Below are positions 1 through 43,285 of a stretch of DNA of 43,285 bases, in pieces. The stretch lies in NCBI RefSeq assembly GCF_018139625.1, contig NZ_JAGSOH010000061.1:1-43285 (forward strand), in the 5' to 3' direction. This DNA comes from Actinospica acidithermotolerans (GTDB lineage Bacteria > Actinomycetota > Actinomycetes > Streptomycetales > Catenulisporaceae). Each line of letters opens with the position of its first letter. Position 1 is the stretch's first letter. The notes below the pieces were generated by a model. The model ran no database searches. It had not been told where the DNA came from and was given only the letters and a program-made list of their open reading frames with translations. The position numbers and the translations under genes are program-made.

Positions 1-209
1 GGCGCGGGCTGCGGGTTCGGGGGCGCGCCATAACCCCCGGGCGATCCGTAGCCGCTCGGGGGTTGCTGGGGCTGTTGGGGCTGCTGGCCGTAGCCGCGCG
101 AGCCGCCGCCTGCGCCGGCCGCGCCGTAGCCCCGTCCGCCGCCGCCCTGCCCCGAGGAGCGTGGATCGTCGCCGGATGAGTCGCCTCGCCCGTACTGGTA
201 TCCGCCCAT
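1..209 (-). CDS. N-terminal fragment of a Gly/Gln/Pro-rich protein, probably a class A penicillin-binding protein
   Basis: Read on the minus strand from an ATG at 209, the first 69 codons run off the window without a stop. They encode a low-complexity tail rich in Gly, Tyr, Gln, Pro and Ser with repeated RGYG and QQPQQP-type units. Such disordered tails commonly precede the membrane anchor of actinobacterial bifunctional transglycosylase/transpeptidases. In Streptomyces a penicillin-binding protein gene lies beside the padR-ino1 pair found here, which is the main reason for the suggestion. No catalytic domain is visible, so the function is inferred from context only. Another protein with a low-complexity N-terminus is possible. 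Confidence 0.5.
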   Translation of the reverse strand, partial: MGGYQYGRGDSSGDDPRSSGQGGGGRGYGAAGAGGGSRGYGQQPQQPQQPPSGYGSPGGYGAPPNPQPA

Positions 210-452
210 CGTCGTGTCTGCTCCCTCGGCGCTCGGACACTCCTTTGCCGTCACCAGAAGACGGCTATCCGCAGGCTCGCGGTTGCCAGCAGGGTACGCG
301 GCTTCCGTTGCGTAGGGGATTCAGGGTCGGCTTCTGCCCGGATTGGCGTTTCTTGGCGCAGATACGCCCGGAAGTGTCCGGAAATGGCGGAGAATCCGCA
401 CCGGCCGGAACGGGGGACTTGTCAGCGTGCTCCAGTCCGATCTATCGTGAGG

Positions 453-471
453 ATGTATCGAAGCGATACAT
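453..471. promoter_or_regulatory. Perfect palindrome, probable PadR operator
   Basis: ATGTATCG and CGATACAT form a perfect 8-bp inverted repeat around a 3-base centre, ending 30 bases before the padR start codon. ATGT...ACAT half-sites are typical of PadR-family operators, so autorepression is likely. The same site could also control the divergent gene that starts at 209. Confidence 0.7.
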
Positions 472-501
472 CGTCGATGAGGTTTCCGGAAGGAGGGTAC
501 G

Positions 502-1077
502 GTGGCGAAGCGCTCCGGGGTGCTCGAGTTCGCCGTACTCGGTCTTCTGCACGAGGCTCCCATGCACGGCTACGAGCTGCGCAAGCGGCTCAACCTGGTG
601 CTGGGATCGTTCCGTGCCTTCTCGTACGGCACGCTCTACCCCTGTCTGAAGGGTCTGGTCGCCTGCGGCTGGATCGTCGAGGACCGGCCGGTGGTCGAGC
701 CGCGCGGGACGGAGACCAATCGCCGCTCGAAGATCGTCTACAAGCTGACCCCCGCCGGCGAGGCGCGCTTTCGCAGCCTGCTCGCCGACGCGGGACCCTC
801 GGCCTGGGAGGACGAGAACTTCGGGGTGCACTTCGCCTTCTTCGGGCGCACCGACGCGGCCATCCGGCTCCGCATTCTGGAGGGCCGCCGCTCGCGCCTG
901 GAAGAGAGGCTGGATTTGATCCGCCAGCAGGTCACCAAGACCAGGGAGCGGATCGACGGATACACGCTGGAGCTTCAGCGCCATGGTCTGGAATCGGTCG
1001 AACGCGAGGTGCGATGGCTCAACGAGCTCATCCAGACCGAGCACGACCAGCAGCAGGTGGGTCCGCCTGCGTCCTGA
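502..1077 (+). CDS. PadR-family transcriptional regulator
   Basis: The 191-residue product starts with a winged-helix domain (about residues 8-85) carrying the PadR hallmarks: LGLL near the start, MHGYEL, and a GTLYPCLKGL recognition region followed by a wing rich in charged residues. The second half is helical and coiled-coil-like (about 110-180), as in the dimerisation domain of larger PadR proteins. The GTG start follows AGGAGG at 491-496 with a 5-base gap. A perfect palindrome lies upstream at 453-471. The position between a probable penicillin-binding protein and inositol-phosphate synthase matches a conserved actinobacterial arrangement, but the regulated target is unknown. Confidence 0.92.
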   Translation: MAKRSGVLEFAVLGLLHEAPMHGYELRKRLNLVLGSFRAFSYGTLYPCLKGLVACGWIVEDRPVVEPRGTETNRRSKIVYKLTPAGEARFRSLLADAGPSAWEDENFGVHFAFFGRTDAAIRLRILEGRRSRLEERLDLIRQQVTKTRERIDGYTLELQRHGLESVEREVRWLNELIQTEHDQQQVGPPAS

Positions 1078-1195
1078 CCGGTCGATTGGACCGCGCCAGT
1101 AGTCCGATCCATCCATTCCCTGTCCCCTGACGATCCGCGGGCGCGAAGCAGACCGCCTGCGCGAAGATCGACTGATTTGAAGGAGCATTCACCGC

Positions 1196-2275
1196 ATGGG
1201 TTCGGTTCGCGTAGCCATCGTGGGCGTGGGTAACTGCGCCTCGTCTCTCGTGCAGGGCGTCGAGTACTACAAGGATGCCGACCCGTCCACCCGGGTCCCG
1301 GGTCTGATGCACGTCCAGTTCGGCGAGTACCACGTCCGCGACCTCGAGTTCGTCGCCGCGTTCGACGTCGACGCCAAGAAGGTCGGCCAGGATCTCGCGC
1401 ACGCCATCAACGCGTCCGAGAACAACACCATCAAGATCGCCGACGTCGCCCCGACCGGCGTGACCGTGCAGCGCGGCCACACCCTCGACGGCCTCGGCAA
1501 GTACTACCAGCAGACCATCGAGGAGTCGACCGAGGTCGCCGTCGACGTCGTGCAGACGCTGAAGGACACCAAGGCCGACGTGCTGGTGTGCTACCTCCCG
1601 GTCGGTTCCGAGCAGGCCGCCAAGTTCTACGCCCAGTGCGCCATCGACGCCAAGGTCGCGTTCGTCAACGCGCTCCCGGTCTTCATCGCCGGCACCAAGG
1701 AGTGGGCCGACAAGTTCACCGAGGCGGGCGTCCCGATCGTCGGCGACGACATCAAGAGCCAGGTCGGCGCGACCATCACGCACCGCGTGCTGGCCAAGCT
1801 GTTCGAGGACCGCGGCGTCGTCCTGGACCGCACGATGCAGCTGAACGTCGGCGGCAACATGGACTTCATGAACATGCTCGAGCGCGAGCGCCTGGAGTCC
1901 AAGAAGATCTCCAAGACGCAGGCCGTGACCTCGCAGCTGCAGCACGACCTCGGCAAGGGCAACGTGCACATCGGCCCGTCGGACTACGTGTCCTGGCTGG
2001 ACGACCGCAAGTGGGCCTACGTGCGCCTCGAGGGCCGCGCGTTCGGCGACGTCCCGCTGAACCTGGAGTACAAGCTCGAGGTGTGGGACTCCCCGAACTC
2101 CGCAGGCGTCATCATCGACGCCGTCCGCTGCGCCAAGATCGCGCTCGACCGCGGCATCGGCGGCCCGATCCTGTCGGCGTCCTCCTACTTCATGAAGTCC
2201 CCGCCGGTCCAGTACTTCGACGACGAGGCCCGCGACGCCGTCGAGAGCTTCATCAAGGGCGAGGTCGAGCGCTAG
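1196..2275 (+). CDS. ino1: Inositol-3-phosphate synthase
   Basis: This 359-residue protein converts D-glucose 6-phosphate to 1D-myo-inositol 3-phosphate using NAD. It is the first step to inositol for phosphatidylinositol and mycothiol in actinobacteria. A Rossmann nucleotide-binding segment with the VGVGNCASS motif lies at about residues 9-17. The conserved catalytic-domain segments [11 protein letters not shown] and NVGGNMDF are present. Length fits the short prokaryotic form. AAGGAG lies about ten bases before the ATG. It is 118 bases downstream of padR on the same strand, so it may be co-transcribed or separately promoted. A block of hairpin-forming repeats follows the stop. Confidence 0.97.
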
Positions 2276-2281
2276 TCGCCC

Positions 2282-2378
2282 CGGGCAGGTTCCCAAGCCC
2301 GCCCGCGGGTGGTTCCTGAGCCCGGCCGCGGGTGGTACCTGAGCCCGCACCCGGGCAGGTTCCGAGTAAGCCCGCACC
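2282..2378 (+). repeat. Four imperfect 23-27 bp tandem repeats
   Basis: Units begin at 2282, 2306, 2329 and 2352. Each starts CGGG(T/C)(G/A)GGT and contains a CCCG-type 3' arm, so each can fold as a short CGGGC...GCCCG hairpin. They sit directly after the ino1 stop and may serve as a serial terminator. The final unit carries a 4-base insertion. Confidence 0.65.
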
Positions 2379-2405
2379 CGCTGGTATCGAGCATCGCGCC
2401 CCGGT

Positions 2406-2411
2406 TACGCT
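2406..2411 (+). promoter_or_regulatory. Leaderless -10 element for the LppU-type gene
   Basis: TACGCT lies 7 bases before the ATG at 2419 and there is no Shine-Dalgarno, so transcription probably starts at the start codon. Confidence 0.55.
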
Positions 2412-2418
2412 GGCCCCC

Positions 2419-2718
2419 ATGTCACGCAAGGTGTTGTGGGGGATCGTGGCCGGGGCGCTGCTCGTCGCCGGCTACCTGTACTGGGTAAACGACGGCAAGC
2501 AGACCAACCTCGCCGTCGGCGACTGCGTCGCGGTCAGCTCCGCCAACCAGATCGCCCCGGTCAAGTGCTCCTCAGCCGCCGGCGTCTACCAGGTGCTCGC
2601 CAAGTTCCAGGGCAGCGACTCGAACCAGTGCGACACCGTCGCCGGCACCGAGAAGTCCTTCGTCCTCGACCAGCCCAGCACCAACGGCCTAGTCCTGTGC
2701 GCAGGCGCGGTGAAGTAG
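2419..2718 (+). CDS. LppU/SCO3897-type small membrane-anchored protein
   Basis: This 99-residue protein has a positively charged start, one hydrophobic segment (about residues 5-22) and an exported domain with four cysteines at 36, 50, 71 and 94. The pattern GDCVAV...VKCSSA...YQVLAKF...C resembles the LppU/SCO3897 family of small actinobacterial exported proteins. Members of that family are often encoded close to ino1, as here. There is no lipobox cysteine, so it is probably an anchored or secreted protein, not a lipoprotein. The ATG at 2419 is preferred over upstream in-frame GTGs because TACGCT sits 7 bases before it and the upstream sequence is repeat-like. Its molecular role is unknown. 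Confidence 0.8.
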   Translation: MSRKVLWGIVAGALLVAGYLYWVNDGKQTNLAVGDCVAVSSANQIAPVKCSSAAGVYQVLAKFQGSDSNQCDTVAGTEKSFVLDQPSTNGLVLCAGAVK

Positions 2719-2750
2719 CGCGCGAAGCGGGTCACCAGTTCGGGCTGTGC

Positions 2751-2798
2751 GCAGATACCCGTTGGTCGTCAGGTGGGGGCCGTGAGCAGATACCCGTT
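2751..2798 (+). repeat. Pair of 13-bp direct repeats upstream of tRNA-Ser
   Basis: GCAGATACCCGTT occurs at 2751-2763 and again at 2786-2798. The 154 bases between the LppU-type gene and the tRNA hold nothing else recognisable. A regulatory role is only a guess. Confidence 0.5.
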
Positions 2799-2872
2799 AG
2801 CCGACGCAGAGGTCACGGAACGGAAGTGGTTTGCCCGGCGGCCTGCATCTCGTGAGAGACTTGCCGCAGCCA

Positions 2873-2960
2873 GGAGGGCTCGCCTAGTGGCCGATGGCGG
2901 CGGTCTTGAAAACCGCTAACAGGTAACCCCTGTTCGTGGGTTCGAATCCCACGCCCTCCG
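2873..2960 (+). tRNA. tRNA-Ser (anticodon TGA)
   Basis: The 88-base gene folds with acceptor GGAGGGC/GCCCTCC, discriminator G2960, an anticodon stem GCGGT/ACCGC around the loop CTTGAAA (anticodon TGA, reading UCA), a long class II variable arm, and a T arm GTGGG/CCCAC enclosing TTCGAAT. The long variable arm and G discriminator identify serine. CCA is not encoded. A strong hairpin terminator follows, and a partial copy of the 3' end lies at 3196-3217. Confidence 0.96.
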
Positions 2961-2983
2961 CTCCCAGCTTGAAAAAGACCAGG

Positions 2984-3020
2984 CCACGGCTGGTTCCGGT
3001 GAGTCCGGGACCGGCCGTGG
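2984..3020 (+). terminator. Terminator of tRNA-Ser
   Basis: A 16-bp stem (CCACGGC...GCCGTGG outer part, with G-U pairs inside) closes a 4-5 base loop and is followed by TTGTCTC. Confidence 0.8.
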
Positions 3021-3195
3021 TTGTCTCATGTGTAGACATGCTGGCGCATGGTTGCCCGTTGATCGCGACCCATGCGCGACCCAGAATTTCGGCGCATCAA
3101 GCCATGTACGTTCGCTTATGCTTAGTTGGCGTCATCCTGAGATCCGGCCGACTTAGAGTCGGCGGTCTCGGCGACCATCGCCCAGGCCCCTTGGT

Positions 3196-3217
3196 TTCGA
3201 ATCCCCCGCCCTCCGCT
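3196..3217 (+). repeat. Degenerate copy of the tRNA-Ser 3' end
   Basis: These 22 bases match tRNA positions 2941-2962 (T loop, 3' T stem, acceptor and 2 bases beyond) with one change, A2951 to C3206. The rest of a tRNA is not recognisable upstream. The copy is either a leftover attachment site from a lost integrative element or the stub of a duplicated tRNA gene. The remaining sequence from 3021 to 3263 shows no gene. Confidence 0.75.
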
Positions 3218-3263
3218 TTGATCATATGAAGGCGCAGGCCGCCGAGCCGCAGGCGGCGGTGGG

Positions 3264-4223
3264 CTAGCAACCCGTGACGGCTACTGAGGCGGTCTGGACT
3301 GCGGAGCCGGAGGAGATGGCGATCTTCACCGTCTTGCCGCACCACGCGCTGAGGTCGATGCGCTGGGTCAGGTCCGGGTACGTGGTCAGGCCGGATTCGT
3401 CGATCGGCTCTTGGGACGCCAGTTCCGTTGGCACGGTGCCGTCGACGGTGATTTCGATGTAGACGTCTTCGGTGCTCGTCGCGGTGACGGAGTAGGTGAG
3501 GTAGACCTCGGGCGGGCTGCCGGCTTGGTAGTCGGTGTTCGTGAGCTGGATCGCGGTTACGCGGGCGGTGCTTGGCGCCGTTGTGGCGGTGGCGCTTGGG
3601 GACGACGTGGCGGTGGCCGGGTCGGCTGTTGTCGTGGGGGTTGCTGAGTTGGATGACGAAGTGGTGGGTGACGAGGCGGGGGTTGTCGCCGTGTCGGCGG
3701 GGGCTGCGGTGGTGGAGGCGGCGGCTACCGGTTGGGCGCCGCCGCTGTTGCTGAAGACGTGAGGGACTAGGACTACGAGGGCGATGAGTACGGCGCAGCC
3801 GCCGATGGCGAAGGCCACTAGGCGGGCTTGCCTGGAGCCTAGGCTCGCCAGGGATGCGCGGGCGTCGCGCTGCGGTAGTGCGTCGGATTCGCCGGGGCCG
3901 GGGGCTAGCGCGATCACCGCGTCCTCGCGCAGGCGGGCTAGTTCGGCGATCTGCTCCGGGGTCCAGTCGGCGCGGGCCTTGAGGCAGTACGCGGCGAGGC
4001 TGACGACCGACTGGAAGCCCCAGCTTGCGGCGTCCTGCTCGTCGTCGCGGGCGAGTGCGGCCCGGAGGTCGCCGCCCAACTGACGGAGCGTGTCGGCGTC
4101 CTGCGCCGCTCCGGCCGCACCGGCCCTGCCGCGCCACTCGGCTCGGCGTGCCAGGTCTCTCAGTGCCCTGCGTGACGCGTCGTCCACCGGACAATCATCG
4201 GGCATGGGGCGGTGATTGCGCAT
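3264..4223 (-). CDS. Single-pass membrane protein with cytoplasmic helical domain and S/T-rich stalk
   Basis: I do not recognise this 319-residue protein. Residues 1-133 form a soluble, mostly helical, charged domain. Residues 134-156 are a clear membrane segment. Residues 160-223 are almost only Ser, Thr, Ala and Pro, an extended cell-wall-crossing stalk. Residues 224-319 look like a small extracellular beta domain with a pair of cysteines, one in WCGKTVK and one as the last residue, that could form a disulfide. The layout resembles actinobacterial anti-sigma-like or sensor proteins with an outside ligand domain, but no such family is identified. An alternative ATG at 4205 would shorten it by 6 residues. 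Confidence 0.75.
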   Translation of the reverse strand: MRNHRPMPDDCPVDDASRRALRDLARRAEWRGRAGAAGAAQDADTLRQLGGDLRAALARDDEQDAASWGFQSVVSLAAYCLKARADWTPEQIAELARLREDAVIALAPGPGESDALPQRDARASLASLGSRQARLVAFAIGGCAVLIALVVLVPHVFSNSGGAQPVAAASTTAAPADTATTPASSPTTSSSNSATPTTTADPATATSSPSATATTAPSTARVTAIQLTNTDYQAGSPPEVYLTYSVTATSTEDVYIEITVDGTVPTELASQEPIDESGLTTYPDLTQRIDLSAWCGKTVKIAISSGSAVQTASVAVTGC

Positions 4224-4261
4224 GCGGCGGGCCGGTTACGCGGCAATAGTGCGGATTACCT

Positions 4262-4388
4262 TGCTAGTGCTAGTGCTCCTGCTAGTGCTACTGCCGCAGC
4301 CGCAGCCGCAGCCGCAGCCGCAGCCGTTGTCGCGGGTGCGGGTGCGGGTGCGGTGCGAGTGCGGGGGCGACGAGGCGACGAGGCGACG
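4262..4388. repeat. Cluster of four different microsatellites
   Basis: Consecutive short arrays occupy this gap: CTAGTG-type 6-mers (4264-4292), about five and a half copies of CCGCAG (4294-4326), GGGTGC repeats (4332-4356), and GCGACGAG 8-mers (4367-4388). They lie downstream of the YbjQ-family gene, in the gap before the start of the gene at 4223. Confidence 0.85.
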
Positions 4389-4441
4389 GACGGGCCGGGC
4401 GGATTCGCTTCCGCCCGGCCGCTCGTCCTCCGTGGAGAGCG

Positions 4442-4801
4442 TTACTGCAGCGGGCTGATCCGGACCGCCGTGCCGTAGGCGCAGATCTCGGTCCAGACGT
4501 CGCCCATCTCGGAGGTGTCGAAGCGCATCGCGACGACGGCGTTGGCGCCCCGCGACTGGGCCTCGCCGATCATCCGGCCCATCACCTCGTTGCGGCTGTC
4601 CACCAGGGCCTTGGTCATGCCCTTGAGCTCGCCGCCGAACATCGACTTCAGGCCGGCTCCCATCTGGCTGAAGGCGTTGCGCGAGCGCACCGTGAGGCCG
4701 AAGACCTCGCCGAACACCTGGTCGATCCGGTATCCCGGCACGTCGTTCGTCGTGACGACCAGGAACTGGGGGCCGGTCCAGCCGGAGGCATCGTGGGTCA
4801 T
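4442..4801 (-). CDS. YbjQ/UPF0145 (DUF74) family protein
   Basis: The 119-residue product matches the YbjQ family of small pentameric proteins of poorly known, possibly metal-related, function. Diagnostic segments are an N-terminal VTTNDVPGY, then RNAFSQMGAGLKSMFGGE, an RNEVMGRMIGEAQSRGANAVV block, and MRFDTSEMG near the end. Full family length is present. The ATG at 4801 is chosen because the family motif starts about ten residues later. An in-frame upstream extension to 5062 would overlap the divergent glycerophosphodiesterase gene and is rejected. No neighbour explains its role. Confidence 0.9.
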   Translation of the reverse strand: MTHDASGWTGPQFLVVTTNDVPGYRIDQVFGEVFGLTVRSRNAFSQMGAGLKSMFGGELKGMTKALVDSRNEVMGRMIGEAQSRGANAVVAMRFDTSEMGDVWTEICAYGTAVRISPLQ

Positions 4802-4906
4802 GAAACATCCCCGCTCTCGAGATTGTCGACTGAAGTTCGCAAGCATTTTCCACCCGGGTCCGCTCCCGCGCACGGTTATCGGCGGGTGACTTGAGAGCAT
4901 GGAGGT

Positions 4907-5848
4907 GTGGATCACCTGCCCCGCATCATCGCGCACCGCGGCGCCTCGACCGAGGCTCCGGAGCACACCTACGCCGCGTACGTGGCGGCCCTGGCGGCGG
5001 ATGCGGACGGGCTCGAGTGCGACGTGCGGCTGACGGCCGACGGGCATCTGGTCTGTGTGCACGATCGCTCGGTGGACCGGGTCTCGAACGGGTCGGGGCG
5101 CGTCTCCTCGCTGGAGCTGGCGCGGCTCGAGGAGCTGGACTTCGGCTCATGGCACACGGCGACGGAGAGGGATAGGGGGACCGAGACGGACAGCGGCGCG
5201 AACCCGGCGGTCGAAGGTGCTCTCGACGGTGGGGCCTCGGTGTCGGCCGCAGCCCCGGCCTCGGCCGCAGCCCCGGTCCCGGCCCCCGCCGCAGCCGACA
5301 CCGACACTGAAGCCCCGGATCGGGACGCCAGCCGGGTGCTGACCTTGCGCCGCCTGCTGGATCTGGTGGCGGCGCAGAACCGGCGGGTCGAGCTGGCGAT
5401 CGAGGTGAAGCATCCGAGCCGGTACGCGGGGCAGGTGGAACGCAGCCTGGTGTCGGTGCTGGACGAGTACGGGTGGGCGTCGCGGAAGGCCGGGGAGGAG
5501 TCGCCGGTGCGGATCATGAGCTTCTCCAGCTCCGCGGTGCGCCGCGCCAACCGGCTGGCGCCGGGGGTGCGGACCGTGTTCCTGATGGAGCCGTTCGTCT
5601 ACCGGGCGCGCGGCGGCGGGCTGCCGGCCGGGGTGCGGATCGCCGGGCCGTCCATCGAGATCCTGCGGACCCGGCCGGACTCGGTCGCGCGCTGGCACAA
5701 GGCCGGCTGCGAGGTGCACGTGTGGACCGTGGACGAACCGGACGATTTCGAGCTCTGCCTCTCGCTCGGGGTGGACGCGGTGATCACCAACCGTCCGCGG
5801 GCGATGCGTTCGGCACTGTCCGCGTTCGCCGAGTCACCCTCCGAGTAG
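4907..5848 (+). CDS. Glycerophosphodiester phosphodiesterase
   Basis: The GDPD TIM-barrel enzyme hydrolyses glycerophosphodiesters to glycerol 3-phosphate and an alcohol. Catalytic and metal residues are visible: H10-R11 in AHRG, E37 and D39 in GLECDV, and H52-D53 in VHDRS. The C-terminal strand WTVDEPDDF and VDAVITNRP are typical of the family. No signal peptide is seen, so it is probably cytoplasmic. Residues about 85-142 are an Ala/Pro/Thr/Asp-rich low-complexity insertion with repeated ASAAAP units, placed between the HD motif and the next barrel strand. The GTG start directly follows GGAGG. Confidence 0.93.
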   Translation: MDHLPRIIAHRGASTEAPEHTYAAYVAALAADADGLECDVRLTADGHLVCVHDRSVDRVSNGSGRVSSLELARLEELDFGSWHTATERDRGTETDSGANPAVEGALDGGASVSAAAPASAAAPVPAPAAADTDTEAPDRDASRVLTLRRLLDLVAAQNRRVELAIEVKHPSRYAGQVERSLVSVLDEYGWASRKAGEESPVRIMSFSSSAVRRANRLAPGVRTVFLMEPFVYRARGGGLPAGVRIAGPSIEILRTRPDSVARWHKAGCEVHVWTVDEPDDFELCLSLGVDAVITNRPRAMRSALSAFAESPSE

Positions 5849-5873
5849 GGCCTGTGTCACGACCGTGTATCAG

Positions 5874-5899
5874 CCGAATAACGAGATTCCGTTATTCGG
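5874..5899. terminator. Perfect 10-bp stem hairpin after the glycerophosphodiesterase gene
   Basis: CCGAATAACG and CGTTATTCGG enclose the 6-base loop AGATTC, 26 bases after the stop. There is no T tract, so it could also be a protein-binding palindrome. The rest of the 320-base gap up to 6168 has no gene; it holds only a weaker 7-bp stem at 6111-6131 (CGGCGGT/ACCGCCG). Confidence 0.6.
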
Positions 5900-6168
5900 G
5901 ACGAGGTGTCCGCTCGGCCGACGATCGGACATTCGGAGGCTGACCCCGATGATTCGTCATATCACCTGCGCCGATCCCGCTTAGCAGACGAAGATTTCCG
6001 GCGAAAGGGGCGCGAGCGGTCAAGCGTGCGCCCCGCGTGCCCCGCCCGCGCGGGCCGCGCCGCCGTTTCCGGCTCCGGGGACGGGGGCATCGATTCCCTT
6101 GTGAACGCCTCGGCGGTCTTGCGAACCGCCGGCGAAATCATCAGCATCCGAATACGGAAGAGGGGTCG

Positions 6169-6804
6169 ATGGGGGTGATCATGCCCGCGGTCAGAGTCGC
6201 GCCCACCACATACGAGGCCAACCTGCCGCACTCGTCCGTCAGCGTCCGCCAGGCGCGGGCGAGGCTCGCTCAGGATCTGAGCGAGCGCGACGTGCTGGGC
6301 ACGGTGGTCGACGACGCCGTCTTGATACTGTCCGAATTCGTCACCAACTCGCTACGCCACGCGCGTGCACTCAACAGCGACACGATCAGGGTGTCCTGGA
6401 GCCTCTCGGGGGAAGGCGTGCTGCGCATCGAGGTCACCGACGGCGGCGGCACCACGCGCCCGGTGACCAAGCCCTACGCGATGTCCGTCTCGGCGCAGGC
6501 CGGGCGCGGACTTGAGATCGTCGACCGGCTGGCCGACCGCTGGGGTTCGCAGCGCGAGGAGAGCGGCGACGAGTACACGGTGTGGGCCGAGCTCGCGGTC
6601 CGCGCCCGGCACGCCGGCCGTCGCGGCCGTACCAGGAACAGCGCGCGGACCGGCCAGTCCGGCGGCGCCACCGTCACGGCGCTGCCCGCGCATCCGCAGT
6701 CGCAGCAGTCGGGCGGCGAGCGGCCGGGTTCCGGGCCGAACAGCTCGCGCGGGCCTTCGGCCCAGGTCATTCCGTTTCTGCCCAGCTTCCCCAACCACGC
6801 CTGA
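6169..6804 (+). CDS. RsbW-like ATP-binding protein (HATPase_c), possible anti-sigma factor kinase
   Basis: The 211-residue protein carries a GHKL ATPase fold at about residues 20-145. The N box LSEFVTNSLRHA contains the Mg-binding Asn, the G1-type segment is EVTDGGG, and the G2-type segment is AGRGLEIVDRLADRWG. Such stand-alone kinases are abundant in actinobacteria; some phosphorylate anti-anti-sigma factors, but most have no assigned partner. The last 70 residues are a Gly/Ser/Arg-rich disordered extension. The ATG at 6169 follows a purine-rich GGAAGAGGGG. No sigma or anti-anti-sigma gene lies nearby, so the pathway is unknown. Confidence 0.9.
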   Translation: MGVIMPAVRVAPTTYEANLPHSSVSVRQARARLAQDLSERDVLGTVVDDAVLILSEFVTNSLRHARALNSDTIRVSWSLSGEGVLRIEVTDGGGTTRPVTKPYAMSVSAQAGRGLEIVDRLADRWGSQREESGDEYTVWAELAVRARHAGRRGRTRNSARTGQSGGATVTALPAHPQSQQSGGERPGSGPNSSRGPSAQVIPFLPSFPNHA

Positions 6805-6871
6805 GCCGCGCGCGAAGCCCACTATCCTTGGCCGAGTCAATCAGCACGGCGACTCGGGACCAGGTGGACAC

Positions 6872-7828
6872 ATGGGCAGGAAGCAGCGTTCGGCAACGCG
6901 TCCGCGGCAACTCGCGGACGGCGAGTCCATCCCCGTGGTCGGCGGCCGCGAACCGTGCCCCTGCGGCTCGGGCCGCCGCTACAAGGCGTGCCACGGCCGT
7001 GACCAGGCCGACGTGGTGCCGCTCAACCCGCGCCCGTTCGCGGATTTCACCGCCGAACTCGATCTGATCGCGCTGCACACGTTCGTGCCCTCGGCCACCG
7101 CGCCGCTCACGCTCCTGGGCGACCAGAGCGCGTCGGCGACGCTCGCCACCGTGCTTCCGCTCGCTGCGCCGGCGCTGCGCCGGACGAGTGGCGAGGTGAT
7201 CGTCGCGGCGCAGACCCTCAACAGTTCGGGCGACCCGAGCCGCGATCTCGCGCACTCGCTGGAGCGCGCGCTGCGGGCCGAGCCCGGCGAGACCCTGGCG
7301 TACGACGAGCCGACGGCCGACACGACGCCGCTTTCCGAGCTCGTCGATCCCAAGGCGGCACTCGACCTCACCCTGCACGACACCTTCGAATACTGGTTCG
7401 GGCCTGACGGCCAGGGCGCGGCGGACCAGGCGATCTCGCTGGAGCGGGCCAACGCGGCGATCGAGCCGACGATCAGGCTCGGCTCGGTCGAGTCCGCTTA
7501 CTGGGTGCGCCGTTCCACGGACCGCTGCCACCTGCGCTGGGTGATGCCGCAGGACGAGGACCCGCTGCTCGACGCGCTGGCCCGGCTGCACGCGGCCGAC
7601 GCGCTGCGGCTCGGCGAGGGCAGCAAGTACGCGGGCTCGCTGCGCGCCTGCGGCCGGCTGATCGTGGTGTGGGACCTCGCGGTGGACCTGCCGGGCGAGC
7701 ACTGGGAGCAGCCCGCCGCGCTGCTCGCCGACCGGCTCGGCAACGCGCTGGCCGCGGCCGCGCCGCTCTCCTCCGCGGAGCGCCGCTCCCGCTCCGGACT
7801 CACCAACCGCCAGTTGACCCTGCGCTAG
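6872..7828 (+). CDS. SEC-C motif protein, DUF5926-like
   Basis: This 318-residue protein has an N-terminal SEC-C zinc-binding motif with ligands C29, C31, C40 and H41 in PCPCGSGRRYKACHG. The long domain after it lacks recognisable enzyme motifs; its sequence and length suggest the DUF5926 family of actinobacteria. The ATG at 6872 puts the zinc motif close to the N-terminus as usual and has GGTGG upstream; TATCCT at 6822-6827 is a plausible -10. The 3' end overlaps the convergent TetR gene by 29 bases. Function is unknown. Confidence 0.85.
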   Translation: MGRKQRSATRPRQLADGESIPVVGGREPCPCGSGRRYKACHGRDQADVVPLNPRPFADFTAELDLIALHTFVPSATAPLTLLGDQSASATLATVLPLAAPALRRTSGEVIVAAQTLNSSGDPSRDLAHSLERALRAEPGETLAYDEPTADTTPLSELVDPKAALDLTLHDTFEYWFGPDGQGAADQAISLERANAAIEPTIRLGSVESAYWVRRSTDRCHLRWVMPQDEDPLLDALARLHAADALRLGEGSKYAGSLRACGRLIVVWDLAVDLPGEHWEQPAALLADRLGNALAAAAPLSSAERRSRSGLTNRQLTLR

Positions 7829-8432
7829 CCGGCGTGTCCTCGTCGCCGCAGGTGGGACGCAGGTAGCCGTCGAGGATCAGCACGAGCTCCGACCGCAGGC
7901 GGTCCCGGGGAACCGGGCCGCTTGCGGAGGCGGAGACGATGAAGGACTGGACCGTCAGCACGATCGCGTGCGCCTGCACGGCGACCGAGCCGCGCCGGAT
8001 CGAGCCGTCCTGGTGCCCGGCGTTGAGCCGGTGCGCGAGCAGGTCGATGGCGATCTGCTGGGTCGAGCCGAACTTGTTGAACAGGTACGGCGTGAGGATC
8101 TCCGGCTCGGCGTCGAGGACCTGCGTCATCAGCGGGTCCTCCTGGAACGCCTCGACGCAGGCGACCACCGTCTCGACGAGCCGCTGCCGCGCCGGGCGCG
8201 GGTCCGGCGCAGCGCCCGGGGGGACCTGCGTGTGCTCGCGCAGGATGCGGGCGAACTCACGCCCGAGCAGCTCGCTGATCAGGGAGCCGACGTCGCTGTA
8301 GCGCCGGTAGAGGGTCATCCGGCTCACGCCGGCGCGCCTGGCGATGTCGTTGAAGGTGGTCTCGTGCACGCCCGCCGCGAGCACGCAGGCGCGTGCCGCG
8401 TTCAGGATCTGCCGGTCGCCTACAGTGCTCAC
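7800..8432 (-). CDS. TetR-family transcriptional regulator
   Basis: The 210-residue product has a TetR N-terminal helix-turn-helix (about residues 5-52) with TTFNDIARRAGVSRMTLYRRY as the DNA-binding core, followed by a helical ligand-binding and dimerisation domain. The GTG start at 8432 has TACATT 6 bases upstream and no Shine-Dalgarno, so the transcript is probably leaderless. GGTAACTACC at 8463-8472 is a possible small operator. Ligand and target are unknown; the next gene upstream is an exported protein on the same strand. Confidence 0.92.
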   Translation of the reverse strand: MSTVGDRQILNAARACVLAAGVHETTFNDIARRAGVSRMTLYRRYSDVGSLISELLGREFARILREHTQVPPGAAPDPRPARQRLVETVVACVEAFQEDPLMTQVLDAEPEILTPYLFNKFGSTQQIAIDLLAHRLNAGHQDGSIRRGSVAVQAHAIVLTVQSFIVSASASGPVPRDRLRSELVLILDGYLRPTCGDEDTPASAGSTGGW

Positions 8433-8438
8433 CGGACC

Positions 8439-8444
8439 AATGTA
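8439..8444 (-). promoter_or_regulatory. Leaderless -10 element of the TetR gene
   Basis: On the minus strand TACATT ends 6 bases before the GTG start at 8432. Confidence 0.5.
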
Positions 8445-8495
8445 CGCAAGAAGCTACTGCTTGGTAACTACCTTGGGGTGAAGTATCGGTGCGCC

Positions 8496-9158
8496 TCAGC
8501 TGGACGGTGTACCGCTGGAGTTGACCCCGGTCGCACCGGTCGTACTCGCGCCGCTGTCGCCGGCCGACGGGCTCGGCGTCGCGGAGCTGCCGGAGGAGGT
8601 TCCGGCGGAGCCAGCGGTCGGGGTGACCGAGCCGGAGTCCGCGCGCAGCACGCCGTCGGCGACCGGCGCGTTCACCGGGACGACCTCGGCGATCGCGTCG
8701 AACGAGCCCTTGCCCGCGGACAGCGTCAGCGCGTCGGTGGTGCAGGAGCCGCTCGCGTCGTGCGCGACCACGGTGCAGGTCATGTCCGTCGGCGTGCCGT
8801 CGGCGCGGGTGAGGTTGACCGCGACGGTCAGCGGCTTGGCGCTCGAGTTGTCCACGAAGACCGTGCCGGTGACGCTGCCGGCGTTGTCGTCGACGCAGAC
8901 CTGGGCGGTGACCTGGCCGCTGAAGCCGGTCTGCGTGCTGCCGCAGTACTCGGGCAGCAGGGCGGTCGCGGTCGCCGGCGAGCCGGTGGCCGGGGTGCCG
9001 GTGACGCTCGGCGACTTCGAGGTATGCGACGGGGTCGCCTGGGCGGCCGCGATCGGAAGGACGACGACGCCCACGATCGTCGCGGCGAGCGCGACGGTAC
9101 GCACGTGGCCGGGGCGCAGGGAGGTGGTCGAGGTGCGGTTGTCGTTCGTGCCCTGCAT
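8496..9158 (-). CDS. Secreted protein of unknown function
   Basis: The 220-residue protein has an N-terminal export signal: an Arg at 20, a hydrophobic run (21-38) and a probable cleavage after AQA at 41. The mature part (about 65-170) contains four cysteines and beta-rich segments, and ends in a 50-residue Ser/Gly/Thr tail. No family is recognised. GGGAGGG lies upstream of the ATG. It is upstream of the TetR gene on the same strand with a 63-base gap. Confidence 0.8.
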   Translation of the reverse strand: MQGTNDNRTSTTSLRPGHVRTVALAATIVGVVVLPIAAAQATPSHTSKSPSVTGTPATGSPATATALLPEYCGSTQTGFSGQVTAQVCVDDNAGSVTGTVFVDNSSAKPLTVAVNLTRADGTPTDMTCTVVAHDASGSCTTDALTLSAGKGSFDAIAEVVPVNAPVADGVLRADSGSVTPTAGSAGTSSGSSATPSPSAGDSGASTTGATGVNSSGTPSS

Positions 9159-9352
9159 CAGGGTGGCCCTCCCGGCGGCCGTGGGGTGAGTCTGAGGACG
9201 CCGAGTGGATCAACACCCTGGGATGGGCGGTTCGCTACTCGATGTCGGGAGCATGCTAGTCCTATCGAACGGTGAAGCGATACCCGGTTCATTCGTTTGG
9301 GCGCGTCGTTCACCGAATCGCGACAAGACTATGACCTTAGACTTGCCGCACC

Positions 9353-10102
9353 ATGACTAACGCAGCAGAGACGGCAGTAATCATCCCGGCGTACCGCGAG
9401 GCGGAGCGGATCGGCGCGACGGTCGACGGCGCCCGCTCGCTGCCCGGGGTGGACCTCGTCGTCGTGGTCGACGACGGCTCGGCGGACGAGGGGCGCACGG
9501 CCCGGATCGCCAGGGAGCACGGGGCGATCGTGGTCGGCCACGGGCGCAACCGCGGCAAGGGCGCGGCGATGGAGACCGGCGCCGCGGCGGTCGCGGCGAT
9601 CGAGGCCAGGGAGCGCGCCGAGCGTCCCAGAATGCTGCTTTTCCTCGACGCGGACCTCGAGCGGACGGCGGCGAACGCGGCGCCGCTGATCGAGCCGGTT
9701 CGGTCCGGCGAGGCCGGGATGACGATCGCGATCCTGCCGCCGCAGCGCTCGGCCGGGGGCGGGCACGGCTTCGTGGTGAGGCTGGCGAAGGACGGCATCC
9801 GGCGGGCCGTCGGATTCGAGGCCACCCAACCGCTTTCCGGGCAGCGCTGCCTGAGCCGGGAGGTGTTCGACGCGGCGCTCCCGCTGGCGCACGGCTTCGG
9901 CGCGGAGACCGGGCTGACCATCGACGTGCTGCGCAACGGCGTCCGGGTGCGCGAGGTCGAGGCCGACTTCCAGCACCGGGTCACCGGCACCGACTTCGCG
10001 GCGCAGGTGCACCGGGGCAGGCAGTACCGCGACGTGGCGCTGGCGCTCGGGCTGCGCAGCGTTCCGGCGAACCTGCGGCCGCAGACCTGGCGCGGCAGGT
10101 AG
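9353..10102 (+). CDS. Family 2 glycosyltransferase
   Basis: This 249-residue enzyme has a GT-A fold: IIPAYREAERI at residues 10-20, the nucleotide-binding DDGS at 40-43, and the metal-binding DAD at 99-101. It lacks membrane segments, so it is a soluble or peripheral polyprenyl-phosphate mannosyl- or glucosyltransferase-like protein. The acceptor cannot be told from sequence. TAGACT at 9338-9343 is a likely -10, 9 bases before the ATG. It is convergent with the rhodanese gene. Confidence 0.88.
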   Translation: MTNAAETAVIIPAYREAERIGATVDGARSLPGVDLVVVVDDGSADEGRTARIAREHGAIVVGHGRNRGKGAAMETGAAAVAAIEARERAERPRMLLFLDADLERTAANAAPLIEPVRSGEAGMTIAILPPQRSAGGGHGFVVRLAKDGIRRAVGFEATQPLSGQRCLSREVFDAALPLAHGFGAETGLTIDVLRNGVRVREVEADFQHRVTGTDFAAQVHRGRQYRDVALALGLRSVPANLRPQTWRGR

Positions 10103-10127
10103 CCGGCGCGGGAATCCCGTCAGAGAC

Positions 10128-10466
10128 TCACGCCACGAAGGCGTCCGTGCCGCTCGGGTTGATCATCGGCCGGCCCGCGGCGGCCCAGGCGAGCATGCCG
10201 CCGGCCACGTTCACCGTCTCCCGGCCCTGCGCGTTCAGGTAGCCGACGACCTGCGCGGAACGACCGCCCACCTTGCAGATCACGTAGACCTCGCGATCCG
10301 CCGGAACCTCGTCGAGCCGGGCCATCAGCTCGCTCATCGGCAGGTGCACCGCCTCCGGCGCGTGCCCGCACTCCCACTCGTCAGCCTCGCGCACGTCGAG
10401 CAGGTAGCCGTCGGCCGGAAGCTGCTCCACCTCGACCGTCGGAATGGCCGGACCGCGATTGAACAT
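10128..10466 (-). CDS. Single-domain rhodanese
   Basis: The 112-residue protein is one rhodanese domain: [18 protein letters not shown] near residue 22, and an active-site loop [10 protein letters not shown] with the sulfur-accepting Cys64. It likely carries or transfers sulfane sulfur. The C-terminal [12 protein letters not shown] is typical. AAGGAG lies 7 bases before the ATG. It is divergent from serS with a 59-base gap. Confidence 0.93.
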
Positions 10467-10512
10467 TCGGGCGCTCCTTCGAATGCATTACCGATCTACC
10501 CACCCTACCGGG

Positions 10513-10518
10513 TAAGTT
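10513..10518 (+). promoter_or_regulatory. Leaderless -10 element of serS
   Basis: TAAGTT lies 7 bases before the GTG start at 10526; no Shine-Dalgarno is present. Confidence 0.55.
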
Positions 10519-10525
10519 TTGCCCT

Positions 10526-11800
10526 GTGATCGACCTCCGTGTACTGCGCGAAGACCCGGACCGTGCCCGCGCCTCCCAGCGCGCCCGCGGCGAAGACCCC
10601 GGCCTGGTTGACCAGGTGCTGGCCGCGGACGAGCTGCGTCGATCGTCCGCGACCCGCTTCGACGAGCTGCGCTCCGAGCAGAAGGGCCTCGGCAAGCTCG
10701 TGGCCAAGGCGAGCGGCGAGGAGAAGCAGCAGCTGCTCGCGCGGACCAAGGAGCTGGCCGACGAGGTGAAGGCGGCCGACGCGGCGCAGAGCGAGGCCGC
10801 GGAACGGGCCAGGGCGCTGCTGCTGCAGCTGTCCAACCTGCTCGAACCGGGCGTTCCCGAGGGCGGCGAGGACGACTTCGTGCTGCTGGAGACGCACGGG
10901 ACCCCGCGCGACTTCGCGGCCGAGGGCTTCGAGCCGCGCGACCACGTGGAGATCGGCAAGATCCTCGGCGCGATCGACCTGGAGCGCGGCGCGAAGGTCG
11001 GCGGCGCCCGGCAGTACTACCTCACCGGCGTCGGAGCGCTGCTGGAGCTGGCGCTGGCGAACATGGCGATGGCCCAGGCCGTGCGCTACGGCTTCACGCC
11101 GATGATCACGCCGTCCCTGGTGAAGCCCGAGGCCATGCAGGGCACCGGCTTCCTGGCCCAGGCCGCCGAGAACGTCTACCACCTCGCCGACGACGACCTC
11201 TACCTGGTGGGCACCTCCGAGGTGCCGCTCGCCGCGTACCACATGGACGAGATTCTGCCGGCCGAGAAGCTTCCGCTGCGGTACGCGGGCTACTCCTCCT
11301 GCTACCGGCGCGAGGCCGGCTCGTACGGCAAGGACACCCGCGGCATCATCCGGGTGCACCAGTTCGAGAAGGTCGAGATGTTCTCCTTCTGCGCCCCGGA
11401 GGACGCGGCCGCCGAGCACCAGCGCCTGCTGGCCTGGGAGAAGGAGTTCCTGACCGCGCTCGAGCTGCCGTTCCGGGTGATCGACGTGGCCTCCGGCGAC
11501 CTCGGCTCCTCGGCGGCGCGCAAGTTCGACTGCGAGGCCTGGATCCCGACCCAGGGCAAGTACCGCGAGCTGACCTCGACCTCCAACTGCACCGAGTTCC
11601 AGGCCCGGCGGCTCTCGGTCCGGCTGCGCGACGCGGACGGCGTGCGCCCCCTGGCCACGCTCAACGGCACGCTCTGCGCGATGACCAGGAACATCGTGGC
11701 CGTGCTGGAGAACCACCAGCAGGCCGACGGCTCGGTCCGGGTGCCGGAAGCACTCCGGCCGTTCCTCGGCAAGGACGTGTTGGAGCCGGTCGCGAGGTAG
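10526..11800 (+). CDS. serS: Serine--tRNA ligase
   Basis: The 424-residue enzyme charges tRNA-Ser and tRNA-Sec with serine. The N-terminal tRNA-binding coiled coil spans about residues 30-100. The class II catalytic domain shows [15 protein letters not shown], motif 2 in [20 protein letters not shown], and motif 3 near the end with [24 protein letters not shown] is also diagnostic. Length is normal. The GTG start with no Shine-Dalgarno and a -10 hexamer 7 bases upstream indicates a leaderless transcript. The window also contains a tRNA-Ser. Confidence 0.98.
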
Positions 11801-11928
11801 TACCGCCCGGGAAGGACCCTAGCGGCTCTGACCAGCGCATGGATCAGGTCAAGAGGAAGTCCGCGAAAAGTCCGTTCCAGGTCCGGTCCAGGGGCGCGCG
11901 AGTGGGGTCGGTGGCGTACGCGGGCGCG

Positions 11929-11934
11929 TACCCT
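11929..11934 (+). promoter_or_regulatory. Leaderless -10 element of the phosphotransferase gene
   Basis: TACCCT lies 7 bases before the ATG at 11942. Confidence 0.5.
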
Positions 11935-11941
11935 CAGCCCC

Positions 11942-12937
11942 ATGGCGCGCCCCTCTGCTATGGCCGCGCTGCTTCAGCGGTATTCGATCACTGAAGTAAA
12001 CGCTATGCGGCCTCTCACGGAAGGCCTGCTCAACCGGGCCTATGTCATCGAAACCCCGACCGGGAAGTTCTTCCTGAAGGACTACCTCAACCAGACGCCG
12101 GACCTGATCCGGACCCAGCACACCGTCACCCGCGAGCTGCACGCGGCCGGATTGCCGGTCTCCGCGCCGCTCGCCGACGGGGAGGGCCTGACCCTCCATC
12201 AGCAAGGCGAGCACCTGCTCGCCCTCTACCCCTGGGTGGAAGGCCACCACAGGCGCGGATCGCAGCTCGATCCCGAGGACTGCCGCGAACTCGGCGCAAC
12301 CCTGGGCAGGCTGCACACCGCGCTGGACCGGCTCTACAGAGCAATCCCGCAACCGCTGTTCCTGCCCTGCGACTCCGTCGCGAAGGCGGCCGGCACGGCG
12401 CACCGCCTGCTGGACGCCATCGGGCAACTCGACGAGTCGGAGCGCGAGGGCGTGGACGAACTCGCCGAGTTCCGACTCCACGAACGGCTGGGACTGCTGC
12501 GCGATCTCGCCGAGCGCCGCCCCGGACCCGAGGTGACGCTCACCGTCGGCCCGGTGCACGGCGACTTCCACGACCTGAACATCATGTACGACGAGCGCGG
12601 GTTGTGCTCGGTGGTCGACTGGGACCGCCTCGAGCTCGCGCCCTGCCTGGAGGAGCTGATCCGTTCTGCGCTGATCATATTCGTCGAGTTCGGCCGCCTC
12701 GACCTGGAACTGGTGCGCGAATACGTGCACGGGTACCTGGACGAGCGGCCCTGGCTCGTCGCCGAACTGCCCGCCGCGCTGCACCGGCTGTGGTGGGAGC
12801 GGCTGACCGATTTCTGGATGCTCACCTGGCGCTACGAGCTGCTCGACCGGCGGCCCAGCGTCCAGTTCGCCGACCAGTCGGCGCTGATCGTCTGGTGGAC
12901 CCACCACTACGACAAGGTCCTCCACGTGCTCACCTGA
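11942..12937 (+). CDS. APH/homoserine-kinase-type phosphotransferase
   Basis: The 331-residue protein has a kinase-like fold of the aminoglycoside phosphotransferase clan. The nucleotide-binding lysine lies in TGKFFLKDY, the catalytic loop is HGDFHDLNIM, and the metal-binding Asp is in VVDWDRLELAP. The substrate is unknown; homoserine or another small alcohol is possible, and it is not evidence of antibiotic resistance. TACCCT 7 bases before the ATG at 11942 supports this start. It is convergent with bpa, with a strong hairpin in between. Confidence 0.9.
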   Translation: MARPSAMAALLQRYSITEVNAMRPLTEGLLNRAYVIETPTGKFFLKDYLNQTPDLIRTQHTVTRELHAAGLPVSAPLADGEGLTLHQQGEHLLALYPWVEGHHRRGSQLDPEDCRELGATLGRLHTALDRLYRAIPQPLFLPCDSVAKAAGTAHRLLDAIGQLDESEREGVDELAEFRLHERLGLLRDLAERRPGPEVTLTVGPVHGDFHDLNIMYDERGLCSVVDWDRLELAPCLEELIRSALIIFVEFGRLDLELVREYVHGYLDERPWLVAELPAALHRLWWERLTDFWMLTWRYELLDRRPSVQFADQSALIVWWTHHYDKVLHVLT

Positions 12938-12970
12938 GCGTGAGCCGCCCCACCTCGGTGAAAACCCAGC

Positions 12971-13003
12971 GGGGACGCGACCGTGCACGACGGTCGCGTC
13001 CCC
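12971..13003. terminator. Bidirectional terminator hairpin
   Basis: A perfect 14-bp stem (GGGGACGCGACCGT with its complement) closes a 5-base loop GCACG between two convergent genes. Confidence 0.88.
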
Positions 13004-13022
13004 GCACGATTTCTCCCCGCGG

Positions 13023-13592
13023 CTACAGGTACTGCCCGGCCGAGGGCGGCTGGCCCGGGTAATGCTGCTCGAGCCCCTGGTCGCCGACGCCCGGCGGCAG
13101 CGCGCGGCGGATCTGCTCCAGCTGCGCCCGCGCGGCCATCTGCTGCGCGAACAGCGCGGTCTGGATGCCGTGGAACAGGCCCTCGAGCCAGCCCACCAGC
13201 TGCGCCTGCGCGATCCGCAGCTCGGCCTCGCTCGGCACCTCGTCCTCGGCGAAGGGCAGCGAGAGCCGCTCCAGCTCGCTGATCAGCTCGGGCGCGAGGC
13301 CCTTCTCCAGCTCGGCGATCGACGAGCGGTGGATCTCGGCGAGCCGGGCCCGGCTCGCCTCGTCCAGCGGCGCCGCGCGCACCTCCTCGAGCAGCTGCTT
13401 GATCATCGAGCCGATCCGCATCACCTTCGCGGGCTGCTCGACCATCTCGGCGACGCTGGTCGGGTCCTCGCCCTCGATCTGCGGCTCGTGCTCGAGCTCC
13501 TGGTCGTCCGGCCGCCCGTCCGGACCGACGACGATGACGTTCTCGCCCCGATAAGGCGACGGGGGTTGCGTGTTCGCATTCAGTTCGGGCAT
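13023..13592 (-). CDS. bpa: Bacterial proteasome activator Bpa (PafE)
   Basis: The 189-residue protein is the ATP-independent ring activator that opens the 20S proteasome gate in actinobacteria. The central four-helix region (about 45-165) is conserved, with VEQPAKVMRIGSMIKQLLEE and WLEGLFHGIQTALFAQQMAAR. The last four residues are GQYL, the motif that docks into the proteasome alpha ring. The N-terminus is acidic and disordered as usual. The ATG at 13592 with AAGGA upstream is preferred to the in-frame GTG at 13610. The proteasome genes themselves are not in the window. Confidence 0.96.
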   Translation of the reverse strand: MPELNANTQPPSPYRGENVIVVGPDGRPDDQELEHEPQIEGEDPTSVAEMVEQPAKVMRIGSMIKQLLEEVRAAPLDEASRARLAEIHRSSIAELEKGLAPELISELERLSLPFAEDEVPSEAELRIAQAQLVGWLEGLFHGIQTALFAQQMAARAQLEQIRRALPPGVGDQGLEQHYPGQPPSAGQYL

Positions 13593-13617
13593 GGCACCAT
13601 CCTTTCCCACTTGAGGG

Positions 13618-14598
13618 TCACTGCGCGACCAGAATGACCTTGCCGACGTGCTCCGAGGCCTCGACCGCGCGATGCGCGTCGGCTGCCTGCGGCATCGGCA
13701 CCCTCCGGTCCACGACGACCCGGAACGCTCCCGAGGCGACCAGCGGCCACACGTGCTCGCGCACCGAGGCCACGATCGCCGCCTTCTGCGCGAGCGGCCG
13801 GCTGCGCAGCGCGGTCCCGATCACCGCTCCGCGCTTGTACATCAGCTGGGCGAGGTCCAGCTCGGCGCGGGCGCCGCCCTGCAGGCCGATGATGACCAGG
13901 CGGCCGCTGTCGGCGAGCGCGTCGACGTTGCGCGCCAGGTACTTCGCGCCGATGTTGTCCAGGATCACGTCCGCGCCGCGGCCGTCGGTCAGCTCGCGGA
14001 CCCGCTCGACGAAGTCCTCGTCCTTGTAGTCGATCGCCGCGTCCGCGCCGAGCTCGACGCAGCGCTCCGCCTTCTTCTTCGACCCGACGGTGACCAGCAC
14101 CTTCGCGCCGACGGACTTGGCCAGCTGGATCGCCGTGGTGCCGATGCCGCTCGCGCCGCCGTGCACCAGCAGCGTCTCGCCGGGCTGCAGGTTCGCGGTC
14201 AGGAACACGTTCGACCAGACGGTGCACACGGTCTCCGGCAGCCCTGCCGCCTCGACCAGGTCCACGCCCTTGGGCACCGGCAGCAGCTGCCCGGCCGGCG
14301 CCGCGACCTTCTGCGCGTATCCGCCGCCGGTCAGCAGCGCGCACACCTCGTCGCCCACGGCCCAGCCGGAGACGCCGGCGCCGAGCGCCGCGATCCGGCC
14401 CGAGCACTCCAGGCCGGGGATCTCGCTGGCGCCGGCCGGCGGGGCGTAGAAGCCCTGCCGCTGCATCAGGTCGGCCCGGTTGACCGCCGCAGCGGCCACC
14501 TCGATCAGCACCTCGCCGTCCCTGACCTGCGGATCCGGTACCTCGGACCAGGTGAGCACGTCGGGGCCGCCCGGCTCACTGATTTCGATCGCCTTCAT
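13618..14598 (-). CDS. NAD(P)H:quinone oxidoreductase (zeta-crystallin/PIG3 type)
   Basis: This 326-residue medium-chain dehydrogenase has the N-terminal GroES-like domain (about 25-115) and a C-terminal Rossmann domain with LVHGGASGIGTTAIQLAK near residue 145. The zinc-ligand cysteines of alcohol dehydrogenases are missing, which fits the quinone reductase branch. NRADLMQRQGFY and the start MKAIEISEPGGPDVL are diagnostic of the PIG3 group. TAGGCT sits 6 bases before the ATG, so the transcript is probably leaderless. It lies 25 bases upstream of bpa and may be co-transcribed with it. Confidence 0.94.
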   Translation of the reverse strand: MKAIEISEPGGPDVLTWSEVPDPQVRDGEVLIEVAAAAVNRADLMQRQGFYAPPAGASEIPGLECSGRIAALGAGVSGWAVGDEVCALLTGGGYAQKVAAPAGQLLPVPKGVDLVEAAGLPETVCTVWSNVFLTANLQPGETLLVHGGASGIGTTAIQLAKSVGAKVLVTVGSKKKAERCVELGADAAIDYKDEDFVERVRELTDGRGADVILDNIGAKYLARNVDALADSGRLVIIGLQGGARAELDLAQLMYKRGAVIGTALRSRPLAQKAAIVASVREHVWPLVASGAFRVVVDRRVPMPQAADAHRAVEASEHVGKVILVAQ

Positions 14599-14604
14599 CG
14601 CTCC

Positions 14605-14610
14605 AGCCTA
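14605..14610 (-). promoter_or_regulatory. Leaderless -10 element of the quinone oxidoreductase gene
   Basis: On the minus strand TAGGCT ends 6 bases before the ATG at 14598. Confidence 0.5.
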
Positions 14611-14667
14611 AGCCCCGCCGCCGTGCCGGGGCGGCCGGGGCCCGGCGCCCCCGGCGGCGGGGCCGGC

Positions 14668-14931
14668 CTACTGCTCGTCCTTCGGCGCCCGCGCCCGGGC
14701 CGCCGCGCCGAGGTCCTCCACGAGGGCGGCGAGGCGGTCGAGACCGCCCTCGGCGCCGAGCGCGTAGCCGGCCAGGAACGTCGTGAGCGGCGCGGCCGGG
14801 CGGGCCACGCCGTGCGCCGCCTCGCGGGCCAGGTCCAGCACCAGCTTCTGCTGGTCAGTGCTCAGATTCAGCTCGGGGCGGCCGGTGGTCGCCGCCACCT
14901 CCGTCAACCAGTCTTCGAACATGGGCCACAT
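14668..14931 (-). CDS. Small DUF6457-like protein overlapping mobA
   Basis: The 87-residue helical protein begins MWPMFEDWLTEVA and contains LDLAREAAHGVARPAAPLTTF, a pattern like the DUF6457 domain that in actinobacteria accompanies or is fused to the molybdenum cofactor guanylyltransferase. Its 5' end overlaps the 3' end of mobA by 77 bases in another frame, so the two are translationally linked. The start may be ATG 14931 or the in-frame ATG 14922. Role in cofactor synthesis is inferred from the linkage. Confidence 0.8.
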   Translation of the reverse strand: MWPMFEDWLTEVAATTGRPELNLSTDQQKLVLDLAREAAHGVARPAAPLTTFLAGYALGAEGGLDRLAALVEDLGAAARARAPKDEQ

Positions 14932-15505
14932 CCTCCCAGGTGTCGCAGTCGAACGCCCCGCCCGCCACGTCGGGCACGCGGGCGAGATCGAAGCCTGCCA
15001 GCAGCCGCTTGAGCGAGGCCCCGGCGCCGCCGCCGCGCTCGCCCGCGAGCCGGTCCAGCGCGGCTGTCAGGGAGCTGCGGCGGTAGCAGGCGGCCAGCCA
15101 CTGGTCCTTGCCCGCCCGGTCCGCCAGCACGGCGCCGTCGCGGCCGGCGGCGGCCGTCCACAGGCTGTGCACGACGTCCGCGGTCAGGAAGGGGAGATCG
15201 GCGGCGAGCACGACGACGTGCGCGGCGGGAGCACGGTCCGTGGAATCGAGCGCGGCCGCGAGCGCGGCCACCGGGCCGGAGCCCGGGGGATCCTCGCGGG
15301 TCCAGCGCACGGGGCGGCGGGTCGGCCGCCGCGGGCCGACGCAGACGACCTCACCGGCATCGGCGCACGCCGCGACGACTCGGTCCAGCAGGCTCACCCC
15401 GCCGATCTCCAGCGCGGGCTTGTCCGCGCCCTCGAGGCGCCGCGCCAGACCTCCGGCGAGCACGATCGCATCGAACCCGCCCGGCCCCACGCCACGTTCC
15501 GCCAT
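14855..15505 (-). CDS. mobA: Molybdenum cofactor guanylyltransferase
   Basis: The 216-residue protein links GMP to molybdopterin to give the guanine dinucleotide cofactor. The signature VLAGGLARRLEGADKPAL (GTP-binding loop with its lysine) is near residue 15, DRVVAACADAGEVVCVG follows, and AADLPFLTADVV holds the metal-binding Asp. The ATG at 15505 is chosen because the family signature starts soon after; an in-frame extension to 15559 has no conserved content. The gene overlaps the DUF6457-like gene. No molybdoenzyme gene is visible in the window. Confidence 0.92.
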   Translation of the reverse strand: MAERGVGPGGFDAIVLAGGLARRLEGADKPALEIGGVSLLDRVVAACADAGEVVCVGPRRPTRRPVRWTREDPPGSGPVAALAAALDSTDRAPAAHVVVLAADLPFLTADVVHSLWTAAAGRDGAVLADRAGKDQWLAACYRRSSLTAALDRLAGERGGGAGASLKRLLAGFDLARVPDVAGGAFDCDTWEDVAHVRRLVDGGGGDHRPPRAESEH

Positions 15506-15603
15506 ACCCCGATTCTTACAGCCCTCGGGCACTCGGCGACTCGCGCGGCGTGAGATCACTCATCCCGTTCGGGGCGGATCACCGCGCCGGGGGCCGAGCG
15601 TTC

Positions 15604-16083
15604 TCAAGCGGCCAGCGACTCGCGCGGCTTGAGGTCCCGCTCGAAGTGGATCATCGCGCCGCGGGCCGGGTGGTTGCGGATGTCGACGCGGTCGCACAGG
15701 GCCTCGATCAGCATCAGGCCGCGCCCGCTCTCGGCCATGTCCGCGGTGTTCTGCACCGCCGCGGGCCTCATCCGCTGACCGCGGACCTCGACGAGCCGGC
15801 GCGGGGCGAAGCCGACGCCGTTGTCGATCACGTCCACCCAGCAGCGGTCCGCGCTGATGCCGGCGGCCACCCAGTAGCCCTCCGGCGCGCGCGGGCCGAC
15901 GCCGTCGTCGGGTCCGGAATGCTCGATCACGTTGGCGCACGCCTCGGTCAGGGCCACGCCGAGGTCGAAGGTGATATCGGGATCCATGCCGACCAGGTCG
16001 GCGGTGTCCCTCAGCATGCGCCGCGCCTTGCCCACGCTCTGCGCCTCGCGCGGCAGCAGCAGGGTCCAGTTCACGTCCACCAC
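15604..16083 (-). CDS. Second RsbW-like ATP-binding protein
   Basis: The 159-residue protein is a compact GHKL ATPase: the N box VALTEACANVIEHS, the G1-type segment VIDNGVGF, and the G2-type segment ESGRGLMLIEALCD. It is closer to the classical anti-sigma kinase layout than the protein at 6169, with no tail. The GTG at 16083 has GGGAGG 8 bases upstream, so it is favoured over the ATG at 16143. No sigma factor partner is adjacent. Confidence 0.9.
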   Translation of the reverse strand: MVDVNWTLLLPREAQSVGKARRMLRDTADLVGMDPDITFDLGVALTEACANVIEHSGPDDGVGPRAPEGYWVAAGISADRCWVDVIDNGVGFAPRRLVEVRGQRMRPAAVQNTADMAESGRGLMLIEALCDRVDIRNHPARGAMIHFERDLKPRESLAA

Positions 16084-16244
16084 GAGCTCTACCTCCCGCG
16101 TCTTAAGGACACGTGGATAGGTATTACCGACTTCTAGGATCACTACGCCATCAATGCGACCGGAAACTGCCCAACCGGTGCGAGAAATTCGCTCGAATGG
16201 CCCCAGTGCGAGCTCGCCGGGGAACCCGTGGCACCATCGAAGCC

Positions 16245-16913
16245 GTGAAAAAGCTGCGCAAGGCCCTCCTGATCGGCGCCGCCGGCATCCTCGGCGCGGG
16301 CGCGCTGGCCGGCTGCGGCTCCAGTGCGTCCACCGCCGGCTCGGCTGGGGCGCAGGCGAGCCGGATCGGCCCGACGTCGGCGTACAACGGCTTTGTGCTC
16401 ACCAAGGCGTACAGCCTGCCGTCCGGGACTTTCAGCTCCACCGCCGGCGGGACCGCGAGCGTCACCGCGCCCGCGAAGGGCGATCTGACGCTGGTCTTCT
16501 ACGGCTTCACGCACTGCACCGACGACTGCCCGACCACGGTCGCCGACGTCAGCGCGGCCTGGCGCGGCCTGCCCGCGGCGGATCAGAAGCGGATCACCTT
16601 CGACCTGATCACGACCGACCCGTGGCGGGACACGACGAGCGTGATGAAGACCTGGCTCGACCGCTACGACCTGCCGAGCTCGCAGGGTCTGACCGCGTCG
16701 TGGAACGTCATCCACGACTCCGGCTCGACCGTCGGCGTCGACGTGGAGAAGCCGACCAGCTTCGAGGGCGACTACCAGGTGACGCACGGGCTGCAGGTGC
16801 TCGGATACACCTCGGACGGCAAGGCGCACATCGAGTGGCTGGTCGAGCAGATCACCGTTCCGCAGTTGCGCGCGGACCTGGAGCGGGTGCTGTCCGGCGC
16901 CGCGATCGAGTAG
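16245..16913 (+). CDS. SCO1/SenC-family lipoprotein (copper chaperone or thiol reductase)
   Basis: The 222-residue protein has a lipoprotein signal: KKLRK, a hydrophobic core and LAGC with the lipidated Cys24. The mature thioredoxin-like fold carries the SCO copper motif CTDDC (C91, C95) and the distal His181 in VTHGLQV. This set is used to deliver copper to cytochrome oxidase CuA or to reduce its thiols. It acts on the outer face of the membrane. The GTG at 16245 is chosen because it places the signal peptide at the start. No oxidase or copper gene is nearby, but the motif set is complete. Confidence 0.93.
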   Translation: MKKLRKALLIGAAGILGAGALAGCGSSASTAGSAGAQASRIGPTSAYNGFVLTKAYSLPSGTFSSTAGGTASVTAPAKGDLTLVFYGFTHCTDDCPTTVADVSAAWRGLPAADQKRITFDLITTDPWRDTTSVMKTWLDRYDLPSSQGLTASWNVIHDSGSTVGVDVEKPTSFEGDYQVTHGLQVLGYTSDGKAHIEWLVEQITVPQLRADLERVLSGAAIE

Positions 16914-16975
16914 CGCCGAGGTGGCGCGAGTGAGCGCTTGCCTGAGACCGGTCCATCCGGCGTCGGCGGGCGCGG

Positions 16976-16981
16976 TAGGTT
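16976..16981 (+). promoter_or_regulatory. Leaderless -10 element of pheA
   Basis: TAGGTT lies 7 bases before the ATG at 16989 and there is no Shine-Dalgarno. Confidence 0.55.
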
Positions 16982-16988
16982 AGTCATC

Positions 16989-17924
16989 ATGTCGCATGCG
17001 TCACGCCGCCGTTACGCGTACCTCGGGCCGTCTGGCACCTTCACCGAGGCCGCGTTGCTGAGCCTGCCCGAAGCCGAGCAGATCGAGGGTGTCGCCTACC
17101 CCTCGGTGCCCGCGGCCTTCGACGCGGTGCGCGGCGGCGAGTGCGAGGCGGCCGTCGCCGCCATCGAGAGCTCTGTCGAGGGCGCGGTCACCGCGACGAT
17201 CGACGAACTGGCCTCCGGCGAGCCGCTGATGATCGTGCGCGAACTGCTGCTGCCGATCTCCTTCGCCCTGCTGGTGCGCCCGGGCACCGACCTGGACTCG
17301 GTGAAGACCGTCGCCAGCCACCCGGTCGCGATGCCGCAGTGCCGCCGCTGGCTCGGCCAGGAACTGCCGGACGTGCGCTGGGAGACGGCCGCGTCCAACG
17401 CGGAGGCCGCGCGGCAGGTCCGCGACGGCGTCTTCGACGCGGCGCTCGCCGGCGCCTTCACCGCCGCGCGCTACGGGCTCGAGGTGCTCGCCGACGACGT
17501 CCACGACAACGTCGGCGCGCAGACCCGCTTCGTCGTCGTGACCCGGCCGGGCACCCCGACCGAGCCGAGCGGGCTGGATAAGACCTCGATCACCGTCGGA
17601 CTGCGCGACAACCACCCCGGCGAGCTGATGGAGATCCTCGAGGAGTTCGCACGCCGCGGCGTCAACCTGTGCCGGATCGAGTCCCGGCCCACCGGCGAGG
17701 CGATGGGCAAGTACTACTTCTGCATCGACTGCGAGGGCCACATCGCCGACGAGCGGGTCGGCGAGGCGCTGCTCGGCCTGCGCCGCAACAGCGCCCACCT
17801 GCGCTTCCTCGGCTCCTACCCGCGTGCCGACCGGCAGGCCCCGACGATCCGCCCCGGCAACACCGACGAGGAGTTCGCCGCGGCCAGGAACTGGCTCGCG
17901 GCCGTCCGCGACGGTAACCGCTAG
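16989..17924 (+). CDS. pheA: Prephenate dehydratase
   Basis: The 311-residue enzyme decarboxylates and dehydrates prephenate to phenylpyruvate for phenylalanine synthesis. It begins YAYLGPSGTFTEAAL, has the catalytic-domain segments ESSVEGAV and NVGAQTRFVVV, and a C-terminal ACT domain (about 200-275) with RDNHPGELMEIL and IESRP that should bind phenylalanine for feedback control. There is no fused chorismate mutase, as in other actinobacteria. The ATG at 16989 is preferred over upstream in-frame starts because the fold begins there and a leaderless -10 precedes it. Confidence 0.97.
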   Translation: MSHASRRRYAYLGPSGTFTEAALLSLPEAEQIEGVAYPSVPAAFDAVRGGECEAAVAAIESSVEGAVTATIDELASGEPLMIVRELLLPISFALLVRPGTDLDSVKTVASHPVAMPQCRRWLGQELPDVRWETAASNAEAARQVRDGVFDAALAGAFTAARYGLEVLADDVHDNVGAQTRFVVVTRPGTPTEPSGLDKTSITVGLRDNHPGELMEILEEFARRGVNLCRIESRPTGEAMGKYYFCIDCEGHIADERVGEALLGLRRNSAHLRFLGSYPRADRQAPTIRPGNTDEEFAAARNWLAAVRDGNR

Positions 17925-18033
17925 GTAACAACTCGCACGTTTCGCCGCGCGGGGCCTCCCCGGCGCTCACCAGGGGTCGTGCTTCGGTTACGCTGGCGCT
18001 ATAAGATGATCTGACGCGCAGTCAACAGGGTAT

Positions 18034-18063
18034 GCCGCCACGCCGTCGACGGGCGGTGGCGGC
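18034..18063 (+). promoter_or_regulatory. Leader hairpin before the hydrolase-like gene
   Basis: GCCGCCAC and GTGGCGGC form an 8-bp stem with an inner CCGTCGACGG palindrome. A TACGCT hexamer at 17989-17994 is a plausible -10, giving a leader of roughly 100 bases. The role of the hairpin is unknown. Confidence 0.4.
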
Positions 18064-18105
18064 GCGCCCGGGCAGCGAAGCAGCACACCCCGAGGGGGGC
18101 CACGT

Positions 18106-18894
18106 ATGGCGGTCATAGTCGTGGTGCCGAACCCGGATACCGAGACGGGTCCGCAGCGCATCGCGGCCGCCCTGCTCTCCTCGCTGCGCGCCGTACGCGG
18201 CCAGGTGCCCGGCGCCGACCGGATCAAGGTGGTCGAGTTCGCCGACCTGCGCTCGCTCCCGGAGCCGCCGGCCCCGGCGACCGAGTCCGAGCGGATCGAG
18301 CGGCAGCTGCTGGAGGGGTGGTGGGGAGCGGCCGTGCGCACCGGCCAGGGCCGCGGCGAGCCGGCCGACCTGCCGCGCGCGCTCGGCGAGACCGCGCACT
18401 TCGCGCACCAGCCCCGGCCGCCCGAGGACACCGCCCGCGAGCTGCGGCGCTACCTGACGGATCGGAAGTTCCGGCACGAGCTGCGCGACCGCGCCCAGGC
18501 GTGCATCGGCCCGGAGACGCAGGTCGTGATCGGCCACGCGCTCGGCGGGCTGATCGCGTACGAGGCGCTGTGCGCGGTGAGCGACCAGGCGGCCGTCAGC
18601 CTGGTGACCCTCGGGCCGGCGCTGTGCGGCCCCTCGGTGGTCTTCGACCTGCTCGACCCGGCCCCGCGCAGCAACCAGGGGGAATGGCCGGCGTCCGTGC
18701 GCCACTGGTCCAACATCGTCGCGCACACCGATCTCACGGCGCTGTCCGAGTCCCGGCTGACCGCCCGCTTCGGGCCCGGGATCGACGACCTGGTGATCGA
18801 GCCGCATGCGGTGACCGAGAGCCTGAACGGCTATCTGCTCGATCGATCCACCGGGCTCGCGGTGGCCACCGGACTGGCCACCGAGTACCGCTGA
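18106..18894 (+). CDS. Alpha/beta-hydrolase-like protein lacking the nucleophile serine
   Basis: This 262-residue protein has a hydrolase-type layout. The nucleophile-elbow position reads GHALGG (143-148), with Ala145 where Gly-His-Ser-Leu-Gly-Gly is expected. The acid (Asp209 in WSNIVAHTD) and the base (His234 in EPHAVTESL) are in place. The region RHWSNIVAHTDLTAL with a later PHAVTESLNGYL resembles alpha/beta-hydrolase domains attached to actinobacterial signalling or conflict proteins. Loss of the serine suggests a binding or scaffold role, not esterase activity. It has GAGGGGGG before the ATG. It is convergent with the J-domain gene. Family assignment is tentative. Confidence 0.75.
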   Translation: MAVIVVVPNPDTETGPQRIAAALLSSLRAVRGQVPGADRIKVVEFADLRSLPEPPAPATESERIERQLLEGWWGAAVRTGQGRGEPADLPRALGETAHFAHQPRPPEDTARELRRYLTDRKFRHELRDRAQACIGPETQVVIGHALGGLIAYEALCAVSDQAAVSLVTLGPALCGPSVVFDLLDPAPRSNQGEWPASVRHWSNIVAHTDLTALSESRLTARFGPGIDDLVIEPHAVTESLNGYLLDRSTGLAVATGLATEYR

Positions 18895-18969
18895 GCCGGC
18901 CCCGCGCCGACTGCTCCCCGTGCCGACTGCCCGCGCCTTCGCTCCCCGCCGCGGGCCGTCCGCCGCTTC

Positions 18970-19797
18970 CTAGCGCGGCATCAGCAGCTGCTGCCTGAGC
19001 AGGCTGAGCTCCTGCTCCTTCACGTTGATCTGCTCGTAGAGCCGCGAGCTCAGGACGTCGAGCACCAGGGCCGCGCCGACCTCGAGCAGCAGCTGCCCGA
19101 TCGGGCTGGAGAGCAGCGTCTCGCGCTCCACCCGGGCCTCGGCGATCCGCGCCTTGAGCCAGATCAGCCGCTGCCGCAGCCACAGCTGCCGCACCGTCGG
19201 ATCCTCCGGGCCGGCGTTGTTGAGCACCGCCCACTCCTCGGCCAGCCGCTGCAGCTCGTAGAGGTCCTGGCGGCGGTAGGCGTCGTTGACCCGGGCGATG
19301 AAGGCGCTGCGCCGCTCCTTCTCCACCGGGTCCTGCACCAGGTCCGGGTGCGCGCGCCGGGCGAGGTCGCGGTAGAGCCGCTGGGCGACCTTGGCCGGGC
19401 TCGGCTGCTCCTGCTCGGGCGCGCCCTCCGGCTCGGTGAAGCGCAGCGAGCTGGCGTACTCGGGGTCGATCGCGGGCGGCGCGGGCTGCGGCAGCGGGTC
19501 GGTCAGCGGATCCGCCGCGTGCTCGCCCGTGCCGTAGAGCTGCTGCAGCCGGCGCAGGTCCTCCGGATCTCCGGTGATCGTCGCGCGCAGCCCGGCGATG
19601 TCCAGGTCCAGCTGGTCCAGCTTGTCGTACAGCGGCCCGAGCTGGCTGTGCTGCTGCCGGGTGAGGTGGTCGAGCTGGGCACGGCTGTGCTCCAGGTCTA
19701 TCTGGGCCTGGGTCAGTTCGGCCTCGACGGCCGCGACCGAGTCCTCGAGTGTTGCGGGCGCCGTCGCGGTCGTCACGCCGATGTTGGCGACGTCCAT
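18970..19797 (-). CDS. Coiled-coil protein with a J-like domain
   Basis: The 275-residue protein has an N-terminal coiled coil (about 15-90), a Pro-rich spacer (100-130), and a J-like segment (134-182) in which RLYRDLARRAHPDL carries the His-Pro-Asp tripeptide at 150-152 and IARVNDAYRRQDLYEL matches helix IV. A further helical coiled coil (205-270) with one hydrophobic patch follows. The HPD motif suggests recruitment of a DnaK-type chaperone, but the domain is divergent and not N-terminal. GGAGGGG directly before ATG 19797 fixes the start. Confidence 0.8.
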   Translation of the reverse strand: MDVANIGVTTATAPATLEDSVAAVEAELTQAQIDLEHSRAQLDHLTRQQHSQLGPLYDKLDQLDLDIAGLRATITGDPEDLRRLQQLYGTGEHAADPLTDPLPQPAPPAIDPEYASSLRFTEPEGAPEQEQPSPAKVAQRLYRDLARRAHPDLVQDPVEKERRSAFIARVNDAYRRQDLYELQRLAEEWAVLNNAGPEDPTVRQLWLRQRLIWLKARIAEARVERETLLSSPIGQLLLEVGAALVLDVLSSRLYEQINVKEQELSLLRQQLLMPR

Positions 19798-19837
19798 GAC
19801 CCCTCCATTCTGGGTTTGCACTGTTCACGGTATCCGG

Positions 19838-19865
19838 CCCGGGATGGACGGGAGGTCCGCCCGGG
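19838..19865. repeat. Imperfect inverted repeat in the divergent gap
   Basis: CCCGGG arms flank GGAC/GGTCC inner arms with a small bulge. The gap of 262 bases between the J-domain and TfoX-C genes holds no gene; TACCGT on the minus strand could be a -10 for the J-domain gene. Confidence 0.35.
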
Positions 19866-20059
19866 GGTACCGACATGCGATCGATATGAAAGTAGAAGCC
19901 CGGCGTGCCGGGAGTTGCACCGACTGTGACCCGCAAGGGCGATTCGGGTGGCCGTGCGCGCGGACCCGGGCGAAGGTGGAACCACCGGCACCGGCACAGT
20001 CAGCGGATTCGATCTTCGGGCGCGCATCGTGCGCGGCTGAGGCGGAGGGTGAGATCTCG

Positions 20060-20335
20060 GTGGGAACCATCATTCACGGACTGGCGATAGACCGCGCCGT
20101 CAACATCGGCCCGGTCCTCTCGGCCCGGCTTCGCTCGGTCGGCGTCGAAACGCTGGAGGAGCTCAAGCGGCAGGGTGCACTCGAGGTCTGGCAGCTGATC
20201 GCCGACCAGACACCGCCCGAGGAGTGCGTGCACACGCTGCTCGCCCTGGAGGGGGCGATCCGGGCGACCCGCTGGACGGCGATCGACCAGGGTGAGCGGG
20301 ACCGTCTGGTCGCCGCCGCCGGGCTCGACGTCTGA
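20060..20335 (+). CDS. Stand-alone TfoX C-terminal domain protein
   Basis: The 91-residue product matches the TfoX/Sxy C-terminal helical domain: LSARLRSVGVETLEELKRQGALEVW is the typical helix-hairpin region and LLALEGAIRATRW matches the closing segment. The TfoX N-terminal domain is absent. This domain resembles helix-hairpin-helix nucleic acid binders, and such single-domain copies are not known to control competence. The GTG at 20060 has GGAGGG upstream; longer in-frame starts reach into poorly conserved, non-coding-like sequence. It is convergent with the next gene with only 9 bases between stops. Confidence 0.85.
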   Translation: MGTIIHGLAIDRAVNIGPVLSARLRSVGVETLEELKRQGALEVWQLIADQTPPEECVHTLLALEGAIRATRWTAIDQGERDRLVAAAGLDV

Positions 20336-20344
20336 CGTCGCTGC

Positions 20345-21469
20345 TCAGTTGCCCTGCGATCCGCCTCCGCTGAAGGCGGATCCGGCGAGCGTCCCGGTCT
20401 GCAGCTTGCTCCAGGTGTCCGAGTTCATCGAACCGGTCACCTGCAGGCCGACCGCTTGCTGGTAGAACGCCACGGCCTCGGCCGTCGTCATCGTATAGCG
20501 GTTGCCGGACAGGCCCGCGCCCTCCGCGTAGTCGAGCGACTGGTTCAGCCGGCTCACGTCGGAGTCCCGGTCGCCGTACCGCAGCGAGGGGGTGGGCCCC
20601 GCGGCGGCCAGCGCCAGCCTGGTGTGGTCGCCGACGGTGCTCGCCGCGTCGCCGGTGACGCCGGAGGCGGCCTGGAACTGCTGCACCGCCAGCGCCGTCG
20701 CCTGGTCGAAGGACCCGGTGACGGCGCCCTGGTAGTAGCCGAGCGACGAGAGCCGCTCCTGCACCCAGCGCACCAGGCTGCCCTGCGATCCGGGGCCGAG
20801 CGGAAGGCTGTCGCCGCTGAACGAGACGGCGGCCGAACTCGTGCTCGGGGCCGCCGGGGTCGAGGCGGCCGCCGAGGTCGACTGCGCGCTCTGCATCGGC
20901 ACGGTGATCACGCCGCCGGCCTGCATGGAGGTCGCGGCCGCCGAGGCCGACTGCGCCGTCGTGCTGCCGCTAGCGGTGTTCGAGCCGCTGCCGCCGCTCT
21001 GGTTGCCCAGGTAGAGCAGTCCGAGGATCACGGCCGCGGCGACCACGACCGCGCCGACCGTGGCGAGCACCACCGGCCTGCCGCTGCGCTCGTCCTCGTC
21101 ATCGTAGGGGCTCGGCGGCGACTGGTTGCCGCCCGGCGGCTGCATCCGGTAGTCGGTCTCGACCACGGGGGGAAGCACCTGCGTCTGGCCGTGCAGGCCC
21201 GGAGCGCCGTCCGGGGTGCGGAAGAGGCTGTCGAACTCGCTCGGCGGCTGGGTGAGCGCCTCGTGGGAGAGGTTGAACAGCTGCGTCGGCCGCGCACCGT
21301 ACGCCGCTGCCGGAAAGCCCGGCATCGCCTCGGTCCACTCCGCGCCCTGACCTGCGGAGACAGCCGCCATCGCCTGCGTGTCCAATGAAGTCACGCCGCC
21401 TACGGGGCTGCCGCACATCCGGCAGAAGCGGCCCTCGACGGGCTCGCCGCAGTTACCGCAGTACTCCAT
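20345..21469 (-). CDS. Zinc-ribbon membrane protein with two peptidoglycan-binding domains
   Basis: The 374-residue protein starts with a zinc ribbon (C4, C7, C16, C19), continues with a disordered acidic/Pro region, has one membrane span (about 132-155), a Ser/Thr/Ala linker, and two PG_binding_1-like repeats (about 225-292 and 296-360), the first with GSQGSLVRWVQERLSSLGYYQG. So a cytoplasmic zinc domain is linked across the membrane to a wall-binding domain. It could tether or sense the cell wall. AAGGAG lies 9 bases before ATG 21469, which is preferred over the in-frame start at 21523. Confidence 0.87.
   Translation of the reverse strand: MEYCGNCGEPVEGRFCRMCGSPVGGVTSLDTQAMAAVSAGQGAEWTEAMPGFPAAAYGARPTQLFNLSHEALTQPPSEFDSLFRTPDGAPGLHGQTQVLPPVVETDYRMQPPGGNQSPPSPYDDEDERSGRPVVLATVGAVVVAAAVILGLLYLGNQSGGSGSNTASGSTTAQSASAAATSMQAGGVITVPMQSAQSTSAAASTPAAPSTSSAAVSFSGDSLPLGPGSQGSLVRWVQERLSSLGYYQGAVTGSFDQATALAVQQFQAASGVTGDAASTVGDHTRLALAAAGPTPSLRYGDRDSDVSRLNQSLDYAEGAGLSGNRYTMTTAEAVAFYQQAVGLQVTGSMNSDTWSKLQTGTLAGSAFSGGGSQGN
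20358..20382. terminator. Hairpin at the convergent 3' ends
   Basis: GATCCGCCT and AGGCGGATC form a perfect 9-bp stem around 7 bases. It lies inside the last codons of the peptidoglycan-binding gene and just after the TfoX-C stop, so it may end both transcripts. Confidence 0.55.
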
Positions 21470-21661
21470 AGGGCCAAGCTCCTTGTATCCACCCGGCCGA
21501 GGCGGCCGGTTCATGAGCCCCACCGAACCGCCACTCTAATAGCTGGATGAGATTCGTCTGTACCGGGTATGACACAGCTTTTGCCCGGTCGCGTCCGAAT
21601 CGTGTCCTGCCGTTTGCCCGCGCGTAGAAGCGGTTCCGCAGCGTGCTGACTCAGAGCGGAA

Positions 21662-22510
21662 TCAGAGATATTCGCGCGCCGCGGCGACCGCCTGCGCCCC
21701 GTAGGAGCCCCCGAACAGAGCCGCGTGCACCAGCAGCGGGTGCAGCTGGTGCAGGCCCACCCGCTCGCGCCAGCCGTCCGCCAGCGGGTGCACCTCGTCG
21801 TACGCGCTGAGGATGGCCTCCAGCTGCGGCGGGGCGAACAGCGCGAGCATGGCCAGGTCGGTCTCCCGGTGGCCGCCGTGCGCGGCCGGGTCGATCAGCC
21901 AGGCGCGTCCCCGCACGTCCCACTGCACGTTGCCCGCCCACAGGTCCCCGTGCAGCCGCGCGGGCAGCTCCGGCGGACCGGCGAGCTCCCCGATCCGGGC
22001 GCACACCAGCTCGATGTCAGCCGCCTGGCTCAAATCCAGGGCTTTTCTGTCCACCGCGGCGCGCAGGTATGGCAGGACCCGGTGTTCGGCGTAGAAGGAG
22101 GGCCAGTCGTCGGACTCGGCGTTGCTCATCGGCAGGGCCCCGATATACCCGTCCTCGGGCGCGCCGAAGCTCTGCGCCCCGCGCGCGTGCACGGTGGCGA
22201 GCTGGCGGCCGAACTCCTCGGCGCCGGCCGGGGTGGCGCGCCCCGGCGTGATCCACGTGGTGACGAGCAGATCCGCGGTCTCCCCGAGCACCTCGGGCAC
22301 CGCCACCCCGTCCGCCTCGCGCAGCCAGCGCAGGCCGCGCGCCTCGGCGGCCAGGAAGCCCGGGGCCTGCCCCGGATAGGCCTTCGCGAAGACGTTCCCG
22401 CCGGACAGCAGCGCGACCCGGTAGGCCCCGGTCCCCCCGGAGCCGGTGCCGAGCGCCGTGACCCCCGCGACTTTCGCGCCGAGCAGCTCGCCGACCTGGT
22501 CCCCGATCAT
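21662..22510 (-). CDS. Fructosamine kinase family protein
   Basis: The 282-residue kinase-fold protein phosphorylates ketosamines (fructosamine or ribulosamine adducts), helping to remove early protein glycation products. Evidence is GGNVFAKAYPGQAPGFLAAE with the ATP-binding Lys, HGDLWAGNVQWD as catalytic loop, and WLIDPAAHGGHRETDLAM with the metal Asp. FGGSYGAQAVAAAREYL closes the protein as in relatives. The ATG at 22510 gives the normal family length; the in-frame region upstream to 22639 is not family-like. Confidence 0.93.
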   Translation of the reverse strand: MIGDQVGELLGAKVAGVTALGTGSGGTGAYRVALLSGGNVFAKAYPGQAPGFLAAEARGLRWLREADGVAVPEVLGETADLLVTTWITPGRATPAGAEEFGRQLATVHARGAQSFGAPEDGYIGALPMSNAESDDWPSFYAEHRVLPYLRAAVDRKALDLSQAADIELVCARIGELAGPPELPARLHGDLWAGNVQWDVRGRAWLIDPAAHGGHRETDLAMLALFAPPQLEAILSAYDEVHPLADGWRERVGLHQLHPLLVHAALFGGSYGAQAVAAAREYL

Positions 22511-22676
22511 CCTCGGCGACCAGGGTTCCGGCCCGCGGCCGGAGTGTTCGTACGCGCACACACCCGCTGCGCATCCGCGGATCTCACCGTTGTTCCCTCG
22601 CTTCAGGCCGTCGCGTCGCCAGGTGCCGACGCCGGGCACGCACTACGAATTCTGCCAGGCAACGGTAGTACGGAAA

Positions 22677-22693
22677 CCGCCCTTCACGGGCGG
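22677..22693 (-). terminator. Terminator of the holin-like gene
   Basis: On the minus strand CCGCCC-GTGAA-GGGCGG is followed by TTTCC, about 50 bases after the stop at 22744. The 233-base gap between the two minus-strand genes shows nothing else. Confidence 0.6.
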
Positions 22694-22743
22694 GCGGACG
22701 CGCCGGAAGCGCCCGCGCGGTGCACGGACGCCTGTGGGCTTGG

Positions 22744-23133
22744 TCACTTGTCGTCGTCGGGCAGGAGCGCGTTGAGAATCAGCGAGACGACCGTGATGAC
22801 GAGCGATCCGAGCAGCGCGGAGACGAAGTTCTCGACGTGGAACTGCACGGCGAAGTGGGCGCAGATCGCAGAGGTCAGCCACAGCATCAGAGCATTGATG
22901 ACAAAGGTGATGAGGCCGAGCGTCAGGATGATCAGGCCGAAGCTGAAGAGCTTGACGACGGGTCGGATGAACGTGTTGACGAGCCCGAAGATGAGCGCGA
23001 CGATCAGGATGGTTCCGACCAGCTGGCCGGTGGAGGCGCCGGAGTGCTCGAAGGTGATCCCTGATTTGAGGACCAGGGAGGCCACCCACAGCGCCACCGC
23101 GTTGACCGCGATCTTGATGGCGAATTTCTTCAT
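22744..23133 (-). CDS. Phage holin family (DUF360-like) membrane protein
   Basis: The 129-residue protein has about four membrane spans: residues 5-22, 30-50, 58-80 and 95-120. The segment FGLVNTFIRPVVKLFSFGLIILTLGLITFVINA is typical of the Phage_holin_4_2 group, which is chromosomal in most bacteria and not part of prophages; only a short diagnostic part, NTFIRPVVK, is needed to see this. The start MKKFAIKI at 23133 is preferred over the in-frame start at 23229. Function in the membrane is unknown. Confidence 0.9.
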   Translation of the reverse strand: MKKFAIKIAVNAVALWVASLVLKSGITFEHSGASTGQLVGTILIVALIFGLVNTFIRPVVKLFSFGLIILTLGLITFVINALMLWLTSAICAHFAVQFHVENFVSALLGSLVITVVSLILNALLPDDDK

Positions 23134-23280
23134 GGGCGAATGTTGCCGCAATCCGCACCCTGTGGTCGAGAACCTGTGGCAAGCTGTTGCACACAACCCG
23201 GGTGGCGCTCGCAGGGCGCTGTGTATCACCCGTACGCGTCAGGGCCCGACGCAAAAACGGGCATTTTGTGCGACACAGGA

Positions 23281-23286
23281 TATGAT
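23281..23286 (+). promoter_or_regulatory. Leaderless -10 element of the MarR gene
   Basis: TATGAT lies exactly 7 bases before ATG 23294. A TGTG-CGA-CACA inverted repeat at 23267-23277 just upstream could be an autoregulatory site. Confidence 0.5.
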
Positions 23287-23293
23287 CGACGCT

Positions 23294-23857
23294 ATGACAG
23301 CAATGGATGACCGGCTCGGCCACGTGGTCAAGAGCCTCGAGCAAGAGCTCTCCGGAGCTAAGGACGCGGTGCTGCGGCCGATGGGCCTGACAGTTCCGCA
23401 GTACTCGGCGCTGCTGGTGATCGCTGAGACTCCGGGCATCAGCGGGGCGGAACTCGCCCGCCAGTGCCTGGTGACCCCCCAGACGATGACCACGGTGCTC
23501 GGCAACCTCACCGTGAAGGGTCTGATCGAGCGCCGCACGGTGCCCGGCCAGGGGCGGGCGATGGAGACGACCATCACCCGGTCCGGCAAGACCCTGCTGG
23601 CTCGCGCGGACAAGAAGGTCGAGGAGGTCGAGGGGCTGCTCGCCGGGCAGCTGACCAAGACCGACCAGGCCCAGCTGCGTAAGCTGCTGGAGAAGTGCCG
23701 CGCCGCGTTCGCGGACGGCAAGGGGTCCTTCACCGAGGCGGAGGCCGCTCCGGCCGCCCGCCCGGCGCGTAAGGCCCCTGCGAAGAAGGTGGCGGCCACC
23801 CGTCCGGCCAAGAAGGCCGCGACCAAGAAGACCGCCGCCCGGGCCAAGAAGAAGTAG
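23294..23857 (+). CDS. MarR-family regulator with a histone-H1-like basic tail
   Basis: The 187-residue protein has a standard MarR winged helix (about 15-140): LTVPQYSALLVIAETPGISGAELARQ and a recognition region with TPQTMTTVLGNLTVKGLIERR. Residues 152-187 are a tail of Ala, Pro, Lys, Arg and Thr with 10 Lys and 4 Arg and no acidic residue, containing PAKKA/TKKTA-type repeats like bacterial H1-type proteins (HupS or Lsr2-neighbour tails). It probably adds non-specific DNA affinity. ATG 23294 is preferred to ATG 23282 because TATGAT is 7 bases before it. A hairpin follows the stop. Confidence 0.9.
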   Translation: MTAMDDRLGHVVKSLEQELSGAKDAVLRPMGLTVPQYSALLVIAETPGISGAELARQCLVTPQTMTTVLGNLTVKGLIERRTVPGQGRAMETTITRSGKTLLARADKKVEEVEGLLAGQLTKTDQAQLRKLLEKCRAAFADGKGSFTEAEAAPAARPARKAPAKKVAATRPAKKAATKKTAARAKKK

Positions 23858-23880
23858 GCCCGAGCGACACCGCTCTGCCC

Positions 23881-23917
23881 AGCCCGCCGGATCGTCGTTC
23901 AGACGAGCTGGCGGGCT
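23881..23917 (+). terminator. Terminator of the MarR gene
   Basis: AGCCCGCC and GGCGGGCT form the outer 8-bp stem, with CGTC/GACG inside around GTTCA. Confidence 0.7.
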
Positions 23918-23964
23918 AAGCGGCGTTCGGCCCCTCGCGCACGCAGCCGGCATCATCCCAGGTG

Positions 23965-23990
23965 GGACCCCTAGGGGGAATTCGGGGTCC
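23965..23990. repeat. Inverted repeat upstream of the small membrane gene
   Basis: GGACCCC and GGGGTCC flank a 12-base centre, about 120 bases before the next start codon. It may be regulatory; the rest of the 254-base gap shows no gene. Confidence 0.4.
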
Positions 23991-24111
23991 GTCCTGGTAG
24001 CGCGGGAGGTAGTCGCGATATATCGTGGTTGTGGGCCGGAACGCGGCGCTCGCCCCGTTCGTTGACCCGGTAGGAACCGTCAGCAGACTCTGAAGGGGTA
24101 GGGAAAGCGAA

Positions 24112-24324
24112 ATGCCGTTCGCGTTGAAGGCGCTCCTCGTGGTCGCCGGAGTCTTCGTCGCCGGGGCGATCGTGGTATCGATCGTCAGCTGGGCGCTGCA
24201 CTCGTTGCTGTTCATCGCCGTCGGCGCGGCCGCGGTCGGCCTGCTGTACTACGGCTACCACCGCTTCATGATGTCGATCCCGGCCTACCGTCGCCGGCAG
24301 CTGCAGAAGAAGCGCGATTACTGA
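24112..24324 (+). CDS. Small two-span membrane protein (DUF5326-like)
   Basis: The 70-residue protein has two hydrophobic segments (about 5-30 and 33-50) and a strongly basic C-terminus ending RRRQLQKKRDY, so both ends are probably cytoplasmic. Length and pattern resemble the DUF5326 group of small actinobacterial membrane proteins, but this is tentative. GGGAAAG lies before the ATG. It sits between marR and the thiC riboswitch on the same strand. Confidence 0.75.
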   Translation: MPFALKALLVVAGVFVAGAIVVSIVSWALHSLLFIAVGAAAVGLLYYGYHRFMMSIPAYRRRQLQKKRDY

Positions 24325-24391
24325 TCGGATCCACCCTGGCCGCTGACGGGGCTCGACAGGCGCGCTAGGGTGGCGGAGACAAACCAATAAA

Positions 24392-26062
<1,671 letters not shown>

Positions 26063-26106
26063 GTTCCGGAAACAAGTTCGTAAAGCTTGTTAACGACTTT
26101 TGAAGT

Positions 26107-26144
26107 ATCGGGGTCTTCGCGCTGGTCAGCGCGGGGGCCCCGAT
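26107..26144 (+). terminator. Terminator of thiC
   Basis: A continuous 16-18 bp stem using several G-U pairs (ATCGGGG...CCCCGAT outside, GCGCTG/CAGCGC inside) closes a very short loop and is followed by CCCGTTTCC. Confidence 0.85.
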
Positions 26145-26255
26145 CCCGTTTCCTGCAACGTGCATGAAGGGGTTGGCGTTCGGCTGACAGCTTCATGCCA
26201 TGCAGGCTCGTGCCACTTCTGAACCCTTCAGTCAGCTATGCCGGATACGGCAGAC

Positions 26256-26456
26256 TCAGTTCCACGAGCCGGATCCCCCACCAGATTCCCGGCCTCGGCC
26301 GCGGCCTCGCGAAGCCGCTGCCTGAACCCCTGTGGCGGGGCCACGGGCCCACACTGGCCCCGCCCAGGGCGGCAGGCTCCCACTCTCCCCGGAGCCGCCG
26401 AAGCCACCCGCAGCCACGGAGACCACGGCATCCACCCTCGAATCACCGTGCTCCAC
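26256..26456 (-). CDS. Candidate small gene downstream of the LuxR-type regulator
   Basis: A 66-codon minus-strand frame with a GTG start begins 13 bases after the regulator's stop. The product is Gly/Ser-rich (SVAAGGFGGSGESGS, then an Arg/Gly stretch). No Shine-Dalgarno or family is visible and third-position bias is mediocre, so it may be chance. Apart from this frame the stretch 26145-26469 shows no gene. Confidence 0.22.
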   Translation of the reverse strand: MEHGDSRVDAVVSVAAGGFGGSGESGSLPPWAGPVWARGPATGVQAAASRGRGRGRESGGGSGSWN

Positions 26457-26469
26457 CGGGCCATCCTCG

Positions 26470-27492
26470 TCAGAGCCACCCGCGCTGCGTCGCCTTGTGT
26501 CCCGCCTCGAAGCGGCTCGAGGCCTCGAGATGCTCCATCAACTCGGCCATGATGCGGCGCACCGTGCGTACGGATACTCCCAACTTCCGCGCCGCCACGT
26601 CGTCCGTGTTGCCGGCCGCGAGAAAACGGAGCAGCGCAAGTTCCTGCTGCGTGGGCTCCCGTTCGTCGTCCGGATGCGGAGCCGGCTCGTCTATCGGCGT
26701 CGCCGCCGCCCAGCTGGTCTCGAACAGGTCGACCAGCGGTATCAGCAACGCGGGCTCGCGGACGACGAACATCTCCACGGGCAGCTGGGGCTGCCGATGG
26801 ATGATCGCGGCCACGGAACGGTCGACGATGGTCATCCGAACCGGCACGACCGGCGCGGAGCGGATCTCTCCACCCAGCCCGCTGAGCCAGCGGGCGTAGT
26901 CCAGGTTGCGGCGGTCGGCGAGGACCGAGTTCTGATAGAGGCTGCGGCCGGGCACTCCGCGCTGCGCCACCTCTTCGTCGAAGGGCCGTGCGGCATCCAG
27001 GACCTCGGGCCGCATCGGCTTGCCCGGAATCGTGGACCAGACGCTCTCCGTCGCCCGGAAGACGAGCCTCTCGATCCACGACTGGATCGGCTCCGGGCCC
27101 GTCAGCGTCTCCACGTCGGCGTGACCGAAGCCATCCTGAGGCGCCGGTCGCGATTCGAGAAGTTCGTTCATCGCGGATTGAAGCATCGAAAGCGAGGTGC
27201 TTTGTATCTTGAGAAGTTCGGACTGCTGGCGGATGAGCGTGTGGATCGCCCGTTCCATCGAGACCGGACGCAACTTCTGCGTCGGCTGCAGGCCGGGGCG
27301 CAGCAGGGTGAGGTCTGAGAGCTCGTCGACCGCGTCGACGGCCTCGGACGTGTCGATGCCGAGCGCCTCGGCGATCTGGGCGGCGTCCGCCTCCGGGGCC
27401 GAGTGCATCATGAGGTAGACCTGCACGCAGATGCTGTCCAAGCCGAGCGCGCCCAGGACCTGCTCGGCGATCGTGCTCGATGCGTCGCTCAT
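26470..27492 (-). CDS. TrmB/LuxR-type transcriptional regulator
   Basis: The 340-residue protein pairs two DNA-binding-type domains. Residues about 15-65 form a TrmB-like winged helix (LGLDSICVQVYLMM...DAAQIAEALGIDTSEAVDAVDELSDL style), and residues about 278-335 a LuxR/GerE-type HTH with QELALLRFLAAG and VAARKLGVSVRTVRRIM. The middle (about 100-270) is a probable ligand-binding or PLD-like region without catalytic motifs. It has no receiver domain, so it is a one-component sensor. AAGGAG and GAGG precede the ATG. It is divergent from a 56-codon secreted peptide gene with a 261-base gap, which suggests the peptide or its transport is what it senses or controls. Confidence 0.88.
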   Translation of the reverse strand: MSDASSTIAEQVLGALGLDSICVQVYLMMHSAPEADAAQIAEALGIDTSEAVDAVDELSDLTLLRPGLQPTQKLRPVSMERAIHTLIRQQSELLKIQSTSLSMLQSAMNELLESRPAPQDGFGHADVETLTGPEPIQSWIERLVFRATESVWSTIPGKPMRPEVLDAARPFDEEVAQRGVPGRSLYQNSVLADRRNLDYARWLSGLGGEIRSAPVVPVRMTIVDRSVAAIIHRQPQLPVEMFVVREPALLIPLVDLFETSWAAATPIDEPAPHPDDEREPTQQELALLRFLAAGNTDDVAARKLGVSVRTVRRIMAELMEHLEASSRFEAGHKATQRGWL

Positions 27493-27660
27493 CTGCCTCT
27501 TTGGCTCCTTATGATCGAGATCGCCCGCTTCTGTCCGCTGTGCTTGTCGGCTCGCTTCGATGCTCTGTGCGGCTTGGCACTATTATCCCTGGCAAGTAGC
27601 TGCCATGGGTTAGGGCTGCCTGAGTACGCGGATGTCCGTCACACTGAATTCTGCTGTCAG

Positions 27661-27736
27661 GAAACTAGCGGGTGTACCTCGTGGTGGACGGTACACGTTG
27701 CTGGTCCTCGCAACTAGCCTGCAGCCTTCGTATAGC
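27661..27736 (+). promoter_or_regulatory. Putative promoter and binding sites of the peptide gene
   Basis: GTGTACC (27672-27678) and GGTACAC (27690-27696) form a 7-bp inverted repeat with an 11-base centre. AACTAGC occurs as a direct repeat at 27663-27669 and 27712-27718. TATAGC at 27731-27736 is a likely -10, but no good -35 is seen, as expected for an activated promoter. The whole divergent gap is 261 bases. Confidence 0.45.
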
Positions 27737-27753
27737 GCTGATTCGAGGTTGAA

Positions 27754-27924
27754 ATGTCCAAGTTCCGAGCCGTTGTAGGCAGTCTGGCAGCAGTTGGCCT
27801 CATTGCCGCCCTTGGTGCCACTCTCACCTTCACCGCGTCTTCGTCGACCGGTCACACGGTCACGGCCGCTGTGGCGGAGTCCAACGCCAGCATCGCGTGC
27901 TACACCTGCGTCGGCGACGTCTGA
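27754..27924 (+). CDS. 56-residue secreted peptide precursor ending in a CxxC segment
   Basis: I do not recognise this gene. The product begins MSKFRAVVGSL with basic residues at 3 and 5, a hydrophobic stretch (about 6-28), and a Ser/Thr/Ala-rich spacer. A plausible signal-peptidase site lies after AVA at residue 41, which would leave a 15-residue peptide ending ACYTCVGDV with cysteines 49 and 52. GAGG lies 5 bases before the ATG (27745-27748). The gene is short enough to be missed by ORF length cutoffs. It is divergent from the LuxR-type regulator and 50 bases upstream of the glucosidase gene. It may be a peptide signal or a ribosomal peptide precursor; no modification enzyme is nearby. Confidence 0.75.
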   Translation: MSKFRAVVGSLAAVGLIAALGATLTFTASSSTGHTVTAAVAESNASIACYTCVGDV

Positions 27925-27974
27925 TCGGGTTCCCCGACTGAGCGGAATCGCCCGGCACACGGCAGACTGGAGCC

Positions 27975-30566
27975 GTGGCTGAGCAGACTCCTGAACGGCG
28001 GCGGTTGGCGCAAGCGGATGCGGGCGCGGGTTCCTGGCGCGGCTGGGGGCCCTACCTGTCCGAGCGGGCCTGGGGCTCCGTGCGCGAGGATTACAGCGCG
28101 GACGGCGACGCGTGGTCGTACTTCCCGTTCGACCACGCGCGCTCCCGCGTCTACCGCTGGAGCGAGGACGGGCTCGCCGGGCTCTCGAACCTGAACCAGG
28201 ACTGGTGCTTCGCGCTCGCGTTCTGGAACGGGCGCGATCCGATCCTGAAGGAGCGGGCCTTCGGGCTCGGGAACGCCGAGGGCAACCACGGCGAGGACGC
28301 CAAGGACTACTGGTGGTACGAGGACGCCACTCCCACCGGGTCCTGGCTGTCCTGGCGCTACCACTATCCGCAGGCGGAGTTTCCCTACGCGCGGCTGCGC
28401 GCCGAGAACGCGGGGCGCTCCAAGGAGCTCGGGGAGTTCGAGCTCGTCGACACGGGGGTGTTCGACGAGGACCGCTACTTCGTCATCACCGCCGACTACG
28501 CGAAGGCCTCGCCGCAGGCGTACGCCATCAGGCTGACCGTCGCCAACCAGGGGCCGGAGGCGGCGACGTTGCACGTGCTGCCGCACCTGTGGCTGCGCAA
28601 CATGTGGGCCTGGGGGCGTGCCGCGGACATCGAGGACGCGGTGGACGCGGGGCTGGTCGGCATCAGCGGGGCGCCGGGGCGGCTGAGCGCCCGGCATCCG
28701 CACTTCTCGCCTGTCACCCTCGCCGACGCCTCGGGCCTGAACCCCGAGGCGCTGCTCTGCGACAACGAGACGAACGCCGCGCTGCTGTTCGGCGGCGAGA
28801 ACGCGTCGGACTACCCGAAGGACGGCATCGGGGATCACGTCGTGCACGGGGCCGCGAGCGTGAATCCGGCGATGGAGGGGACCAAGGGCGCGCTGCACTA
28901 CGTGCTCGAGCTCGCGCCCGGCGAGGAGCGCACGCTGCATCTGACGCTCATGGCGGAGGAGGCGGACGGGCCGTACGGGGACGCGGACGCGGTCGAGGCG
29001 GTGCTGGTCGAGCGCAAGAAGGAGGCCGACGCATTCTACGCGGAGGTGGCGCCGGCCGACGCGAGTGCGCAGGACGCGCGGATCATGCGGCAGGCGTACT
29101 CGGGGCTGATCTGGGCCAAGCAGTTCTACCACTACGACGTGCACCGGTGGGCCGAGGGCGACCCCGCGCAGCCGGTTGCGCCCGCCCACCGCGCGCACGA
29201 CCGCAACCACTCGTGGTCGCATCTGTGGGCGCGCGACATCCTGCTCATGCCCGACCCCTGGGAGTACCCCTGGTTCGCCGCGTGGGACCTCGCCTTCCAC
29301 TGCGTCGCGATGGCCGGCGTCGACCCGGGCTTCGCGAAGGACCAGCTGTTCACGTTCCTCTCCCAGCGCTATCAGCACCCGAACGGGAAGTTCCCGGCGT
29401 ACGAGTGGGACTTCGACGACGTCAACCCGCCGGTGCTGGCCTGGGCTTCGCTGCTGGTCTACCGGGCGAACGGGCACGACCTGGAGTTCCTGCGGGCCTG
29501 CTTCCACAAGCTGCTGCTCGACTTCACCTTCTGGGTCAACCGGAAGGACGCTGAGGAGAACAACATCTTCGAGGGCGGATTCCTCGGCCTGGACAACATC
29601 GGGCCGTTCGACCGCTCCAAGCTGCCGGTGGACGGCGTGCTCGAGCAGTCCGACGGGACCGGCTGGATGGGCTTCTACTGCCTGGCCATGCTGGAGATCT
29701 CGATCGAGCTCGCGCTGCACGACCCGATCTACGAGGAGATGTGCGGCAAGTTCGCCGAGCACTATGCGTACATCGCGGCGGCGATCAACGACCACGGCCT
29801 CTGGGACGAGCAGGACGGCTTCTTCTACGACCGGCTGCGGCGCGGCGACGGCTCGGCGCTCGTGCTGCGGGTGCGCTCGATGGTCGGGGTGATCCCGCTG
29901 CTCGCCTCGCTGCCGGTCGACCGGGCCACCCTGGAGAGGCTGCCGCGCTTCAAGCGCCACCTCGAGGAGTTCACCACGCGCCGGCCCGAGTACGTGCGCG
30001 CCATCTGCCGGCCGCACAGCGGCGGCGGGATCCTCTTCTCGCTGGTGAATCCGGAGCAGGCGGAGCGGGTGATGACGCGGATCGCCGATCCGGCCGAGTT
30101 CCGCTCGCCGTACGGGCTGCGCTCGCTCTCCCGCGCGCACCTCGACAAGCCCTTCGAAGCAGACCTCGATAACGGCGTGCACGCCGCCGTCGACTACGAA
30201 CCCGGAGAATCCCGTTCCGGGCTCTTCGGCGGCAACTCGAACTGGCGCGGACCGGTCTGGATGCCGATGAACTTTCTGATGGTCCATACCATCGAGAAGA
30301 TCCTGGGCGCGCTGGAGGGCATGCCGACGAAGGTGGACCGGCGCGAACTCGCGACGCAATTGCGCGAGGGGCTCATCGGGCTGTTCCGGGCCGACGACAG
30401 GGGAATCCGGCCGGTGCTCGGCGAGGTGCCGCTGTTCCAGGGCGACCCGCGCTGGAGCGAGCGGCCGTGGTTCTACGAGTACTTCCACGGCGACACCGGG
30501 CGCGGGCTCGGCGCCGCCCACCAGACCGGATGGACCGCGCTCGTCGCCGAATTAATCCGCAGTTGA
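27975..30566 (+). CDS. GH63-type glucosidase (MGH1P-like family)
   Basis: The 863-residue protein matches the large bacterial glucosidase group of family GH63. The N-terminal beta domain covers about 20-350 and the (alpha/alpha)6 catalytic barrel the rest. Signatures include RAHDRNHSWSHLWARDI, GFLGLDNIGPFDRS, NSNWRGPVWMPMNFLMV (near residue 755) and the closing HGDTGRGLGAAHQTGW. There is no signal peptide, so it probably acts inside the cell on a glucoside such as a glucosylglycerate- or mannosylglycerate-like solute; the exact substrate is unknown. The GTG start at 27975 follows GGAG closely. A hairpin follows the stop. Confidence 0.9.
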   Translation: MAEQTPERRRLAQADAGAGSWRGWGPYLSERAWGSVREDYSADGDAWSYFPFDHARSRVYRWSEDGLAGLSNLNQDWCFALAFWNGRDPILKERAFGLGNAEGNHGEDAKDYWWYEDATPTGSWLSWRYHYPQAEFPYARLRAENAGRSKELGEFELVDTGVFDEDRYFVITADYAKASPQAYAIRLTVANQGPEAATLHVLPHLWLRNMWAWGRAADIEDAVDAGLVGISGAPGRLSARHPHFSPVTLADASGLNPEALLCDNETNAALLFGGENASDYPKDGIGDHVVHGAASVNPAMEGTKGALHYVLELAPGEERTLHLTLMAEEADGPYGDADAVEAVLVERKKEADAFYAEVAPADASAQDARIMRQAYSGLIWAKQFYHYDVHRWAEGDPAQPVAPAHRAHDRNHSWSHLWARDILLMPDPWEYPWFAAWDLAFHCVAMAGVDPGFAKDQLFTFLSQRYQHPNGKFPAYEWDFDDVNPPVLAWASLLVYRANGHDLEFLRACFHKLLLDFTFWVNRKDAEENNIFEGGFLGLDNIGPFDRSKLPVDGVLEQSDGTGWMGFYCLAMLEISIELALHDPIYEEMCGKFAEHYAYIAAAINDHGLWDEQDGFFYDRLRRGDGSALVLRVRSMVGVIPLLASLPVDRATLERLPRFKRHLEEFTTRRPEYVRAICRPHSGGGILFSLVNPEQAERVMTRIADPAEFRSPYGLRSLSRAHLDKPFEADLDNGVHAAVDYEPGESRSGLFGGNSNWRGPVWMPMNFLMVHTIEKILGALEGMPTKVDRRELATQLREGLIGLFRADDRGIRPVLGEVPLFQGDPRWSERPWFYEYFHGDTGRGLGAAHQTGWTALVAELIRS

Positions 30567-30602
30567 CACGAAATCGTGGCTTGATGTTGGGTTTTCGTGT
30601 CA
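30564..30602 (+). terminator. Perfect 10-bp inverted repeat over the glucosidase stop codon
   Basis: TGACACGAAA, which includes the TGA stop, pairs with TTTCGTGTCA across a 19-base centre. It may be a terminator or a regulator site for the next gene. The rest of the gap to 30691 shows no gene. Confidence 0.6.
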
Positions 30603-30691
30603 GATGAGCAGGGCATCTCCCGGTTGGACAGGGCGGACAAGGGGCGCACTGCGACATTGTGAGCGAGTGAAGATCTCGCGCGGACGCGAAT

Positions 30692-32620
30692 GTGCGCGCG
30701 GAAATTCCAATTCGTCCTTTCGGGGTGCGATTCGAGGTGGCAAAGCAGACTCAGGAGCGGATCGACGGGCGCGGACACTCGGTGCGCGAACTGTTCACCG
30801 GCCGGCGTTACGGCCTCGAGCACTACCAGCGCGAATACGACTGGACCCGCACGCACGTCACCGACCTCCTGAACGACCTGGCCGGGCGCTTCCTGGAGCA
30901 GTGGAACGAAGACCACGAACGCTCCGACGTCGCCGACTACCGACCGTATTTCCTCGGTCCCTTCGTGACCTATCCGGTGCCGGGAATGTCCTTCCTGGTG
31001 GACGGCCAGCAGCGGTTCACCACGCTGCTCCTGCTGCTGATCCGGCTGCGGCACCTGCTGACCGAGGCCGACGAGCACGCGGGCGCCGCGGTGCTGGACA
31101 ACATGATCTGCACCGTGCAGTACGGCGTGCCGACGTTCACCGTGCACGTGGACGAGCGCGAGCCGGCGCTGCGCCAGCTGCGCGCGGGCCGCGAGTACCC
31201 GGTGACCGAGCAGACGCCGCTGGCCGTGCGCAACATCTGCCAGCGCTACCGCGACCTGGTCGAGGACCTGCCGAGCGGGCTGCGCGGCGCGGCGCTGCCG
31301 TACTTCGTGGACTGGCTGCTCGAGCGGGTCTTCCTGGTGGAGATCTCGGCCAGGGACCGGGACCACGGCTGGGAGATCTTCGAGTCGATGAACGACCGCG
31401 GGGCCCGGCTGACGCCGCTGGACCTGCTCAAGTCCTTCGTGCTCTCCCGCGCGGACAAGGACCACAGCGCGCTCAACGCCGTATGGCGGCGGACGATGTC
31501 GGCCCTGGCGGTCACCGACGACCAGGCGCCCGGCGACTTCGTCAAGACCGTGCTGCGGGCCCGCTACGCGCCCGCCGACCAGGACACCGCGGAGCGGGTC
31601 GACAAGGCCTTCCACGAGTGGGTGCGGCAGAACCCGGACGCGATGGGCCTGGCCAGGCCGCGCGACTACCGGGTGTTCATCCGGGACACCATCCGGCCGC
31701 TCGCCGACCGCTACCGGACGCTGGTGGAGGCCAGTGCGGCGCCGGTGCGCGGCTTCGAGCCGGTGTTCTACAACGCGGCCAACGGCTTCGACAAGCAGCT
31801 CACGCTGATCATGGCGGCGATCGGCCCGAACGACACGGACGCCGCGTTCCGGGAGAAGTCCCGGCTGGTCGCCGCGTTCTGCGACCTGCTGCTCGCCCGG
31901 CGGATGGCGAACTACGCTTCGCTCACCGCGAACGACCTCGCCCTCTACATCAACGGGCTGATCATGCCGCTGCGCGAGGCGGCCACGGTGGACGACGTGC
32001 GCACCCTGCTGTCCGTGGAGATCGGCAAGATCGAGCACGGCTTCGCCGGCCTGGAGAACTTCGGGCTGCGCTCGGACAACCGCAAGCAGGTGCGCTACCT
32101 GCTCTCCCGGATGACCGGCTTCCTGGAGACCGGCTGCGGCCAGCCCGACCTGATCGCCGACTACCTCGGCTTCGGACCGAGCGGCCGGCCGTACGAGATC
32201 GAGCACATCTGGGCCGACCACTTCGGCCCCTACGCCGAGGAGGTCGGCACGCCGGAGCGCTTCCGCTCGGTGCGCAACCGCTTCGGCGCGCTGCTGCTGC
32301 TGCCCAAGGAGATCAACGCGGCCTTCCGGGACGACCCGTTCTCGCTCAAGGCGGAGCACTACCGGGCGCAGAACCTGCTGGCCAAGTCGCTGCACCCGCT
32401 CTGCTACGAGCGCAACCCGTCCTTCCGCAGGTTCATGCTGCGCTACGGGCTCACCGAGCTGTTCCGGCCGTACCCGCACACCTTCGGGATCACCTCGATC
32501 ACCGAGCGGCAGCGGCTCTACCGGTCGCTGTGCGAGCTGATCTGGGATCCCGTGAGGCTGGGCTTCACGACTCAGACCGAGCCGACGCCGGCGGTTCCCG
32601 CCGTCGGCTCAGTGCCGTAG
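30692..32620 (+). CDS. DUF262-DUF1524 nuclease (GmrSD/SspE-like), probable defence protein
   Basis: The 642-residue protein combines an N-terminal DUF262 ParB-like domain and a C-terminal DUF1524 HNH-type nuclease in one chain. DUF262 motifs: QREYDW (46-51), DGQQRFT (104-110), and FESMNDRGARLTPLDLLKS near 230. In the DUF1524 part, EIEHIWADHF holds catalytic-type His505, and NRFGALLLL takes the place of the usual NRLGNLTLL, followed by KEINAAFRDDPFSLK. Proteins of this layout cut modified or phosphorothioated phage DNA in an NTP-dependent manner. The start is uncertain: an in-frame GTG near 30737 has GAGG before it. No partner modification genes are adjacent. Confidence 0.88.
   Translation: MRAEIPIRPFGVRFEVAKQTQERIDGRGHSVRELFTGRRYGLEHYQREYDWTRTHVTDLLNDLAGRFLEQWNEDHERSDVADYRPYFLGPFVTYPVPGMSFLVDGQQRFTTLLLLLIRLRHLLTEADEHAGAAVLDNMICTVQYGVPTFTVHVDEREPALRQLRAGREYPVTEQTPLAVRNICQRYRDLVEDLPSGLRGAALPYFVDWLLERVFLVEISARDRDHGWEIFESMNDRGARLTPLDLLKSFVLSRADKDHSALNAVWRRTMSALAVTDDQAPGDFVKTVLRARYAPADQDTAERVDKAFHEWVRQNPDAMGLARPRDYRVFIRDTIRPLADRYRTLVEASAAPVRGFEPVFYNAANGFDKQLTLIMAAIGPNDTDAAFREKSRLVAAFCDLLLARRMANYASLTANDLALYINGLIMPLREAATVDDVRTLLSVEIGKIEHGFAGLENFGLRSDNRKQVRYLLSRMTGFLETGCGQPDLIADYLGFGPSGRPYEIEHIWADHFGPYAEEVGTPERFRSVRNRFGALLLLPKEINAAFRDDPFSLKAEHYRAQNLLAKSLHPLCYERNPSFRRFMLRYGLTELFRPYPHTFGITSITERQRLYRSLCELIWDPVRLGFTTQTEPTPAVPAVGSVP
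32579..32610. terminator. Bidirectional hairpin inside the 3' end of the DUF262 gene
   Basis: GAGCCGACG and CGTCGGCTC form a 9-bp stem with an inner GCGG/CCGC part. The convergent genes end 4 bases apart at 32620 and 32625. Confidence 0.6.
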
Positions 32621-32624
32621 CACG

Positions 32625-33455
32625 CTAGAGCTGAGTGCGAAGCGCCTTCTGGGTCTCCGGAAGCGGCGCGACGAAGCAGGGACCGCCGAGGAAGGTGCCG
32701 GTGTCGAAGTTGGCGGCGTACCCGCCCGCGTAGACCAGCGGCCCGGTCACCTCGTGCGGGTCCTTGCCGAGCAGCAGCGGGACCGGGGAGTGGCCGTGCA
32801 CGATCTGCCGCGCCCCGTACTCGGCGAGGAAGGCGCAGGCTGCCTGGCCGTCGTCCGAGGCGAAGGCGAAGCGCTTGGTCATCATGTGGGTGAGCTCGTC
32901 GAGCTGCTCGAGGTCGACCGGATCGGACAGTATGCCGCGGATCGTGTCGTTGATCTCCCGCACGCTGCCGCCGTAGTTGCGGTAGCCGAGCGTGTCCGCG
33001 TGCATCAGCAGGTGGTCGCCGAGCAGCGCCATCGCGGGCAGCGCGGCGACCCAGGCGAGGTGCTCGGCGGTCAGCCGCGCCGAGTCGGCCTCCTTGCCGC
33101 CGTTGCCCATCCAGCGTTCCCTGAACATCTGATGGGCCATCTCCTCGGCCTGCGGCGAGTACCGGGTCGAGCCCTCCGGCAGGTGCGCGGCCAGCAGCAT
33201 CAGCTCGTGGTTGCCGAGCAGGCAGCCCACCTCGCCGCCCGCCGCCGCGGCCTGCCGCTGCAGGTCCATCACGAGATCGAGCACGCCCACGCCGTCCGGG
33301 CCGCGGTCGGTCAGGTCCCCGAGGAACCACAGTCTCGCCCCGCCGGCGATCCAGCGGCCCGCGCCGTCGGTGAAGCCCGCGCGCCCGAGCGCGTCACGCA
33401 GCGGGGCGAGACAGCCGTGGACGTCCCCCACCGCGTATGCCGACTGGTCAATCAT
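32625..33455 (-). CDS. Calcineurin-like metallophosphoesterase (PP2A/ApaH type)
   Basis: The 276-residue phosphatase has the full metal-site series: GDVHG (D11, H13), GDLTDRG (D47, then DRG), GNHE (N82-H83-E84) and HGHS near 220. The layout with GDxTDRGxxG is that of the serine/threonine protein phosphatase or diadenosine tetraphosphatase branch, so the substrate may be a phosphoprotein or dinucleotide. TACCCT 7 bases before the ATG supports a leaderless start. It is divergent from the NERD gene. Confidence 0.93.
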   Translation of the reverse strand: MIDQSAYAVGDVHGCLAPLRDALGRAGFTDGAGRWIAGGARLWFLGDLTDRGPDGVGVLDLVMDLQRQAAAAGGEVGCLLGNHELMLLAAHLPEGSTRYSPQAEEMAHQMFRERWMGNGGKEADSARLTAEHLAWVAALPAMALLGDHLLMHADTLGYRNYGGSVREINDTIRGILSDPVDLEQLDELTHMMTKRFAFASDDGQAACAFLAEYGARQIVHGHSPVPLLLGKDPHEVTGPLVYAGGYAANFDTGTFLGGPCFVAPLPETQKALRTQL

Positions 33456-33462
33456 GAATGCG

Positions 33463-33468
33463 AGGGTA
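33463..33468 (-). promoter_or_regulatory. Leaderless -10 element of the metallophosphoesterase gene
   Basis: On the minus strand TACCCT ends 7 bases before ATG 33455. Confidence 0.5.
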
Positions 33469-33577
33469 ACGGCAGGGGGCCGTGCAACGGTATACCCGCC
33501 CCGAATCCGGGTACCGCGATACCGTGAATCCGAGCCCCCGAGCGGCGCGGGACACGGATGGACGGAGGCGGGCCCGG

Positions 33578-34354
33578 TTGGCCAGGCGAGGGGCGGAGCA
33601 GCCGCACCAGGCGGGCGCCAGCCTGCGGGTGCAGTACGAGGACGGCCGGCGGGAGTGGGCGACCAGGCAGCGCCGCTCCGTGTGGCTCTCAGCGCTCTGG
33701 TGGGGCCCGGCCGCGGTGCTGTTCGGGCTGCTCGCCGGGATCGGCACGAGGTACGCGCTGTTCGGCCTGCTGATCACCGCCCTGGTGATGGCCGCCGTGA
33801 TCGACGTCGGATTCCGCCACCCGCAGTCGCTCGACCGGCTCAGGGACCGGGCGAACGCCGAGGCGGGCACGGCCAGGGAGCTGCGGCTGCTGGCGCTGCG
33901 CGGCGGCGCGCACAACCTGCACGACCGCTTCTACGCCTCCACCTCGGGCACCTCCTTCGAGGTCGAGCACCTGGTGGTGAGCCCGCGCGGGGTGTTCCTG
34001 ATCGACTCGAAGGAGTGGCACGGCTTCGACGTGCGGCTGCTCGGTCTCGACCTGTTCGTCAACCACGTGAAGCAGGACGGGGCGATGGCCGCGATGCGGG
34101 CCGCCGCGACCGAGCTCGGCGAGGCGCTGACCCAGGTCGCGGGCGGGAACGAGGAGGTCGGCGTGGTGGACGTGACCTCCGTGCTCGCCGTGCACGCGGA
34201 GGGCATCACCGGCACGCCGCGGGTGGTGTACGGGGTGATCGTGGTGCGGCCGGAGCAGCTGCCCGAGCTGCTGCGCTCGGCCTACCCGCGCTGGTCCGCC
34301 GCGACCACGGCGCACATCGCGGGCGCCGCCGAGTCGCTGCTGCCGCCGCGCTGA
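33578..34354 (+). CDS. NERD-domain membrane protein
   Basis: The 258-residue protein has two membrane spans (about 35-55 and 58-78) followed by a NERD nuclease-related domain. RELRLLALRGG...HNLHDRF is the opening, and FEVEHLVVSPRGVFLIDSKEW contains the PD-(D/E)xK-type Glu/Asp-x-Lys positions (the IDSK segment). Such proteins are thought to be DNA-processing or nuclease-like but are uncharacterised. The TTG at 33578 has GGAGG 9 bases upstream and starts the G/C-rich third-position pattern; in-frame GTG codons at 33482 and 33524 lie in sequence without that pattern. The start is therefore a choice, not certain. Confidence 0.8.
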   Translation: MARRGAEQPHQAGASLRVQYEDGRREWATRQRRSVWLSALWWGPAAVLFGLLAGIGTRYALFGLLITALVMAAVIDVGFRHPQSLDRLRDRANAEAGTARELRLLALRGGAHNLHDRFYASTSGTSFEVEHLVVSPRGVFLIDSKEWHGFDVRLLGLDLFVNHVKQDGAMAAMRAAATELGEALTQVAGGNEEVGVVDVTSVLAVHAEGITGTPRVVYGVIVVRPEQLPELLRSAYPRWSAATTAHIAGAAESLLPPR

Positions 34355-34363
34355 GATCCGCGT

Positions 34364-34391
34364 TTGCTTCGGGCGTGTCGCGACGTACGCT
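34364..34391 (+). promoter_or_regulatory. Promoter of the aminotransferase-bkd genes
   Basis: TTGCTT (34364-34369) and TACGCT (34386-34391) are separated by 16 bases, 34 bases before the start codon. Confidence 0.55.
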
Positions 34392-34425
34392 GTGGCTCGT
34401 ACAGCCGGAACCATAAGGAGTGGAC

Positions 34426-35538
34426 GTGGCCGAATTGAGCGCCGGATCGACCGAGGAGCCGAGGGTCAGGCTGCGCGCCGCGATCGCCGGGCTGCCGGCG
34501 TACAAGGCGGGGGCGCCCGCGGTGCCCTTCGAGGGCACGGCCTACAAGCTCTCCTCGAACGAGAACCCGTACCCGCCGCTGCCCGGCGTGCTCAAGGCCG
34601 CCGTGGCCGCCGCCGAGGAGATCAACCGGTACCCGGACTTCGCCTCCGGCGCGCTGATCGAGGAGATCGCCCGGTTCACCGGCGTGCCGGCCGACCGGGT
34701 CGCGGTCGGCACCGGCTCGGTCGGCGTGCTCCAGCAGTTGGTGCAGGCCACGGCCGGTCCGGGGGACGAGGTGCTGTTCGCCTGGCGCTCCTTCGAGGCC
34801 TACCCGATCATCACGCAGATCGCCGGGGCGACGGCCGTCACGGTCTCGCTGCGCAGCGACGAGACGCACGACCTTGACGCGATGGCCGAGGCGATCACCG
34901 AGCGGACCAGGCTGGTCCTGGTGTGCAACCCGAACAACCCGACCGGCGCGATCGTGCCCCGCGCCGAGCTCGAGCGCTTCCTCGACCGCGTCCCGAAGGA
35001 CGTGCTGGTCGTGCTGGACGAGGCCTACGTCGAGTTCGTCCGGGCTGAGGACTACCCCGACGGCGTGGCGATCTCGCTCGATCGGAGCAACGTCTGCGTG
35101 CTGCGCACCTTCTCCAAGGCCTACGGCCTGGCCGGGCTGCGGATCGGCTACGCGATCGCCGCGGAGCCGGTCGCCCAGGCGCTGCGGGCCTGCGCGGTGC
35201 CCTTCGGGATCAACCTGGTCGCCCAGGCCGCCGCCGTCGAGTCGCTGCGCTCGCAGGACGCACTCGCCGAACGGGTCTCCGAACTGGTCGCGGAGCGCGA
35301 ACGGGTGATGGCCGCGCTGCGTCAGATCGACCTCGCGGGGCGTTACGGAGTGGAGTTGCACGACAGCCAGGCCAACTTCTTCTGGCTGCGCCTGGGCGCG
35401 CGAAGTGTGGAGTTCGCCCAAGCCTGCGAGGCGATCGGTGTCACGGTCCGACCGTACCCGCCGGACGGTGTCCGTGTGACAATTGGCGAGCAAGAGGCCA
35501 ATGACCGGGTGCTGGGCGTGCTCAGATCCGGCTTCTAG
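34426..35538 (+). CDS. hisC: Histidinol-phosphate/aromatic aminotransferase family enzyme
   Basis: The 370-residue PLP enzyme of fold type I belongs to the HisC family: [13 protein letters not shown] near the N-terminus, [15 protein letters not shown], and [14 protein letters not shown] with the PLP Lys231. It lies 111 bases upstream of the branched-chain dehydrogenase genes and not in a his operon. It could therefore be Pat (phenylalanine aminotransferase), fitting the pheA product phenylpyruvate in this window, or an enzyme feeding branched 2-oxoacids to the dehydrogenase. The HisC and Pat roles cannot be told apart by eye. AAGGAG ends 5 bases before GTG 34426, so this start is preferred over GTG 34420. 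Confidence 0.9.
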
Positions 35539-35649
35539 GCCCCCTTGCGCCTTCCTGAGCCCGTCCCCGCCCTTCATAGAGCGGTGACCGGTGGGTAACG
35601 TGACCTCGGAATGACCCCCGTGGTCCTCGCCAACGATGAGGGAGACCGC

Positions 35650-36828
35650 ATGACTGGGCGCAGGGCAGTGGAAAAATCCACCACCCCCAACCCCGCATCC
35701 GGGAGTACGAAGCGCGCCCCACAGGGCCGCGGTACCCGCCGGACCACCGGGCTCAAGGACGAGCCCGAGTTCATCCAACTGCTCACGCCGACCGGGGAGC
35801 GGATCGATCATCCGGACTACCCGCTCGAACTGAGCCCCGAAGAGGCCCGCTCGCTGTACCGGGACATGGTCCTGGTGCGCCGCGTGGACGCCGAGGGTAC
35901 CGCGCTGCAGCGGCAGGGGGAGCTGGGCCTGTGGGCCTCGCTGCTCGGCCAGGAGGCGGCCCAGATCGGCTCGGGCCGCGCCATGCGCCCGGACGACTTC
36001 GCCTTCCCGACGTACCGCGAACACGGCGTCGCCTGGTGCAAGGGCGTGCCGCCGGTGAACCTGCTCGGCATGTTCCGCGGCGTCAACAACGGCGGCTGGG
36101 ACCCGAACGAGAACAACTTCAACCTCTACACGATCGTCATCGGCTCGCAGGCCCTGCACGCCGTCGGCTACGCCATGGGCGTGCAGCGCGACGGCGGGGA
36201 CAGCGCGGTGATCGCCTACTTCGGCGACGGCGCCTCCTCCCAGGGCGACGTGCTCGAGTCCTTCGTCTTCGGCGCCTCGTACAACGCGCCGGTGGTGTTC
36301 TTCTGCCAGAACAACCAGTGGGCGATCTCGGAGCCGACCAGCCGTCAGTTCCGGGTGCCGCTCTACCAGCGCGCGGCCGGCTTCGGCTTCCCCGGCGTCC
36401 GGGTGGACGGCAACGACGTGCTCGCCTGCCTCGCGGTCACCCGCGCGGCGCTGGAGCACGCCCGCTCCGGGCAGGGCCCGATGCTGATCGAGGCCTTCAC
36501 CTACCGGATGGGCGCGCACACCACCTCGGACGACCCGACGCGGTACCGCTCGAGCGACGAGGTCGAGTCCTGGCGGGCCAAGGACCCGATCGTCCGGCTC
36601 AAGGCGTACCTGGACCGCGAGGCCCTGGCCGACGAGACCTTCTACAAGACGGTCGACGACGAGGCGGACGAGCTCGCCGCGCAGATCCGCTCCGGCTGCC
36701 TGGCGCTGCCCGACCCCGACCCGCTGAGCATGTTCGAGCACAGCTACGCCGCGCCGCACGCGCAGGTCGCGGAGGAGCGGGCCTTCCTGGCCGACTATCT
36801 CGCCGGCTTCGCCGAGGAGGAGCACTGA
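35650..36828 (+). CDS. bkdA: Branched-chain 2-oxoacid dehydrogenase E1 alpha subunit
   Basis: The 392-residue subunit binds thiamine diphosphate: the motif GDGASSQGDVLESF at about 192-205 and the closing NNQWAIS. The serine-rich phosphorylation-loop-like segment YRMGAHTTSDDPTRYRS follows. An N-terminal 30-residue basic/disordered extension precedes LTPTGERIDHPDYPLEL. ATG 35650 has GGGAG before it and is preferred to ATG 35611. The stop overlaps the ATG of the beta gene by one base, so the two are translationally coupled. A pyruvate dehydrogenase role is an alternative reading. Confidence 0.92.
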   Translation: MTGRRAVEKSTTPNPASGSTKRAPQGRGTRRTTGLKDEPEFIQLLTPTGERIDHPDYPLELSPEEARSLYRDMVLVRRVDAEGTALQRQGELGLWASLLGQEAAQIGSGRAMRPDDFAFPTYREHGVAWCKGVPPVNLLGMFRGVNNGGWDPNENNFNLYTIVIGSQALHAVGYAMGVQRDGGDSAVIAYFGDGASSQGDVLESFVFGASYNAPVVFFCQNNQWAISEPTSRQFRVPLYQRAAGFGFPGVRVDGNDVLACLAVTRAALEHARSGQGPMLIEAFTYRMGAHTTSDDPTRYRSSDEVESWRAKDPIVRLKAYLDREALADETFYKTVDDEADELAAQIRSGCLALPDPDPLSMFEHSYAAPHAQVAEERAFLADYLAGFAEEEH

Positions 36829-37805
36829 TGACTCAGCTCACACTGGCGAAGGCCATCAACGCCGGCCTGCGAAGGTCGATGGAGCAGGACCCGAAGGTCG
36901 TGCTCATGGGCGAGGACATCGGCAAGCTCGGCGGCGTGTTCCGGGTGACCGACGGCCTGCAGAAGGACTTCGGCGAGGCGCGCGTCATCGACACCCCGCT
37001 GGCCGAATCCGGCATCATCGGCACCGCGCTCGGCCTCGCGCTGCGCGGCTTCCGGCCGGTCTGCGAGATCCAGTTCGACGGCTTCGTCTTCCCGGCCTTC
37101 GACCAGATCACCACGCAGGTGGCGAAGTTCCGCGCGCGTTCGCTCGGCACGGTGAAGATGCCCATGGTCATCCGCATCCCGTCCGGCGGCGGCATCGGCG
37201 CGGTCGAGCACCACTCCGAATCCCCGGAGGCGCTGTTCGCGCACACCGCGGGCCTGCGCGTGGTCTCCTGCTCGAACCCGGTGGACGGCTACTGGATGAT
37301 CCAGCAGGCGATCCAGAGCGACGACCCGGTGATCTTCTTCGAGCCCAAGCGGCGCTACTGGGAGAAGGCCGAGGTGGACGTGGACGCCGAGGCGCCGCGT
37401 CCGTTCGACCGCGCGGCGATCGCGCGCCCGGGCACCGACCTGACGCTCGCGGCGCACGGCCCGATGGTGCGCACCTGCCTGGACGCGGCCGCCGCGGCCG
37501 AGTCCGAGGGCCGCAGCATCGAAGTGATCGACCTGCGCACGATCTCTCCGCTTGACGTGGATACGGTTGCCGAGTCGGTGAACCGGACCGGGCGTCTGGT
37601 GGTCGTGCACGAGGCCCCGGTGTTCTTCGGCCTGGGTGCCGAGCTGGCGGCGAAGGTGACCGAGCGGTGCTTCTACCGTCTCGAGGCGCCGGTCCTGCGG
37701 GTGGGCGGCTTCCACGCCCCGTACCCGCCGTCCCGGGTGGAGGAGATCTACCTGCCGGACCTGGACCGGGTCCTCGACGCCGTGGACCGTGCGTTCGCCT
37801 ACTAG
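36828..37805 (+). CDS. bkdB: Branched-chain 2-oxoacid dehydrogenase E1 beta subunit
   Basis: The 325-residue subunit pairs with the product of the gene upstream to decarboxylate 2-oxoacids and load the lipoyl arm of E2. Signatures are GEDIGKLGGVFRVTDGL, DTPLAESGIIGTALGLA, EIQFDGFVFPAFDQI and the C-terminal transketolase segment with VVHEAPVFFGLGAEL. GAGGAGG lies upstream in the end of the alpha gene. Residue and size patterns match the bkd/pdh E1 beta family fully. Confidence 0.95.
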   Translation: MTQLTLAKAINAGLRRSMEQDPKVVLMGEDIGKLGGVFRVTDGLQKDFGEARVIDTPLAESGIIGTALGLALRGFRPVCEIQFDGFVFPAFDQITTQVAKFRARSLGTVKMPMVIRIPSGGGIGAVEHHSESPEALFAHTAGLRVVSCSNPVDGYWMIQQAIQSDDPVIFFEPKRRYWEKAEVDVDAEAPRPFDRAAIARPGTDLTLAAHGPMVRTCLDAAAAAESEGRSIEVIDLRTISPLDVDTVAESVNRTGRLVVVHEAPVFFGLGAELAAKVTERCFYRLEAPVLRVGGFHAPYPPSRVEEIYLPDLDRVLDAVDRAFAY

Positions 37806-37829
37806 CCGCCGACCTGGGAGTTAAGAGAC

Positions 37830-39227
37830 ATGGCAACGAAGCAGTTCCGCCTCCCCGACGTCGGCGAGGGCCTGACCGAGGCCGAGATCCTCGGCTGGTC
37901 GGTCGCGGTCGGCGACGTGGTGAAGGTCAATCAGATCCTGGTGGAGATCGAGACGGCCAAGGCGGCCGTCGAGCTCCCCTCGCCCTTCGCGGGCACCGTC
38001 GGCGCCCTGCTGGTGGAGGCGGGCCAGACCGTCGACGTCGGCACGCCGATCATCGAGATCGAGGTCGCCGGGGCCGAGCCGGACGCCAAGCCGGCCGCGA
38101 AGCCCGCGCCCGCGGCCGGCGCCGCACCCGCCGCGAAGCCCGCGGCCGAGGCGCCGAAGCGGGAGCCGGTGCTGGTGGGATACGGCGTGGCCCAGTCGGC
38201 CACCACCCGCCGCGCCCGGAAGAACGCGCCGGCCGCCGCGTCCCCGGCTCCGGCCGCGGTCGCCTCGGCCGCATCGGCGCCCCCGGCTCCGGTCGCCGCG
38301 GCTCCGTCGGTCGCCCCGTCGGCGCCCGCCCCCGCGGCGCAGGCGCCGACCGTCGCCCCGACGCACGTCCTGGCCAAGCCCCTGGTGCGCAAGCTCGCCA
38401 AGGACCTGGGCGTGGACCTCTCGACGATCACCCCGGCCCGCGAGGACGGCGTGATCACCCGCGAGGAGGTCGAGCGCGCCGCGGCGGCCCCCGCCGCGAG
38501 CCCGGTCGCCGCTCCGGCGGTCGCCGCGCTGGCCGAGGACCGCCGCGTGCCGATCAAGGGCGTGCGCAAGGCCACGGCGGCGGCGATGGTGGCCTCGGCC
38601 TTCACCGCGCCGCACGTCACCGAGTTCCTGACGCTCGACGTGAGCCGCACGGTGAAGCTGGTCGAGCGGCTGCGCGCGCAGCCCGAGTACCGGGACGTGA
38701 AGGTCTCCCCGCTGCTGATCACGGCCAAGGCCCTGATCAGCGCGACCCGGAAGTTCCCGGAGATCAACGCCTCCTGGGACGAGGCGGCGCAGGAGATCGT
38801 GCTGCGCGGCTCGGTGAACCTCGGCATCGCCGCGGCCACCCCGCGCGGGCTGGTCGTGCCGAACATCAAGGGCGCCGAGCGGCTGACCCTGCGTCAGCTG
38901 GCCGACGCCCTGGCCCAGCTGACCGCGACGGCGCGCGAGGGCAAGACGCCCCTCGCGGACCTGACCGGCGGCACTATCACGATCACCAACGTCGGCGTGT
39001 TCGGCGTGGACACCGGCACCCCGATCCTCAACCCGGGCGAGGCCGCCATCCTCGCATTCGGCGCGATCAAGCAGCAGCCGTGGGTGCACAAGGGCAAGGT
39101 CAAGCCGCGCTGGGTGACCACCCTCGCGCTGTCCTTCGACCACCGCCTCGTGGACGGCGAACTCGGCTCGCGGTTCCTGCGCGAGGTCGGCCGTGCCCTT
39201 GAGGACCCGGCGGCAGTCCTGCTCTGA
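37830..39227 (+). CDS. bkdC: Dihydrolipoamide acyltransferase E2 component
   Basis: The 465-residue E2 has one lipoyl domain (1-75; lipoylated Lys44 in ETAKAAVE), an Ala/Pro-rich swinging linker (80-180), the E1/E3-binding domain (181-215; LAKPLVRKLAKDLGVDL), a second linker, and the acyltransferase domain with the catalytic H438 in DHRLVDGELG. It completes an E1alpha-E1beta-E2 operon 24 bases after the beta gene. The E3 lipoamide dehydrogenase is not here and is expected elsewhere. Products are branched acyl-CoA primers for iso/anteiso fatty acids and polyketides. A strong terminator follows. Confidence 0.94.
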   Translation: MATKQFRLPDVGEGLTEAEILGWSVAVGDVVKVNQILVEIETAKAAVELPSPFAGTVGALLVEAGQTVDVGTPIIEIEVAGAEPDAKPAAKPAPAAGAAPAAKPAAEAPKREPVLVGYGVAQSATTRRARKNAPAAASPAPAAVASAASAPPAPVAAAPSVAPSAPAPAAQAPTVAPTHVLAKPLVRKLAKDLGVDLSTITPAREDGVITREEVERAAAAPAASPVAAPAVAALAEDRRVPIKGVRKATAAAMVASAFTAPHVTEFLTLDVSRTVKLVERLRAQPEYRDVKVSPLLITAKALISATRKFPEINASWDEAAQEIVLRGSVNLGIAAATPRGLVVPNIKGAERLTLRQLADALAQLTATAREGKTPLADLTGGTITITNVGVFGVDTGTPILNPGEAAILAFGAIKQQPWVHKGKVKPRWVTTLALSFDHRLVDGELGSRFLREVGRALEDPAAVLL

Positions 39228-39241
39228 CCGCTCGATTCGCG

Positions 39242-39280
39242 ACTCTGCCGGGCCGACGCACGTCGTCGGTCCGGCAGAGT
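39242..39280. terminator. Bidirectional terminator after bkdC
   Basis: A 17-bp stem with one G-U pair (ACTCTGCCGG... outer part) closes a 5-base loop between convergent genes. Confidence 0.85.
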
Positions 39281-39284
39281 GCAT

Positions 39285-39830
39285 TCACGCCGTCGTCGGG
39301 GGCGGGTATCCGTGCTGGTAGAGGTCGCGCAGCGTGCCGATCTCACCGCCGTGGTGAGCGACTTCGTCGAGCGCGTGCAGAGCCAGCAGCAGGTAGGTCT
39401 CCTTGGCGTAGAAGCCGCCGTACTCGGTCATCGGCTGCATCATGCGCTCGTCGCCGAGCGACTCGACATGCGCCCGGAACCGGGACCAGTCGGCGGCGAG
39501 CAGATCGATGCCCTCGTTCGCGCTGCCCGGCCAGATGCGGCGGTCGCCGGACGGGTCCTCGCCGGTGAAGAAACGCTCGTATCCGCGCTGGCAGTCAGCG
39601 CCGATGTGCCACATGCGCCAAGCGATCGTGGTGAACGGCGCGGGCCGGACATCGGGCTCCGGACCCAGGTCCGCGCGGTAGACGCCGTCGCCCTCCGCAC
39701 GGACCGTCAGGCAGTTCGGCACGGGTTCCCAGAGGTATTCGGCGTCGGTGAGGCCGTTGAGACGCGCGAACAGCCGCGAGCGCACGTCCTCGAAGGTCCG
39801 CAGCACGTCTCGGGTCACGGGATTAGTCAT
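39285..39830 (-). CDS. DinB-like metal-dependent protein
   Basis: The 181-residue four-helix protein is of the DinB/DUF664-like superfamily: an N-terminal RDVLRTFEDVRSRLFARLNGLTDAEYLWEPV, a central WRMWHIG with metal-ligand His, and a closing ALHALDEVAHHGGEIGTLRDLY with two more His. These three positions fit the metal triad of the family, whose members include thiol-dependent transferases. Its substrate is unknown. ATG 39830 is preferred to ATG 39860, which would overlap the divergent gene. Confidence 0.88.
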   Translation of the reverse strand: MTNPVTRDVLRTFEDVRSRLFARLNGLTDAEYLWEPVPNCLTVRAEGDGVYRADLGPEPDVRPAPFTTIAWRMWHIGADCQRGYERFFTGEDPSGDRRIWPGSANEGIDLLAADWSRFRAHVESLGDERMMQPMTEYGGFYAKETYLLLALHALDEVAHHGGEIGTLRDLYQHGYPPPTTA

Positions 39831-39835
39831 CTCAC

Positions 39836-39841
39836 TAGGAT
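39836..39841 (+). promoter_or_regulatory. -10 element in the 17-bp divergent gap
   Basis: TAGGAT lies 6 bases before ATG 39848, so the nitrilase transcript is probably leaderless. The opposite strand carries CATCCT at the same place, 6 bases before ATG 39830. Confidence 0.5.
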
Positions 39842-39847
39842 GGACCC

Positions 39848-40645
39848 ATGAAGGTCGCACTGGTGCAGCTTGACGTGGATCTGACCCTTCCCGTGGCGAA
39901 GGCGCGGGAGCTCGCCGTGGCCAAGGTGCACGAGGCCGCGGAGGACGGAGCGGAGCTCGTCGTGCTGCCCGAACTGTGGGCGCACGGCGCGTTCGACCCG
40001 GTGCCGTGGCCGGCGACGGCGGAGCCCCTGCACGGCGAGACCGCGCAGGCCCTGCGCGAGGCCGCGATCGACTGCGGCATCGTGCTGCACGGCGGATCCA
40101 TCGTCGAACGGACGCCGGACGGCAAGCTCTACAACACCTCGCTGGTCTTCGACGCCGAGGGCGAGCTGCTCGCGGGGTACCGCAAGATCCACACCTTCGG
40201 CTTCGACCAGGGCGAGGCCGCCGTGATGACGCCCGGCGAGCACATCACGACCTTCCCGCTGCGCGACATCGATGACAGCGTACTGACCGAGATCGGCCTC
40301 GCCACGTGCTACGACGTGCGCTTCCCCGAGCTCTACCGCAAGCTCGTCGACGCCGGCGCGCAGACCGTCGTGCAGGTCGCCGCGTGGCCGACCCGGCGGC
40401 TGAGCCACTGGCTCACGCTGTGCCGCGCGCGGGCGATCGAGAACCAGGTGTACATGCTCGCGTGCGCCTGCGCCGGAACGCAGGCCGGGCTCGAGATGAC
40501 CGGCCACTCGCTGGTGATCGACCCCTGGGGCGAGGTCATCGCGGAGGCGGGCGCCGAGGCGACCACGCTGTACGCGGAGATCGACCCGGCGTTCGTGCCG
40601 ACGACCCGGGAGCGTTTCCCGGTGCTGCGGGACCGCCGCCTGTAG
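39848..40645 (+). CDS. Nitrilase-superfamily amidohydrolase
   Basis: The 265-residue enzyme has the full Glu-Lys-Cys triad: E42 in VVLPELW, K113 in GYRKIHTFG, and C154 in ATCYDVRFPE. The pattern GYRKIHTFGFDQGE and length fit the omega-amidase/carbon-nitrogen hydrolase group. It hydrolyses a C-N bond in a small amide; the exact substrate cannot be told. It shares the tiny divergent gap with the DinB gene and precedes the disrupted gene by 76 bases. Confidence 0.94.
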   Translation: MKVALVQLDVDLTLPVAKARELAVAKVHEAAEDGAELVVLPELWAHGAFDPVPWPATAEPLHGETAQALREAAIDCGIVLHGGSIVERTPDGKLYNTSLVFDAEGELLAGYRKIHTFGFDQGEAAVMTPGEHITTFPLRDIDDSVLTEIGLATCYDVRFPELYRKLVDAGAQTVVQVAAWPTRRLSHWLTLCRARAIENQVYMLACACAGTQAGLEMTGHSLVIDPWGEVIAEAGAEATTLYAEIDPAFVPTTRERFPVLRDRRL

Positions 40646-40721
40646 CCGATACCCGGCGCCGGCGGCTCGACCTCGGCGTCGCGGGGAATGACCATCGGGC
40701 CGGGTGAGGTTAGATGTATCC

Positions 40722-40907
40722 ATGGCACCTCATGCACGTGTACGCGCACCCGAGCTCGTCGGCCGGGGCGGTTGGATCAACACCGCGGGGAACGCCGCAC
40801 CTGATCTGAGCGGCAAGATCGTCCTGCTCGACTTCTGGAAGAATAGCACCATGCAGCGAACTTCCGGAAGGGCGATCCAGCGCGATGCATCACCACAACG
40901 AATGTGA
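40722..40907 (+). pseudogene. N-terminal stub of a thioredoxin/NHL-repeat protein, cut by element insertion
   Basis: The first 39 codons read MAPHARVRAPELVGRGGWIN...LSGKIVLLDFW, matching the start of the thioredoxin-like NHL-repeat (NHLRC2-type) protein, which continues TFCCINCLHVLDELR in relatives. After LDFW the frame becomes KNSTMQRTSG and runs out of family into element DNA, stopping at 40907 inside the integrase gene. The active-site Cys motif is therefore lost. TAGATG at 40711-40716 is a likely leaderless -10. The C-terminal part should lie beyond the far end of the element. Confidence 0.8.
40833..40845 (+). other. Probable attachment-site junction (attL or attR)
   Basis: Similarity to the host gene stops after the codons TTC TGG (40833-40838). 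DNA from about 40839 is less GC-biased and leads into the integrase gene 46 bases later. The short core shared by both ends cannot be read without the other junction. Confidence 0.6.
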
Positions 40908-42417
40908 CCTCTACCTGCGGCTTTCTCTCGATCGTGAGGGTAAGACGGGCATCGAGCGTCAAGAGGCTGACTGCCGAGCGGAAGCGGCCCGACTCGGCCT
41001 GACCGTGCGTAAGGTCCACATCGACCGAGGCCGCAGCGGATACAAGTACGTGACGCGCAAGGGATTTGACGACGCACTTGCCGCTGTGACGGCGGGTGTG
41101 GTCGGCACCCTGATTGTGTGGAAGCTCGACCGGCTCAGCCGCAAGGGAATCGGCGAGATCGGCAGGGTCCTCGATGACCTCTCCCGAGTCGGCGCCCGCA
41201 TCGTCAGCGTTATGGACCGCAAGGACACGTCGGACGAGAGCGATCGAATCGCCATCGCCCTGCTCGCCGAGCTTGCGCGTCAGGAGTCCAAGAACATTGG
41301 CACCCGCGTTGGGAACGCAAAGCGCTACCTGCGCACCCGAGGCCAGTGGATAGGCGGCCAACCGCCCTACGGGCTCATGGTTGACCCGGAAACCAAGCGG
41401 CTCACCCCGGACCCCGATACCGCCGTGTTCGCGCGGCTCATCGCCGATATGGCGCTGTCGGGCGAATCGCTGACCGGCATAGCTCGGTTCCTGAACGCCG
41501 AGGAAATCGAGGCTCCGCGCGGGGGTGAGTGGAACGCCGGAACGCTGTCACAGCTACTCCGCGCACCCGCGTTCGCTGGCCTCATGCCAGAAACCGACTA
41601 CAGCGAAGCGCCGGACGGAACGCGCAAGTACTCGCATCGCGTGCGCGTCTACAGCGACCCCACGACGCACGAGCCGGTAGAGATCGGCGAGGGAATCATC
41701 AGCGACGGTGAGCGAGAGGTGATCCTTACGCTGATCGCGTCGCGCACCCGAGAGGACAGCCTTGGTCGCAAGCGGCCTACGCATGACGGGAGTGCGCTGC
41801 TTACCACGCTGATTCACTGCGGGGTGTGCGAGCGGCGAATGCATCGGGTCGGCGGGTCGTACCGCTGTATGGCCACACGCGCCGGTAACCGGTGCCCGGG
41901 GGCGAACGTCATGGCCGACGCAATAGACGCGTACGTGTCCGATGCGTTCCTTACTCGACTGCCAGCGAGCGAGCCTGACGACCCGCTGCTTATCGCTGTT
42001 GCTGACAGGTGGGTCCGCAAGGCCGATCCCGAACTGTTCGCGAAGCGCGACGCCATTAGGGCCGAACTGGACGCCCAGGAATCGGCAATGGATCGGTTGA
42101 TCGAGGATCGGGAGAGGCCCGAATTCCAAGGACAGCGGGGACGCGAGCGGTATGACAAGGCAGTGAGCCGAATCATGCGCCGCACGGCAGGACTAGAGGC
42201 CGATCTCAGCGCACTTCCGACCCCTGCTGTGAACGTGGGACCGCTGCTCGACTCTGAGACGCTGGTACCGGCTTGGGAGGGCGCAGACCTCGACCGCAAG
42301 CGCGAGTATCTGCGGCTCGCTATCGACCGCGTGAGCGTCAGCAAGGGACAGCGCGGCAAGCGGTTCAACGGGCATGAGCGCGTCACGATCGAGTGGGCCG
42401 AGCCAGCCGACGAGTAG
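40885..42417 (+). CDS. int: Large serine recombinase (integrase)
   Basis: The 510-residue protein has a resolvase catalytic domain (about 5-150) with Y10, R12 and nucleophile S14 in LYLRLSLD and the later segment LARQESKNIGTR. A recombinase domain (about 155-265) follows with GGQPPYGLMVD, then a zinc ribbon with C312, C315, C328 and C337 and a coiled-coil region (about 375-415). This is the layout of phiC31-type integrases. It integrates the element at the junction 46 bases upstream. ATG 40885 is likely but has only a distant GGAAGGG. Codon use is less GC-rich than chromosomal genes. A directionality factor is not seen. Confidence 0.96.
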   Translation: MHHHNECDLYLRLSLDREGKTGIERQEADCRAEAARLGLTVRKVHIDRGRSGYKYVTRKGFDDALAAVTAGVVGTLIVWKLDRLSRKGIGEIGRVLDDLSRVGARIVSVMDRKDTSDESDRIAIALLAELARQESKNIGTRVGNAKRYLRTRGQWIGGQPPYGLMVDPETKRLTPDPDTAVFARLIADMALSGESLTGIARFLNAEEIEAPRGGEWNAGTLSQLLRAPAFAGLMPETDYSEAPDGTRKYSHRVRVYSDPTTHEPVEIGEGIISDGEREVILTLIASRTREDSLGRKRPTHDGSALLTTLIHCGVCERRMHRVGGSYRCMATRAGNRCPGANVMADAIDAYVSDAFLTRLPASEPDDPLLIAVADRWVRKADPELFAKRDAIRAELDAQESAMDRLIEDRERPEFQGQRGRERYDKAVSRIMRRTAGLEADLSALPTPAVNVGPLLDSETLVPAWEGADLDRKREYLRLAIDRVSVSKGQRGKRFNGHERVTIEWAEPADE

Positions 42418-42428
42418 GCTTCACGCGC

Positions 42429-42469
42429 GAGAAATCCCCGTTCGCACACGGCGCGGACGGGGATTTCTC
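42429..42469 (+). terminator. Terminator of the integrase gene
   Basis: GAGAAATCCCCGT and ACGGGGATTTCTC form a perfect 13-bp stem 11 bases after the stop. The next 170 bases hold no other recognisable feature. Confidence 0.9.
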
Positions 42470-42640
42470 ATGCCCACGCGTAAGGACCAAGTGCTGACCA
42501 GCGCGGGAGCGAGGCCGGCGAGGGCATCCGGCCTGTTCACATGCAGTTAGGTTGACTCTGACGCCCCATCAGGCACCACTTACCCGGCGTTCGGCTCGCT
42601 AGATAGAGGGTGTAGGCCCCAACTGGTGAGGAGAGACACC

Positions 42641-42811
42641 ATGGCCGCTGATGAACTGCTCGCCAAGATCCAATCTTGGAAGAATGAGGATTCCCATCGA
42701 GGGCGACTCGTTCGCGCGTTCAATTCAAACTATCTGAACGATGTCAAGCTACAGACTGAGCGTATGGGAATGCTGCTCATCCACGTAGAGCGTGACGCTG
42801 CGCTTGCGTAG
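42641..42811 (+). CDS. Small cargo protein of the element
   Basis: The 56-residue charged, helical protein has no recognisable family. GAGGAGAG lies 6 bases before the ATG. Third-position GC is low compared with the chromosome. An in-frame GTG at 42626 would add 5 residues. Confidence 0.6.
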   Translation: MAADELLAKIQSWKNEDSHRGRLVRAFNSNYLNDVKLQTERMGMLLIHVERDAALA

Positions 42812-42885
42812 GCCGCTGTGAGCCGTCCGGCTGGCGCTGGGCGGCTTACTTATGGCCTTATTACGTTACATTCATTACAGGGGTC

Positions 42886-43164
42886 ATGTTGAAACCCAAC
42901 CTTGAGGCGTACATATGTGAGGCGCGAGCACAGCTGGTGACGCGTCATGGAGTTACCGACGCCGACGCAATATTGAATGCATCAAGCACGCTGCTTGACG
43001 CCATGTTAGCGATAGAGGAGAGCAAGCGCGGACCAGCCTGCGAAGCTCCCAACTGCGGAAACCTCCTTGAATACGCGGGCTCTGGCAGGTATCCCCGATT
43101 CTGCTCCGGCGCTTGCCGAGTGCGGGCACACCGAGCAAGGCAGACAGCGCGGATCGCCGACTAG
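42886..43164 (+). CDS. Small zinc-finger protein of the element, possibly truncated by an IS
   Basis: The 92-residue protein has an N-terminal helical part and a C-terminal CEAPNCGNLLEY...FCSGACRVRAHRAR zinc finger with four Cys and a basic tail, a pattern common in phage and plasmid proteins and in CGNR-like fingers. It probably binds nucleic acid. The ATG has only weak ribosome-site bases. The last codons and stop lie at the edge of the IS481 copy, whose stop is read from the opposite strand at 43161-43163, so the natural C-terminus may be lost. Confidence 0.65.
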   Translation: MLKPNLEAYICEARAQLVTRHGVTDADAILNASSTLLDAMLAIEESKRGPACEAPNCGNLLEYAGSGRYPRFCSGACRVRAHRARQTARIAD

Positions 43165-43285
43165 CTGTACTGCCCCGTGAGGTTGGGGACGCGGCTGGCG
43201 GGTGGTTTGCCTCCGAGTGCGGTGTGTGCGCGATGGTGATTGTAGGTGTGGAGCCATCCGGCCAGTGCGTCCCGGCGCTGTTGTT
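43161..43285 (-). CDS. C-terminal part of an IS481-type transposase
   Basis: On the minus strand the frame reads RRDALAGWLHTYNHHRAH, then ALGGKPPASRV and a closing NLTGQYS before TAG at 43163-43161. The YNxHRxHxALGGxPPxxRV pattern is that of IS481-family (DDE) transposases. Only about 40 residues are inside the window, so integrity cannot be judged. The terminal inverted repeat should lie near 43160-43190, but it cannot be set without the other end. Confidence 0.85.
   Translation of the reverse strand, partial: QQRRDALAGWLHTYNHHRAHTALGGKPPASRVPNLTGQYS

Follow-up and report, generated by a model that had tools for sequence, protein, structure and literature searches.

In the window analyzed here, a 43,285-nucleotide stretch of DNA from the 7.9-Mb genome of Actinospica acidithermotolerans, thiC and a glycoside hydrolase gene flank a pair of divergently oriented genes, one coding for a regulator and the other for a short peptide precursor. 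The sequence-only reading of this DNA had drawn attention to a 56-codon ORF at 27754 facing the regulator, and both ORFs are confirmed at their coordinates. The principal features are as follows.

26470 to 27492, minus strand: 340-aa regulator, with a predicted TrmB-type winged helix (residues ~10-80), long helix (79-113), PLD-like domain (124-268), and LuxR HTH (276-340)
27575 to 27579, no strand assigned: weak extra TGGCA half-site beside the palindrome, PWM instance TTGGCACTATTATCCCTGGCAAGTAGCTGCCAT
27590 to 27605, no strand assigned: predicted operator TGGCAAGTAGCTGCCA, TGGCA-N6-TGCCA, one exact copy in the window versus 0.04 expected
27754 to 27924, plus strand: peptide precursor gene of 56 codons, 56-aa product MSKFRAVVGSLAAVGLIAALGATLTFTASSSTGHTVTAAVAESNASIACYTCVGDV, tail SIACYTCVGDV
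27877 to 27921, plus strand: candidate mature region ESNASIACYTCVGDV after a putative AVA cut, conserved part approximately ACYTCV
27975 to 30566, plus strand: MGH1-like glycoside hydrolase gene (PF22422, E 2.9e-26), starting 50 nt past the peptide stop

The small ORF opens with an ATG that is preceded, five bases upstream, by a GAGG run (27745-27748), and its product displays a basic N-terminus, then a hydrophobic core and then a polar CYTC tail, NASIACYTCVGDV. These features bear out its earlier description as a precursor with a CxxC end, which would probably be exported. The mature peptide of about 15 residues proposed for it follows from one possible AVA cut; the conserved stretch is shorter, being limited to ACxxC both within the genus and across the 19 distinct CxxC segments collected below. 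At the orthologous position, both of the other genus genomes searched hold an ORF with this motif (TACLACF in L045 and VACAACL in L046), followed by a longer stretch than in the window; an MS[KR]F start and ACxxC are common to these ORFs, with little else alike. GC by codon position in the small ORF is 0.57, 0.61, and 0.75, as against a GC of 0.57 for the 261-nt spacer and third-position values of 0.87-0.95 in the neighboring genes. With the 56-aa peptide as the query, its own genome yielded besides itself a single match at E 1.18, the best match outside the window in 99 genomes (its own included) was not significant (E 0.0187), and tblastn recovered no match in the other two genomes of the genus. 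The region from 27450 to 28050 contains no match to a sigma-70 type promoter or terminator and none to Rfam at E<=1.

The neighbors of the pair code for ThiC, the glycoside hydrolase, a GmrSD-type protein, and a phosphoesterase. The order thiC-regulator-glycoside hydrolase-GmrSD is kept in both of the other genus genomes, with the peptide ORF between the regulator and the glycoside hydrolase. Because the glycosidase gene starts just behind the peptide stop and follows in both genus members, it may be a co-transcribed target or output of the pair here; no homologue of it was found beside regulators in three regions of 14 kb each, drawn from two further family genomes. A scan of 26 window proteins, which took in the genes flanking the pair and left at least 14 of the 37 picked ORFs, all more distant or doubtful, outside it, revealed no gene for the processing, modification, or transport of peptides. 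Elsewhere in the window, a TPP riboswitch (24384-24492, 59.7 bits) lies directly upstream of thiC and is also present in the same-genus locus L274. The GmrSD-type gene (30692-32620) that comes after the glycosidase is 92% identical in both genus members, a very high conservation for a putative restriction or defence gene, and a large serine recombinase with Resolvase, Recombinase, and Zn-ribbon domains (40885-42417) is situated near the contig end.

Domain architecture of the regulator

The regulator had been described as combining an N-terminal TrmB-like HTH and a C-terminal LuxR-type HTH. The latter is recovered above the Pfam cut-off (PF00196, GerE/LuxR HTH; 27.1 versus 23.5 bits), while the TrmB match in the window protein stays below its own (20.9 versus 25.6 bits). 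At E<=0.01, 56 of 74 family members match TrmB (PF01978; best 2.8e-10) and all 74 match GerE, in agreement with that description. An AF2 model based on 74 homologues (pLDDT 88.4, pTM 0.58) places in order the winged helix, the long helix, an alpha/beta domain with strands at 127-244, and the LuxR HTH. The best Foldseek matches of this model are archaeal TrmBL2 (5bpd, E 9.7e-14) and TrmB (3qph, E 1.2e-08), and a profile search of PDB sequences agrees, with TrmBL2 matched over profile positions 11-255 at E 1.6e-05. The alpha/beta domain superimposes on the PLD-family nuclease NucT with a Z of 17.7 (2.6 A, 137 residues) and on the sugar-binding domain of TrmB (2f5t) with a Z of 14.7 (128 residues). 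Hence, of the "large middle domain" with no ligand assigned to it in the sequence-only reading, the domain stands and its fold is recognizable as the PLD-like fold of TrmB.

Given the winged helix, the PLD-like fold, and the LuxR HTH, the model identifies the protein as a predicted TrmB-type one-component regulator carrying a second DNA-binding domain; we take it to be cytoplasmic. It shares with archaeal TrmB and TrmBL2 the winged helix, the long helix, and the PLD-like domain, which in archaeal TrmB is a sugar-binding domain according to the title of 2f5t, but has in addition the LuxR HTH at its C-terminus and lies divergent to the gene of a putatively secreted peptide; its domain arrangement also differs from theirs, with an rmsd of 27.8 over 238 residues for 5box. 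With the LuxR quorum-sensing receptors TraR, RhlR, and QscR it has the C-terminal LuxR/GerE HTH in common (RhlR 7r3h, Z 11.9, 65 residues), whereas its sensor region matches PLD/TrmB folds. Pfam gave no autoinducer-binding domain match for the window regulator, and structures ranked for residues 124-268 are PLD/TrmB folds, absence from such a list not amounting to exclusion. There is also no TPR among the 20 Pfam families matched at E<=10, and no RRNPP receptor in the PDB structure list for the regulator, which by itself excludes nothing.

Recurrence of the pair and its C-terminal tails

The survey sample comprised 192 distinct regulator loci, mostly of Streptomyces, Kitasatospora, and Catenulispora-type. 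Under a first rule, the short ORF had to be of 35-115 aa with a crude signal-peptide score, start at most 1,100 nt from the regulator, and bear a tail with either a W among its final 10 residues or a CxxC among its final 25. A divergent ORF of this kind is present at 104 of the 192 loci, as against 7/192 when that stretch is read on its opposite strand and 3/129 and 7/129 downstream of the regulator (in the 129 loci with enough sequence); the rule was set after the first loci had been viewed and some loci are close kin, so that these counts do not equal independent trials. Within 600 nt, 76/192 family loci score versus none of the 23 usable loci of other LuxR-type regulators (30 fetched from four of the same genomes), and three of four further loci outside the 192, which served as a hold-out set of small size, also have a tail-bearing ORF. 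A looser rule raises the count to 114, of which four (L093, L222, L232, L233) look spurious by eye, and leaves 78 loci with no tail-bearing ORF. Inspection of 27 misses of the first rule revealed several real precursors that fall under its thresholds, e.g., L166, where SWD occurs seven times (one copy being partly unread), and nothing convincing at, among others, the Kineosporia, Actinomadura, and Plantactinospora loci L214, L216, L231, and L230. More distant members of the class (e.g., L214, L216, L230, L247, L248) are without a tail-bearing ORF.

The regulators themselves are widely distributed: an 18-regulator profile finds homologues at E<=1e-30 in 197/197 genomes of the order sample (at most 11 candidates scored per genome), where the main family is that of Streptomycetaceae (the L159 regulator of Streptomyces avidinii is a 100% match to the first row of one regulator alignment, which stems from G173), and 55/296 genomes of the class sample have homologues at E<=1e-60. 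The window regulator alone as a query found no related named loci; the 80 named loci stem from an alignment of eight Streptomyces-type regulators. In the window's own family, which includes Actinocrinis puniceicyclus (L215, its regulator a 100% match to the L049 row, from G004), homologues occur at E<=1e-12 in all 14 genomes searched, and 17 of 29 fetched loci (the window included) have a divergent signal-peptide-like ORF ending in CxxC, e.g., as ACLACF, ACAACL, AACGACWE, ACTSCWG, PCSSCGG, VCLSCWG, or ACIGCW. The remaining loci have Trp tails (L048, L049, L061, L068) or none. Twenty loci have CxxC tails under each of the two rules, with the peptide starting 253-373 nt from the start of the regulator match. 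They fall in two genus codes (g1 and g2) of the window's family, a third (g3) having Trp tails; all CxxC loci under the looser rule come from this family, and the tails found outside it carry Trp. Thus, a C-terminal CxxC is conserved across genera beside regulator homologues, as had been predicted should the pairing be genuine, and the family of pairs is wider than initially guessed. This recurrent divergent pairing supports the earlier suggestion of a candidate peptide signaling pair, in which the peptide would be the ligand of the regulator.

More than one pair may reside in a genome. Among five paralogous loci viewed in the window's genome, only L004 has a matching small ORF (tail DDLSWG), none being seen at the other four, with the upstream sequence of L007 too short. 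Genome G061 holds several pairs, with tails SINWD (two loci), TTVWE, NLNWD, and DSGWQ. A plasmid of Streptomyces sp. NBC_00998 encodes an 84-aa homologue of the peptide annotated as a hypothetical protein, which casts doubt on the earlier remark that such genes are too short for most gene callers. Regulator homologues (E<=1e-20) are found in 67 plasmid records, 65 of them from Streptomyces. Three plasmid loci were viewed, that of NBC_00998 with the peptide gene and L279 and L281 with no tail-bearing ORF. As regulator homologues sit on plasmids, one with a peptide gene, large linear plasmids may be another vehicle for these pairs. A related Streptomyces locus gave no match to phage records.

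Sorted by their last motif under the looser rule, the tails fall into the classes WD (48), WG (24, counting the CVCW tail of L048), CxxC (20), WQ (11), and others (11). Streptomyces precursors end, for instance, in xIGWD, SINWD, and DSGWQ, and the commonest ends among 45 WD precursors are SINWD (11), VIGWD (10), and GIGWD (8). The last three-letter core is found 2-5 times in 47 of the 92 Trp-tail precursors scored, with the L179 precursor of S. lavendulae displaying five copies of VIGWD. Across the 45 WD-ending precursors, conservation lies in the last four residues and declines upstream: residue-altering codon changes are seen in 0.21 of pairs at position -4, 0.55 at -3, and 0.76-0.92 from -5 upstream, positions -1 and -2 being fixed by the choice of rows. 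Among the 19 distinct segments of the window's tail class, C-x-x-C comes after A or P in 13 and ahead of W in 10; in the window, the next residue is V. The median dN/dS of the precursors is mildly below 1 (0.69, 30 pairs) and several pairs exceed 1, as expected if little besides the tail is under constraint. Since conservation sits in a short C-terminal stretch, the kept part of these precursors is the short C-terminal peptide, with the remainder behaving as leader or spacer. Some precursors are short and have no signal segment, such as the 20-aa one of L097. At L097 (3144-3206) and L093, mini-precursors of 20-22 aa, MQRTRSAQAAAVTADTTAWE and MLRTHLAQAAAVSAATSTTAWE, keep the TTAWE tail without the hydrophobic segment seen in relatives such as L115 and L119, which might reflect decay or another export route.

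The type of tail follows the regulator tree. Mapping the four large tail classes (99 rows) onto a regulator tree with 186 members requires 10 changes versus a mean of 46.9 upon shuffling of the labels, with none of 200 shuffles as low, a contrast inflated by near-copies; this tracking could reflect shared descent alone. Between the window and the other two genus genomes, the regulator is 52-54% identical, while the nine flanking ORFs with hits range over 62-94% (thiC 90%, glycoside hydrolase 76%, GmrSD 92%), with the smallest value belonging to a NERD protein. Inside the regulator, identity is lower in the connecting helix, at 43-47%, and in the PLD-like domain, at 42-50%, as compared with 63-66% in the winged helix and 71% in the LuxR HTH. 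Taken together, a tail type that follows regulator phylogeny and a sensor half less conserved than the HTHs are as expected of a ligand and its receptor. Rapid divergence of both ligand and sensor fits specificity drift, though relaxed constraint would look alike.

The predicted operator palindrome and a third gene

The form TGGCANNTANNTGCCA of the spacer palindrome, modeled on the sites of the three genus members themselves, is present a single time per genome in these three genomes, the window's included, and always in this spacer. More generally, TGGCA-N6-TGCCA with up to one mismatch is found in 67/192 upstream regions, 12/131 downstream regions, and 2/192 regulator genes, and exact copies in 25 upstream regions, 1 downstream region, and no regulator gene. 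In a seed search, 21-26 of 181 upstream regions contained palindromes of the TGGCA and GCACC types versus 0-1 in one mononucleotide shuffle, and GC-rich palindromes, which were more frequent in the shuffle, turned up as well; a PWM settled on TGGCACCAAGGTGCCAGGC..CTTGGTGCCA in 93 of the 181 regions, a count that is circular, the matrix having been built on the same set. The palindrome is missing in some paralogue clades (e.g., L056, L063, L099), and no signal came from folding the operator as a single strand (z -0.53). Throughout the three genomes TGGCA-N6-TGCCA is present in 5, 3, and 5 copies, not commoner than its reversed control (3, 8, and 4); therefore, we claim no wider regulon. With the genus form unique per genome and the looser form at background, the palindrome points to a nearly private operator, and to local autoregulation in preference to a large regulon.

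A third gene, coding for a protein of ~85-140 aa with the pattern LLWAHAxPxDGLEHVRxR, recurs at 135/192 loci, at 116 of them plainly on the divergent side; it is spread over L077-L098, L159-L238, and others, and is absent beside the window regulator. Four examples showed no significant Pfam match. One of them is modeled (pLDDT 93.2) with the beta-alpha-beta-beta-alpha-beta order of a ferredoxin-like fold, and a search of the PDB with this model gave no match at E<=0.001. We speculate that this ferredoxin-fold protein may modulate the signaling loop. At L201, the third-gene protein takes the place of a tail, reading in one frame with a signal-peptide-like start, possibly as a precursor/third-gene fusion.

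A proposed signaling loop and its alternatives

Starting from the conserved gene pair, its families of tails, the nearly unique palindrome, and the predicted fold of the regulator, we propose, with a probability of roughly two in three, that the pair constitutes a secreted peptide autoinducer and its cytoplasmic receptor under local autoregulation. The small gene would be translated into a Sec-exported precursor, from which extracellular proteases would free a short C-terminal peptide; in the window's lineage, the CxxC peptide would probably form a disulfide loop. The peptide might then re-enter the cell via an oligopeptide permease and bind the PLD-like domain of the TrmB/LuxR-type regulator, which in its peptide-bound state would alter its hold, in either direction, on the TGGCA-N6-TGCCA operator. 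In this way the regulator would govern how strongly its own peptide gene is expressed and, in the window, probably also the glycosidase gene that follows.

The strongest competitor, which we regard as improbable without being negligible, is that the regulator senses another ligand, for example a sugar or metabolite as in archaeal TrmB, and merely controls the peptide, which would serve as a secreted effector, for instance as an antimicrobial, as a surface peptide, or as a CxxC peptide active toward metals or in redox reactions. Such a role would suit the TrmB/PLD-like sensor domain, one match of which is the sugar-binding domain of archaeal TrmB, the glycosidase gene behind the peptide gene in this genus, and the CxxC tails, which could bind metal or serve redox chemistry. 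However, the glycosidase does not accompany the regulators in the three regions from other genomes of the family; the tail type follows regulator phylogeny, with the sensor half less conserved than the HTHs; and many tails are of about 4-5 residues repeated per precursor, which would be unexpected for an antimicrobial or a metal carrier. It is considerably less probable that the peptide is the precursor of a modified natural product (RiPP) and the regulator its pathway regulator. Their small size, their leader, and their repeated C-terminal cores do make these precursors look RiPP-like, but the leader shows Sec-type features, the 26 window proteins scanned, among them those encoded directly beside the pair, include no recognized modification enzyme, none is listed in the incomplete gene table beside one peptide-bearing plasmid locus, and the recurrent extra gene codes for the small ferredoxin-like protein, four examples of which are without a significant Pfam match. 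Least credible is a non-functional, decayed or chance ORF in the window within a family that is real elsewhere, a view to which the want of a significant match outside its own locus and a third-position GC below that of its neighbors lend something, but against which stand the position and ACxxC kept in both other genus genomes and an intact start, ribosome-binding run, signal-peptide pattern, and palindrome.

The autoinducer reading invites comparison with known systems. RRNPP receptors, as in PlcR-PapR, ComR-ComS, and Rap-Phr, are defined by an all-helical TPR peptide-binding domain. The RRNPP systems of Firmicutes couple an adjacent short propeptide with a cytoplasmic receptor and use a short C-terminal signal, according to the available text of PMC10075063. 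The window's family is alike in its adjacent short propeptide (secreted by a crude score) and putative C-terminal signal. It differs in its TrmB/PLD-LuxR receptor, which has no TPR match and a predicted alpha/beta sensor rather than a helical repeat, and also in being found in Actinomycetota, in the divergent orientation of its genes, and in precursors with repeated cores and tails of the CxxC or Trp kind. By its modeled receptor, the window regulator is thus not an RRNPP member, and the likeness to Firmicutes units seen by the sequence-only reading holds for the gene layout and fails for the receptor fold. The gamma-butyrolactone systems (A-factor/ArpA) use enzyme-made small molecules and TetR-type receptors; the window's family would share with those of Streptomyces cell-cell signaling, a cytoplasmic receptor, and the same bacteria, but offers a gene-encoded peptide and an unrelated receptor. 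More generally, signals of Actinomycetota are described as typically enzyme-made small molecules and oligopeptides as the rule in Firmicutes in the available text of PMC10075063, and enzyme-made small molecules are those named for Actinomycetota or Streptomyces in that of the review PMC13220807.

A parallel for uptake is BldK of Streptomyces coelicolor, a permease reported in the text available from PMC9640686 to import a 655-Da extracellular peptide, with different strains perhaps using different peptides; that text names no gene for the peptide. Like the BldK signal, the peptides proposed here would be short, extracellular, and probably taken up by an oligopeptide permease in streptomycetes. 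A comparison of tail masses with the 655-Da signal was dropped, its three matches (653.2-655.2) among up to 114 tails at five lengths being such as could arise by chance.

The open-access literature, in the text available, yielded no account of this pairing; with most subscription papers and bioRxiv outside that scope, this is weak evidence of novelty. Our findings suggest a widespread and apparently undescribed peptide-signal family in antibiotic-producing bacteria. Extending this, we give slightly better than even odds to an undescribed, order-wide class of gene-encoded peptide pheromones in Streptomyces and relatives, with Sec-exported precursors, 4-8-residue Trp or CxxC tails that are often repeated, a TrmB/PLD-LuxR receptor of its own for each, a nearly private operator, and several distinct channels per genome, which may include as yet unnamed peptides of BldK-type permeases. 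If so, the TrmB/PLD fold would gain a peptide-sensing role, and the tail peptides would furnish concrete candidates for the peptides taken up by permeases such as BldK. A peptide/receptor family repeated per genome in antibiotic producers would also provide defined, synthesizable peptides of 4-15 residues to try as switches of development and metabolite production.
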